Source: Pomacea canaliculata (lineage: Eukaryota; Mollusca; Gastropoda; Architaenioglossa; Ampullariidae). Taken from it: a stretch of DNA of 64,000 bases. This document shows positions 1 to 64,000 of the stretch, piece by piece (the first letter of the stretch is position 1; every line of letters starts with the position of its first letter). The stretch lies in contig NC_037595.1 in NCBI RefSeq assembly GCF_003073045.1, positions 868,001-932,000 of the forward strand, in the 5' to 3' direction. The position numbers and the translations under genes are program-made. The notes below the pieces were generated by a model. That model had not been told where the DNA came from. It saw only the letters and a list, made by a program, of their open reading frames with translations, and made no database searches.

Positions 1-80
1 TTTGAACCAGGGGAGAATGTGAACAGCTTTCACGAGCTCTCTGTCTTCTGTGTGTGTTGACACATGCTCCCCATGACAAT

Positions 81-3000
81 CTACAGCTGAAGTACTTCCT
101 TTGTGGCAACCTTGGTTGGTGGTTGACTAAATCTTGGTGAATCTTGTTTTCTTGTGTTACCTCCCAGAGTATAGCTACCTCTGTGACCCTGTTCACTGAC
201 TACTACACTGTATGTCAGTTGTGTTGGACCTAGTTTTCCTCTCTGTGTTGTGTTGGCATCTTCTGCTTGTGGGCATTCTAGAATCAAAGTGTTGTGTTCG
301 AGACAGAGTGCATCACTGTGTCTTGTGAAAGTTCTTTGACGAGGCAGCCAATACTTGACTTTGTAGTATTGTCACAAGACACAACTAGATCTTTATTTGT
401 AAACACTTTATTTCTCTCTCATGGTCAGCTGCTAACAGCCCCATCTACTCACCTACTGACCAATCCTTTCTTCATTCCTCAGATTATTTGCTTATGGTCT
501 TCGTCCCCTTTTGCTATTAGCAAGCATGCATTTCCACCAAGGCCAGAGGTCACTGTCCTGACATACTGAGTGACTGACATCTAGACTACAATAGGGTAAA
601 GTACCTGACCCTGGGTCACAACTTCAGAAGTAGGTCATGCTTGGATAGACAGACCAGGGCAGCCAAAGGCCGTTGTGTTTTTTTGTTCAAGTTTCAAGAT
701 TTTTTTTATCAAGAAAGAATGCACAAATGTCTTGAGTGAGTTGAGACTTACATTTATTCATGACACACACCTTCAGATACACTCACCCATACATTCACAA
801 TCATATTTGCATATACACACTCACACATTCTAATACATACTTAGACATTCTTTCTCTCGGACACACACATTCTCTCTTGCAGACACACACATACACCTAC
901 CTTATGTATTATCAATTATAATGAAAGAAAACAAATACAGTGAAAGTGTGATAAGAATAATTGAAGCATTTGAATGCTGTAGTCACATTTAACAGCTACA
1001 GTTACATTTGAATGCTGCTGTCACCGTGATTTTGTGAATGCCGTGGTCAAATTTAAAGGTTATAGTGTATCTGGAAAGATTAAAAAGTTATTTCTGAAGC
1101 GATTAAAAAGTTACTAAAGAGTAGAAGGTTTCACCTTTAAGACAAAGAAGATATTTAAAGATATTAAGTTTAAAATAACAGAAGTATTTTTGATAATATA
1201 AAGCCAGTTTGTTAAGATTAAGCTGCAATTTGTTAATGATAATGATAATTGAATTTGTAAGATGACTATATCAATGTGGATGTAAGCTCAATGCGCTGCA
1301 CGCGAAAATCAACAAAAAAAAACAGTTTACTGTGAGCGCTCAATGTATCTGACCACAATGTAATTCTGTATCTATGAAATTTATTTAAAGGCTGACACTG
1401 CACTTTTCTAGAAAAACTATATTGTGACCTACAGGGGAAAATGCTGATCTATCACAAAAGACCAATGATATCTGACCCTTACCTCATGGACATGAGATTA
1501 GATAAATCAAAAATAAGTCTGCTTCATATTCAAATACAGGCAAATATGTCAAAGCCTTGAACAGACATGCAGACCAGTGCTGCCTCCCATGGTCTCACTT
1601 CTCCAGCAGTGAAGAAACAGCTTTCAACCACTAGAAGTTTCCAAGCAGCATTCCCTATCAGAGCAGTGAAACTTTTCAATTTAGCTGATAAGAACTGCTT
1701 GTGTACCAAACCCACCTCGGTAATCTTTGTAGCTGTCCTTATCTCGAGAGTATGCTTGATCCGAGTACATTTCTTGGGAGTTGCTGTGCTCTCGGTACGA
1801 TGACCTGACTTTCTCCCGTTGACCTGACAGAGGGTTGGCTGTACCATCGTACGACATCAGCACAGCAGTAGAGTCACTGTCATCTGACAGGGTTATTTCC
1901 CCCTTTTTCCATTTATGATTATCTGACAATAAACATGATTATTACAGTTTACACTTACACACACTGCACTTCTACAATTCCACCCCACTAAATCCTACCC
2001 TCCTTTAATCAAATGAGATTTAAAACCCAGGTTCTACAGCCACTGTTTGTGACATTGTAACCAGCAGGAGACATGACAAGTGTCACACCAGTGTAGGTCT
2101 AGGTGCTGAAGTACTTCAGGTAATCATTAACAAACTCAAGGCTAATCTACATGCCAAATCCTCGATCCCATTCTGTCTAGTTGCACCACAGAGAAATGTT
2201 CGAGAGTGTCATAATTAAAACATTGGTGCAAAAAATGCTGTATGAAGGATGCACCCCAACAAATGAATAAATCTTAGTTTCCAGAGAAATGGCGTGGCTT
2301 TTGAGTTTGAAATGAAAATCTGGCAATCAAAGTGGTAGTCACTATTTCTTGTGAAGTGCTCTAATGAAAACAAAGAAAGCTGCACATGGGAGGTTGGAGA
2401 CAGAGAAAGAAAGAGAGTGAAGCAGAGAAAGGGAGATATAAAATGCAAGCAATTACACATGTATGTGCTTGGAGCATGTTCAAGAGTGCTATCAACACCC
2501 TCTGTACTCGAATGATCTGTCATCCACATTAACTTTACAGAGCCACAGGAATTTTGTCTGTCTTGTGTTTTTCTGCTTGCAATACACAGACAGCCTGGCT
2601 TTTGTTGTGATACCACACTGTAAAAGCTCACACCTTTATTAAGATGTGTAAATAGCTCAGTTGCCACGACACTTACATGGACGTTAAAAAGCTGGTGTCT
2701 GCCAGTAACACCCTGAGTGTTCAAGGCCCAAGTGCAATGCATCGCTAGGTGCTCAAGTTAAACAACTCAGCTAGTGCCTAGCAGCATGTTCTGCCCCAGG
2801 CTCCAGGGGATTAGGCTCCACAGGAAGTGTAACCCTATCTATTCCTTGACAGTGAAGCAGTTCTATAGCAAACTATGTTGTGGCTGGGCCTACCCCAGAC
2901 ATTCACTGAGCATACTTCAGCTACTGACTGGATTCATCATCTCAATGATGATTAGACCTACCTAAGCTACCCACTGGATTTATCCTGTCAATGTTGACAG

Positions 3001-6000
3001 ACCTACCTCAGTGACTGATGTTAGCTATTGACAAGGCCTACCTTGGGTGTTAATAGGGTCTTCTGAGGACAAAGGTGCTTGACCTCGGCTTCCAGCAGCT
3101 AGGACCCGCTTTTGTCTATCCAGTTCTGCCTCTTCTAGGATTCGAAGTCTTTCAGCTGACATCCACACCTTGTTATCCTTGTGGTCCCTCTCAGGGTTAG
3201 AGAAACGAAGCTGCTCACCAGGCTGCCAGTATTTATCACTCTTTGAGGACATCTTGCGTTCAGACACCTCTCCGTCTGGTCGAGACCTGTCTGTGTGAAC
3301 CATGTCATATTTGCTGGAATCAGGTCTCTGAAGGTCTGTCCTATCACTGAATTCTCTGTACCTGCTGTGCATATCTGTGCTCGAAGCTTTTCTCTCATCT
3401 CTAGAGTTGGTATATGGTGCTGACTTTACTGCTTTATAATCTGACTCATAAGTCTCGTCTGGCTGCCTCTTTGCTGGTTCTCGACTAGGAGGCAAATAGT
3501 TGTCTAAACCTGCTTTCCTCTCCCTCATCTTCAGGTCTTCCTGGCTATGCAAAGAAGCAAACTTTTCAGCTGTGGGTATGAATGGTCTTGATGATATGGT
3601 TACTCTATGGTCTGGCAGGTGACCCTTAGGTATGTTTGATGATGCTGTCAAAGTTACTCTGTGGTCTGACAGGTGACCATTAGGTATGTTTGATGGTGCT
3701 GTCAAAGATTTTTCATCTGAAACAAGAAGGAAAAAAATTCCTACTATGATGGCATTCTGAAAATCAAAGAAATGAATCACAGATTGCTCCAGCAACTAAG
3801 TGTACTGCTGCTTGCTATTTCAAAAAAATGGAAAGAAAAAAATTTCAATGGTTAGCTGCATAATATTTTTACTTTAGCAAACGTGTGCAACTGCAGTTTT
3901 ATTTTTGCCCCATTAAAGCATCATCAAAGCATTATCATACTTTGCTCACACACAGTTTCCTCTCATATAAGTACAAATACTTCAAAATGCTGTATGTGAA
4001 GGTAGACCTCAGTGTGTGCACTCTATGGCATGTTAGTTTCTAGTGGAGGGAATATTATTCTCCCTCTTATACTCTCTGAAGATGTGAAAACTGCTCACCA
4101 GATCGATGACCAGAAGTCAGGTGACCTTTAGGTGGCAACAGAGTATCTGTTGAAAAATTAACACGTAGATTTTCTTTATGTGACTTTTCCTTCTTTTCTT
4201 TCAGTTTCAGATTCTCCTCCTGGAGGTAGTAGTTCCGTTCTCTCAAAGTTCGGATATCTTCTTTCAACTGCTGAATTTCTATGAGCACCTGGCGGTCTCC
4301 ATGGATACCTGCCTGCACACAGGTTAGTAAGCATGTAAACAGTATACTGCAATCTCTGAAAAAGCAGCCATTAAACTTTATGCAATCAAGAAACAAATTT
4401 GCAAGCAGGTGAGTGCCACATCTAATGTGAAATGATTAAAAGTTGTTGTAGCTCTGTATTTAGCTGCAAATATCAACAACACAACCTGTTGCACTCATGC
4501 CCTTTGTTACACACATAAACTGCTAGCATTAATAAATATCAACACTACTTCTCATGACTGTTACAACAGTCTCTCAGTCAAGTTTAGGCTGTCTAGCACC
4601 TGTCCAGTCTTACCCGGTCATTCTGCAGCCCATGAATATGCTGTGATGACGATCGAAGGCTTTCAATTTCTTTTTCTTTCAACAGCTCTTTAATACGAAG
4701 TTCTGCATTCATTAGTTTCTCAACAGTTGATTGATTGGCTTCCTTCAGTTCTCGTACACGAGCCTCGAGGTCATCTAAAGTTCATGATTGAAAATCTGAT
4801 GAAGCATTTAAAATACTTTTGTGCATGCAAATGGATGAAGATTTTGATTTGATGGAGGATGAGTCATGCATAATATGGGGTGAATACTGTGAAAACAAGT
4901 AAACATCTTTTTGTCTCACAGTCAAATCATTCAATAACCCAAGCACATGAGCAAAAGCTCTTACCAATTTTTCGATTGGATCGGCTCGTTACAGCTCCAC
5001 CGCTGGTCACGCCTCTGTCCTCAAGTCTTTCTTGTAACTTGACGACCTCAGCAGCCAACACCTCCTTCTCCCTTCTGACTTGCTGCAACTGTCGCTCGAG
5101 CTGCTTGCAAAGCAACACAGACAACACAACAATGACCCCAGCTGACATCAGGCCCAAGAACTATTGCTATGACAACCAAGATGCTGCAAAAACCCGCTTA
5201 AACAGGCCTGGCTGTTGGAAACACCATAAATGGAATCACAGTTATACAGATTGAGGTGACTGAGGTGAATATTCTGCTTGAGCACCTAGTCTTCTCTTGT
5301 GTTCAGCTGATGAACAGAAGCTTACAAAATAGTATAGGAAGGACACGCCCCTAAGCAATAATTTAATGAATATTGATAAAGCCTTGCATTATTGTTATAT
5401 TGTTAATGTTTATCTTTCCCATAATTATCCTTACATTTGTTACTTGTACATGTTGTCTCTGCTGTGATGATGGGACCTTACCTCTTCATGGCCATAAGGT
5501 GTCCGTCGGTTGCGCGCATGCTCGAGATCTTGTTTGAGGCAATTGTTTATCTCCCTCAGGTCCCGAATCTGAGCCATTAACTCATGAGCTTCTTGCTCTC
5601 TGTTGCTCAGTAGTTTCCGCAATGTGGCAACAGTTTCTTCCAGATCCCGAACTTTACCAACATCTTGCACACCTCCACCCACCTAAATTAAGACAAAAAC
5701 TTATACATGACTGGTAAATTTGATACCACAAAAAAATACCTGTAAATGAATAATGCTATTCACAGATGCTTGGTCACTTACAAAAAGCCTTTGAAAGACA
5801 AAAAAAAAAAAAAACAAAAAAAAACAAAACAAAAAAAACAAAAAACAAAAAAAACCAAACATAAAAACCAAACAAACAAACCCAAAAACAGAAGTTTTAA
5901 AAATAAAAAAAGTATTTAAAAAATCAAGCTGTTAACCACATCACTTCTATTAAATAACCGAGGCCTAACAGGGTTGAATGTATGAACAAGCAGTTAATCA

Positions 6001-7547
6001 GGCTGAACGTTTGCTGCAATAAGACTTAAAATACAACTGTTTGCTGCCTCCACTACCCACCTCACGACCTCCATTCTCCTGGAGTCCAGGGACTGGCGTG
6101 ACAGTTCGACTGCTAGGTCTTGATGATGTCACTGATGCTCGAGATGTCCTTCCAGCAAAGGGTGGCGCCTGTTGAGTCACATGACTTGCAGGCTGAGGTA
6201 GGGTGTTGGGAGTAAAGCTTCGTTTGTCCACACCACTGGGGCTGGACTGTGAAGGGCTAAATGGCCAATCTCTACCTCGCATGACAGGAGGCAGTGTCAT
6301 GGGGTCGTCTGTATGCACTGGAAAGAGGTCAGGGGTACTTCTTGGTTCACTGCTAACACTGTGGTTAAAGAACTGTGACAGTTCTTGCTCGCTGCTGAGG
6401 CTGTTCAGGCTCTGAGTCCTGCTTCCACACTGGCTCGGTGGATGGCTGCTACTCAGACTGATGTGGCGAGATCGATCCCCAGAAGGTGAAGGGTTCTGGG
6501 CTGTGTATAATCGCTCCTGGCTAGCTTGCAGGATACCTGTGCTTGACTGAGTCATCCCCCTTGTTGGGGAATATGAAGATCGAAGAATGGAAGAGGACAA
6601 GTCTTGGTCTCTCTCAGATGGTTGTCTGCCTTGAGAAGCATATCCTGGCTGTCTCTCGGGGGTTTGCCTGGCTGAACTGGAGGTGGATGGTCGTACTGGA
6701 CTGGCTGGAATGGTCTTGCTGTCAAGAACATCTCCAACAGCCTCATGCATTGGTGTTTGTCTCAGCAATGAAGATGTGGAAACACCCAACACATCTTCTA
6801 CTCGAGAATCCACAGGTGTTCGTGTTCGTGAATTTTGAGAACTTGATCGTGAGGCAAGTGGTGATTGATGCACTAAACTGTTGGTGACTCTCGCTGGAGA
6901 CTTTTGAAGATCAAGGCTTGCAACATACTCATCTCCAAGCAAATCTCTCATGGGCACCGATCGACCAGAAGATTCACCTCCATGGGCTGGGGATCCATGG
7001 TTCATTCCAAAATCCCCACTGACAGAAGGATCCAGCAGCGACTGTCGACTAGAGCTGCGGTCTGATTTAGTCAGCAACTTGTCAGCCTCATACTCCTGCT
7101 GAAACTCTGTAAGGTAGGACTTGTGGGGACTGTGGCGAGCAGAGCTGTGTACAGAATGTTCTCTTTCAAACAGACTGCCACTCCTGTCGAGTGTGGAACT
7201 AAACTCATCATGATACAGTTCCTTGTCGATGTCTCCAACAGGTGTAAGGCGCTTGGTGCTGGTGCTGTTCTGGGAGAAGTCAGACTTGTGCAGCACGGCA
7301 AGTTCCTTTTCCAGACTGGTGTCCAGGGCACTTTTTTGTTGCATGATCAGATCTTCATATCTAGTGTTATGTTTGATGCCAGCTTCATCTCCATCTACAG
7401 TGACCTCCATGGCTGTGTGAGCTATGAGAGCAGAAGTGGTGATATCATGGTAGATGTCAACGCTGGGTGGCTTGCACTGCTGCAGCTGTTGAAGTTTGGC
7501 CTCCTCCACAACACTCCTGCTCGCTGCTACTTCATCATCGATGACAT
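81..7547 (-). CDS. Large disordered/coiled-coil protein, eight coding exons seen, 5' start not found
   Basis: Exons in coding order are 7547-6061, 5682-5482, 5100-4965, 4774-4614, 4312-4099, 3716-3042, 1922-1716 and 277-81, ending at a TAG. All seven junctions have AG/GT sites and matching phases, giving about 1,091 residues. The first exon (about 495 residues) is Ser/Pro/Arg-rich and probably disordered. Exons 2-5 are heptad-rich, for example RDLEETVATLRKLL, LERQLQQVRREKEVLAAE and IQQLKEDIRTLRERN, and should form a coiled coil. Exons 6-7 are again charged and low-complexity, with an imperfect tandem repeat (GHLSDHRVT then GHLPDHRVT). The tail ends TKEVLQL. I see no enzyme motif or membrane segment. 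It may be a cytoskeletal or centrosomal scaffold, but I do not recognise the family. The first in-frame Met in the long exon is at MEVTVDGD; an upstream exon is likely. The stretches between exons are introns with no other gene seen. Confidence 0.85.
5798..5935. repeat. A-rich simple sequence
   Basis: A run of A tracts broken by C (AAAAC-type units) inside the first mapped intron of the coiled-coil gene. No coding or TE signature is visible. Confidence 0.8.
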
Positions 7548-7870
7548 CTGCACCAAGCGACAAACACAGGTCAGATGCAGCTAGACAAATGTGATAATCA
7601 GTGTTACTACTCAGGTTCAACCATTTGTAATGTAATGTAAATGAGAATCAAGATAAAGGACATACACATGACATCTACTGAGCTCTGCCATCATGACACT
7701 GGTTACTATAAGGCTACAGGCTGGGTCAGTATCTTTACCTTTGGTCACCATGGTAACAAGTCTGCTACTGCACCCTGCTGGTCATACTCATGCCATGATT
7801 GTAAGTGTTACATACCTGAGTCCAAATGAATTAAGAAATCAAGTTACAAACAGTCACTGGTGTGTTTGCT

Positions 7871-8062
7871 GTAGAGATGAGTACATGTAGAGATGAGTAC
7901 ATGTAGAGACGAGTACATGTAGAGATGAGTACACTTGCAGCTTTGACTACATGAACGCTCATGAGTACATGTAGAGATGAGTACACTGTAGAGACGAGTA
8001 CACTGTAGAGATGAGTACACTGTACACTGTGCTCTCAGCTGTGACTACATGAACGCTCATGA
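7871..8062. repeat. Tandem repeat, GTAGAGATGAGTACAT-type units
   Basis: About eight diverged copies of a 14-17 bp unit containing GTAGAGAYGAGTACA. A longer segment around GACTACATGAACGCTCATG appears twice (near 7945 and 8045). It lies upstream of the first mapped exon of the minus-strand coiled-coil gene. Confidence 0.8.
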
Positions 8063-8654
8063 CAAGTGAAAGGTTGGATGTGTGGTTGTCTACATGTACA
8101 CAACAGTACATACATTCTCACCAGGTGCTAGTCCCTGTGACACAGGTAACACTAGCCATCACCACCTTGTGGCAGTAGCACAGTGCCTGCCTGTAGCACT
8201 CACTCACTCACTGTCTCTACACTACGTGTCTGCTACGTGTCCTGGCCTGAGCACTTCACGGGTGCCGTGACATACCCGCTGGCGCTAACCAATGATCAAA
8301 CAAACACAGGCTTCACAGGCTGGAGCTGATTTAATTGCTGCAGTGTCCTGGCGGCCATTGTCTGCGCCTTGTGTCATGTCAGACTGAAGCCGCTGGTCGG
8401 CGACAAAGTGTCAGACGGCATGTTGAGACTCGTTAGTGCAGTCTGGCACCACGCCCCGCCCCGCCCCCACTGTACACAGACACACAGATAGGCACACAGG
8501 CACAGACACAGACACACAGACACACAGACTCACAGACTGACAGACTGACACCTCCTCAGGTCTGCTACAAACAGCTTTGTCAAACACGAGGCTGTCACCA
8601 AACTCTCCTTGTTTCTCGCCGGAAGAACTAATCGAATGCCAGACATCGACTTAC

Positions 8655-8760
8655 CTGACACAAGAGCAGAACGGATGACGGCAGGTGAGAGACTGAGAGC
8701 CTGTCAGCGCCAGTCGCGCCACCGGAAATTATACATGGGGTGGGTGGGTGGGGGCTCGCG
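8655..8760 (-). other. Possible 5' untranslated exon of the coiled-coil gene
   Basis: On the minus strand a very good donor (TGTGTCAG|GTAAGT) sits at 8655, at the edge of a GC-rich segment (8660-8850). Joined to the exon starting at 7547 it would keep phase, but the frame has a stop shortly upstream and no ATG, so it could only be untranslated. The start of this exon is not defined. This is an inference from one splice site and position. Confidence 0.3.
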
Positions 8761-8896
8761 TCAGTCGGGGGGAGTGGGGGGCGTCGCCAGGCAGTTGACA
8801 GTCACGCCTGCTGGCCACCCGCCCCTACCCGCCCAATACCGGGTAGCCTGTTGTGTTCACGATGTTTTGTTAAAATGTTCGTGGCTGTCGCCAGTC

Positions 8897-9021
8897 GTTT
8901 GTCTTGTGTTATGACGTGCTTGTTTGTCTTGTGTTGTGACGTGCTTGTTTGTCTTGTGTTGTGACGTGCTTGTTTGTCTTGTGTTGTGACGTGCTTGTTT
9001 GTCTTGTGTTGTGACGTGCTT
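8897..9021. repeat. 25-bp tandem repeat, five copies
   Basis: Five nearly identical copies of a 25-bp unit around GACGTGCTTGTTTGTC. Each copy carries a TGACGTG (CRE/ACGT-core-like) word. No long ORF of interest crosses it. Confidence 0.9.
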
Positions 9022-9690
9022 GCAGGGATTTAACCGAGACTGTCCAAGGGTGGCCGGGTACATTCACTGCCCCCGCCGTGGACCTCAAGAGTTTGGAGAC
9101 TGGACTATCGTCAGGCGCTGTTGTTGGCTTGGTGGTCTGGTGTTCTGTGTCCACTTTGCTGGTTACATTTGTGATGTGACGTGCCGACCACGTAATATTT
9201 GGAGCATTGACAACACTACATGTACATCTACCATGTATCCCAAACCTACACAGTTCGTACAGCTGCTGGCAACTGTATTAAAGCTCAAAGGGTTCGATCA
9301 TAAACAGGTATGGGGGAGCTGAGTTTCACCTGCGAGTTAGAAAGCCCGTTAGAAGGCAGTGGTGTCTGCTGTCTACCACGTGTGTCTATCATAGTCTACC
9401 ACAGCGCAGTTGTCTGTAGTCATCAGTAGCCGCATGTGGGCGTTATACAGCCAGCTGCACAAGGGACAAGTGGGTGGAAGCAACATTTACATGACCCTCT
9501 GCTGACTTATGACCCCCACAATCTGAATAACGCGCAAGAGAACCAATCACATTCAAGGCTGCACACGCCCCCCACCGTCACAATTCTACAGCCACGCTCC
9601 TCCTCTCCCCTCCTTCTCTTCACAAGTGTTTCAGGTTCTTCCGTCCATGCAGGATTTAACTTCCACAACAGAAGCATCTATCTTCCCTGT

Positions 9691-10450
9691 ATTATAGTTC
9701 AGTACGTCACCCAAGACTGTATTATAGCTCAGTACGTCACGCGAGACTGTATTATAGCTCAGTACGTCACTCGACACTGTATTATAGCTCAGTACGTCAC
9801 GCGAGACTGTATTATAGCTCAGTACGTCACGCGAGACTGTATTATAGCTCAGTACGTCACTCGACACTGTATTATAGATCAGTACGTCACTCGACACTGT
9901 ATTATAGCTCAGTACGTCACGCGAGACTGTATTATAGCTCAGTACGTCACTCGACACTGTATTATAGCTCAGTACGTCACCCGACACTGTATTATAGCTC
10001 AGTACGTCACTAGAGACTGTATTATAACTCAGTACGTCACTAGAGACTGTACTATAGCTCAGTACGTCACTAGAGACTGTATTATAACTCAGTACGTCAC
10101 TCGACACTGTATTATAGCTCAGTACGTCACTCGAGACTGTATTATAGCTCAGTACGTCACCCGACACTGTATTATAGCTCAGTACGTCACCCGACACTGT
10201 ATTATAGCTCAGTACGTCACTAGAGACTGTACTATAGCTCAGTACGTCACTAGAGACTGTATTATAACTCAGTACGTCACTAGAGACTGTACTATAGCTT
10301 AGTACGTCACCCGAGACTGTATTATAGCTCAGTACGTCACTAGAGACTGTATTATAAATCAGTACGTCACTAGAGACTGTACTATAGCTCAGTACGTCAC
10401 TCGACACTGTATTATAGATCAGTACGTCACTAGAGACTGTACTATAGCTG
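9691..10450. repeat. 30-bp minisatellite, 25 copies plus a partial
   Basis: Twenty-five head-to-tail 30-bp units fill 9691-10440, with a 10-bp partial after. The core CAGTACGTCAC is unchanged in every copy. Variation is confined to the five or six bases after it (GCGAG, TCGAC, CCGAC, TAGAG) and a few sites in the ATTATAGCT half. Because 30 is a multiple of three, both strands are open in one frame. Those long ORFs are repeat artefacts, not proteins. Confidence 0.97.
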
Positions 10451-10707
10451 TACTCGCTGCTACCCGGCTAATTACGACATCGGAACGGATTATCACCACA
10501 GAAACAATGATTTGGGAATCGATGACCGTGAAGACAGGAAGACAACGACTACAACGACTACAACTACCAGGCCTCTGTGTGCCGGGCATCGACTCCCTGC
10601 GGTACCCGTCATGGCGCTGACAGGCTGCATCACACCGTGACTGTCACGTGGTCAGCTCCACCCGTCGTCCTTTTCTCTTCCAAAGGAAAAACGTTCATCA
10701 GCACACG

Positions 10708-10772
10708 CACACACACACCACACACACACACACACACGTACACACACAGACGTACACACACGCACACACGTA

Positions 10773-10829
<57 letters not shown>

Positions 10830-10890
10830 ACACACACAGACGTACACACACGCACACACGTACGTACACACACACGCACACATGCCACGT
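10708..10890. repeat. CA-rich microsatellite with an internal duplicate
   Basis: (CA)n broken by CGTACA words. A block of about 47 bp (near 10737-10783) recurs at about 10826-10872, flanking a pure CA tract. The Cys/Val and His/Thr ORFs across it are low-complexity translations. Confidence 0.95.
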
Positions 10891-11179
10891 GTGAATACTG
10901 AAGTACGCTAGCACGCACACACACTCTAGAGGAGTTTCGAAATGCAAACGTGTGGCCAGGACCTGCTTGTCCGTTGTTTGCACATCGTCGCGACAAAAGC
11001 GATGAAGGACATCAGCACAGCACGTGCGATTGAATGGCAGAGCACGTGACACCACCCTAAGAAAATAGCCTGTAGTGTATGTTCAGAGTCGATTGACACC
11101 AATGTTGTTTACACACACCTGTGTACACACGCACACACCTGTGTTGTGTTTGTGTTGCTAGAAGGCAAAGGTCACTGAC

Positions 11180-13253
11180 CGTCCTTAATGAAGAGGTCAA
11201 CCTCGAAGGTGTAGCTGCGGATGCTGTACTCCTCCACCGGATACGTCTTGCCCTCCACGATCACGTGACCTGTAAACTCCCCGCACGGCGCGCGCATCTC
11301 CTCCGAGAAGTACGCAGAGCCCTCTTCCGACCAGATGAGGAACACAGGGTCCTTCTAGAGAAAACACACAAACACACAAACAAACACAAACAAACACAAG
11401 CACACACAATGAGGAACACAGGGTCCTTCTGGAAACACTCACACACACTCAAGTGACTCCTTGTAGTGTGGCTGCGGTTGCTAATGGAGCCGTTGAACGT
11501 ATGTTGGAGAGATTTCTAGCTTTAGAGACTGACGAGGACTACCACTTGGGTAGCTCATGGTAATGTCCAGTTGTTGTTGTTTACATTGCATTGTAATATT
11601 GTAAACAACAGGTAAAGTCTTTGTTCTTCCCTTTTGATAGACCGTTGGCGAGTGAGGTGCTGCAATGTTGTGGATGTTGTCGTATGTAAGTCTGACTAAG
11701 ATGGTGTTGTAATGTTGTAGATGTTGTCATATGTAAGTCTATGATGGTGGTGTAATGTTGTAGATGTTGTCTGAGATGGTGTTGTAATGTTGTAGATGTT
11801 GTCGTATGTAAATCTAAGATGGCGGTGTAATGTTGTAGATGTTGTCTGAGATGGTGGTGTAATGTTGTGGATGTTGTCGTATGTAAGTCTGAGATGGTGG
11901 TGTAATGTTGTAGATGTTGTCGTATGTAAGTCTATGATGGTGTTGTAATGTTGTAGATGTTGTCTAAGATGGTGGTGTAATGTTGTAGATGTTGTCTAAG
12001 ATGGTGGTGTAATGCTGCGACACTTACTGTCTTGGCAGACGAGAAGAAGATGACCCTTGCACTGGCCGTGGGCACCACCTTCGACCACCGATATCGGCAG
12101 CAAGCCTCCTGGTGGTCTGTGGGTGGTAGCTGCTGTTTGGGTGTACCCATGTCTTCATTAGCAGCTTGTGTGTCGTCAGCCGGGTGTGAGTCTGTGGTCT
12201 GGTCCGCGTGTTCGCTTGTTGCCGGTGCGTCTGCTACATCGGGTGGCGAGGGCGCAGGAGTTGTCTGTTCTTTATCCGCGAGCGCGATTTGCCTCCCCAC
12301 CCGACCATCAGCTGCAGGGTGGTCGCCTTCGCTGCTTGCAGCACTTTGTGCACCTGGTGGACAAAGTCAACTGTTACACGGACTACAGGTGGATGGCGAT
12401 GTGACGACGGGGTGGGTCCCACACCACAATTACCTGGCGATGTGTGGATGGTCACGTGACAGTCCACCGACACATCTCGCACTGTTTTAACCTCGTCATG
12501 TGGAACGAGCACTGATAGGACTTCAAGTCAGGGGTGGGCAGGCCGAAACAAGTCTGCCGGGTGGCCATACTCGAGTATTTCCTGTCTACAAGGCCACTCG
12601 AGTCGACAGAGGGCGTAAGGAAGGTCAAAGGTTATGGGTTTTCTGCTGACTGCGTCTCTCGTTTCAGTGAGACGGCCAAACTCGGGTACTTGTTGCAGGG
12701 GAACCGCCGGGTACCCGACTGTCAGAAGTCCTTACATTACATTATGATTGCCGTTCACTACCCTCCTTGACTGCTCCCCTCCCCCCGCCGATGAGTCTGT
12801 GTCCGTGCCAGGATCACCATACATATCCGCCACAACTTGTCAACGTCCCTAACGGCTTCTTTGTGAAGTGGGGTATCAAACTGTCATTGCACCATTTAAT
12901 TCAACTCACCCGTACCCGACACTTGAGCCAAGTTTTGAGAATCGTCTTCGTGCCCGCCATTAGAACATGCGATCTCCCACCCTGAATACACTCGTCTCGT
13001 CTCTCTGTCAGAATGTGAAAAAAAAAAAAAAAGCTCGTGTGTGTGTGTGTGTGCGCGTGCGAATGAGAGAGAGAGAGAGGTGAGGGTGGGGACTACCAGC
13101 GTGCAATATTGGGGATTTGTGTACAATCCAGCCACACGTGTGAGATATGTCAGAGACTGACGTTTGTGGTGACAGCACGTGACCAGGCTGTTGTCTGAGC
13201 TACTTACCCTCCAGGTATATTTTAATTCCGTTGATTTGCTTCGTGAGCTTCAT
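11180..13253 (-). CDS. Unidentified protein, first three coding exons (3' end not found)
   Basis: Exons are 13253-13208, 12353-12028 and 11354-11180. Junctions are phase 1 then phase 0 and all sites are AG/GT, which supports a real gene. Exon 1 starts MKLTKQINGIKIYLEG. Exon 2 is an acidic, Pro/Thr/Ala-rich linker (for example DKEQTTPAPSPPDVADAP) that ends in an ordered stretch, CCRYRWSKVVPTASARVIFF. Exon 3 is ordered and beta-rich: KDPVFLIWSEEGSAYF, then GEFTGHVIVEGKTYPVEEYS, then a DLFIKDG end. It ends in phase 1 with donor GTCAGT, so more coding sequence should lie to the left, but no convincing exon was found down to 8.7 kb. There is no signal peptide or membrane segment. An acceptor-like GTGACAG lies just before the ATG, so a 5' noncoding exon is possible. 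I do not recognise the family. Confidence 0.75.
11644..12013. repeat. Intronic VNTR, GATGGTGGTGTAATGTTGTAG units
   Basis: About ten imperfect copies of a 30-60 bp composite unit (ATGGTGGTGTAATGTTGTAG, then ATGTTGTC, often with GTATGTAAGTCT). It occupies the intron between exons 2 and 3 of the minus-strand gene at 11180-13253 and ends 15 bp before the exon 2 donor. Confidence 0.85.
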
Positions 13254-13689
13254 GGTTGAGTGAGATTTCTGTCACACCGCAGTTTCACCTGTGCATCTAC
13301 ACGAGGCTAATGCCGGCAGGAAGTCGTCTTGCCTCTGGCACTACGTGCACCACGTGACGTACGACAGTCGAGGTCACGTCACATGTTCGCTCGTTTGCCG
13401 TCACTGCTGATATCGTTCGTCACACTATGTAGATATATCTATCTCTGTATCTAGATCTGGCATGATACTGAGGCTGTGTATGGCACCGCCACTACCATCA
13501 CCACTCACACGACCAAATCTTTGCCTTCAGGCGCTGCTGTTGATGTCGGTGTGTGTGACATGTCATGGCTAGTTATGTGACGTGTCATCCGTGTTTTGTG
13601 TCGTCCGTTGAGTCTGTGGGGGTTGGGGTGGGTGGAGGTGAAAAAGAGAGGAGCCCGGTGAGTCTGGAGACAAGCGCGCGGCCCTGTCA

Positions 13690-13815
13690 CCAAGCTTCAT
13701 TTTCACAGAAACATGTCGACCCTGCAGGGGATGTGAATCAAGGGCCTTTCCCTTAATCCTCCGTGTAGCACGGACAAGCCAAGCGTTCTAACGACCCAAT
13801 CCACCCCGCACAGCG
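13690..13815 (-). repeat. tRNA-derived SINE-like fragment
   Basis: On the minus strand, GGGTCGTTAGAACGCTTGG resembles a tRNA A box and CCCTTGATTCACATCCCC a B box, about 45 bp apart, as in tRNA-derived SINEs. No 3' tail or target duplication could be fixed. A short GCAGGTAAACA tandem follows at 13870-13915. Confidence 0.45.
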
Positions 13816-15235
13816 GTACCTGAATGTCTTTTATTTTCTAAAGTGGCGAGCCCTTCAGCAGCACCAGGCAAACAGCAGGTAAACAGCAGGTAAACAGCAG
13901 GTAAACAGCAGTAAACACCTCTTTCCTCCCAGGAGAGGGGGGATCGATTGGAAGGTAGTCAGGACCGGTCACTGCAGGGGCCACCGCGACGTGTCGTGAC
14001 AGGCAGACGGCGACATCACCAGGGACACCCGCCACACACACCTCACGACTGATTGTCAGACCGAAGGGGGATTGGGATGGGGTGACCTGTTGGCGGTACC
14101 TCCACCCCCTCGTCTCCTCTCCTTGACCCGCGTGAGGACGACAAGACAAGCAGCTGACCCTCGACAGTAACTGACCCATGAGAGAGACAGGAGCGGGTGG
14201 AATGTCCGGGTGGACGTACGCCAAAGACACGTTGCACGCAGTGACGTAGGGATAAACTCGACTTGGGGCCGAGAAAAGTAGGGGGGCCATGCTGATGGAC
14301 AGTGAACAACATTCACATTCTTGCCCTCAGTATCTTTATAAGGCAACAGCTGCGATCATGGAATTAAGCGATTGTTGATGTTTGTCAGGCTGCCTACCCG
14401 ACTATGGTTGCTAAGGCGACTAATGGCGATGTTTCCATCTGTTCACTATAACTTCTCCACGAGTCTGACTTTACTCAGGCGCCTAGTCAACTACTTGTCC
14501 TCGGGTTTTCTCAGTCAACCCATTTGTACGGGTAATGGACACCAACGGCAAATGGCTGTCGTGGTCTGATGCTAGTCACTGTCTTTACAGCCAGTGAACA
14601 CAGCAGTCTTGTGGAAAGCTGTCTGCTGGTTGTCATGGTTGTCACAGTAGTCATGGTTACAAAATGGCGGGCCTGGATGGGCAGAGCTAAGCATGCAGGA
14701 CATACATGTACGTGAGTGTCTTGATGTAGAGAGCAGTAGTGGTTGACAGCTGGTCGGTGTGCAGTATGCTGATGTATGTGACGTATCACACTAACGGTCA
14801 GTCCACTCCACGACAGCGAGATGACTGGAGGCCTGCACACCTGTGGAGGTTGAGCTGTTCAGACTCTCTACCTGTCAAGCCCGAAGTCGACAAGAGATAA
14901 TGTCTACATCTAGATTGAAATTTACTTGCCTGTGACGATAAGACTGGAACACCGATGGTAAGCACGCACCCGGAGGGTCTTTACAAAAGGATAGTGTTGC
15001 CAGGCAAAAGTTATTGGACACGTGGAAGAAAAATAGTTTCACCTGGGATCGCTGGCACCTTGCACGTCCCGCTCTGGCTCGTCATTGAAAGGACAAGGAA
15101 ACCGACAACACACTGCGGGGGGGAGGGTCGAGTCCTGATAACATCTCTACACCGCCCTCACTCCACTCCCATAGCAGCACCCTTATCAAACAGTGTACCC
15201 GACGGTGCCCCGTGTGGCTTACAGTTACACACACA

Positions 15236-15336
15236 GGGGGGGAGAGAGTGAGAGAGAGTGAGAGAGAGAGTGAGAGAGTTAGAGAGAGAGAGAGTGAGAG
15301 AGAGAGTGAGAGAGACAGAGTGAGAGAGAGAGAGCC
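15236..15336. repeat. GAGAGAGT simple repeat
   Basis: (GA)n with regular T interruptions. Both strands give Glu/Ser/Arg or Leu/Ser ORFs that are artefacts. Confidence 0.95.
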
Positions 15337-15671
15337 CATATACCGTTGGCATTGCACATTGCGAGATGCTATTCAAGACTACATCTTTGATTTCTGTACT
15401 CAGACAGTTGCAGTCACCTAACAGCGACCCTCCGTCTCGTCGGTCTCCGAGAAGTGAGATAAAGACTGTTACTGGCTGCTGATGAACAACGAGGTCGTCT
15501 GACATGGAAACCAATTTGTGTTTTGTGTATGTGTGAGCGTGCGTGCGTGCGTGAACATGTAGTTACTTCACACACACACACATATACATACATATATACA
15601 TACATATATGTGTGTGTAGTCACATAGCCGCTGTCTACATTGCGTGACCCCACATGACCTCTCATTGACTG

Positions 15672-15745
15672 TTTCAGATAGTCCAGCGGTTATAGGATCT
15701 ACCCAGGGTGTCGAGCCCGTTGGCATGTCAAGCACCCTGGCACAC
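15672..15745 (+). repeat. tRNA-like SINE fragment
   Basis: TAGTCCAGCGGTTATAGG resembles an A box, and GGGTGTCGAGCCCG, about 30 bp on, resembles a B box. This favours a tRNA-derived repeat over the open frames that cross the segment on both strands. The full cloverleaf was not demonstrated. Confidence 0.4.
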
Positions 15746-16099
15746 TTGTCGCCAGTTACCCGGATCTGTCTCAATGTACCCGACACTACACTCACAGCTT
15801 TCTCCGGCAAATAGTTTTCACAGATCATGTTTAGGCTCACAACACTTAGTCTGTCAAAGACCCGCCAGACCTACAAGACCATCCATCCAGCCCTTGATTT
15901 GACTCGTGGGGCGACTCTTGTGTCATCTACACCATAGACAGCACCACCGACACACGACAGCCACTACTATACACCATGCTATAGTACTATAGCGGCACCA
16001 CCGACACACGACAGCCATGACTCTATACACCACAGACAGCACTAGCACATATATTACTACAGACAGCACTACAGGCAGCACTATATCACATGACTAGAG

Positions 16100-16560
16100 A
16101 CTTTACTAGACACAACACTATCACATGTATCACTAGACACAGCACTATCACACATCTCTACAGACAGCACTATCACATATATCACTAGACACAGCACTAT
16201 CACATGTATTACTAGACACAGCACTATCACACATCTCTACAGACAGCACTATCACATATATCACTAGACACAGCACTATCACATATATCACTAGACACAG
16301 CACTATCACATGTATCACTAGACACAGCACTATCACATGTATTAGTAGACACAGCACTATCACACATCTCTACAGACAGCACTATCACATATATCACTAG
16401 ACACAGCACTATCACATATATCACTAGACACAGCACTATCACATCACTACAGACAGCACTATCACATATATCACTAGACACAGCACTATCACATATATCA
16501 CTAGAGAGCACTATCACGTATATCACTAGAGAGCACTATCACGTATATCACTAGATTATC
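16100..16560. repeat. ACTATCACATATATCACTAG-type minisatellite
   Basis: About 17 copies of a 26-27 bp unit (CACTATCACATATATCACTAG then ACACAG), interleaved with CTACAGACAG variants. Higher-order blocks of four or five units are visible. The Cys/Val/Ile ORFs across it are artefacts. Confidence 0.9.
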
Positions 16561-16897
16561 GCTCAGTGAACCGTGAAACAGCAGGTCAACTGTGGCCAGG
16601 TGTAGCCCAGACACCGGCAGGTGACATGTTCGCCAGGTGCGAGCTACACCTGTGACGTGCAGGTAAGAGATCTGTACAGACCTTGACCCTATAACCTTCA
16701 TGACCTCAGCATGTCGCTGACCGACATGCATCTGCAGCATCTGCTGTGTGTTGTTGTCTTCCCCTGGCGGGTGGATGTGTATCTGTGTCTTGTGACGACC
16801 ACACTGTGACCGGCATGATTGTTGTGTTTACAAATGACAACGTAGTGAAGACAACAACAGCCACGACGACAACACAAACTTGAAATACTCTCCTTCA

Positions 16898-16978
16898 ATG
16901 AGCGGTCGTCATCGGGGCTGTGATGCCGGCCTTGACACAGATGCTGGCAAATACTACAACGACATCAGCAAGTGGAAG
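16898..16978 (+). CDS. Candidate short first exon, unidentified
   Basis: An ATG at 16898 opens a frame of balanced composition (MSGRHRGCDAGLDTDAGK then YYNDISKWK), followed by GTGTTAGG, a weak donor. Read through, the frame closes at a TAG about 50 codons on. It could be a first coding exon of a plus-strand gene whose later exons are at 19547-19735 (phase 0 fits), but that link is unproven and chance cannot be excluded. Confidence 0.2.
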
Positions 16979-17224
16979 GTGTTAGGACCTGCACTGGCAA
17001 GCTGGCAAGTACCCGGGACCTGCAGCCTCGTCTACAGTCAACAACCTCAGTAGCTACCTAGCTTGCTCCTGGGGCCAAGTTCAGTCTGGGGTTAACATGT
17101 AGGGGTCAAGAGGTCAAACACGTGTTATTTTAGTTGCAGTTGGCATTGAACTCGCCATTTTACTCTTAGATTTGTTTATTGACCTCTTGTAGGACCTCAG
17201 ACATTATGTTATCGTTAGAGCTTC

Positions 17225-17545
17225 TTATATACAGCCACCTCCTGTCCACACACACGAACACATACACATACACACACACACAAACAAATATGCACACACA
17301 CACATGCACACGAACACATACACATGATACATGTACACGAACACAGGTATGCATGTAAGCACACACACATACACATGTATACAAACGCACAAAGACACCC
17401 AAGTGCACATACCAACACAAAAACACACATGAACACAAATGGGCGCGAACACATGTACAGACTTGCACACACACACACATATATATATAGCTACTACACA
17501 AGTACATGAATACACACACGTACACAAATGTAGGCACGCATCCAC
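17225..17545. repeat. CA-rich cryptic simple sequence
   Basis: Irregular ACACAC with GAACACATACACAT and ATGTACA words. Cys/Val/His ORFs across it reflect composition only. At 17580-17621 there is a 12-bp AGCCAGGTGTGC tandem of nearly four copies. Confidence 0.85.
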
Positions 17546-17668
17546 CCACACACACCATACTTTCTGTCTCTCTCTCTCAGCCAGGTGTGCAGCCAGGTGT
17601 GCAGCCAGGTGTGCAGCCAGTGTCGTGTGTTTATGCCGGTGCCGGTTCCCATCCTGCAATTTTCTCAC

Positions 17669-17741
17669 CTGTATCGTTAAGAGCGGTGTCCACACTGTTT
17701 GTCTTGGCTCCACCGCCCTCCACTGTCTCCCTGGACGCCAT
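17669..17741 (-). CDS. Candidate first coding exon, unidentified gene
   Basis: On the minus strand, an ATG at 17741 starts MASRETVEGGGAKTNSVD, continuing TALNDT, and ends in a good donor (GATACAG|GTGAGAA) in phase 1. Composition is typical of a hydrophilic N-terminus. No matching phase-1 exon was found to the left before the repeat-rich 13-16.6 kb segment. This is a single-exon call. Confidence 0.4.
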
Positions 17742-17921
17742 TGTGTGCAGATGAATAGGCTTGCCGATAACCGAGGTCTCAGTCTGCTGGTTGCTATGGA
17801 TGTCGCCCAACTGCTCGGCTACAGAATCACAGAAACACCTGGCGGACCACTCACATGTTGGTATCCTCCAGTGCCAGACACGCGCGACACTCCAGCCACT
17901 TGATGGCCTTCACACTGACAC

Positions 17922-18033
17922 CTGCATTCACCTGGGACAGCAAGGGGTGGCGCTGAGTGTAGAAACACAGACACCTGCATGTACCTGGGACAACAAGGGG
18001 TGGCGCTGAGTGTAGAAGCACAGACACCTGCAT
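17922..18033. repeat. Two-copy tandem repeat of about 55 bp
   Basis: The segment CACCTGCATTCACCTGGGAC through GTGGCGCTGAGTGTAGAA is repeated once with few differences. No function is seen. Confidence 0.7.
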
Positions 18034-18730
18034 TCAGCACACACCACACGGCCCAACATGCAGTCAGCAGACTTGTCTCCCCCTGTCGGCTGAGGTCAGC
18101 AGAATCTGTGTTCACACATTAGGAAAGGGCAGCGCTGGCGGAAGTGACTACACTTGCCAAGTGCCTGTGTCACCACAGAAGCCTCCACTTCCCTGTCACT
18201 GGGTCCGACGATTGTCACCTCAAGTGTCAGTGTCTGACAGCAGCTACAGACTTTGGCACAACTAGCAGCTTTTTCTGGGTAGCGACGGGGTCACATGCGG
18301 GGCATTGTCAACTGTGTGAGGGAATCATCGAGCACATATCTCAACATCTTGTCGTCCTTCCTAACCTGACAGCAGACCGACGACAGCGGCGGCAGTAAGC
18401 AGTTAAGAAAGCTTTAAAAGCTGTAGAGGACAGCCACCAGCCACCCCACACACCCGAATACCTTGACACACGGTAGGAGAGCCTGCACCACCAATACCGG
18501 GTGCAGAACAGCTATAGCTACCCGGTAAACAACACCACACGATTTTTCCCCGACCTGAGAAAGTGATCGATCTTTTAACACGAAATCGTTCTCTCACCCC
18601 GGGTACACACGCTTGGGTAGGGTATGCTAGTCAGGCGAGAGTTGGCGCTGTTGGTTCTGCGGTGGTGGGCTGAGCGAGACTGCGTGTGTAACGGCTCCAA
18701 GCATTGCTGTGATGCCCCCAACCCTCCCTG

Positions 18731-18799
<69 letters not shown>
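18731..18799. repeat. (AAC)n microsatellite
   Basis: About 23 uninterrupted CAA units. Poly-Cys, poly-Val and poly-Gln frames across it are not genes. Confidence 0.97.
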
Positions 18800-18849
18800 G
18801 GGGCAAGTTCTGGTGTGGAGAATACTTTTAGCACTGACGTTCTCGCTTG

Positions 18850-19090
18850 AACTTAGCACAGTCGTTTTAGCTTCATTACCTTAATGTTAGCACAGTCGTT
18901 TTAGCTTAATGTTAGCACAGTAATTTTAGCTTAATGTTAGCACAGTCGTTTTAGCTTAATGTTAGCACAGTCGTTTTAGCTTAATGTTAGCACAGTCATT
19001 TTAGCTTAATTTTAGCACAGTCGTTGTACCTTAATTTAGCACAGTCACTTTGACAATAATTATATAATTTCAGTACAGTCGTTTTACCTT
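18850..19090. repeat. 25-bp tandem repeat, about eight copies
   Basis: Unit TTAGCACAGTCGTTTTAGCT followed by TAATG. The first copies are near-identical and the last three decay. Confidence 0.9.
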
Positions 19091-19546
19091 CATTTTTCCG
19101 TTGTCGTTCTACCTCAGGGTGAGATATGGGGGAGAGCTCTTGACAGCAGGGCGACATCGAAGTACAGTGAGGGGGGTACTGGGGTGCTGGTGTGCTGGGG
19201 TACTGGGGTACACGGACATGCTTCACTAAGGTAGAAGTAGGTCTGTGTGCTAACATATATTTACCTTAAGTAATCCCCAGACACCTGTCACTCTGTTCTC
19301 CTCTTGCAGGACTTCCTGCCAATAGTCTCTCCATCTCTCCATCGCCAGCAGCCAGCACTCCACAGTTTTCGTTTCTTTTCTGTTGTTATTATTGCCTTAA
19401 ATATACGGGTGGGCATTGCATGTGCGTGCGCATTGTATAGATATATATGCTTGCGCCTGCGCAAATGAGTTGGGGTAACAGTTTGCATTTACTTTCTTTA
19501 TTCTTATCTATTATTCTTATCTCTTCTTCTTCTTATTGTTTCATAG

Positions 19547-19735
19547 ACTGGAGCGAAGAACACGGTTACCACACTGGCTGCCAGTGACTTGAGGCCTGGA
19601 GTTCAAGAGGTCAGAAGCTGCTAGGTGGCTTGTGACACCAGCCGTCAGGTCAACTGGCATTTACAAGAAATGACACTTCTTGTCCTCAGGAATGTGGCCA
19701 GGACCTACAGCGGCGCATCCTGCACACGGCCCCAG
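19547..19735 (+). CDS. Two in-phase exons of an unidentified plus-strand gene
   Basis: Exon one, 19547-19609, follows a long pyrimidine tract ending TTTCATAG and has a single open frame (TGAKNTVTTLAASDLRPGVQ, then E). Exon two, 19690-19735, follows GTCCTCAG, reads ECGQDLQRRILHTAP and ends CCCCAG|GTGAGAG. Both phases are 0, so they join cleanly. The intron would be 80 bp. Flanking exons were not found, and the product is not recognised. Confidence 0.45.
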
Positions 19736-20200
19736 GTGAGAGGCCGTCAGGTAGGCGAGAGACAAGAGTGCAACTCAGGGGAGAAAATTCTACAGGATTA
19801 GACGGAGACGATGGTATAAGCGAGGTAACTCGTGTCTTCACTCGGTAAACACGTGTACATGGAGACCTGGAGAATCTTTGTAGCACTGGGCAGGTGTTAG
19901 TACTGGACAGGTGCGAGTACTGGACAGGTGTTGGTATTGTGCAGGTGTTGGTACTGGAAGGTGTTAGTACTGGGCTTGTGTTAGGACTAGAAACTCGAAG
20001 TATTAGGTGCTAACACCAAACAGATTGTAGGCGTTGACATTGTTTGCTGGGTTAGGACAAGTGATGGCTAGAATATGTTTTAGTTGTTTGACATGTCAGC
20101 AGACCTCTTGACTGTGTTTATACACGTGTGTATGTGTGTGTGTTTGTTGATTGTCAGGTCAAGACAGACACGCCTGTTTTCAAAAGAAGTTGATCTCAAC

Positions 20201-20287
20201 AAACAAACAAACAAACAAACAAACAAACAAACAAACAAACAAACAAACAAACAAACAAACAAACCAACCAACAAACAAACAAACCAA
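20201..20287. repeat. (AAAC)n microsatellite
   Basis: About 20 AAAC/AACA units with minor variation. The Leu/Phe/Val/Cys and Thr/Asn/Lys/Gln frames are artefacts. Confidence 0.95.
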
Positions 20288-20541
20288 AAAAGACCAAAAG
20301 AGAAAATAATGAGATGATGAAGGTGGGTGTTGTCAGTATTGTAGTAGTCGTTGTCATCGCGTTTGTAAGCGATAAGCAGCCTCGATCAGACGAGAAAAGA
20401 AAGGACGAATGACAGTTGCCATGTCTAGGAGTCAAAGACGGAAGTAAGACACGGACACGTAGAACACAATACACCTTTCATGTCTCAGGTATTGCTCAAC
20501 GTGTGACCACCTGCTACCCCGGCTTTATTTATTTAACATAC

Positions 20542-20547
20542 TTTATT
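20542..20547 (-). terminator. Polyadenylation signal of the GM2-activator gene
   Basis: AATAAA on the minus strand lies two bases beyond the TGA of the last GM2A exon, with another AATAAA about 16 bp further. The 3' UTR is therefore extremely short if either is used. Confidence 0.6.
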
Positions 20548-20548
20548 T

Positions 20549-22794
20549 TCAATCTCTGCTGAGGCTGACGTAGAACTCCAGACAACTGACCACCTTCTGG
20601 TTGCCCTTCTCCGTCATCACGATCTTGATGTAGTAGTCACCCTGCACACAGACACACACACACACGTCACACGTCCTTCATGGTCACGTGGTTTGTTGTG
20701 GGCATCTACACGTGACAAATACTGTAGGTAACAGGTGACACATAGTGTATGTAACATGTGAGAAACACTGTATGTAACATGTGACACACTGTATGTAACC
20801 TGTGACACACTGTATGTAACCTGTGACACACTGTATGTAACCTGTGACACACTGTATGTAACCTGTGACACACACTGTATGTAACCTTTGACCCACTGTA
20901 TGTAACCTGTGACACACTGTATGTAACCTGTGACACACACTGTATGTAACCTGTGACACACTGTATGTAACCTGTGACACACACTGTATGTAACCTGTGA
21001 CACACTGTATGAAGCGAGCGAACAGCCGCAGCCAGGGACCACGAACAGGTGACGTGTCGTGCCAGTGACAGCCGTCAGACTTAAGCCAGCGACAGCCGCT
21101 ACCTCGGGAATAGGGAGGTGGGGCTACACCCCATACCTCACAGATTTCAGGATTTTTTTAAAAAGTGCCGGTCGTCGACCATTTTCTCGCTCAGTACATT
21201 AGACAAGCGGCTGGCTGTCAGGCCGTCACGTGACCCTAAAGTGTCAGGGCTCAGCTGTTGTCTGTGAGTGTTGTCTCCTGTCTGATGTTGTCTGTCTGCA
21301 GTCTAGTAGCTGATTGTTGACGTGTGAATGCTGTTTGTCTCTTTTCCAACGACTTCAAATGTGTTCTTATGTCTGAGTGCTGTCTGACGTATGTGTGACG
21401 ATGAGAGAGAGAGAGTGGGAGAGAGAGAGAAGAAAGAGAAAGTAAGAGAGAGACAGTGAGAGACAGAGGTGGAAGGAGAAGCGTACCCTTGTCAGCCAGG
21501 TGTAGGATGGCTTCACATCTGGGAGGCTCAGACGGTCCTGGTTGAGAGTGATGGAGTTGCTGGTCTTGAAGGGGCAGGTGCAGGGCATGCCGTTGTCAGT
21601 GAACTCTTTGGGGCACGTGCCGTTGGGGAAAAAGACTTGCATGAAGTGGCACGGGTCGTCATAGTGACTGGCAGGCAAAGACAGAGGTCAGTTAGACAAG
21701 TGTGACAGTGTGACATCCAGCATCCAACATAACAGCAATGAACATGGCGAACACCAAACGTTCTCAACACCTACACCAACAGCTTTGTAGTCTGGACTCT
21801 GTCACATGGTCACAGCGTTTGTCGACATTTGTAATCTTGAGAGACAATAACTGCTAGCAATCAAACGCTCGTCGCTTATTCATCTGCCACACGTGACTCG
21901 TACGTCGAGACAGACCCCACGTGACCGCGGGTCACGACTCACCAACTGCCCAGGTCCTCAGTGCACGGCATCTTGGTCCAGCGGCTCAGCAGGTGCTTGA
22001 GGATGGTGACATCCATCTCCACGTTCTCGCTGATGACGTGGCTGACGGCGCCGTTGACGGTCAGGAGGGCATTGCCGGGCAGATGCAGAGGCGTGGGGGA
22101 CATGTCAAACTTGGTCAGTTTGATCCAGCTGTCAGCATCTCCTGAAACACGTCACGTCCGGTCAGACCACAACCTGCATGCGCACTCCACAGACTGGAAG
22201 GTTAGAGGTCACATCAAACAAGCCAACAGAGAGTGATAGCAACTCACTAACAGTGGCGAGTGTGAGTAGTGAGCGTGAGTGGGGAATGTCGGGGATGAGT
22301 GTGAGTAGTGAGTGTGAGCGGGGAATGTGAGGGTCGAGGGATGAGTATGGGGCTCATGGATGCAAGCAACTTCATTTCGAAATGGCGGCCGGCAATTACT
22401 ACCATCGTAGGACAAACACCACGTGTTACAGACTCTTAGTAAAAAGCTGTTATGTGTGTGTGTGTATTTCTCTCTGTGCGTGTGTATGTGTGTGTGGGCT
22501 TAAGGTTCTTCCTTCTTTTATCAAAACATCAGATACAGACCTCGCCATCTTGATTCCAAATATCTACAACTTCTTGGGGTCTGTGATAAAGACCTTATTT
22601 TCACGAGTTCCTGGACTTGTGTAGCCAGGTTTCTACCCGCAGCTTGCTGGCCTCGTCTACAAACTCATCAAATGTCTCAACTCACCACAGTCACGCCACA
22701 ACAGCTGTCCGGTGCCCTGATGAAATAAACTTTTGTCCGAGGGGTCCTGGGCGTGGCATGCGGCCAGCAGACTCAGCACTACGACTACCAACAT
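20549..22794 (-). CDS. GM2A: GM2 ganglioside activator-like protein, complete four-exon gene
   Basis: Exons are 22794-22686, 22141-21943, 21667-21487 and 20641-20549, with phases 1, 2 and 0. The summed coding length of 582 nt gives 193 residues, about the size of vertebrate GM2A. Residues 1-15 are a signal peptide (MLVVVVLSLLAACHA). The family core follows: WRDCG, FDMSPTPLHLPGNALLTVNG (compare LEPDPIIVPGNVTLSV in human GM2A), MPCTEDLGSC, CHFMQVFFPNGTCPKEF, MPCTCPFKTSN and a YTWLTRGDYYIKIVM ending. All eight structural cysteines are present. Members are lysosomal or secreted lipid-transfer proteins that lift GM2 and related glycolipids for hexosaminidase; that role is family knowledge, not tested here. 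The donor after exon 3 (AAGG|GTACGC) is weak. A minisatellite fills much of intron 3. Confidence 0.95.
20720..21012. repeat. Minisatellite in GM2A intron 3, about 14 copies
   Basis: Units of 19-23 bp with the core TGTATGTAACCTGTGACAC. The copies nearest exon 4 are most diverged. Alternating lengths make several frames open on the minus strand (HRLHTVC, VTYSVSQ), which are not genes. Confidence 0.93.
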
Positions 22795-23780
22795 GGCCGA
22801 CAGTTTCTGACAGACTTGCAGGTGAATGGCATGACTGGCAGGTCGTGGACTCGCTTTTAACTTATCTCGTGGACGAGTTGACTAGAGTGAGTGGAGGGTC
22901 AGGGTCTGGTCTGCAAACAGCAGACGACTTCTTTGACCATAGGAGGGCTGGGGGCTGGTGATGTCACTTTGCTCGTTGTTTCCTTCCAGCAACTGTGGGC
23001 GAGGGTCGTCTGTGCAGGCCACCGCCTCCATTGCTTCTCAAAGATCAAAATCCTGTTGAAGTTTTAATATTTATTGTCCCGTACACCGAAATACTTGTAC
23101 TTTCAAACTGTCTGGAAGACAGGAAAGCTTCTCGTTAGCAAACTTCATCATCTTACAAGATGGCGAAGATGGACTGTGACTTCATTGATACATCATTTTG
23201 TAATTTGTAACATTCTTTGAGCTACCTTGTCAAGCATTACCAGAAGATTATCTCAAAATGTTTCTTATTCATTTACAAATGTAGGTAGACATCTAAAACT
23301 GGTGTTGAATCAATGAAGTTAGTTCTTAACTACTTGTATAAATATAGTACAGTTTTCAAATATACAAAATAAAAGAGATATAAATGGACTTTGTAGATGT
23401 TGTCACGGTTCCCAGTCTGGTAAACAATAGAACTCATAATGTTAACGTGGGGTTAAACGTGAAAAAAATAAAGGTATTTTATTTTACAGAACCAAAAGAA
23501 AGAAAGAAAATTAAAGAAGAAAGTGAGAATGGTCAGTCTTCTTTACCCTCCATCGAGAAAATGAGATCTTCCGTTCTGGCTGATAAGAATGGTGGGCCAA
23601 AGATGTGGAGCTCGTGCTAACGTCACGTGTTCAGAGTATTGTTCAGAAAAGATAACAGTCAGCATGCAAAGATGCTGGTGGGAACTGCTGCAGGTGGCAC
23701 ATCGGCTGTGACGAGCTCCAGACAGACCACAGGGGACACGTGCGTGCACCTGTCTGCGATGTGACGTATGCACCCGTGTC
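22795..23780. other. No gene seen; GM2A upstream region
   Basis: Contains the region before the GM2A start codon. No TATA box was found within 60 bp of the ATG. The rest is AT-rich from 23050 to 23540 with no supported exon or repeat. Confidence 0.5.
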
Positions 23781-23784
23781 AGCG

Positions 23785-24035
23785 CGATCCCATGTGACGC
23801 AGTACACGTGTCAGCGTGATACCATGTGATGCACGTACAATTGTTAGCACTATACCATGTGACGCACGTACACGTGTTAGCACTATACCATGTGACGCAC
23901 GTACACGTGTTAGCACTATACCATGTGACGCACGTACACGTGTTAGCACTATACCATGTGACGCACGTACACGTGTTAGCACTATACCATGTGACGCACG
24001 TACACGTGTTAGCACTATACCATGTGACGCACGAA
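23785..24035. repeat. 33-bp minisatellite with CACGTACACGTG core
   Basis: Six near-identical 33-bp units plus two diverged ones at the left. Each has CACGTACACGTGTTAGCAC, thus one CACGTA and one palindromic CACGTG E-box word per unit. The 33-bp period keeps frames open on both strands; these ORFs are artefacts. Confidence 0.95.
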
Positions 24036-24597
24036 AGTAGGGAATGACCCCACAAATAGGGCTTTGATGACGGCGAGACGACGTGGTTGGTGGCAGCCAT
24101 ATTCCTTAATTGTATTAGTTTCCTGGGATTCCTGAAGTCCAAGCAGCACGTGCGACAGGAACACTGTTGGCAGCGAACTCTGACGTGACGCTCGTCAGAA
24201 AGCCGTTATAATACGTGGGTGGATCCTTCTATAAACACAACGTGTGGTCGGGGTATCTGTACAAATACACTTTTCACGTAATGGACGCATCGCATCCACC
24301 TCCCTGTTCCGTCACGTGGTGATTGTCGAGTGCTGTCCTCCATATGTTGTCATGGTTAATTTAAAACAGAATTTTATGAAAATTAAATTATCGAAAAAAT
24401 GTTAATTCCTATACTGATAACTACCTATGTTTAAAATATTACTTCAAAAACCTGTTGAAACATATTTTAAGAGACAAAAGCAGCCACACGGCTACATGAC
24501 CCACAATGAAAACAGAAATATCAACGGTTCAATATATTTTATTAAAAAACCGAAGAAAAGATTTAGTTAACTGTGTCAGGACACACAAGGAATCTGT

Positions 24598-26199
24598 TTA
24601 ACAGGTAATTAGCAGCCAGGAAATTTGTTTAGTGCCCAGTAATGATGACACACGGACTGTGGGCAGCTGACAATTCACATGACCATGTGACACAATGACA
24701 CTCTGCTTGCAGTCCTGCTGACAACATGGCGGACAGTAGTTTCCTTCAGTAGAACTAAAGCAAGGTTCACTTGGGAGGAACAACTGTTCTGACAGAGTTG
24801 AGTGTTTTTTGGGGTTGGCACAATCCTGAAATGATGACAAGAATGTAAGAAAGTCAGTGTGTTGTAACTGTCGTCCTTCACCTGCAGGTCACGGTCAGTC
24901 CCCAGGCTTCTCGACCTCCTGGCTGACGGCGGTCAGAACTGACGTCTGGCGGCGAATTCGAACAGGTACAGAGCCCAGGTGAGAGGCGGCTGCTGACGTC
25001 ACGTTGCTAAGTGAGCTTTCTACGGTACATAAAGGACAACAAGAAAGCAATATTATTTTATGGTTGGAAATAAATTCGTGTTTTAAGACTGAACTAACAA
25101 GACATTGGAGACGATAACGAGTCTGATACACTGTTCTACGGCCATACAAGACACATTATGCTAGTGCCAGGAGCAAAGGCGGTAATTTAATGACATGAAA
25201 GCTAGTGTACGACTGGAACTTAGCTCCCAAGTTGTGACACCAAAGCTTATTTTGTGTGAAATATTAATTAACGAACATTTTATTCCTGCTAAAGCAGTTG
25301 GCAGTATGTCCTAAAGATCTGTGTACTCAGAAAGAGTGACAGATTGTGACCAGTGCATTAACGCGGTTTGGTATGAAACGTCACACGACTGTATGAGCTG
25401 CACGTGTTTAAAAAAGTGAGATATCATAGGTACAAAACGTCACAGGTGATATATGTTCTGTACGTGTGTAAAACTTCTACACTGTCTACAAAACGTCACA
25501 CAATAAGGTGTGGGCTATACCTGTACAAACGTCACACAATAAGGTGTGTACAAAACGTCACACAATAAAGTGTGGGCTATACCAGTACAAAACGTCACAC
25601 AATAAAGTGTGGACTATACACAAGCTCCATACACACACATACATACATATGTACACACACACACATACATACAAGCTCCACACACACACACACGAGACCA
25701 ACGGTCACACAGGTAAGCACACCACAGGTACACCCACAAGCTCCCCCCCACGTGTACCCCGAACTGTAACCACACTACCCACACCTTGTATCTGCCTGAC
25801 AATCTGTATCAGCACGGTCAGCGACATGTCCAGCTGGGCACTGAGCAGTTCTCTTGTGCCTGTCGACAAACATGTTGAAAACTTACCATGGAGTGAAGGA
25901 GGGAGAGATAAAGAGAACAAGAGCTGATATGGTGTAAATTTATTTGCACTTCTGTTGTGATTTTCTTCCTTTTTGTCTCCCCTTCACTTTCGCCAAAGAT
26001 TTGATTTGTGAAAATCGTCACCACGGTAACACGTGACATCACACAGACAAGAAGTAACGCGTGATGTCACATCCGTCAGACACCAAGTCACAGAGAAGGA
26101 AGGCCCACATACCACGTGACATTAGTAGACCAAGAACCTCCTGACTGCCAACCCGACCAGCTGCCATCTCGACCAGAGCCTGTGTCTCGCACTCTGTGG
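24598..26199 (-). CDS. Unidentified minus-strand gene, three or four 3' exons
   Basis: Three exons join in phase 1: 26199-26113 (TECETQALVEMAAGRVGSQE then VLGLLMSR), 25859-25785 (GTRELLSAQLDMSLTVLIQI then VRQIQ) and the exon from 25019 (SSLSNVTSAAASHLGSVPVR then IRRQTSVLTAVSQEVEKPGD), which meets a TGA at 24897-24895. The first two predict an amphipathic helical segment. A separate good exon, 24825-24598, follows CATTTCAG and encodes a Cys-rich tail (CCQQDCKQS) ending in TAA, with AATAAA at 24543-24538. Whether it is the true last exon, reached from a donor inside the previous one (GTCAGT or GTCAGC), or belongs to another transcript is unresolved. The family is not recognised. Confidence 0.55.
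25490..25710. repeat. ACGTCACACAATAA tandem and CA-rich tract
   Basis: From 25490 to 25615, about four copies of a unit with CAAAACGTCACACAATAA and a variable spacer (further ACGTCACA words start near 25378), then irregular ACACACATACATAC. This lies in the intron between the second and third exons of the unidentified minus-strand gene. Confidence 0.75.
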
Positions 26200-27418
26200 C
26201 TGGTAGAGAAAAAAACATCGTCAGTAGAACACACAGTAGAACGATCCTGACCAGCTTCACTAATGTTTGCAAATTGAATGTCTCGATAAACAAACAGAAG
26301 ATGAAGATTGTATTGATAATAGTTTTACTTTATTTTGTGTATGGGTTACATGAGTGACTGACAATATTACATTACCGGGTCTTTAATAATGAGTTATATT
26401 ACTACACGTCAGTATACGCTTGGTGCATTGTGATTACTGATCACTGGTGTTTTGTAATTATTATCGGCTGGTGTATTTTTATTATTATTAGTTTGTTTCC
26501 GCTGAGTCAGCATCTAAATCTGCACGAGAGCGAGTGAGGTCTGTCTGTAAACAAGTGCCAGGTGAGAAGTGACGTGTAACACAGGTGAGAGTCATTAGAC
26601 AAAATACTCAGAGGTTTCGGTCAAGTGAAGGGAGCTAACCACGACAAACCATGAAGTTAGAATTAACTGTATTACCTCCCTTTAGTCAGACCTGTTAATA
26701 CAATACTGTACATCTTTATTGTCTATGTCACGTGTTAAGGTGCCAGTCACGTGGTACAACAGCTGTAAGCTTAAGTTTAATTGTAAGGTTTAAATTATTT
26801 AAATATGATGATGTTCTATTTGTTATTCGCAGGTATCCATTCAGAAGAATGCTCATTGCGCAGCAAAAAACAAAACAAAACAAAAAAATTAAAAAAAAGG
26901 AAGAAAAAGATAAAGTGAACAAATATATAAAACACCAGGAAAATTTAAAAATATAGACAGAAGTGTTGCTTGGCAATGATGGGCCAGCCCTCTATAGACC
27001 CACGAGATGCAGTCAAGTAGCATCAGTATCCAAGGTGGGCCTCAAGGGATCTGTTTCTCAGCCTGAAAGGCGCCACCATTTAGTTGACACAATGAACTTG
27101 AGTTTCCGAGTATTTCCCTATATTATTAACGCTCATAATGAAAATTTGAATAAATCTTAGGGTATGTCACTAGGTCTTAACATCTTAAGAGGGAATTTAT
27201 GGAAGCTCAGCTTACATTTTATTGAGTGGGATTTAATAAAGTAAGTCTCTAAACCAGACTGGGCCCCAAGTCGCCATCAGATTCCCACAATAATAAGTTT
27301 CCTTCGTGAGTCAATTAGTCTGTTAATGAAGTCACACGGCTGGTACGTAGCAACCGAGAAGGTTCGGGAGGGGAGAAAAGTTCAGTATATTTATGCACTG
27401 AGGTAAACATAGACTGAC
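26200..27418. other. No supported gene; probable intron
   Basis: AT-rich sequence with an A-rich run at 26862-26950. No exon could be supported. It probably separates the minus-strand exons at 27519-27419 and 26199-26113. Confidence 0.4.
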
Positions 27419-27519
27419 CTGAGTGGCAGTAAACTCTTCAACATGTCCCTGCACCAGGGGAAGTCGAAGGTCAACAGTTGTCGTCCATGACATTATCTTC
27501 AGTGACACACGTCTCGTTG
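27419..27519 (-). CDS. Orphan internal exon, probably same gene as 24598-26199
   Basis: On the minus strand, acceptor TTAAGTCAG and donor ACTCAG|GTCAGT bound a 101-nt exon with one good frame: RRVSLKIMSWTTTVDLRLPL followed by VQGHVEEFTATQ. It enters in phase 1 and leaves in phase 0. The next exon found to the left (26199) needs phase 1, so either an exon between them is missing or the two are not joined directly. Not recognised. Confidence 0.5.
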
Positions 27520-28269
27520 CTGACTTAACGGTAAGAGGATGCTTATTTACACAACATTCACACGTGGGCTGTTTACTGCTCACAGGACAAAAAAACAAAA
27601 AAAAAATGAAAAAGAAAAAAAAATCCCAAAAGAAAGTAACAGATAAAATGACACCAATCACACATTGACTAAAACAAGCAGACACTTTGATAACTGCAAG
27701 ATTACCAGTTTATTACCATTTATTACCGTTTGTTAATATATACTTTCCGATGGAAGAACACTTCAAAACCGGAGGAAAAACAACAAAAAGTCATAAACAA
27801 AACAAAAACTGTACACAAATTAACAAGAGGAGGAAAATACTCACCAGTTAAAAGTCTATGGAAGTATAAACAGAAAGAAACAAAAAGGACAACAGAAAAT
27901 AAATCTGTCCCACCGGTCGTTAGCAGACTGTGATAATGGCGATGAGGTGGCCAAGATGGCGGCAATGACAGTAACAGTGATGGTCCTTGAGTAAGACAAG
28001 AATGGTTGCTGTAGTGACACGTGCACAGACGTTTGCTTGAGTTGTTTGTTGTTTAGCAGCAGTGCATGCTGGGGTGGTTGTGTGGAGGAGACAGATGAGA
28101 GTCACGTGACGACTGTGTGCGACTGTAGGACACCTGGCTGATCGACAGTCGCCACAGATGCGCGATGCACTCGTCACACCTGACAGCTCCTGTTGGCAGT
28201 CGGCTAGAAATCATTCCACCAATGAAGGCACCAACTCGATCTCGGAGACCATCCTTTATTGGTGGAGAC

Positions 28270-28275
28270 TATAAA
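28270..28275 (+). promoter_or_regulatory. TATA box of lectin A
   Basis: TATAAA within GACTATAAATGAC lies 42 bp upstream of the lectin A ATG. A TATA box at a similar distance is found before lectins B, C and D. Confidence 0.7.
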
Positions 28276-28311
28276 TGACCACAACAACGACTGGCGGACA
28301 CACCAAGCAAC

Positions 28312-30828
28312 ATGTCAACATCATCGCTGCTGCTGCTGCTGCTGTCTCTCTGTGGCTCGTGCTGTGAGTATGTTCATTGTTTCTTTTCTAATTATAATCA
28401 TCCCTGATATGTCTTGGAAAAAGATTGACATTTATAAATATAACCTTGTTGATGTCCACGTGACTGTACTTTAAGCCTATTTGTATTTTTGATAATAAGT
28501 GTAAACCTAGAGGTTTTTACACCTTCTAGACGATCCGAACATCTCGTAGCTGGAATGTAAACTTATCTTCTTTACAGTCTGCTGCTGCCCAGAGTCATGG
28601 ACTCAGTTTGGAAGCTCTTGCTACATCTACGTCCGTTCAGATCTTTCCTGGGTGGAAGCTAATGTAAGTTTGTAGGAGCTGACCATCGTCCACACCCTTC
28701 TGATATACTCTCAGACGTTGAGATTATTCCGGTGTAGTTATAAACCTCCCTACAATCATTAAGTAAAGACTTAACATGTAGAGTGATAAAGTGTTACTAA
28801 CATTTACTGACCAAAGTTGTACAAATACAGACATACAACAATTGTTCTCACCTAAAGGCGGACCCAGTTGTCTTCTCTATCCACACTGTCAATATGGCAG
28901 AGTGCTTACTTCCGTTTCACTCCTAATCCTCTCTCACATACACACGCACATCAGCTCTCAGACCTCGCTGTTCTCCCCCTGCAGCTTGTGTCTGCGTCTG
29001 TCGTGATGTTGGTCGTTCTCGCTCAAGTCTCGGTCTCCACGAGATTGTCGCGAGGTTGTAGCAAGGTGAGGACGAGTGGATTGTCAACCAAGTGTTTCGT
29101 TAGCGCAGAAGTCGTGCGCAGGAGGTTCAAACACACACGACACAAGCCCCACAATCCACCAGGGGTTCACACGATGTATACACAGATGTCACGGGTCCAT
29201 GGCGTAGGAGTCTCTGTCTCGCTGCCAGACGAGAGCATCGCGACAGTTCATCTGCCACAGACGTCGTTGACAGGTGTGAGGTAGACGTTGCTGTCTGTGG
29301 TCACAGAAGGTCGTCTGTCCCATGTGTTACTTCTCTCACAGCCTGTACACCTCCCCGCTCTCAACACTTTGCACAAAACACTTCTGGCAATAAAATCACA
29401 GAAAGTCGATTGTCGTCACAGAGTGGAGCTGCTGGCGTTTGTTGTGTGTGATTAGAATTGTAAGATAACTTCTAGACAGATATCTTTTATAACAACAACT
29501 AGTATCGTACACCACCACCACCACCACCACCACACCACCACCACCACCACCACCACCACCACCACACACCACCACCACCACCACCACCACCACAACAACA
29601 ACAACAACAACAAACAATAATGTGCCTATACATGTGCGAGAGAGAAACAGAGAGAGAAGAAGAAGGAGACAGAGTATCAACGCTTATACGAAGTCCCTGA
29701 GTTCGCGGCTATTCTTAAAAAAGAAAGCGAGGAGCGTGTCTTGCTCGCTAACATTTTTTTCAGTTTACTATTAATTAAAAAAACTTTAATTCGCCAAGTA
29801 AAGTGCTGCTCACAATAATATTGTAAAGCATTTGTTTACATTGTTTAATTGTTATAGAGTGTGTGCAAGCAGCTAGGTGGTCACCTTGTTGAAATTAATT
29901 CCGCCGAAGAAAACGACTTCGTTATGAGTTTATTATCTATCAACGAAGGTAAGTTGACATCAACCTCAAACTTTCCAAACATCAGATGCTTATAATGATG
30001 CTTGGAAAGCAATAGCTGAACATGTATCTTTGCATGTATATTTTGGTAAAAATTATCAACATTGATTTCGCTAGCGAGTATTTTATCCTATGTGGATGAT
30101 AAACACGCGAATTTCAAACTGTTTCTTGAAAGTTTTTTCTTTCCCAAGATGACTAATTTCTCTTCAAGTAATATAATGATTAAGTCCATAAAATTGCACT
30201 AAGGAATTCGCCTTCATAAGACTGACAATTAATAACAATGGTAATTTATTTTTACTAGCGAATATCAGTTCGTTGTATGAATCCCATAAACATCGCGGAC
30301 ACCATGCTTTGTGATTCCTTAGCCAGCGACGCCTGGATCGGAATCGACGACATCGCCACAGATGGCGAGTGGGTTTTGAGTTCCTCCAGAAGACCCATGG
30401 GCTACATCAACTGGGATTCTGACGAACCCAACAACCACGAAGGCAAAAAGGAAGACTGTGGTTCCATCAAGTCTAACGGCTTCTGGAACGATGCTTTTTG
30501 CAACAGTTCTCGCCAGTATCCATCTGTCTGCCAGAGGTGTAAGTCCTGTTGACCTTCTGAGTGACAACATAGAACTCATGATGGGTACAGTGTGTCTATG
30601 TACTCCCAGCATCTAGTTTAGCTCAGTTTAGTAAATATGTTTAATGTCAACACCAGGCTGTTGAAGCTGTCGCATGTTGTAAACACAGTGTAGACACTCA
30701 CATTTGAAATGATCACAAGGAGAGAGTTGAAATGTAAAGTGGACAAACACCAGTCAACGAAGTGTTGCTCTAATCCTCACTCTTTCCTTTGTATTCATCA
30801 CATCGCAGTTTTATTGGAGTGTTATTAG
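28312..30828 (+). CDS. Secreted C-type lectin A, single CTLD
   Basis: Exons are 28312-28363, 28578-28663, 29858-29948, 30323-30538 and 30809-30828. Phases 1, 0, 1, 1 are consistent, giving 154 residues. The signal peptide is MSTSSLLLLLLSLCGSC. The CTLD runs from CCPESWTQFGSSCYIY through the alpha-2 segment VCKQLGGHLVEINSAEEN and WIGIDDIATDGEWVL to the long loop. The loop has EPN (Ca site 2, usually mannose-type) and WND (GFWNDAFC), so the calcium-binding residues look intact. Exon 4's donor is AGGT|GTAAGT; unspliced, the frame would end three codons on at KSC. The last exon, FLLECY then TAG, is a phase-based inference; AATAAA is at 31067. Members are secreted carbohydrate-binding proteins, often immune or mucosal. 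Ligand unknown. An acceptor with a poorer fit at 30259 was not chosen because it breaks the frame. Confidence 0.88.
29075..29150 (+). repeat. tRNA-like SINE fragment in lectin A intron 2
   Basis: TTTCGTTAGCGCAGAAG resembles an A box, and GGAGGTTCAAACAC about 25 bp later resembles a B box. Ends are undefined. Confidence 0.35.
29511..29614. repeat. (CCA)n/(CAA)n microsatellite in lectin A intron 2
   Basis: Three blocks of ACC units divided by CACAC, then seven AAC units. Poly-Val and poly-Gly frames are artefacts. Confidence 0.95.
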
Positions 30829-31066
30829 TTTATACGTTTATCAGTTTGTGAAGTATTTAATTGAATTTACATGTACGATTATTTGATATTCAAGTTATTA
30901 CAGCTGTGTTTTGTACACATGGTCATGTTCAGCTGCCTACAGTTGACCTGCATGCTATCACAAGGCGTCACTGGGCTCCTGCTGTCAACGGATGCTAACA
31001 GTCACGTGATCAGTCGACGGACGCCATCTTACAATCTTCCTTCTTCAACCACAAATTTTCTTTGAG

Positions 31067-31072
31067 AATAAA
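31067..31072 (+). terminator. Probable polyadenylation signal of lectin A
   Basis: AATAAA about 240 bp after the inferred lectin A stop. It is the first such signal after that stop on the plus strand. Confidence 0.45.
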
Positions 31073-31639
31073 AGAATAATTAAATTCCTATATTTGGCTA
31101 GTTGTATTTAATAGCTGTTAGTAAATATACTTTTCCAGTTTTCAACAAAGCGATCCTCACGCCACCAGAGAGAGAAGTTGATTTACATTTTTCACAAGGT
31201 GGAGTGTTCATCTTACAGGGATGTCTCTGGTTCTCGGTATGGAGACAGTTTTTATGTCTAAGCTGGTCTTTGGCCACGTGACCCAGCACGACACCCTGTC
31301 GAAGACTGTCCTCCAAGGTACCCTAGAGTGTAGTGGACACCGCGGTGGTGAGAGGAAGAACTTACGAAGGTGAAAGACTGGAGGTCGTCCTGTACAGGAC
31401 TGCTGACTATCGCCCACAATAGACAAGATTGCGGCCTGTCAGCTGCTAGTCTATCCTTGTCATTCCCTCAACGACAGGTGGTGGTCAGGGGACGACTGAC
31501 TTATTCATACAGTTTGTGTGTCGTAAAGGGGTTTCGAGTCTATTACAAAAATAATTTGACACGTTTGTCGTGTGTACTGTGTGTTTGTTTACACGTGCAA
31601 ACTGTTGGTGATGCGTGTTGTGTGCACTCCTCGCTGCAA

Positions 31640-31725
31640 TGATTTCACAGTAACATTACTTCACACGTACTGCACAGTAACATTACTTCACACGTACTTC
31701 ACAGTAACATTACTTCACATGTCAC
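31640..31725. repeat. Three-copy CAGTAACATTACTTCACA tandem
   Basis: Three copies of a 25-27 bp unit, CAGTAACATTACTTCACACG type. No function is seen. Confidence 0.75.
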
Positions 31726-31837
31726 CGTGTTGCCACTTCACTTGTTCATACACGGGGCAGGGCACTAGAGTCCACCCCACCCCCGGGCTAAGTACGTATG
31801 TCACGTGGTCAGGGTGTTCCCGTCATATCCGGGTTCC

Positions 31838-32132
31838 TCTTGAAGTAAGTAGCAGCCTCATCAGCTAAGCACTGGGCATCAAACGACGGTGACGGCCACT
31901 TCCCTTCAGCCAATCTTCAGCCATCACGAGTGACATCCACACCTTTAATACCTTTATCAACTTCCGCTGACTGGGATCAGGACACACGTGATGTTACCGT
32001 AGGACATCAGGGTGTGCAGGGTGAGGTCAGGGTGTCGTGACCACATCTCATCTCAAAGCCTCTTAACAATCTCAGCCATCTTTTCCTTCCCGCAAGCACC
32101 GCGGCAGGTCACGTGGTCAGGGTGATTTGAAT
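31838..32132 (-). repeat. Left arm of a 290-bp inverted repeat (pair at 35460-35755)
   Basis: This segment is nearly identical, in reverse complement, to 35460-35755. Both share the words CACCCTGACCACGTGACC, AAGATGGCTGAGATTGTTAA and GGCCGTCACCGTCGTTTGAT. It also carries coding-like text on its minus strand (EGKWPSPSFDAQC, then LADEAATYFK). Part of it overlaps the 3' end of the candidate exon 32373-32053. Confidence 0.85.
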
Positions 32133-32388
32133 TTGATTTGAATACCACCCCCCTGCCCAAGCATGAAGCGACGAGCTGAGGAGGAAAAGGGGGAAGTTTG
32201 GTTGTTCCAGCTTTGCACACTTCATATTTTATATTCAGCAGAAATTCCGAGCTCATCATCTGCGATGTCGAAGTGGACAGGTGCAATGTCCAGATTCCAG
32301 CCACCGATAATGTGACCGTAGGGTCATAGGTCATGTCTCCCTCTGGTAAGCTTGGGAAGAATCGCAGAAGTGACTAGTTAGTGTGTGA

Positions 32389-32435
<47 letters not shown>

Positions 32436-32439
32436 TGTG

Positions 32440-32474
<35 letters not shown>

Positions 32475-32659
32475 ATCTGTACACACACTCTCTCTCTCAC
32501 ACACACACACTTATCAACCTTCCAATTGGACGATGCCGTTGGTGTGATATGTAGAGATGTACTTACAGGAGTGTATTCAGACTTGTAGGACAGGTTTGAT
32601 GTTTGGTCTGCGGATTGTGCCTTCACCTTGTCCACAGCATACGACTCTATGCAAGCCAA
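32053..32659 (-). CDS. Two 3' exons of an unidentified minus-strand gene
   Basis: Exon 32659-32567 follows a CAA-repeat ending CAG. It reads LACIESYAVDKVKAQSADQT then SNLSYKSEYTP and ends in CCT|GTAAGT, phase 0. Exon 32373-32053 begins after CTAACTAG in the same phase (SLLRFFPSLPEGDMTYDPTV then TLSVAGIWTLHLSTSTSQMM), with strand-like alternation, and ends KMAEIVKRL and a stop. Composition and phase support a real C-terminal region, possibly beta-rich. The pyrimidine tract before the second exon is poor, and its last third lies in the inverted-repeat arm, so the true 3' end may differ. The GT microsatellite 32391-32472 fills the intron between them. Not recognised. Confidence 0.4.
32391..32472. 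repeat. (GT)n microsatellite
   Basis: About 40 GT units with two interruptions. A (TTG)16 tract follows at 32660-32708. Confidence 0.97.
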
Positions 32660-32660
32660 C

Positions 32661-32709
<49 letters not shown>

Positions 32710-33139
32710 ATAATAACTGACTTCTTTAACATAAAGACAGACCAATCAGCTTGTTTTCTGTCAACGCCAACAGTGCGGAACCACACTTGTAAATACTAAA
32801 CATTTTTAGAAACGAAACATGGTATAATATTAACAAGTATTTAAAAACCATACAAAACAAATAAAAATTAATTATGGGTTTTACATTTAGATAAAATGAA
32901 GATCTTAAAGTTAAGAAGTATTTTAAAAATACTGGCACACACACACACAGAGGGACAGTACAAAATATAAATTTATTTACAGTTGCTAAATGTCTTATCA
33001 ACAACCAAAGACAAAACAAATCCAGAAAACACGACACGAACAAACGAACCAAACCAAAGACCAGCGAACACCCGCGCATGTCCAGCTCGGCACAGGGACA
33101 ACAACTCGCCTGACGAGGGGACACAAACCAAAACAACCA

Positions 33140-34330
33140 TGTAATGTAGATTCTCAGTGGAGTCGTCTGTTGACGATGAAGAAGAAGAATACTGTGAAGT
33201 TAATCACGATCAGCCTTATCAGCGAGCTCAATGATTCTGTCCGTCATCTCAACTGGACAAAGGACAAAGCCGAGCTGTTAGCCTGTGGAGTGAATGAGTG
33301 CAATCTTGGCAATGGTTACAAAGTGTAACATTACAGTAACTACGAACCTCGAGCAGAATTCTATGCCACAAAGACTGGCACTGTGATTGTATGGACATTG
33401 ACTTTCATAGGATTGAACTTGGCTACAGCCATGCAGGCTCTTCATTGATTGGTTGAAGTCTGAAAGCAGTTTGGATTCCTCATGGCAACAATGAGCCGCC
33501 AGCGCCATGTTGTCATGGTGTTGTTATGAAGCCATCTTATGACATGATGAAAACAGTTCTAACTGCTATAACTATGACAACTATTGTTTGAGTGTCTGTG
33601 ATGATCTAAAGGTTAGTGGTTTACTGATGGACAGACAGAGCAGGATGACCAAACATCTGTGCTTCCTTTGTCTATGGCTTAGCTCTTCCACCGGAAGTTC
33701 TTCAAGAACTCAGCGGCCAACAAGACATGAATATGCTCCAGGACAGATGAATGTCAAACAAATTCCTCTTGTCAACGCCAGCAATGTATGTTTACCACCT
33801 CTTCGCACCAAGCTGGATCTGATAAAGAATTTTGTCAAGGCTTTGAAGAAAGTTTCTAACCCTAACGTAGAAATTGTCTAAACTAAGCGATGCTAAAAAT
33901 AAATAGTTTTGAACGGTCCACAAATCAGAGATGTCCCGAGAGATACAATATGAGAAATGAAGCTAATTTGAAACTAGAAGCATGGGTCTCGTTCTCGATG
34001 TGTTTCTTGGCAAGAAGAAATCTGATGATCATAAACATTTTAGTGGCAGCTATGCTGGTTGATTACGAGAAGTAAGGAGGTCACTGACGATGCACTTTCT
34101 TCATTCATATACACATGTCTTCTCTGTAAGGTAGGTGATGTCAGTGATGAGCAAGGGGAAGGCTTCCACCGAGACATCTCAGTCATTGAAGTACGACGGG
34201 AATATGATGGGCGACTGTTGGTGGTTGTTACAGAGAAAAAGTAATGTTTCTGACAAGAGGAGGTCAACACCAGCGACAACAAGCCAACAGTCATATCATA
34301 GCATGTCCCAACCGTCAATCAGCTTAAAGA
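33140..34330 (+). mobile_element. Decayed copy of a multicopy transposon-associated gene
   Basis: In order on the plus strand there are short conserved blocks: LNWTKDKAELLACGV, VCDDLKVSGLLMDRQ, PPLRTKLDLIKNFVKALKK and DEQGEGFHRDISVIE. From memory these match, in the right order, an uncharacterised protein family found in many copies in invertebrate genomes. The copy is fossil, split by several breaks and not expected to be expressed. The family's element type is unknown to me. No terminal repeats were firmly assigned, though the 290-bp inverted repeats at 31.84 and 35.46 kb flank it. Confidence 0.55.
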
Positions 34331-34802
34331 AAAAGGTTCAGAACCGGAAAGTGAGAGTGCTAACTATTATTCAGTTTCATCAGTGTAATCAGCATGTTTT
34401 AATTATACAACACACATCAATTACTTTCTTGAAATTAAAGAACTTTCTTGCACTGTGTTGTCATCACAACCTGTGCCAGCACCTGATGACATAGTCAGAC
34501 TGTAGTAGTGAGTGTTGAGCAGCATGTTGTAAAGGATGGCAAACCATGATTTGTAGCAGCAAACCCACGTTCAGCCCTTTGTTTGTTTACCACAGCTCGC
34601 AGTGTACTCGTCACCAAACGAATGATATGTTTAGCTAAGTTTAGCTATATGTGTAGCTAGGTTATGTTTAGGCCTTTAAACTTTAAACAGGTATGTTTCG
34701 CCAGGGTACAGCAAAGGTAACTATGGTTTATTTAAAATCCACCATTTTCCCACCATGGAGTCGTCTGCACGCGCATTACAAGTGCACGACTAACCTGCTT
34801 GC

Positions 34803-34804
34803 TC

Positions 34805-34855
<51 letters not shown>

Positions 34856-34856
34856 G
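34803..34856. repeat. (TCTG)n microsatellite
   Basis: About 13 TCTG units. The CLSVCLSV frames are artefacts. Confidence 0.95.
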
Positions 34857-35459
34857 CCTCCAGCTTCCCTTCCATAGTCTTGATTAGTCTGTCCTGCAAG
34901 AAAAGCTTTTGTTGTTTATTTTGTTCTCTGTTTGTCGTGATTGTCTACTACCTCGGTGTCTTTACAAACTTTTGTCTTTGATCCCGGCGTCTGCCAGTCC
35001 TTTGTTTGCTGGTGCAGTAGACATTCATGTGACTGGTGCATCATTCTGTGCTGTATATCAAGTACGTAGAAGTCGGTTTCTCCTAGACGCCCTGCCAGGC
35101 CAGCTGGTCCAAAATTATTTTCATAGGCAAACATCTACTTCTAGAATGCACTGGAAGAATCAGGTGAGTGCACGCACTACAGGGAGAGGTCACGAGGTGA
35201 GTAAAGTCAGCCTCAAAGTCCGTTACGTGACGTCACCCACATTGAGTACCAGGTCGGGTGCGCATGCACACCCCGATAGACAGGCTCACATGCACCTGTG
35301 TCTTCATCCTATAGTCATCGGAATTGGAAAGGTGTCGACTTTCAGTACTGGTACCTGAAGCTTTGATAAATTAAGGTGGACGCATTTAAATATTTATGCA
35401 CCCCATTACTTATCTATAGAAGACTGTCATTCTCATCAACAGTGCCTGGATATGAAGCG

Positions 35460-35755
35460 AAGCACCCTGACCACGTGACCTGCCGCGGTGCTTGCGGGAA
35501 GGAAAAGATGGCTGAGATTGTTAAGAGGCTTTGAGATGAGATGTGGTCACGACACCCTGACCTCACCCTGCACACCCTGATGTCCTACGGTAACATCACG
35601 TGTGTCCTGATCCCAGTCAGCGGAAGTTGATAAAGGTATTAAAGGTGTGGATGTCACTCGTGATGGCTGAAGATTGGCTGAAGGGAAGTGGCCGTCACCG
35701 TCGTTTGATGCCCAGTGCTCAGCTGCTGAGGCTGCTGCTTACTTCAAGAGTGTTT
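35460..35755 (+). repeat. Right arm of the 290-bp inverted repeat
   Basis: Reverse-complement partner of 31838-32132. It carries the frame DEMWSRHPDLTLHTLMSYGN and, further on and running past the arm, EGKWPSPSFDAQC, YFKSVWKPEVAGSPLPEF and LYSMPFFCQAHATTEKS with a stop near 35848. Natural composition suggests a former coding region. The frames do not join without a break, so no gene is called. Confidence 0.8.
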
Positions 35756-36702
35756 GGAAACCAGAGGTTGCTGGATCCCCCCTCCCTGAATTCTTGTACT
35801 CCATGCCATTCTTCTGTCAGGCACATGCGACTACAGAGAAGAGTTGATCAAGAGATCATGTTATCAAGCATTGATCACAGAAACTGTTATCAGAATAAAT
35901 ACTTTTATTAATCCTACCTCCTCCAAACAAAGGAACAAATAAAGCCAAGGTATGCAGCCATTAGCTTAATCAGTCAGCCGGGTAAGGTGAAGTTGAAAGT
36001 AACCAAGATTTATACAAACACCACCACTCGGGACAGGCTATTACAAGAACCTGTTACTTTTAAACAGGCAGAAACACAGCTAGGAAGGTTTGAACTTCTA
36101 ATCCTAACTAAAATAAATAATGTGCAACACCTGTAGGTGTTGTGAGTGTGTTTTATAACCTCAGCGCATCGACTTTATGAAGGCGCGAAGAGCTCGCTTG
36201 TAAAAAGAAACATCAAAAGGCCGACTTCCGGTCTTGGTACAAGAAGCCAGTGAGCACACTACTACTTGCTAACCACGCAACATGCACCAGGCCACCATCA
36301 AGGGTGTTTCCTACCTCGGGTACTGTTCAACTTTTATTTCATAGCATCATTCCAGAAAACCTTCAAGTCCATGACATCTGCAGTGACCTCCATTGTCCAG
36401 GGTACAACCCGAGGACACGCAGCAGCAGGCAAAGCAAGACCTTACCACCAGGGTAAAAGACAGTGTCAAGTGTAGAGAATGGAGACCAGCACCGACAAGA
36501 GCCAGCTGTTGGCTGAGGGTATTGGCAGAGATTTACATACAGAAGGTGCACCACGTGGCAGTGAGCGGATGGAGCCAGCAGTCCTCAACTTCCTCCTGGA
36601 CACTGAGCGCGTGGCGCGTGCAAAGCTTAGTTCCTCTGTGCACAGAGCTACTGATGCCCTCAGTGATGCTGGACTGGGATGATGGCACTCTGTGGTGTAG
36701 AG

Positions 36703-36708
36703 TATAAA
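36703..36708 (+). promoter_or_regulatory. TATA box of lectin B
   Basis: TATAAA in GTAGAGTATAAAACAGACTC, 53 bp before the ATG. The surrounding 150-200 bp, back to GACACTGAGCGYGTGG, is conserved in the lectin C promoter while sequence further out is not. Confidence 0.75.
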
Positions 36709-36755
36709 ACAGACTCACAACATCTACTGGCAGCTTACACCAAGCACTGACCAAC

Positions 36756-37754
36756 ATGTCTTCAGCAAGTGTGCTCCTCCTCGTCACACTCCTGGGCTTG
36801 AGCAGTGAGTATGAGTAGAGATGTTGCTATGTCTAAATACTTCTCTAGCCTGCTAGTCTACATGTTATTTTCTGTTAAAATGAAAAGTAACTCATAGCTT
36901 GGGTGACAACAGTGGGTAGCATTCTATACAGCGACTGCTTTATCCACGAAGAATAAGAAGTAACACAGAATAACTACACGAACGGCTGGCACAGTGGAGG
37001 GGGACCTGCAGTGTCTGTGCTGTCGTCTGTGATGGTGGGGTGATGGTGATGATGATGGTTGGGTGTGCAGGTTGTCTTGCCTGTCGTCAATCATCGTTGG
37101 GACGACGCCCGTGCAGACCTGGCCGTTGGCGATGCCCCGCCCCCTGGGTGCGGTTCCGTTTGTCCTGCTACACTTACATCGAGCATCCTCTGCCCTGGAT
37201 AGATGCTGCAGTAAGTCTGGATGCTGACCTCTGTCATCACTTAACCTCTAGCTCCATGCATACATTTACAAATGTGTGATCTCTATAACTGCAAAGTCTA
37301 AGAACTCCTCGTGGCCATCGCTTCAACTCGCTAAACACTTATTTCAGGTTTTACAAAAGTACAGTCTTGTTTGTGTCAAACATTAAAACACTGTCACGGT
37401 CTGTGGCAAGCTTGGTCAAGATAAACTGTGGTTGGTGTAAGCATCATCAAGCTGTAAAGTGGTTTGTGTCAAGCATGAATATGTTATACTTGTTTACAAG
37501 TTGGACATTGTCAGCAAGGGAAATAGATGAGGCTGCTGTACTGGCATGCCAGGGTTAGGGTTAGACATGCCACACAGAATTATGATCAGTATCTTGTAAG
37601 CTACATAAGGGGTAGAAAGACACGAAAGACATAAATGAGTATTTCCCGCATTTCAAATTTGGCTAAGATTGCAGGTAGATGGTGATACTAGATAGTCTTC
37701 ATTGGCAAATACGAGATAATAATAATAATAATAATAATGATGATGATGATGATG

Positions 37755-37796
<42 letters not shown>

Positions 37797-40310
37797 GATA
37801 TTTCTAGATAACAGATATTTCACGACATTATATTTCATATTTATCACAGAGTCTCTGCAAGTTACTTGGTGCTAATCTTGTCGAAATCAACTCGGCGGCA
37901 GAGAACATGTTTGTCAACAACATTTACAAGAGCAGAAACGGTAAGGGAGGCTGTTTTCAAATTTCCGCAAGACTTGCCTTCTGGTCTATTGCTGTACAAA
38001 CACCTGTACAAACACCTGTACAAACACCTGTACAAACACCTGTACAAACACCTGTACAAACACCTGTACAAACACCTGTACAGTTACCTGTACGTTACAC
38101 GTCACCACTTGTTCTTATCATCCTCACATATAACAATGAAAATAGAACACTAAATTAATTGTTTACTGGTCAAGATTAACAACGGTACAAGTCGCATTAC
38201 TGACTTGTTTACTCGTCACCTTTAACAAATAACAAATAACAAATAACAAATAAAGTTGCCTGAGTGGCCACAGTAACGAGCACTCAGTGGAACATAAACC
38301 TCTCCGAGGGTGAAAGCTGACCACGTGACTGTACTGACCACCTCGAGCACAGCAGGACGACTCGACCACTACGTAAACAACAGAACGTGTGGAGCTCAAA
38401 GTGTGGGGTCAAGGTTCACGGTTAGCGGCTAAAACTAAAGTTTGCTAATAAAGTATTAAATACATGTTAATCACTGAACATCTACAATCTAATTACTTAT
38501 TGTGTTTAAATTGTCAGCTTCTCAACGGTTTTGAAGCAATTTTTATCGAGAAACTTTTTTGAATTTGCCTGAGGTGTTGGTCAGCTGGGAGTGTGTAATA
38601 CGTAGTTAGGTGATATCAATTGTAGTTTGTAAAATATTTGCGCAATTACATTTTAAAATGGCGACTGCCACTTTGTGGTCAAGTTGTGCCAGTTAATGAC
38701 AGATGTCAACCAATGACACGCCAGCTTTATATCTTCTTCTTTCCCTCTGATGAGTGATGTCCCTTGGCCTGACAGCTGGAGGGAGCTAGCCACAGACTTG
38801 TGTGGGACCACCTCTGTGTTAGTTTGTTATTCCATAGATGTAGGTGGAGTCTGAGCGTATTTACTTACTTGTGATGTTTGTTGCGCCCTTCTACTCTGTT
38901 GTGGACTGTTCCTCACTACTTGTGGTGAGTCCTTCCTTCCTTCCAGTCAACACTTTCATCCACTAACGCCTTCTGTCCCGTGCCATCGTGTTTTGGGGTA
39001 TGAGCCTTCATCCACACTTAAACTTGTCAGACACGGAAAACTAAGTTGTTTTTGATTGTTTGAGAGACCCTGTAGGTTGGTATATTTACTTTAGGTCAGT
39101 GATGCCCAACCTTTTTCGGCCTGCGGGCCATATCCATTTCGGACAGCCGTGTCGCGGGCCACTTCACCGCAAAAATACAAAAAAGAAAAAAAAATAGAGC
39201 AGATACTATTTTTTTATTAGAAACAAGTTGTACTTACCATTAATTATGTAGTCATTAGTGGGATATTTGAAGTTGTTTTCCCGAAACCAACTTCTGAATC
39301 TCCGGCATCATCGTAGAGACACCAAGTCGGAGCACTGAATCGAAATGTTCGTCCATCGAAAAAAAGATTGAGAGACGCACCTACGTGGGGATAAATACTC
39401 CTTCTTCCCTTTTTTCGTTTATTTCGTTTTTTTTTATTACTAACATGCCGATTTCCTGCACTGTGGGCAGAAGTTTCGCGGGCCGGATGGCACCGCGTCG
39501 CGGGCCGGATATGGCCCGCGGGCCGTAGGTTGGGCATCCCTGCTTTAGGTGATACTCTGTGCACCTCGTGATGTCTGCTGACAAGATGCGTGTCATCTCA
39601 TGTCATGTCATGTCATCCTGCATCTTGCTGTCTCCAGGTTTCTGGTCTCTTGTCGACATTTATTTGTTTGGAGAAGCAGTTGAAGGTTGGATCACTAAAT
39701 AAAGGGAGAATGCCTGCTCTATGGCATCTAGCAATAACGTGTTTCTACTTCTTCTATGAATATGATGTTTTAATTAATGATATATTATCTAATTATTAGT
39801 ATTTTATGTATTAATTCCTATGATGTACTTGCATGCCCTGATGTAAGACGCCTTGAGTCCGGCTGATAGTGTTATACAAATGCGATGATGGTGGTGATGG
39901 TGATGATGATGGTGGTGATGATGGTGGTGATGATTATTTCCTCTCAGTCGAGCATGGCTGGCTGGGTATCAATGACATCCAGCAAAATGGCCGCTGGGTG
40001 CTGACGTCAACCGGAAGACCCCTACCTTACAGCAACTGGGCCCCTGGGGAGCCCAACAACTACGCGGGTAAACAGGGCTGTGCCCTCATGTACAGAAACG
40101 GAAAATGGGACGACAACTCCTGCCTCATCTCGACTGCCTTCACCTTCGTCTGCGAAAGAAGGGTATGTAAAGTATGTAAAGTATGTAAAGTATGTAAAGT
40201 ATGTAAAGTATGTAAAGTAGAGTAGTGTAAGGGAGGCCACTCTCTCTAGTGGTCCAGCAGCTGTCTGTACCAGCGCGTGGCTTCTCTCCCTTCTGTGTCT
40301 CGTAAAGGCT

Positions 40311-40377
<67 letters not shown>

Positions 40378-40467
40378 CATCGTGATTTCCTCACTGTCAC
40401 TCTACATGTATTGTATTCTCCTTGGTTAACTTTATAATTGACACATTGACCTTTCTAGTGCCAGTGA

Positions 40468-40552
<85 letters not shown>

Positions 40553-40648
40553 TAACAAAGAAGTTTTTTATTCTAAATTTATAGATGAAGGCTTTACTAT
40601 TTTGACACTATGTGACTTGTTTGTGTTTTAAAGCGCGTTTTTCAATGA
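36756..40648 (+). CDS. Secreted C-type lectin B (plus arm of inverted duplication)
   Basis: Exons are 36756-36804, 37071-37210, 37850-37940, 39948-40162 and 40634-40648, phases 1, 0, 1, 0, giving 169 residues. The signal peptide is MSSASVLLLVTLLGLS. Exon 2 adds an Arg/Cys-rich N-terminal extension (RRPCRPGRWRCPAPW) before the CTLD start SCYTYIEHPLPWIDAA. Exon 3 is SLCKLLGANLVEINSAAEN onward. Exon 4 has WLGINDIQQNGRWVL, NWAPGEPNN and GKWDDNSC: EPN is present and WDD replaces WND, so Ca-dependent mannose-type binding is plausible. The last exon encodes RVFQ and a stop, and is supported by the homologous exon of lectin C with its matching 3' UTR; AATAAA follows near 40783. The exon 4 donor is the first of six tandem GTATGTAAA units. 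Intron 3 holds a 12-bp minisatellite and a hAT MITE. Confidence 0.92.
37712..37796. repeat. (ATA)n/(ATG)n microsatellite in lectin B intron 2
   Basis: ATA units interrupted by six ATG units, ending about 53 bp before exon 3. Lectin C has only a short remnant of it near 52345-52370. Confidence 0.95.
37993..38092. repeat. 12-bp minisatellite in lectin B intron 3, about eight copies
   Basis: Unit TGTACAAACACC begins about 50 bp after the exon 3 donor. The homologous array in lectin C (51919-52150) has about 19 copies, so the array has changed length since duplication. Confidence 0.95.
39097..39542. mobile_element. hAT-type MITE, 446 bp
   Basis: Begins CAGTGATGCCCAACCTTTTT and ends with the inverted counterpart GGTTGGGCATCCCTG. 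Both ends are followed inward by GGCCYGCGGGCC-rich sequence. Perfect 8-bp target duplications CTTTAGGT lie at 39089-39096 and 39543-39550, as expected for hAT. There is no transposase; it is nonautonomous. It is inserted in lectin B intron 3 and I find no copy in lectin C intron 3, which suggests insertion after the B/C duplication. Confidence 0.93.
40163..40216 (+). repeat. Tandem 5' splice sites at lectin B exon 4: six 9-bp units
   Basis: Directly at the exon 4 boundary (GAAAGAAGG|) the 9-bp unit GTATGTAAA is repeated six times, so six potential donors are spaced in frame. Read through, each unit adds VCK, ending in VE and a TAG. Lectin C has three units at the same place. Confidence 0.93.
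40314..40377. repeat. (CAA)n microsatellite, lectin B intron 4
   Basis: About 21 units. The homologous tract in lectin C is shorter and interrupted (around 49825-49855). Confidence 0.95.
40468..40553. repeat. (CAT)n microsatellite, lectin B intron 4
   Basis: About 28 uninterrupted CAT units, against about 10 in lectin C (49699-49728), inside otherwise matching sequence (TAGTGCCAGTGACATC). Confidence 0.95.
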
Positions 40649-41092
40649 AGACAGCCAAAACTCAAAAGAGGGAACATCGCTGTCACTACTGGCAACGGAG
40701 GAGACATATTCGACACTTCAAAAGAAATATTGTCATCCTGAGTCATCCTGATGTCTCTGGAATCCAAACATTTTCGTATCACAATAAACTCTCTTGGCAT
40801 GTGATTGCAGTCGTATTATTTATTGATGTATGTTGAACATGATGATATTTCTAATGAATCAGTCGTGTGGTGTATGTAAGTGTATTGTACACACCTACCC
40901 GTCTTTTTCTGTCAGCAATGTGTCTTGTGTCAATGTGTCACACGTGTCGGTCACAGAGCAGTCGCTGATGTAGTCAGAGTGTACTGTAGGGTGTAGTCAC
41001 AAACTATAGTTAGAGAATGTAGTCACACACCACCACTGCCACCGCCAGCAAAAACAACAACAAGCCACGAACAGGACAATTTGCTCATGGGA

Positions 41093-41098
41093 TTTATT
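41093..41098 (-). terminator. Polyadenylation signal of lectin D
   Basis: AATAAA on the minus strand, about 90 bp after the inferred TAG. A second AATA-rich site (AATATTTTATT) precedes it. Confidence 0.6.
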
Positions 41099-41185
41099 TT
41101 TGAATAAAATATTTATCTTTCAAGTGAAGTTGACAAATTTTCTAATCATTTTCATCTTTGTCTGTTGTGATGTTCTACTCGGTCG

Positions 41186-44023
41186 CTAGGACACCATGAA
41201 GGGAGTAGCGCCTGAAAAAACATTGTTGAGCAGTTGAATGCAGTGTACGCACGCGCAGACAGAGAGAGGGAAACAGAAAGAATGAGAATGAGAGACAGCG
41301 CGCAGGAAATGTAGATACCACGAGACTACTACCAGAGGTCAACATTGTAAACAAGTGAAGATTAATTAATGAGAAATACCAGTTGAATGCTACCAGAGGT
41401 CAGCTCCTCGTAAGCAGGTATTACATTCAGAGAAATTCCAGAGGACTGCTTGAGGACAACATTGTAAACAATAAACAATTGTTACATTAAGGAGAAATAC
41501 CAGGAGGCTACTACGAGATGGACATTAAAAAGCAACTGTTACATTCACAGAACTAGCAGGAGAATATCAATAGGAGAGATGTGGGTTGAAATCGAGATCG
41601 AAACCCACGCAACCCGATGGTCACTGTTGTGCACCGAAGACATCCGGGGAACTGACAGTTGATGTAGCTTGGATACACAGATGTCCTTCCTACACATCGT
41701 GTAGTGTTTAAAACAGATACCAGTGTAGTTGTATTTTAACATGTGGTTAATAGTATTTTATCAGGATATGAGGAGCACTATTTTGACAGGGTTAGACCCT
41801 TAAAGTCTGTCAGTAGGTCTGTAGGGTTGGTGTCCAGACTGACTTACTTCTCTCACAGACTGACTTACTTCTCTCACAGACTGACTTACTTCTCTCACAG
41901 ACTGACTTACTTCTCTCACAGACTGACTTACTTCTCTCACAGACTGACTTACTTCTCTCACAGACTGACTTACTTCTCTCACAGACTGACTTACTTCTCT
42001 CACAGACTGACTTACTTCTCTCACAGACTGACTTACTTCTCTCACAGACTGACTTACTTCTCTCACAGACTGACTTACTTCTCTCACAGACTGACTTACT
42101 TCTCTCACAGACTGACTTACTTCTCTCACAGACTGACTTACTTCTCTCACAGACTGACTTACTTCTCTCACAGACTGACTTACTTCTCTCACAGACTGAC
42201 TTACTTCTCTCACAGACTGACTTACTTCTCTCACAGACTGACTTACTTCTCTCACAGACTGACTTACTTCTCTCACAGACTGACTTACTTCTCTCACAGA
42301 CTGACTTACTTCTCTCACAGACAGACGGCATCTGGCTGGATATTGTATTGTCATGCCAGAGACCAGTACTGGACATCTGCGCACAGGTCTCCGTCCCTCC
42401 AATGTTGTTGGGTTGTCCAGCCTCCCAGTTGGAGTATGGCAAGGGTTTGCCAGTCGTCGTCAGCACCCAGCGTCCATCCTGAAGAATGTCGTTGATTCCC
42501 AGCCAGACTGCGACATTGACAGGTCAAACATCGGACAGTGCCAACAAGCTCCATGTTTACTTTGGCATTAAAGTTAAACAGTAAACATTGACATCAAAAT
42601 TGAATAACAGGATAAGAAATCTATTAACAGTATTTTCTGCCAATGATTTGTAAGCTGTTTATCACAAAGGGTTTAACCGAGAAGAAGTCATTGTTGAAAT
42701 TGTTCTGCTCCTGGCAGTATTGAGAGATCAAGACCTTGTAAGACAGACATGAACATAACGCCTGCCTCAATATATACAAGACATACATCAGTTTTATATT
42801 TCAAGTTGCATTCAAAATCCATTATCGAGAGTGTTTCCGTTGAAATAACATACAACATCACACGCATTTGTAGAGCCCTCGGCGTCAAGCTCGGAAAACA
42901 ATGGCGGTCATCATGATGATTTTCCCAGCATCACCCTCATCCCCGTCCCCCACATACCTGTGACTGTAGAGGGGGGATTAGAAAACCCAGGGGACCATAC
43001 CACGAGGCAGTCGGTGACTTCTGTGAATTGAGTCACTTACCATTTTTGCCGCCAATCAAATTCCGGACAAAATTATTTTCCGCGGCAGATGTGATTTGCA
43101 CGAGGTAGCCACCAAGAGTTCTGCAGAGACTCTGTCAAAATAACAAACACCAAATAGAGTGTTTACAGTTTGCTCTCCTGTCATCTTTATCCGAGAACTA
43201 ATTAATAATCCAACAAATCGACAACAAAAAACAAACTCTTATTCTTATTATTCTCTCAACATAAGCTATAGGAGTTCACTTCCGGTATCACCTGGAGCAC
43301 TGCATCACTGAAGGACTGGGATGCTGCATCCTCCATCACTAGGCTATGGGATGGTTTATATTTTGAAATAAACATTTTAAACCCCTAACCTACTACAGTT
43401 GTAATATATTATATATAGTACTTTGACTACGAAATGTCCTACCACGTAGCATTAATAAACGGTGTTTACAGACTTAGTATAAACACACTTCAGCTTGTAG
43501 TAGGTGGCACAGTATAGTAGGTGGTACAGTATAGTAGGTGGCACAGTATAGTAGGTGGTACAGTATAGTAGGTGGCACAGTATAGTAGGTGGCACAGGTA
43601 TATTCTCGTATTTTGGACTTTAGAAGTCCTTTCACACCACACAGGTGAGAACAGAAATCACAGACTGACCGCTGCGTCCGACCACGTGAGTGAATGTGGG
43701 ATGTAGGCGTAGCACGATCGTTCATACTGAGTCCAGGAGGGAGGACACGGAGAGCAATCTGCCAACATCAGACAGCAGGGGAACATCGGACTTTACTGTC
43801 TTAATAATTATACAAAAATAACACAACAAAGAGAAAAGGAAAGTCCAAGAACCTTCCATTAGACATGACATGTAGTCATCGTCGTACGACGACAGACAGT
43901 CGATGAGTGTAGAGAGGGAGCCTGGTCCCTCACATGACAAATACAGACAAGACAATGAAGTGAAAGCTACTCACGGCACATGCCACCAAGAGCCAGCAGC
44001 AAGAAAAATGTGGCTACAGACAT
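41186..44023 (-). CDS. Secreted C-type lectin D, with 23 tandem donors at exon 4
   Basis: Exons are 44023-43975, 43758-43670, 43131-43041, 42507-42310 and 41211-41186. Phases 1, 0, 1, 1 fit and total 453 nt, or 150 residues. The signal peptide is MSVATFFLLLALGGMC. The CTLD runs CPPSWTQYERSCYAYI, SLCRTLGGYLVQITSAAEN, WLGINDILQDGRWVL, NWEAGQPNN, GLWHDNTI and VCER. Ca-site motifs are altered: QPN replaces EPN and WHD replaces WND, so sugar specificity or calcium dependence may differ. The exon 4 donor GAGAA|GTAAGT is the first of 23 identical 21-bp repeats; use of a later donor or none would add SVCERSK heptads. The last exon (ATPFMVS and TAG) follows a good acceptor (TTTTTTCAG), with AATAAA at 41098-41093. 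Intron 1 is short, and introns 3 and 4 flank the repeat-bearing exon. Confidence 0.9.
41839..42321 (-). repeat. Splice-donor minisatellite: 23 identical 21-bp units
   Basis: Starting exactly at the end of lectin D exon 4, the unit TGTGAGAGAAGTAAGTCAG plus two bases is repeated 23 times. By eye there is no variation, so the expansion or homogenisation is recent. Each unit contains the last codons of the exon (TGT GAG AGA) and the strong donor GTAAGT. On the minus strand the lectin frame runs through all copies as SVCERSK and ends WTPTLQTY and a stop. Confidence 0.97.
43495..43598. repeat. 17-bp tandem repeat in lectin D intron 2, six copies
   Basis: Unit TAGTAGGTGGCACAGTA, with GCACAG/GTACAG alternating, lies about 70 bp downstream of the exon 2 donor on the coding (minus) strand. 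Confidence 0.9.
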
Positions 44024-44063
44024 GGCTGCCTGTACAGGTACCCAGAGGTGAGTTGGGTCCGAA

Positions 44064-44069
44064 TTTATA
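44064..44069 (-). promoter_or_regulatory. TATA box of lectin D
   Basis: TATAAA in GAAGAGTATAAATTCGG, 41 bp before the lectin D ATG. The word GAGTATAAA is shared with lectins B and C. Confidence 0.7.
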
Positions 44070-44099
44070 CTCTTCCCCACGCTTTTGTCCTTGATGTTT

Positions 44100-45520
44100 T
44101 GATGATATATGGGCAGTAGGCACTGACAGGGTAAGTAACATCATACAGAGCACCCACACCTGTGACTAGAGTTGTTTTCCACTCACGAGGACAGTTGTAG
44201 CGTGGACGTGGCACTTTGCAGGATGTTCGTGTCGATGACAAGAATTGATGAGTGTGATTGAATTTTGTGGGCTTGGCACTACTGTGGAGCTTGCCATGGA
44301 CTACAGTCTGTTCTTTAGTGATGTCCTCATGATCATGAATGTACAGTTATTCCCATGGTCTTGAGGAACTTTGAAAACTTTGTGTCCTCCCAAAAAGCAT
44401 TATTAAATGACAGATAAGTTTTACTCATCTCCCCCTCCCTACACAGTCTTCTTGTTCTGCCTGCCATGAACAAATTCACAACCAATTTAGTCACAAGGTT
44501 TGGAAAAAGGAGGTGGAGTGAGTGAGAAAGTAGAATAGAAAAGACAGCTAGTAATGATCTCACACAATTGTCATAAAACATGTTTGTAGTGCATCAGTGC
44601 TGATGTACAGGAACAAGAACGGACACAATATTTCTACAATATTTCCCAAGACTTTAATTAAGGAGAAAGAAAGACAAGATGCTTTCCTACAAGTGTGATG
44701 GACAGCAGAAAGAGGACAGCTGCAGTGAGAGAGGGAAGAGAAGCTACTCGGTTAGTAAGGCTTGTAACAGGCTGCTAACAGTTGCCACATTGAAATGTTG
44801 GGAATGTCTGGAACTTGCACAATATTCTGCAGTTTGTGCATTCAAATGTCGATCTTCTTTGACATTAGCCACTAAAACTCTGTAATTATCTCTTTCCAGA
44901 TAAAACACATTCCCTTGGTCATGAACATGTAGATGTAAATAAAAATGCTATGGAAAAACTGATTTCAGTGAGCTGTCGTATTTCCTGACAATATTAACAT
45001 GTGCTTAAGAATGATTTTCATGGGACACCAGCAGTCGTCAGGTTGTATTGACAGACACATGCTCACTAAACATGTCCGTGTCCTGCTGTGTGTAAACAAT
45101 CATCAATAGTGTAACAAGATTCGCTGGTAGCATCCCAGGGACCAGGCAAAGTGAACATCTGGAAATTAATAAATGTTAATAAACTTCAGTACCGGAACCT
45201 GGTGATAATGCAATCTGTTCAGTAGCAGGAAGTACACGATCCTCCTCCCACCTGTCGACACACGTGACACTCGTGCCATCTGTTGACTGAAGTCTCAGCA
45301 GCAAAGCAGTTCTTCCCGTTGATGTGTTGTACATTTGTACATTACAATATGTATGTCTGTTGTTACACACTTTATTTCACTTGCTTTCGTTTTTTCTGTG
45401 ACATTTTGTAATTGACTTGTGACTCATCGTCCTAGAGCCATGAAATGTTTACCTATTAGTCATTTCCTGTAGACAGATACACACAGTCCACACTTACTGT
45501 ACTACTACTAATGAGAATTT
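44100..45520. other. No supported gene upstream of lectin D
   Basis: Moderately AT-rich sequence. One minus-strand frame at 45370-45176 (RLQSTDGTSVTCVDRWEEDR) has natural composition, but no splice site or start supports it. No repeat was recognised. Confidence 0.4.
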
Positions 45521-45529
45521 CCATAGCAC

Positions 45530-48165
45530 AGTCTCTCAGCAACAGGCGGCCAAACTTTGTACAGGAGTGGTGCTGAAGGCACCCAAACAGATGCGGAGCC
45601 CTTGATGATGAATAGGATCGAGAATTTTAAGGTAGGACTCTCGAGCAGAGCCATAGATAATGGATCCATAGTCTAACTTTGAGCGGATCAGGGCACGGTA
45701 GAGACGTAGCAGAACAGTTCGATCCGCCCCCAGTTGACATGGCCAACTACTCTAAGAATGTCCAAGGCTTTCTGACAAGATAGGCGTAGAGACTTGATAT
45801 GAGGTAGAAAGGACAGTTTACGGTCAAAGATGACCCCAAGGAATTTTACTTCCTGCACCACTTTGAGTATCGTGCCATTGACAGAAATAGATGGGTTTGG
45901 AAACATACTTCTCATGTTACAAAAGTGAAGGCATACTGACTTCATAAGAGAAAAATTGAAGCCGTTTTCTGTCACCCACTTTTGTACTGCATTACACACA
46001 GCTGAAGCCGGCGTTCGAGGCATGGAAGGGAGCGACCTCGTATGTAGATAGCGAAGTCATCTACATATAACGAGGCCTCCAAACCTGGACAGACTGATTT
46101 CAAGATTGAGTCGATTTTGATGTTGAAAAGAGTTGGAGAAAGAATGCTGCCCTAAGGGACGCCCATTTCCTGTTCCTGAGGATCAGACAGTATAGACCAG
46201 GGGTGGGCAATTAATTTTCCCAAGGGGCCGCATGAGAAATTGGGATGGTTTTAGAGGGCCGGACTAATACAGTTAACTCAGTTGTACCCAATACTGTATA
46301 TATAGTATATATACTGGCGGGCGGGCCAGCGGGTGGGCCGGTCAGAGACAGGAGGCGGGCCGGATCCGGCCCGCGGGCCGGCCTTTGCCCAGGTCTGGTA
46401 TAGACCCTACTCTGACTTGGAAGAGGCGATGTGAAAGAAAATTCTCGATGAAGAGTGGCATACGACCCCGGAAGCCCAGGGCATGGAGGTCTAACAGAAT
46501 ACCTTGCTTCCAGGTAGTGTCGTATGCCCTCTCCAAATCAAAAAACACCCCTAGAACATGTTCTTTGCCGACAAAAGCGTCCCTGACAAAGGTTTCAAAA
46601 CGGACCAAGTGGTCCAGGGTGCTGCGGCGTTTTCTGAAGCCACACTGCAGGTTGTAGAGGAGACCTTGAGATTCGAGATGCCAGGTGAGCCGAGCATTCA
46701 CCGTGCGTTCAAAAGTTTTACATAGACAACTAGTGAGAGCGATAGGACGGTACGAGTTTGGGTCAGAGGGATCCTTACCAGGTTTTGGGATGGGTACCAC
46801 GACTGCCTCTCTCCACTAGGGAGGGAAACAGCCGGATACCCAAATAAAGTTAAAAATGTCTAGAAGGAGAAGGAGAGACCTGTGGAAGATGAGTAAGCAG
46901 TTGATAAGAAATGTTGTCTGGGCCTGGTACAGAGTCTTTGCACTTTTGAAGGGCCTGTTGTAGTTTAGAAATAGAAAAAGGAAGATTGTACTTTTCGGAG
47001 TTATCGGAAGAAAATTCACAACCAAAAGATTCCTGAGTAGTTTTCAAGCGTTGGAAATCTGAAGAGTAGTGTGAAGAGGAGGAGTTGAGAGCAATGATGG
47101 AATTTGCAACATCTCGTATCTCTGTGAGAACAGTCTCCAACCCGCAGATGGCCTATCGAGCTAGCCTGAAACCTTCCCTTTATCTTCCTAATGGCCGCCC
47201 TCACCGCCTGGGAAGTGGTACGGGAGGACAGTGAAGACACAAACCTTTGCCACGCAAGTTTTCTTGCTTGTTTAAAAATAAATCGAGCATGAGCTCTACT
47301 TCTTTTAAAACTTAGAATGTTTTCAATAGTAGATTGCCGGAAAGCTAGGCGCTGGGCCTTCTCTCTAGCGCGCTGGGCCACCCTACACTCCTCTGTGAAC
47401 CAAGCACCCGGGGGTGGTTATTTCGATGCCTCCGTGTAGGGATTGTCTCTGATGCGATTTTAGTCAAAATTGAGGTAAAGACTTTGGCAGGATGCAACAT
47501 AGGATCGTTACCAAAGTCCCCAACCTCAAAATTAAAAGTGGAATTTCGGAGAAGGCGGGTGGAGCAGATGGTCTGAAAAGCAGGCCAGTCCGCTTTAGCC
47601 AAATTCCACCCGCCGTTATGAAGATTATTGTCCCGCTCCAGACTATTTTTAAATTTTAATATTATAGGGAAGTGGTCACTGCCGCACGGGTCGTCGTGTA
47701 CACCCCAGTTAGTCTAATAAAAGTGCTGTGCTGACTACTGATAAGTCTATTGTTGACTCTGTGCTATTGTAAGGATGACTAAAGGTGTTAGAGCCGTCGT
47801 TTAAAATACAGAGATCGCTTTCCATAAAAAAAGCTCCCAACAACTCTCCTCTGGTGTCAGTCGAGGCCCTGCCCCACAAGGGGTGGTGTCCATTAAAGTC
47901 CCCTAAAAGAAGGACTGGAGCAGGAAGTTGGGTCAAAAGACCATCAAGGTCCTGTCGGGTTATCCGAGCTGAAGGAGGTAGATAAAGACAGCAGATAGTA
48001 ATAGTCTTGCCCAGGGAAACTCTGGCAGCAACAGCTTGAAGAGGAGTGGAGAGTGGTATCTGGCTAAATAAAAGATTAGAACGAATAAGAAGAGCAGTCC
48101 CACCTGAGGACCTTTGACCTTTGACGGAGTCAGGGAAGCCCGAAGGCACTAAAACTAGTCTACTC
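45530..48165 (-). mobile_element. 5'-truncated Jockey-like non-LTR retrotransposon (LINE)
   Basis: Minus-strand pieces in element order: endonuclease (48150-47709) with PVLLLGDFNGHHPLWG and a TIDL segment; a linker (47602-47016) with WNLAKADWPAFQ; then reverse transcriptase with PGPDNISYQLL (near 46930), VPIPKPGKDPSDPNSYRPIA (46797 on), RT motif A in VFFDLERAYDTTW (near 46540), and LYVDDFAIYIRG carrying the catalytic YVDD (near 46050). After it comes SVNGTILKVVQEVKFLGVIFD. The N-terminal part of the endonuclease and any ORF1 are missing, and several frameshifts separate the blocks, so it is dead. A hAT MITE (46198-46397) splits the RT. No poly(A) or target duplication was fixed. Clade assignment is by motif style only. 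Confidence 0.88.
46198..46397. mobile_element. hAT-type MITE, 200 bp, nested in the LINE
   Basis: Starts CAGGGGTGGGCAATTAATTT and ends GGCCTTTGCCCAGGTCTG (imperfect inverted ends). Perfect 8-bp target duplications GTATAGAC flank it at 46190-46197 and 46398-46405. There is no coding capacity. It interrupts the reverse transcriptase, so it is younger than the LINE insertion. Confidence 0.93.
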
Positions 48166-48169
48166 CGCT

Positions 48170-48658
48170 GCCTTGTGCTTAGGCCCGCGGGTCACGTGTC
48201 ACAGGTCAGACTGATGACCCTGCCTTGACCATCCCGTCCTGTCATTAGCCGAGGTGGTGCCAGCTTGACCAGCTCACGGTTGGTGGTCCAAACTGTAACT
48301 AAGCTTCGGTAGAAGTAGAAAATACCTTTTCTACAACACCTTCTCCGGGGGAAAATATGTCATCATAACATAATGAGCGTTTTACACAGCGTGTTCGGCA
48401 ACCTGTTCGTGCAGCAACTGACAGTTTAGCATTACAACTTACACTTAGGGTACCCCGTTGTACCACTAGGGTCTGGCAATAATAATTTTCTACCACGATT
48501 TTCCGAGTAGGTGCACACGCCCACTGTGAGAATGGTGTGTGACTGTCACGTGACTAGTGTGTGAATATGGACTGTTTCAGCACATGTCTACAGGTACACA
48601 AGTCCGCTGTGTAACAGAGTCCAGTGTCCATCTTATCAGTTGCTGTGTTCTCGGCAGC
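48170..48658. other. No gene seen
   Basis: Sequence between the LINE 5' truncation and the 44-bp minisatellite. No supported feature. Confidence 0.4.
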
Positions 48659-48922
48659 GGACTCTTGAGACAGGTGTGACTGTGTTTGTGTCCCCACCCT
48701 AGACACTCTTGAGACAGGTGTGACTGTGCTTGTGTCCCCAACATAGACACTCTTGAGACAGGTGTGACTGTGCTTGTGTCCCCACCCTAGACACTCTTGA
48801 GACAGGTGTGACTGTGCTTGTGTCCCCAACATAGACACACTTGAGACAGGTGTGACTGTGCTTGTGTCCCCACCCTAGACACTTGAGACAGGTGTGACTG
48901 TGTTTGTGTCCCCACCCTAGAA
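48658..48922. repeat. 44-bp minisatellite, six copies
   Basis: Unit around CTTGAGACAGGTGTGACTGT plus GTGTCCCCACCCTAGACA. Units alternate between CCCACCCTAG and CCCAACATAG versions, so the higher-order unit may be 88 bp. Confidence 0.93.
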
Positions 48923-49593
48923 ACTCTCCCAGCCCCAGGGTGACACGGTGACACCTGCTGGCCCTAGGGTTTGCGCGCGTGCGATTGGATCTCTACAATG
49001 CATGTCACGTGACTGGGCGGGTCTCAAACCCCCACTAACGACGACAGAGATCAACGGTCCACTCGTCACCAAGCTCTTCAACAAGCTTCAGCAGGTCTCA
49101 CGACTTTCAAAAAGGAAGATCCTCTCACTGCTGGAGACAAGTGGACAGAGCAGGAAGGACAGAAGGATAAATACTCATACAGACAAGTAATAGGAGACGA
49201 AGAGACGAAAAGAGTAATTTTGGGGGAAAACAGGATTGACAGTTTCTTGAATTTACAGATGGTTTGAGTGTTTCGACTTTCTTTTAATGTAATTTTCAAG
49301 CTCACTGAAAAACTTTCTACCATTGTTTTCACTTTCCACGAACGTTAAGCCGAAATAGTCTGATGAGTTTTAGTGAATAGCACTTGCCTCCCTTGTAATA
49401 AACTTCTGGAGAAAATTACCAAAACTATTATCATAAAATAATCAGATGCCACGAGAGTTTATGATAAAAAATGTTTTATTCAAGTGTCATCATGGGATGA
49501 CAATTTCTTTTGTGTCATGAAGTGTCGCATTCGTATTGTCCGTTGCCAGAAGTCACAGCGATGTCTTCTCTTTTCATCTGAGGCTGTCTTCAC

Positions 49594-49696
49594 TTACAAC
49601 CGCACCTTAAAAACACAAGTAAATAACTTAGTGTCAAAATTATCAAACCTGGTTGAATAAAACCTAGAATAACAGAATATGGCAAAACTCCTCCTT

Positions 49697-49728
<32 letters not shown>

Positions 49729-52700
49729 TCACTGGCACTAGAGAGGTCAATGTGTGAGGGATAAAGTTAACCAAGATGGAGAATACATCAGATGTAGAGT
49801 GACAGTGAGGAAATCACGATGAATTATTGTTGTTGTTATTGTTGTTGTTGTTGTCAGCCTTTACGAGACACAGAAGGGAGAGAAGCCACACGCTGGTACA
49901 TGACCAGACAGCTGCTGGACCACTAGAGAGAGTGGCCTCCCTTACACTACTCTACTTTACATACTTTACATACTTTACATACCCTTCTTTCGCAGACGAA
50001 GGTGAAGGCAGTCGAGATGAGGCAGGAGTTGTCGTCCCACTGTCCGTTTCTGTACATGAGGGCACAGCCCTGTTTACCCGCGTAGTTGTTGGGCTCCCCA
50101 GGGGCCCAGTTGCTGTAAGGTAGGGGTCTTCCGGTTGACGTCAGCACCCAGCGGCCATTTTGCTGGATGTCATTGATACCCAGCCAGCCATTGTCGACTG
50201 AGATGACAGAAGGAAAAAAGAAGATGTAAAGCTGGCATGCCAAGAAGAACAAGAACAAGAAATAAAAAATCTTGATATCAGCTCTGCACAACTGGACATT
50301 AGAAGCTCAGAGCTCAGCTGCTAAACACATGTCTAAACCTTTCTTTTCTTTTTTAGATGCAAGTTTGGAAGAACTCTTTGAAATTGCTTTGAAGCCGGTC
50401 AGAAGTCAACAATTTCAAGAAAATAATTTGTTTTTAGACGTTTAAATGTTCCTTGATTAACATTTATCATATTTTATTTGCAAACTGTAAGAACATAATA
50501 TACACTCGTGTAATTACCACAATACCTTTGCAAAAGATTTTCTAGTGTTTAGGCTGTGTGTTGCAGTATTCCTGGATTTTAGCAGAAAACGTGGGCAAGA
50601 GTTGACCTTAAATGTCACTACCCACGTGAGCATAAGCTACAGGGCAACGTCACGCACATCACTCACATGTGATCACACACTTTACCACGTGGCTCACGAC
50701 CCCCACCCCGGCTGTTCCCCGAACACGAAACTCGACGTGTGATGTAAAGTATATAAAAATTTAATCAACGACAAAAAACAACAACAAACAAACCAAAAAA
50801 CAAAACAAACAAACAAACAAACGAAAAAACAACAAAACAACAACCATACAAATCCATGCAAAGCAAAGAGTCGTCTAGGGAAGTCCCAGTGCTATCCGTG
50901 CTAAGAGTATCCACTATCCCAGTGCTGCTACCTCTCTCTCTATCATTCACTTCACACGCTCATCAACTTAGCTCTGATGTTAAAGCTGTTCTTGTTATTG
51001 TGGGTTCACGATGATGGTTGGGTGGAGACCAGTACTTCAGCCGACAGTCACGGCAGTCTCAAGCCTTTCACTTGAAAGTGTTGCTCCGCCTGTTCATCGT
51101 CTTTCCTGTCCGATCTGCCAACCATGTCGGAGCGACGACTGCTCTCCCGGCGAGACGTGGGGTCTCCGACGACTGCACTGCCACCTACAGCCGAACGAAC
51201 AGCACCTTCATGCAAAGCTCTCCGGGTCCTTGGAGTGCAGTGAATCGAGCAGACGTGTTCCTCGTCTGACATCATCGACTTCTGACCTTAGTGTCGAGCT
51301 ATCTCTCACAGGTAGTTGCAGTCCTCTCACAGGTAGTGCAAGTCTTAGTCACATAATTCTTTGATGTCCATGGCGACAGCAGGCAGTCCTTCTGTTCTTC
51401 GTCACTGACTCGTAGGTTCTCTAAGGTTTTCTAAGGTTCCCGTCCTCTTGGCCGGTCTCCAGATAGAAGTGACGTCTGCCTTACAGATGCTACAGTCACT
51501 TCAACTGCTGACCAGGTGCTCCGTCCACTCTGACGTCATGCCGAGAAGTACTGCCTGGTTCCCTGTTCCCTATTTTACTTAGCGCATTCGCACGTCACAT
51601 ACGCCAAGGGCTGCCATTGGTCCCTCACTAATCAACCAATCAACTAGCCAACATTGACAAGAGAACGATACCCCCCCCCCCTTTCAACAAATGTCAAACT
51701 TTTAAACAAAGATAACGTGTAAGTGTAAAGAAAACGAATTTTATAGTTTGATCATGTTTGACACACACCATAGCTAATGTTTTAACACTTTTAATGTTTT
51801 TTAGCGAGTTGAAGCGATGGTCATACAGGGACCTCAGCAAGTATAGGCTTTACACCTTTCTATACATATAAAGTAAACAATTAATTCATTATTCTACTTG
51901 CATGTAGTGGTAACGTAGAGGTGTTTGTACAGGTGTTTGTACAGGTGTTTGTACAGGTGTTTGTACAGGTGTTTGTACAGGTGTTTGTGCAGGTGTTTGT
52001 ACAGGTGTTTGTACAGGTGTTTGTGCAGGTGTTTGTGCAGGTGTTTGTACAGGTGTTTGTACAGGTGTTTGTACAGGTGTTTGTGCAGGTGTTTGTACAG
52101 GTGTTTGTACAGGTGTTTGTGCAGGTGTTTGTGCAGGTGTTTGTACAGCAATAGAACAGAAGGCAAGTCTTGCGGAAATTTGAAAACAGCCTCCCTTACC
52201 GTTTCTGCTCTTGTAAATGTTGTTGACAAACATGTTCTCTGCCGCCGAGTTGATTTCGACAAGATTAGCACCAAGTAACTTGCAGAGACTCTGTGATAAA
52301 TATGAAATATAATGTCCTGAAATATCTGTTATCTAGAAATATCTATAATAATTATAATAATAATTATAAAGATACCTTTCGATATTTGCATATTTAGCTA
52401 AATCTTGTTTCTCTGTCGAATGTATACAGGTAGAGATGAAAAGTGAGTTACATTTACAGCACCAGGAGTATTACAAGATCCCAGACAACCTTGATAGACA
52501 AATGTCGGGACTATTTTCACAATCTGTAAATAAAGCTGTCGTATTTGTCAATGAAGACTTTATTGTATCACCAGCGACTTGCAATATCAGACAAATCATA
52601 AAGCCGGGAAATACATATTTACATATTTATCTCTTTTGTGTCTTTTACATCTTATGTAGCTTACAAGATACTGATCATAATTCTGTGTGGCATGTCTAAC

Positions 52701-53363
52701 CTAACCCTAACCCTGGCATGCCAGTACAGCAGCCTCCTCTATTTCCCTTGCTGACAATGTCCAACTTGTAAACAAGTATAACATATTCATGCTTGTCACA
52801 AACCGCTTTACAGTTTGATGATGCTCACACCAGCCACAGTTTATCTTGACCAAGCTCGCCACAGACGGCGACAGTGTTTTAATGTTTGACACAAACAAGA
52901 CTGTACTTTTGTAAAACCTGAAATAAGTGTTTGGCGAGTTGAAGCGATGGCCACGAGGAGTTCTTAGACTTTGCAGTTATAGAGATTACACATTTGTAAA
53001 TGTATGCATGGAGCTAGAGGTTAAGTGCTGGCAGAGGTCAACATCCAGACTTACTGCAGCATCTATCCAGGGCAGAGGATGCTCGATGTAAGTGTAGCAG
53101 GACAAACCCGATGGCACCCAGGGGGCGGGACACTGACAACGGCCAGGTCTCCACGGGCTTCGACACGGCGTTGGAATGGAATGAACACCTGCACACAGTA
53201 AGCCAACACATGCAGTGACAGCAATTTACATCGTTATAGTCGAGTGTGTTTATTAAATAAAATGTACACAATCGAGGAGTACTGGGACACAGCAACATCT
53301 CTACTCATACTCACTGCTCAAGCCCACGAGTGTAACGAGAAGAATCAGTTTTGGTGAAGACAT
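49594..53363 (-). CDS. Secreted C-type lectin C (minus arm of inverted duplication)
   Basis: Exons are 53363-53315, 53188-53055, 52290-52200, 50197-49983 and 49605-49594, phases 1, 0, 1, 0, giving 166 residues. The signal peptide is MSSPKLILLVTLVGLS. Exon 3 matches lectin B at nucleotide level by eye, and exon 4 differs at only a few residues (VDNGWLG for VEHGWLG, GQWDD for GKWDD). EPN and WDD motifs are kept. By contrast the first half of exon 2 is very different (HSIPTPCRSPWRPGRCQC against lectin B CRQSSLGRRPCRPGRWRC) and two codons shorter, although the CTLD start SCYTYIEHPLPWIDAA is the same. The last exon reads VRL and a stop, with AATAAA further left near 49476. The exon 4 donor lies in three tandem 9-bp units. 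Confidence 0.92.
49699..49728. repeat. (ATG)n microsatellite, lectin C intron 4
   Basis: About ten units; the homologue of the (CAT)28 tract in lectin B intron 4. Confidence 0.9.
49956..49982 (-). repeat. Tandem 5' splice sites at lectin C exon 4: three 9-bp units
   Basis: Three copies of GTATGTAAA (minus strand) directly at the exon 4 end, followed by GTAGAGTAG as in lectin B, which has six copies. Confidence 0.92.
50300..51890. other. Lectin C intron 3; no supported gene
   Basis: Little of this matches lectin B intron 3. AAAC-rich sequence lies at 50765-50845. The 51010-51365 segment is GC-richer and open on both strands with natural-looking text (minus: TSRRESSRRSDMVGRSDRK), but has no start, splice site or known motif. 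Confidence 0.4.
51919..52150. repeat. 12-bp minisatellite in lectin C intron 3, about 19 copies
   Basis: Unit AGGTGTTTGTAC, with TGC variants, is the reverse complement of the lectin B array. Variant units (GTGCAGG) are interspersed, which lets array history be compared with the eight-copy B array. Confidence 0.95.
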
Positions 53364-53410
53364 GTTGGCCAGTGCTTGACACACGATGCCAATAGGTGTT
53401 GTGAGTCTGT

Positions 53411-53416
53411 TTTATA
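53411..53416 (-). promoter_or_regulatory. TATA box of lectin C
   Basis: TATAAA in GTAGAGTATAAAACAGACTC, the same word as in lectin B, 48 bp before the ATG. Promoter similarity to B extends to about 53530 and then stops, marking the duplication edge. Confidence 0.75.
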
Positions 53417-53926
53417 CTCTACACCACAGAGTTCAATCATGCCAGTCCAGTACCACTGAGAGGGCAATAGTAGCTCTGTGCATGATAAGGAAACTAAGCT
53501 TTGCGAGGTCCACACGCTCAGTGTCTCCACTTTCGCCAGCGAAGCACAAATTTCACATTGACCCTGACCTTTGTCCTCTCAAGGAAGTGTGTTTGCAGCT
53601 GATTATATATGCATAATAATACTGTATCTACATATTATGTATGTACAATAAGCCTTTTCTTGACTGCCGAGCGGATATGCTGGTCCAATAGTATGTGTGG
53701 GGGTGAAACGACTGGATGTCCAGAGGTTGACGAGTGTCCTCAGTCAAGACTGTGGACCGGTGATCAGTCCTGCTCCATGTATGTTTGTCGAGCAGGTATT
53801 TCTCTGTCAGACTTGGCTCTGACCTGCTCTGAGATGCTGTAAAGAACTATCTTACTGAGTTAAGACTAGCTAGCCCCGCTTCACAGTTGCAAGAAATGTT
53901 TCTTACTGTGGCCTCTTATAAAACCC

Positions 53927-53927
<1 letters not shown>

Positions 53928-53992
<65 letters not shown>

Positions 53993-53999
53993 TATTATT

Positions 54000-54043
<44 letters not shown>
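53928..54043. repeat. (CAT)n microsatellite
   Basis: About 38 CAT units with ATTATTATT in the middle. Poly-Ser and poly-Met frames are artefacts. Confidence 0.96.
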
Positions 54044-54044
<1 letters not shown>

Positions 54045-54049
54045 GCCTC

Positions 54050-55125
54050 TCCAAAGTCATTGGATTTCCGTCCTTGTAGAGGAGTCGGACTAACCTCTTG
54101 AGGCTTTTGGTTTTCAATGTCTGAATTCTTCTCTCCGTGTCGCCAAGCAGACTTCATGCCTTACAACAGTAAGAACTATGAGTATCTGGACAGTCTGTAC
54201 TTTATAGTCAACCTGATGGAGCTGCTACCCGAAGTCGTTTGCACACACACACACAGTAACTAACAAGAAATGAAATTAATGAGATCATAAACTACATTAT
54301 TTCCAGTAGAAATGACATCAACACACGATGCTTTAACACATACTTTCAGTGATGTTTCTGGAGTTTCTATTAAGTATGCAAAACACGATCAAGAGCACAA
54401 AGGCTGCCTTAGTTTTTGGGACATCTGACAGATGGGAAGAACAAAATCATTGACATACTATTTTATGAAATATCATCCACCCTTACATTACATCCATATC
54501 TCATTACGAAGTGGGGGACTGGGTGTTTCAAGCAACCATGCCTCAGGAACTGTTTCATCACAAACTGACAGTCACTAATAAAGCACACTAACACTTTGAA
54601 AAGAACCTTTTTAATTAATGAAGGAGACAAAATAAAGAAGCATTGACACTAAATATCCTATCATAATGCATCAACACATCATCAACATCTAAAGTATATA
54701 GAACAGTATGTTAAAATAAATACATGTAATGTGATAACACGAGTTGACTACAAAGTAAACATTAGGTGATGTCATGCACGTGACTGATTAAAATGTCCAT
54801 TGTCACCTCGTCAAAGGTACCACTGGAGCACAGGAGCCAAATGAAAATCGTTTTACAGAAATATCAACTAGTCTTATCTTCCCTGTCTTCTGCCTCCTCA
54901 TCTTCACCATCCTCATCATGTCCGTCCTCCTTTACTGTGCATACTGGACATTTCCAGCCTGTGTCCAGCAAAGTGTACAATTCTCATCCTGTGAAGGATG
55001 CTGATGAGAGAAGCAGAGCTCTGCCAGACACACTGTGAACCGTTGCTGAGAGTGATTGTCTCTTGCAACAAACAAGTACAAACACCTTATAATTATAACG
55101 AAATAATTAATCACTCAGATCAACT
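54050..55125. other. No supported gene; one membrane-like frame
   Basis: A plus-strand frame near 54855-54985 (SLIFPVFCLLIFTILIMSVL) would form a single membrane span, but it overlaps another open frame and has no convincing start or splice sites. The rest is AT-rich. Confidence 0.35.
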
Positions 55126-55135
55126 CCTATAACTA

Positions 55136-55270
55136 CGTGTGCGGACTTTTTGCCGACGGACGTTTCACCGACGGACGTTTCGGAGCCGGACGTTTTGTCG
55201 ACCGGACGTTTCGCCGCTGGACGTTTCGGAGTCATACGTTTCGCCGCCGGACGTTTCGCCGCATTATGTC

Positions 55271-55303
<33 letters not shown>

Positions 55304-55743
55304 CTCAAAGAATGAAAGTAACTACTAGATTACACAATAATTCTTTATTTCAAACAAATTTTACACACAGACTTCACAGACAGTTCACTTTGATTGTCAC
55401 AGATTATGCGCAACAGCTTTGAGAAAAAACTTTGACACAATGGCGAGAGAAATGTGTGAGCTAACGGTTCACATGAGGAGGGATAGTGAGAGAGAGTTCA
55501 CTGATACATTGATACAATGGCGAGAGAAATGTGTGAGCTAAGGGGCGTCACACACTTGACTTCGGCTAAAGGTCCCGTGTGAAATGCCGAAATGAAGTGC
55601 CCCGCGCCGAAACGTCCGGCGGCGAAACGCCGGTCGGCAAAATGTCCGACTCCGAAACGTCCAGCGGCGAAACGTCCAGTCGGCAAAACGTCCGGCTCCG
55701 AAACGTCTGGCGGCGAAACGTCCGTCGGCGAAAAGTCCGTGTA
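55136..55743. mobile_element. Foldback MITE, Mutator-like, 608 bp
   Basis: Inverted arms of about 130 and 150 bp (55136-55265 and 55590-55743) are built of tandem variants of GCCGACGGACGTTTC and GCCGGACGTTTCGCC. The flanking sequence CCTATAACTA is repeated exactly at 55126-55135 and 55744-55753, a 10-bp target duplication as in Mutator-like elements. The core has a (GA)n tract and a direct repeat of ACAATGGCGAGAGAAATGTG. No transposase. Confidence 0.85.
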
Positions 55744-55827
55744 CCTATAACTATCTTGGGTAATCAAGTGAATCACACCTGACCACTGAACTCGCCAGTC
55801 ACTGTCAGTGTAGCAGCATCAATTATT

Positions 55828-55885
55828 GATGATGATGATGATGATGATGAGGAGGAGGAGGAGGAGGAGGAGGAGGAGGAGGAGG
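55828..55885. repeat. (GAT)n(GGA)n microsatellite
   Basis: Eight GAT units followed by about twelve AGG units. Confidence 0.95.
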
Positions 55886-58500
55886 ATCAACTTACAAATA
55901 ACCCTCAAAAAAAAAAAGGTTACAAAAATTCAAATCTTCAACTGAACAGCTTACTGTTTGTATGTTAACGGATGTAACTCGTGTAAATGAATACTTTAAA
56001 CACTTTGCACCTGGCTAAATGACTCGATTCCCTCTTACAAACAGTTTTATAGTAAAAGTCATTGAATGGACACGGGTGGGCCCGGGTATTGCAGTCTGCT
56101 GAAGGAAACAAAGTTGTCAATAATGACAGATTGGTACTTATTGTTATTGCCACTTTCATTAGCTATGAACAAATACTGAAATCGTCGTTGCTGTTGCTAA
56201 CAGTATTACACAAGTGTTGTTTGTGACTACATTATTGTCTGACAGATGAATGTCACATTGTTACATTGTTTGTATTCGGCAGTCAGTTGACATAACTTGT
56301 TTGTAACTGGCAGAGGACTAGTCTCCCTCGCAGTGTGTCGTCCTCGCGCTAAATACTGAGAAAGAAAGCTTGTGTCACCCACAAACAAACAAGAAAGCAA
56401 CAAAGGAGACAAAGTAAGACTCGGCGAGAAGCAGCAGGGCGCATCCAGTGTGGGTGACGGCCACCACATTGCCGGGTCATCAGGCATCACAGCTGAAATT
56501 CCACACCTACCATACTCTAATCAACTCACACCTTTATCAACTTCCGGTGACTAGTGGATGACGACACGTGCATGTTTGCCTGTGACTATCACAGTGCATG
56601 CACACCCCAGATCACACAATGTGTGCCGTGTGACCTCATGTGACTGACTGCTTGTAGTGTAGTTTGTCACCTGTATATATATATAGATATGTATTTACAG
56701 AGCTGTTAGTCAGTCTGACTGTATGTCAGAGGTCAACTGTATATATGCAGATACATATTTACAGAGCTGTTAGTCAGTCTGACTCAGGCTGTTTTTCTCA
56801 AGACTTCCGTCCAGTGTGACAAAAGCACTGTCTACAAGGGTATACAGCAGTGTCAGCTCTGAATGGTTCACCGGGTTAGCTGCAAATGTCTGTTCACTGT
56901 CTCTTGTCACAAAGACTACCTTGAAGTCTGTTCTTGTGTGACAACATCTTAGTCAGCAACAACACTCGTGTGAACAGCATTAGTCTTGATTGACTGAAAA
57001 GTGTCGACCTACTCACATTGTAAGCACCACTGACACATTTCTAGCATAATGAATGTCTTACTTTCTCAAAATTATGCAGAAAGGGCAAATTTGAAATTCA
57101 AATCATCTTCCGTTTTTGCCGTTACACACATTTTGTCACCGCGCGATGTAAAGATGCATTTGAATGTCGGAATAGCACAGGCAGCACCAACCTCCCTTAG
57201 CAACCTGTTTGCAAGCAACTCTCAATGCTGCTCCACTTCCAGAGTCTGTGAAACGATCCTGGTTCCCACCTCACCTGTGGTGCACAGTAGATGGCACATT
57301 ATATGTCATTATATGTCACGTGCTCCTCGGTATGAGGGAGTGGGAACTGGAGGTGGTGAGCTAGCTCATTAGTGAGTGTACTCGGTGAGTGTAGACATCG
57401 GCGATGTTTAGGTTGCAGGTGACTAGACCTTTCACAGAGGGACAAGAGAGGTACTGATGAAGTCAGACAAGATGTTGGAGCACAGAGCACGTGCTAAACC
57501 TGACTAACCTCGGGCTGGTCGCTAGATGTCTTGGTGACCTGTGGGACTGTCAGCAATGAGCTCGGGTGTTAGTGACAGTGCCACCCTCTCGTCATACTTG
57601 TTATGTTGCTATGACATTACTTCTGTGATTAGAATAACATCTCGTGTGCTTGTGTGCGTGCGTGTGTTCGCCTGTCTCAATAAAACGTTGATTCTTTGTG
57701 AATTATTGAATTATTATCGCCCCATGATACTGTATTTAGTTTTGGTGACAGACCAACCATCACACCACGATTTTAGTGTCAGAGAGACAATAAGAAATAA
57801 AAATAAAAAACAAAGTGCCAGAAAGTCATCATGACAACACGTTTATAGTGTCAGAGACACAGGTCACAGTTCACCACACTAATTGCACAAACAACAAGAG
57901 AATCAATCAGGCTGAATCATGAAAGGTTCGGTGTAATTGTATTTATTTAAAACACTTCACTTGCAAACACCAGTCTTCGAGTAGGTGAACAGAGTGGATG
58001 CCTTCAGACTTGGCCGTTAACGTGGATCACGTGACCAACACCATTCAGTCTTGTTCACACTGTTCAACAGAATTAAAGGACATTGATATTGCACTCTTCG
58101 CTCTCACATCCTTCTGCTCCGTGATTCTAACTTTTATCCCGCAGTTGTCTGTCTTCCATTATTTTTTCTGTTCACTTTATCTGAAGTCTTTTGCCTTCTG
58201 AAATTATTCATTAACTACAGCATGTTTGTCATCAGAGTTTTTGTGTCATGAAGTGAGCCGGTGTCGTCAGTGGTCGGTCTGTGTCTCTCTTGACCTATGA
58301 CCTATCGGTCCATGACCTACTGACACTGGCCTCTTCTGTTCATAAACAGACCCGACTTTCCCTCGTTAATACCCCGTCACATCCCTGAAACATGATACGG
58401 GAGTTTGAAGCCTGTTCTATCCACCTCTGTGAGTTGCTGATAAATCTGTGAGGATACTCAGGTGTGACCCTCACCGTCGACAGCAAGGTGAGTTGTTAAC
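55886..58500. other. Long stretch with no supported gene
   Basis: Contains a diverged third copy of the 31.84/35.46 kb repeat at about 56430-56560 and a near-duplicate pair of about 60 bp around ATTTACAGAGCTGTTAGTCA (56694 and 56758). Short ORFs lack start, splice or motif support. The last exon of lectin E probably lies near 58,100-57,950, where AATAAA occurs on the minus strand at about 57945, but it could not be fixed. Confidence 0.4.
56430..56560 (-). repeat. Diverged third copy of the 290-bp repeat
   Basis: The minus strand shares CGGAAGTTGATAAAGGT, GGTGTGG and GTGGCCGTCACC, in the same order and spacing, with 35620-35735. It covers less than half of the repeat. Confidence 0.55.
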
Positions 58501-58558
58501 ACGAGTGTTGTTACAACCACAGGACGGTCGGTGACATCATAGGGAGGAGGAAGGTGTG

Positions 58559-58793
58559 GTTGGTGCTGATGTTAGTGTTAGTGTTGGTGTTAGTGCTGAT
58601 GTTAGTGTTCGTGTTAGTGTTAGTGTTCGTGTTAGTGTTAGTGTTAGTGCTGATGTTAGTGTTAGTGTTGGTGTTAGTGCTGATGTTAGCGTTCGTGTTA
58701 GTGTTAGTGCTGATGTTAGTGTTAGTGTTGGTGCTGATGTTAGTGTTCGTGTTGGTGTTAGTGCTGATGTTAGTGTTAGTGTTGACCAGGCAC
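58559..58793. repeat. TTAGTG-type minisatellite just past lectin E exon 4
   Basis: Units of 6 bp (TTAGTG, TTGGTG, TTCGTG) organised in 24-30 bp blocks with GCTGATG. It begins about 30 bp downstream of the lectin E exon 4 donor on the minus strand. Unspliced, the lectin frame stays open across it (TLTLTSALTPT). Confidence 0.92.
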
Positions 58794-58823
58794 TGAGGGA
58801 AGCTGGCCAGTGAGTGCTCTTAC

Positions 58824-60099
58824 ATTTTTTCTCGCAAATGAAGGAGTGAAGCTTGACGCAGTCGTCGTCATCCCAGAAGCCGTCGGCGGTCATCTGAAGA
58901 CAGTACTGACCTCGACCCTTGCCGTTGTTTGGCTCATTTTTGGCCCAGTTGGTGTAGGGCAGCCTTGACCCGGAACTGGTCAGCACCCACTGTCCATCTT
59001 TCACTAGGTCGTTCATTCCAAGCCAGACATTCTTTGCTGTGGGTATACAAACATCTCTCAGCTTAAAACTGTCAGCATCTTGTGATGATGTAGATGTGTC
59101 TGAATGTAATAGTTTGTTTTGCTGACGATGAAAGGAATGAGAGAATGGAAATGAAAGATTTCAAAGTGAAATGAGTCTCACGTGCCTTTCTTGCCGTCCA
59201 TGAGGTTCTTCACAAAAGTATTTTCTCCAGGAGAGGTGACTTCGGCAAGTCGAGCTTTTAGCAGCTGGCAAGCAGTCTGAGGGCAGACGACAAGCAGATG
59301 ACCCGGCGACCACCCAGCAACACACAGATACTTACATTAATAAGATCCTACAGTGATTACTGTCCATAACATTTCCTACCAAAATCATCTTAGTATAAAC
59401 AAGGACTGAAAGCTACTGAATGTTTTAGAATCTGTAAACATTGGCAAGATGGTGGTGATGGTAATGACGACGACAGCGATAATATTACCAATCATACTGA
59501 TAGTGTGATGTGATACACCTGTTGCTATTCTTTCGGCGTCAGTTGGTTGTCATATTGTGTACTCAGTGACTCACCTGAGCAGTCAGCCAGCTACATACCT
59601 GAGTAGTCAGCCAGCTACATACCTGAGTAGTCAGCCAGCTACATACCTGAGCAGTCAGCCAGCTACATACCTGAGCAGTCAGCCAGCTACATACCTGAGC
59701 AGTCAGCCACGATGTTGCTTCCTTAACAAAGACATAGCAGAATCCTCTGTACTTTTGCCAGTAGCTTGGACAGGAGCGAGATGCTGTACAAATGTTAAGA
59801 CAAGGCTATTTAAGTTGAGGGTTATTGAGGTCTGATAGTAAACTGTAAATAAACCGAAAGCTAACACAAACCAAGGAATATTAGGTTTTTAATTGTCATG
59901 TCCTTATTGTTAGAATACTTGAGTTGCAAGAAAGATGTGTAAACATGTGGTCAGTAAACATGATGTCAGTAAACATGATGATCTTTATTTACACACTGAC
60001 AACGACCTCGGTCAGCTGACTCATATCTTGCGACAAGCTTGCGACTAGCTTACCGCAGAGACTGAAGCAGGCGAGGAGAAGGACCAGGACTCGACCCAT
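58824..60099 (-). CDS. Secreted C-type lectin E (last exon not found)
   Basis: Exons are 60099-60054, 59783-59695, 59276-59186 and 59036-58824; phases 1, 0, 1 match the other lectins and exon 4 leaves in phase 1. The signal peptide is MGRVLVLLLACFSLCG. The CTLD: SCPSYWQKYRGFCYVF, ACQLLKARLAEVTSPGEN, VWLGMNDLVKDGQWVL, NWAKNEPNN, GFWDDDDC and FICEKK. EPN and WDD are present. Exon 2 ends in GCTCAG|GTATGT, the first of six 24-bp repeats of that donor. Exon 3, at the family's fixed 91 nt, ends AAAG|GCACGT, so intron 3 would be a GC-AG intron; the GT four bases later breaks the frame. Exon 4 ends AAAT|GTAAGA. No TATA box was seen near the ATG, unlike A-D. Confidence 0.88.
59571..59709 (-). repeat. 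Splice-donor minisatellite at lectin E exon 2: six donors, 24-bp period
   Basis: From the end of exon 2, GGCTGACTGCTCAGGTATGT plus four bases recurs every 24 bp, giving six CTCAG|GT sites. Five are GTATGT; the one furthest from the exon is GTGAGT, the best match to consensus. Read-through stays in frame and would repeat WLTAQVCS-type octets. Confidence 0.95.
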
Positions 60100-60707
60100 G
60101 GCTGTTGAAGCAACGGCTGCAGGGAGACTGGGGTTTGAACTGGCGTGCGACATTAATAAGGTTGTCTCCACCGGAAACACAGCGATTACAAGGCTATCTA
60201 CGGCCTGCCAACACCGGCAGAGACAGTCACTCCAGTGTGTCACGTGGGTCACGCACCACGTGATGGCCGACGAAAGCAAGATGGCGGCGGTGGTCACGAC
60301 AGCTCCACGATGACAAATGCAGTGAGAATTGTTAGCGGAGTGTTGTTAGTCCACTTCACGATGATGTGACAAGAGTTGGAAAAGTGAAAGCAGCGGGACA
60401 GACCTCAGCAGCCTGGGTCCCGTTGCTGGAGTGAGTGTGGGCATGGTTAGTTGCTGTGTCACTCGCTTTATTATTATTTGTTTGTGGTGAGGGTGTTTAT
60501 TCGTGAGATATCGACAATACCAAACACCTTGTATACTACCCTCAGCTACTGGCTTCTCACAGCCTTATAAACAGCATCTCACCCACACCCTGCTTCACAC
60601 TCAAGTGTCCCAGAGCTTGAGGAGTTTCTCCTTGAAGCGTTGACTGTCATTGTACATTTATTATATTTGCATTTCTCCAATTTTTGCTCGAGGCCAGTAG
60701 GTACAAT

Positions 60708-60866
60708 CAGGCCCGTTCTTAGCCCCCGCGGGGCCCGAGGCAAAGGGCATGTGCGGGGCCCTCACGCCACGGCTGACTACACTTCCATATGCCTAGTTAC
60801 CATATCAATCAAAAGCGCGGGGCCCTAGGCAGATGCCTCGTCCGCCTGCCCCTAAGCACGGCCCTG
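60708..60866. mobile_element. hAT-type MITE, 159 bp
   Basis: Starts CAGGCCCGTTCTTAGCCCC and ends CCCCTAAGCACGGCCCTG, imperfect inverted ends of the common CAGGGCCGTNCTTAG type. Perfect 8-bp target duplications GGTACAAT flank it at 60700-60707 and 60867-60874. The interior is GC-rich with GGGGCCC palindromes and no coding capacity. Confidence 0.93.
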
Positions 60867-61163
60867 GGTACAATGATCCTAAAGAAATATGTCAACTAAA
60901 GTGTGTTGCAAAAATTTATTTTTGTTGTGGGAAGCGACATAGAGCATGGGTAAGGCGCTAAGTTGAGGAAAGATGTTTTCAAGACTTTCCTGGCTGTGAC
61001 GTAACTGACTGTCAGCTAACGTACATCTGATGACGAGACGATTTGATGTCTTGTCAACGTCACACGCTTATCTACCCCAACGTCAACGATAATGTACAGA
61101 TGGTATAGCATCAAAGCTCAACAGTCGCCACTTTGCTGTCGGTGCTGAAGAAGAAGATCGAGA

Positions 61164-62051
61164 ATGAGGCTAGAGTTGAGGCTGAAGTCTGTAGTACCTG
61201 TCACCTGGATGTTGCTTGTCACGTGCACACCAGGTAAGACTACAACAACAACTAAATATTTTGTTTCCAGCTGTAAATAAAACACATGCTTGGTTTCTTA
61301 CAGCCTTAACATGCTTTACTGTTTGGTTACATCAAATAAAAGATGTTTACTGAAGAAAATTTTCGATATTTAACTGTCAAAATGTAGTCTTTTCACGAAA
61401 TAGAATATATAGTATTTGTAAAAATAAAGACTCCTTACTACTACCATTTATGACCTCTGACCTTTACCTGCCCAGCATCGCGTGCTATTGCCTGGTCCAG
61501 GGGATCGACAGTTGGTTTACTGAAGGCCGACTGAGGCTAAATTAGAGAAGCTGCAGGTGTTTGTTAATGGGATTCCAATGTCGTAAACTTGTGGCTTCAA
61601 TGTTTATGAAGTATTGCAAGAACCCGGATGACATGAACCCTGTGGGCTTACCCCTACCCCTACCCCTACCCCTACGCCTACCCCATCTCTTGCAATGCTG
61701 CTTCTCCTGGCGATTTGATTTGCCTTGTACAGAGTGAGTTTGTTAGTGTATCAGAGGGTGTGTTCATGGTTCACATGTAACGAGTAATGTGGTGATGTAT
61801 TACAGAGCCTGTAGGTATTTTGTGTTACAAGCTAGTAATGTACAACCTGATGTATTACTACACAGACGACATCTGGCAACAACATACACCACGTGGTATG
61901 GTGACCCCTGTAGTCTGTGTTTTGTGAAACTATTTGACCGTGGAGTGCATGTCTGTTTACAGTCTACAGTGATTGTCCTGACGGCTGGAGCAGCTTTGGG
62001 GACAAGTGCTACACCTTGACTAGTCTTTCTTATAACTGGTTTCAAGCTGTT
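61164..62051 (+). CDS. C-type lectin F, first two exons only
   Basis: Exon 1 is 61164-61233 (MRLELRLKSVVPVTWMLLVT, then CTP; a signal peptide with a basic start), donor CACCAG|GTAAGA, phase 1. Exon 2 is 61963-62051: acceptor TGTTTACAG, SDCPDGWSSFGDKCYTL then NWFQAV, donor GTT|GTAAGC, phase 0, and 89 nt as in D and E. No exon 3 of the usual 91-nt type was found before the window ends, although another exon-2-like sequence starts at 63967. So this is an unfinished gene, a fragment, or a gene with alternative exon 2 copies. Confidence 0.75.
61648..61684. repeat. CCCCTA hexamer repeat
   Basis: About five head-to-tail CCCTAC/CCCCTA units (one variant CGCCTA) in lectin F intron 1. They resemble a telomeric-type hexamer (TAGGGG) but are short and interstitial. 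Confidence 0.85.
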
Positions 62052-62059
62052 GTAAGCTT

Positions 62060-63960
62060 ATTGTTGACATGTTTGTAATAAATAACAATGATAAACAATA
62101 TACTGTACTTCACATTCAATGACAAATTACCGTGTGACTCACACTGTGTTATTGTCCTCCACATCACATTTGATTGCTTGTTCTAAACTTGACATCTCTT
62201 GAGAACTGGAGGTCGCCCTGAGTGGGAGACGAGCAGCGGCTTCATCTTGTCATCTCCGCTTGTATTGGCGCAGAGCGAGAGAGCCGATCGTTGATTGGCT
62301 GTGGCCAGGCAAAGATGTCTGCTTTGCCGTTATTGTCACGTGGCCAACATTTTTCTGTGCCTGTGTTGCTCTCAGTGCTTAGGGAAGCCCGGTAATAGGA
62401 AGGTAGCTGACTGCAGACGACGGTGGACATCTTTTTCAGGCTATTTTTATCCCGTTGGCGGGGAAAGGTCTTCTGCTGACTGCAGCAGCGGCTGACGTCA
62501 TTCACATGCTAGGTCACGTGACGTCGGCTTGAGAGCTGTTTATTCTTGGCGACCACTTGTTTCCATCTCCGTTGTTTCCAGGAAAGCACATCAGCGCCTG
62601 TTCGGTGTGAGGCTATTGCGGAATGTTGGTGTCAGTAGCCCTGTCCTGGAGCTAGTACATCGCAGCCTCATGGACAGCTTATGTTTCCTCTGTATTAGAT
62701 ACTCCATTGGTTTTTAATTGTGATTTAGAGTTATGTCTGCCGGGTAGCACTTTCAGCACGCCATTTTTTATGAGTTCAATTTTGAAAGGAGAATGGAGGG
62801 CTACAGTAGGTCATGGATAGAGAGGGGGAAGTTTTTTGTTTGATACTGAAGCCACCTAGTGACCGTTGTTCTTTTGTTTTCTCCACAGACTTTGTGTACG
62901 TGATTTTTGTACGCCTTTTGGCAGCTTAATCATCTTTGTCATCTTTTTCACCTTACATTCTTCACGTGATCTTGTCAACCTCGTCCTGGTTCTTGTCGTC
63001 ACTGCGTTACTTCGATTTCGTCACCTCTTCTTCTTCACCTTTTCCGCCCTTGCGTGTGCGGAGTGGCAACCGTTCTACGTTTCGTCCTCCCTTTATTTCT
63101 TTGTTCCGTCTTCTTCGTCAGTTGGTCCTGCCTCCTGTAGTCAGCAAGGCAAGGCAACTCTGAACTGTGAACTGTGAACTGTGAACCAGCAAAGGGTCCC
63201 GGCACACATCGGACAGACAGTGTGGTTGTGGTTGTGGTCAACGCAAGAGTGTCGGGTAAGGCCACAGAACTGAAGGAGACAGTGTCAACAGAGTGCACAG
63301 TGTCTACATCTACGTCAAGTCTAAAGGACTCAGGGGCAGCTACTCTACAGTACTGTGCCGCAGTGTGTGCTGGTGTTTAACTGTTTTGTTTTTTGTTTTG
63401 TTTTTTTGTTTTTTTTTTGAAAAATTATTTTTCCTTTACTAACATCTGTACTAAACTTTAGTAAACAATCTTCTGTATTGTAAGAAATAACATAAGGCTT
63501 TCTTTATGTAACTTACCTGGTCTGTCTTTACATTACACCTGATAACACTGTAACTCTCCTGTCTACCAACTTTAGTTCCCTGTTACCTGCCTTGAATCTT
63601 CCTTTCATCTGACATGAGGTTGTACTTTTTCTGAAGGTCACAGTCATGAGCTTGTTATGCAATGTTACTAAAGTTGTAAGTTAATAGAACAAGAGAAAGA
63701 GAGTAGATACACGTATATCTACATGTGTGTACCTTATCATAGTTTGCATTAGGCTTAGACATTAATAATTTGCTCAGATCCTAGTTGACTGCTTGCTACT
63801 GCTATAAACTGTGTTGATATTTAGTATTATTTCATTACTTATCTGACAGACGTCATCTCAAATGTTTATTTGATGACAGTGCTACCATCCCTCGCTCTGT
63901 GATGTACTATGTACAAGTAAGTTAGCATTAGTTGCTTATGTTGGTTGTCATGATTATTTG
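62060..63960. other. No supported gene between two lectin exon 2 copies
   Basis: Scanned on the plus strand for a 91-nt lectin exon 3 and a 200-nt exon 4; neither was seen. The open frames at 62866-63170 are pyrimidine-rich. A T-rich tract lies at 63385-63420. Confidence 0.5.
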
Positions 63961-63966
63961 CTGCAG

Positions 63967-64000
63967 TCCACAGTCACTGCCCAGACAAGTGGAGTGCCTT
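63967..64000 (+). CDS. Start of another C-type lectin exon 2, cut by the window edge
   Basis: After acceptor TTTGCTGCAG the frame in phase 1 reads HSHCPDKWSA. It matches the exon 2 start of lectin F (YSDCPDGWSSF) in phase, spacing and the CPDxW core. The remainder is outside the window. Confidence 0.7.

Follow-up and report, generated by a model that had tools for sequence, protein, structure and literature searches.

Tandem duplications of exon-intron boundaries have been described in amphioxus as mirages, which are reported to be unstable in length, to leave regular splicing undisturbed and to occur in Adh3, the globin genes BflGb6/9, TnC and PGBD5 (PMC3087553, PMC3902484). Their units cross the exon-intron boundary, repeat the splice signal and are described as short (10-72 bp in Adh3). 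At one exon end of human IFI6 (G1P3, 6-16), tandem units serve as donors; two downstream repeat units are reported to act in this way, and three mRNAs result (PMC4526556). Tandem repeats at exon-intron boundaries in human segmental duplications can also yield alternative splicing, via novel introns (PMC2812944). Among C-type lectins, abalone perlucin occurs as splice variants whose C-terminal 10-mer repeats number 0, 5 or 8 (R0/R5/R8) and are described as altering aggregation and CaCO3 precipitation (PMC4019660), and the Rlec lectins of the prawn Macrobrachium nipponense carry variable tandem repeats for which an origin by slippage has been proposed (PMC7536079).

Here we describe a minisatellite that appears to repeat the 5' splice site of exon 4 of lectin D, one of a cluster of lectin genes of the gastropod Pomacea canaliculata, in a stretch of 64,000 bases analysed as a whole (the window). 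As in amphioxus mirages, the unit takes in the last bases of an exon together with the first bases of the following intron, and the splice signal is repeated, in this case 23 times; as in IFI6, several in-frame tandem donors follow one another at a single exon end. The array differs from the amphioxus mirages in its place in a gastropod lectin, its 23 perfect copies, its unit length divisible by three and its open frame, and differs from both the mirages and IFI6, an interferon-induced gene with known transcripts, in being known from genomic sequence alone. Differences in copy number occur between haplotypes in amphioxus, whereas in the snail they occur between two duplicated genes, lectins B and E. 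The unit of the IFI6 minisatellite is reportedly 12 bp long.

The other comparisons are looser. Perlucin is, like lectin D, a molluscan C-type lectin with short repeats directly after the lectin domain, and its variants are attributed to splicing, but its repeats are 10 residues long and of another sequence, and we liken the two by architecture only; a term search of the text of PMC4019660 found none of the words 'exon', 'intron' and 'splice site', so that this text gives no genomic mechanism for them. The human repeats of PMC2812944 sit at exon-intron boundaries as in lectin D, but their described outcome is intron formation in paralogues, and the available part of that report describes no in-frame donor array like that of lectin D. 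Unlike the lectin D array, the Rlec repeats are described as lying outside the lectin domain, in coding exon 2, and not at a splice site (PMC7536079). Among the papers listed by literature searches with lectin, mollusc or Pomacea terms, none dealt with arrays of splice donors in genes of Pomacea or in lectin genes. Within the literature searched, the lectin D array combines the anatomy of a mirage with the donor layout of IFI6, and so represents a known kind of arrangement in a new phylum.

Lectin D carries a perfect 23-copy array at the end of exon 4

Three exons of lectin D were placed on the minus strand. Exon 2 (43670..43747, 5' limit approximate; CPPSW...WSDAA) ends in phase 0 at the donor gcg|GTCAGT, and exon 3 (43041..43131; SLCRTLGGYLVQITSAAEN...) ends in phase 1 at atg|GTAAGT, both from tblastn and reading of the junctions. 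Exon 4, taken to its first donor (42310..42507; Pfam and junctions), holds the Lectin_C domain and ends in VCER plus an A, in phase 1. All three are open and join in frame to 122 residues, with residues 19-122 matching positions 2-107 of the PF00059 profile (E = 4.9e-20; 72.7 bits compared with a curated cut-off of 22.6). Lectin D is without the WxD...C cysteine found in lectins A, B and E, leaving the four conserved cysteines incomplete. Most C-type lectins have both usual disulphides, and hence four cysteines, but the profile family is not defined by them. The same cysteine is also missing in four paralogues (L002, L003, L054 and L009:5094-4918), which places its loss in the subgroup of lectin D. 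The window contains further lectin genes, A, B, E and F, together with the first piece of a sixth, G.

The minisatellite was placed by Tandem Repeats Finder at 41835-42326 on the minus strand (period 21, 23.4 copies, score 977), and its 23 units and partial end straddle the boundary between exon 4 and intron 4. The minus-strand sequence of each unit is GTCTGTGAGAGAA|GTAAGTCA, with 13 exonic bases (VCER and one further base) followed by 8 intronic bases. An earlier note on this DNA had drawn attention to the array and its repeated donor, and its observations were confirmed: the full 21-bp units are identical in a unit-by-unit listing (23/23), the codons TGT GAG AGA with GTAAGT recur in each of them on the minus strand, and the period is a multiple of three, and the lectin frame stays open from exon 4 across the array to a stop at 41810. 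The array contains GTAAGT 23 times, and the last exonic bases of the corresponding alternative donors (41848..42310) run from 42310 for the first donor, in 21-bp steps, to 41848 for the last. With a position weight table, the donor gaa|GTAAGT scores 8.26 bits and ranks among the top 1.5% of GTs in the window.

Two details had to be corrected. The array had been said to begin exactly at the end of the exon, but it starts within the exon, 13 nt before the exon ends, and crosses the boundary. Likewise, up to 23 added heptads had been expected, whereas donor k would give k-1 extra heptads, a range of 0-22; 23 SVCERSK motifs arise only if the intron is read through. The claim that every donor keeps phase with the next exon needs no more than the period, and a candidate phase-1 exon 5 exists (see below).

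A perfect array of 23 copies is not a product of chance. When the 440-Mb assembly (440,159,624 bases in 24 contigs) was searched for two consecutive units, with as many as 3 mismatches allowed, all 22 matches fell within the lectin D array, and no second copy of the array was found elsewhere in this assembly of one haplotype. Read on the plus strand, the units at 41835-42326 resemble strong 3' splice sites (ctgacttacttctctcacag|A, 9.87 bits, within the top 0.6% of AGs); we know of no plus-strand gene that would use them.

Most paralogues have a donor motif at the end of exon 4

From the window alone, the status of the array as a splice site was uncertain, as the open frame could be coding; searches of the snail's own genome settled most of this question. 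A donor motif, defined as GTRAG, GTATGT or GTRAAG located 6-24 nt past the start of the last cysteine codon, is expected by chance in 4.8% of 18-nt stretches. Of 74 exon-4 matches, the survey covered 50 directly: 30 came with loci and 20 more were retrieved by place. Matches short of the domain end were left out, and merging (B with E, L036 with L047 and five places listed twice) reduced 55 entries to 48 distinct ends. The motif was present at 38 of these 48 paralogous ends, including the full GTRAGT at 26 of the 38. Junctions of the 38 motif-bearing paralogues fell in phase 0 (9), phase 1 (14) and phase 2 (15), and the presence of the motif in all three phases suggests that the constraint acts on a nucleotide signal and not on shared codons. 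In roughly 14 of the 38, a stop in the readthrough frame overlaps the motif; the end of a protein could explain such stops, but not the conserved bases beyond them.

The nearest paralogues by E-value, L002 (C6:1105286-1105483) and L003 (C6:1100078-1100275), are respectively 62% and 61% identical to lectin D over exon 4, and each has a single donor, GAGAGGA|GTAAGTC. L054 and L009:5094-4918 also have one GTAAGTC donor apiece. These sequences make a single donor the likely ancestral state, although this is not proven, because lectins B and E, with 61% identity to lectin D about as similar to it as L003, carry a different array with a 9-bp unit.

A candidate terminal exon lies downstream of the array

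A candidate terminal exon 5 can be drawn at 41075..41211 on the minus strand (3' end approximate), with the acceptor atgttttttcag|GCGCTACTCC and the predicted tail SATPFMVS-stop. Its acceptor, at 41211, scores 8.57 bits, the best value downstream of lectin D (the next is 4.67) and higher than that of any of the cluster's eight known acceptors. Among the 31 AGs of that stretch, 0.4 acceptors with a score like this are expected by chance, and the score by itself is insufficient to establish the exon. In L002 and L003, as in lectin D, putative exon 5 begins in phase 1 and encodes a short tail (RTFRWF and SAFSWCH, respectively); AATAAA lies 113 nt past the acceptor in lectin D, 138 nt in L002 and 119 nt in L003, and L002 has a further AATAAA 80 nt past its acceptor.

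L002 and L003 align with each other around the polyadenylation signal (E = 9.6e-12). For the exon-5 stretches of lectin D and L002, the local alignment score was 29, a value reached by 0 of 1,000 shuffles and by none of 115 other pieces of lectin D. Comparison of the whole downstream regions gave the same match as the best, with 29 set against a shuffle mean of 22 and a maximum of 33 (200 shuffles), and at this scale the similarity is not significant. Lectin D and L003 scored 18 over exon 5, which is no excess over chance (reached by 23.5% of shuffles and by 69 of the 115 pieces), and blastn and tblastx searches for a conserved exon 5 across lectins A, B, D, E and F returned only two short hits (A-F and D-E) besides the B/E duplication. 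Collectively, these comparisons support exon 5 without proving it. The predicted junctions are CCGTCTGTCTGTGAGAGAA|GCGCTACTCC for donor 1 and AAGTCAGTCTGTGAGAGAA|GCGCTACTCC for any later donor.

The donor motif in most paralogues, the single donor in L002 and L003 and the candidate exon 5 thus support the view that the array repeats the 5' splice site of exon 4, and the interpretation put forward in the earlier note is borne out in part.

Other lectin donors in the cluster are covered by arrays

Lectin B has a donor array at its exon 4 (40163..40219, plus strand; GTATGTAAA x 6.3, 9 bp) that covers the donor as in lectin D, and lectin E, its inverted duplicate, has the corresponding array (49953..49982, minus strand; GTATGTAAA x 3.3). 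The exon-4 proteins of the two are 95.9% identical, and their arrays hold 6.3 and 3.3 copies. Both genes lie in a large inverted duplication (36599-40342 and 49824-53525) with blocks that are 84-96% identical. A third array covers the exon-2 donor of lectin F (59573..59709, minus strand; 24 bp x 5.7; last exonic base 59575), in which five donors read CAG|GTATGT (9.83 bits) and the final one CAG|GTGAGT (12.38 bits). If this last, intron-proximal donor is used, 40 residues, or five VCSWLTAQ octads, would be inserted inside the lectin domain. The B4/E4 and F2 arrays are independent of the lectin D array, and their occurrence, with the difference in copy number between B and E, indicates that such arrays arise and change length here.

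Arrays start close to lectin donors more often than expected. With the duplicate E and the unclear F3 donor excluded, 3 of the 12 lectin donors in the window had an array starting at -20..+5, compared with 0.19 expected from 20,000 circular shifts (p ~0.0009), and 6 of 12 had one starting at -20..+70, compared with 0.65 expected (p = 0.00025). In the acceptor control within the window, for which six of the eight acceptor coordinates were displaced by 1 to 5 bases, no comparable excess was seen, with arrays at 0 of 8 acceptors at -20..+5 and at 1 of 8 within 70 nt. Minisatellites also begin 39-67 nt downstream of the donors D2 (43498-43602), B3 (37992-38093), E3 (51915-52148) and F4 (58559-58784), leaving the donor uncovered.

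Of the 48 distinct exon-4 ends examined across the genome, only 2 (D and B/E) have an array-covered donor, which makes this a local accident that was repeated and not a trait of the family. L054 has a weak 10-bp array (2.6 copies, score 39) starting 4 nt into the intron, the array of L057 begins about 25 nt past the donor, which it does not cover, and that of L063, which covers no donor either, is close to an exon end that has no donor motif. A survey of exons 2 and 3, in which the entries with a donor motif (33 and 75) include redundant ones and do not give numbers of genes, found no array-covered donor except F2.

Two broader ideas were unsupported. One was that the window's minisatellites are generally born from donors: of the 24 among 38 arrays with all four bases in their unit, 22 lie off known donors, and 4 of these 22 contain a donor-like unit (7 bits or more) compared with 1.96 expected from shuffles. 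The other was that a period divisible by three is a sign of selection; of the window's 34 other arrays, 16 share such a period. After merging, the 38 arrays with a period of 9 or more occupy 5,659 of the 64,000 window bases; the table of the genome paper gives a total of 873,801 bp for tandem repeats across 440 Mb, although the methods behind the two figures may differ (PMC6129957).

Other features of the window include a pair of inverted repeats of about 290 bp that are 98.6-99% identical (31837-32127 and 35460-35750), possibly a recent mobile element, and a reverse transcriptase match (RVT_1, 46342-46815, minus strand; E = 7e-14) that is likely to be part of a LINE-like element with open pieces over about 45.7-48.2 kb. 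Searches of viral contigs with the lectin D array and the LINE reverse transcriptase gave no usable locus, and tRNA and Rfam scans of the window gave no matches.

Possible origin and use of the array

The reading we favour, with slightly better than even confidence, is that of a mirage-type array that arose by slippage, is spliced mostly at one of its ends with leakage to the other donors, and is tolerated. The single-copy boundary can be reconstructed as ...CCGTCTGTCTGTGAGAGAA|GTAAGTCAGTCTGGACACC, in which GTCTG flanks both ends of 21 bases. Slippage or unequal exchange between these 5-bp direct repeats, 21 bp apart, would probably have started the tandem duplication of the boundary between exon 4 and intron 4 that led to 23 identical 21-bp units, and the perfect identity of the units points to recent expansion or homogenisation. 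The pre-mRNA would then offer 23 phase-1 5' splice sites of equal strength. Each would be open in the lectin frame and would fit a phase-1 terminal exon 5 that encodes no more than a short tail. Donor k would insert k-1 heptads, each with one cysteine, before this tail and leave the lectin domain intact. Most likely the spliceosome would favour one end of the array and leak to the other donors, and the array may be tolerated because every outcome retains the lectin domain and the tail is unconstrained. Leaky donor use, origin by slippage and tolerance are all inferred. The phase of the junction varies among paralogues, suggesting that the frame past it is not strongly constrained, and the in-frame argument for the array is thus weaker than it looks. 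Strong neighbouring donors can reportedly favour the intron-proximal site (Eperon and colleagues, 1993). If this preference applies, long tails would dominate, the opposite of the fallback in the earlier note.

That fallback, in which every tissue splices at the first donor alone, the remaining 22 units are neutral intron sequence and the protein has no extra heptads, is the strongest competitor, although we consider it unlikely. It agrees with the undisturbed splicing reported for lancelet mirages (PMC3902484, PMC3087553) and with the variation in phase among paralogues, which shows no pressure for a frame at this site, but the 23 donors are alike in sequence and near context, with nothing local to mark out the first, and IFI6 is reported to use two downstream repeat units (PMC4526556). 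At the other extreme, the array could be functional, with donor choice and inherited copy number setting a cysteine-bearing C-terminal tail that tunes oligomerisation or activity. This is possible by analogy with the repeat-dependent aggregation and CaCO3 precipitation of abalone perlucin variants (PMC4019660) and with the prawn Rlec, for one type of which repeat number is said to enhance immune function (PMC7536079), and each lectin D unit does bring one cysteine and keep the frame. We nonetheless regard it as improbable, given that the array is unconserved, absent from the nearest paralogues and confined to a single place in the assembly, and that the tail exon is short and variable. A bolder form would make the array a splice-donor rheostat, in which 23 donors on one allele yield graded cysteine-bearing tails of 0-22 heptads, heritable and fast-mutating copy number sets the range, and the device arose independently in the sister lectins B/E (9-bp) and F (24-bp); this, too, we would call a long shot.

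The two remaining readings are less probable still. Exon 4 could be the last coding exon, with the array encoding 23 heptads and the protein ending in SVWTPTLQTY-stop. The frame that is open to the stop at 41810 would allow this, early stops are likewise encountered when A4 and B4/E4 are read through, and the stops that overlap the motif in about 14 of 38 paralogues would also fit a protein end. It is hard to reconcile with a donor motif at 38 of 48 ends that in 26 cases is the full GTRAGT, extending past any stop codon, and that occurs in three phases, nor does it account for the similarity of lectin D and L002 over exon 5; following the paralogue survey and that comparison, we judged it very unlikely. 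An assembly artefact, with the copy number or the perfect identity wrong, is similarly difficult to credit. The published assembly was built from PacBio reads with smartdenovo and polished with Illumina reads and Pilon, from a highly heterozygous animal (PMC6129957), and short-read polishing could in principle homogenise identical units. However, at 492 bp the array is far shorter than the mean PacBio read of 10.1 kb given in the same report, and lectins B and E bear arrays of the same kind.

On the favoured reading, a mirage-type array with leaky use of its donors, lectin D presents a natural competition among 23 identical 5' splice sites, 21 nt apart and in frame, and its transcripts would reveal whether position alone decides which donor is chosen. 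Boundary-duplicating minisatellites, described in lancelets and in human genes, now extend to a mollusc, and the array offers a concrete genomic route by which C-terminal repeat variants like those of perlucin may arise.
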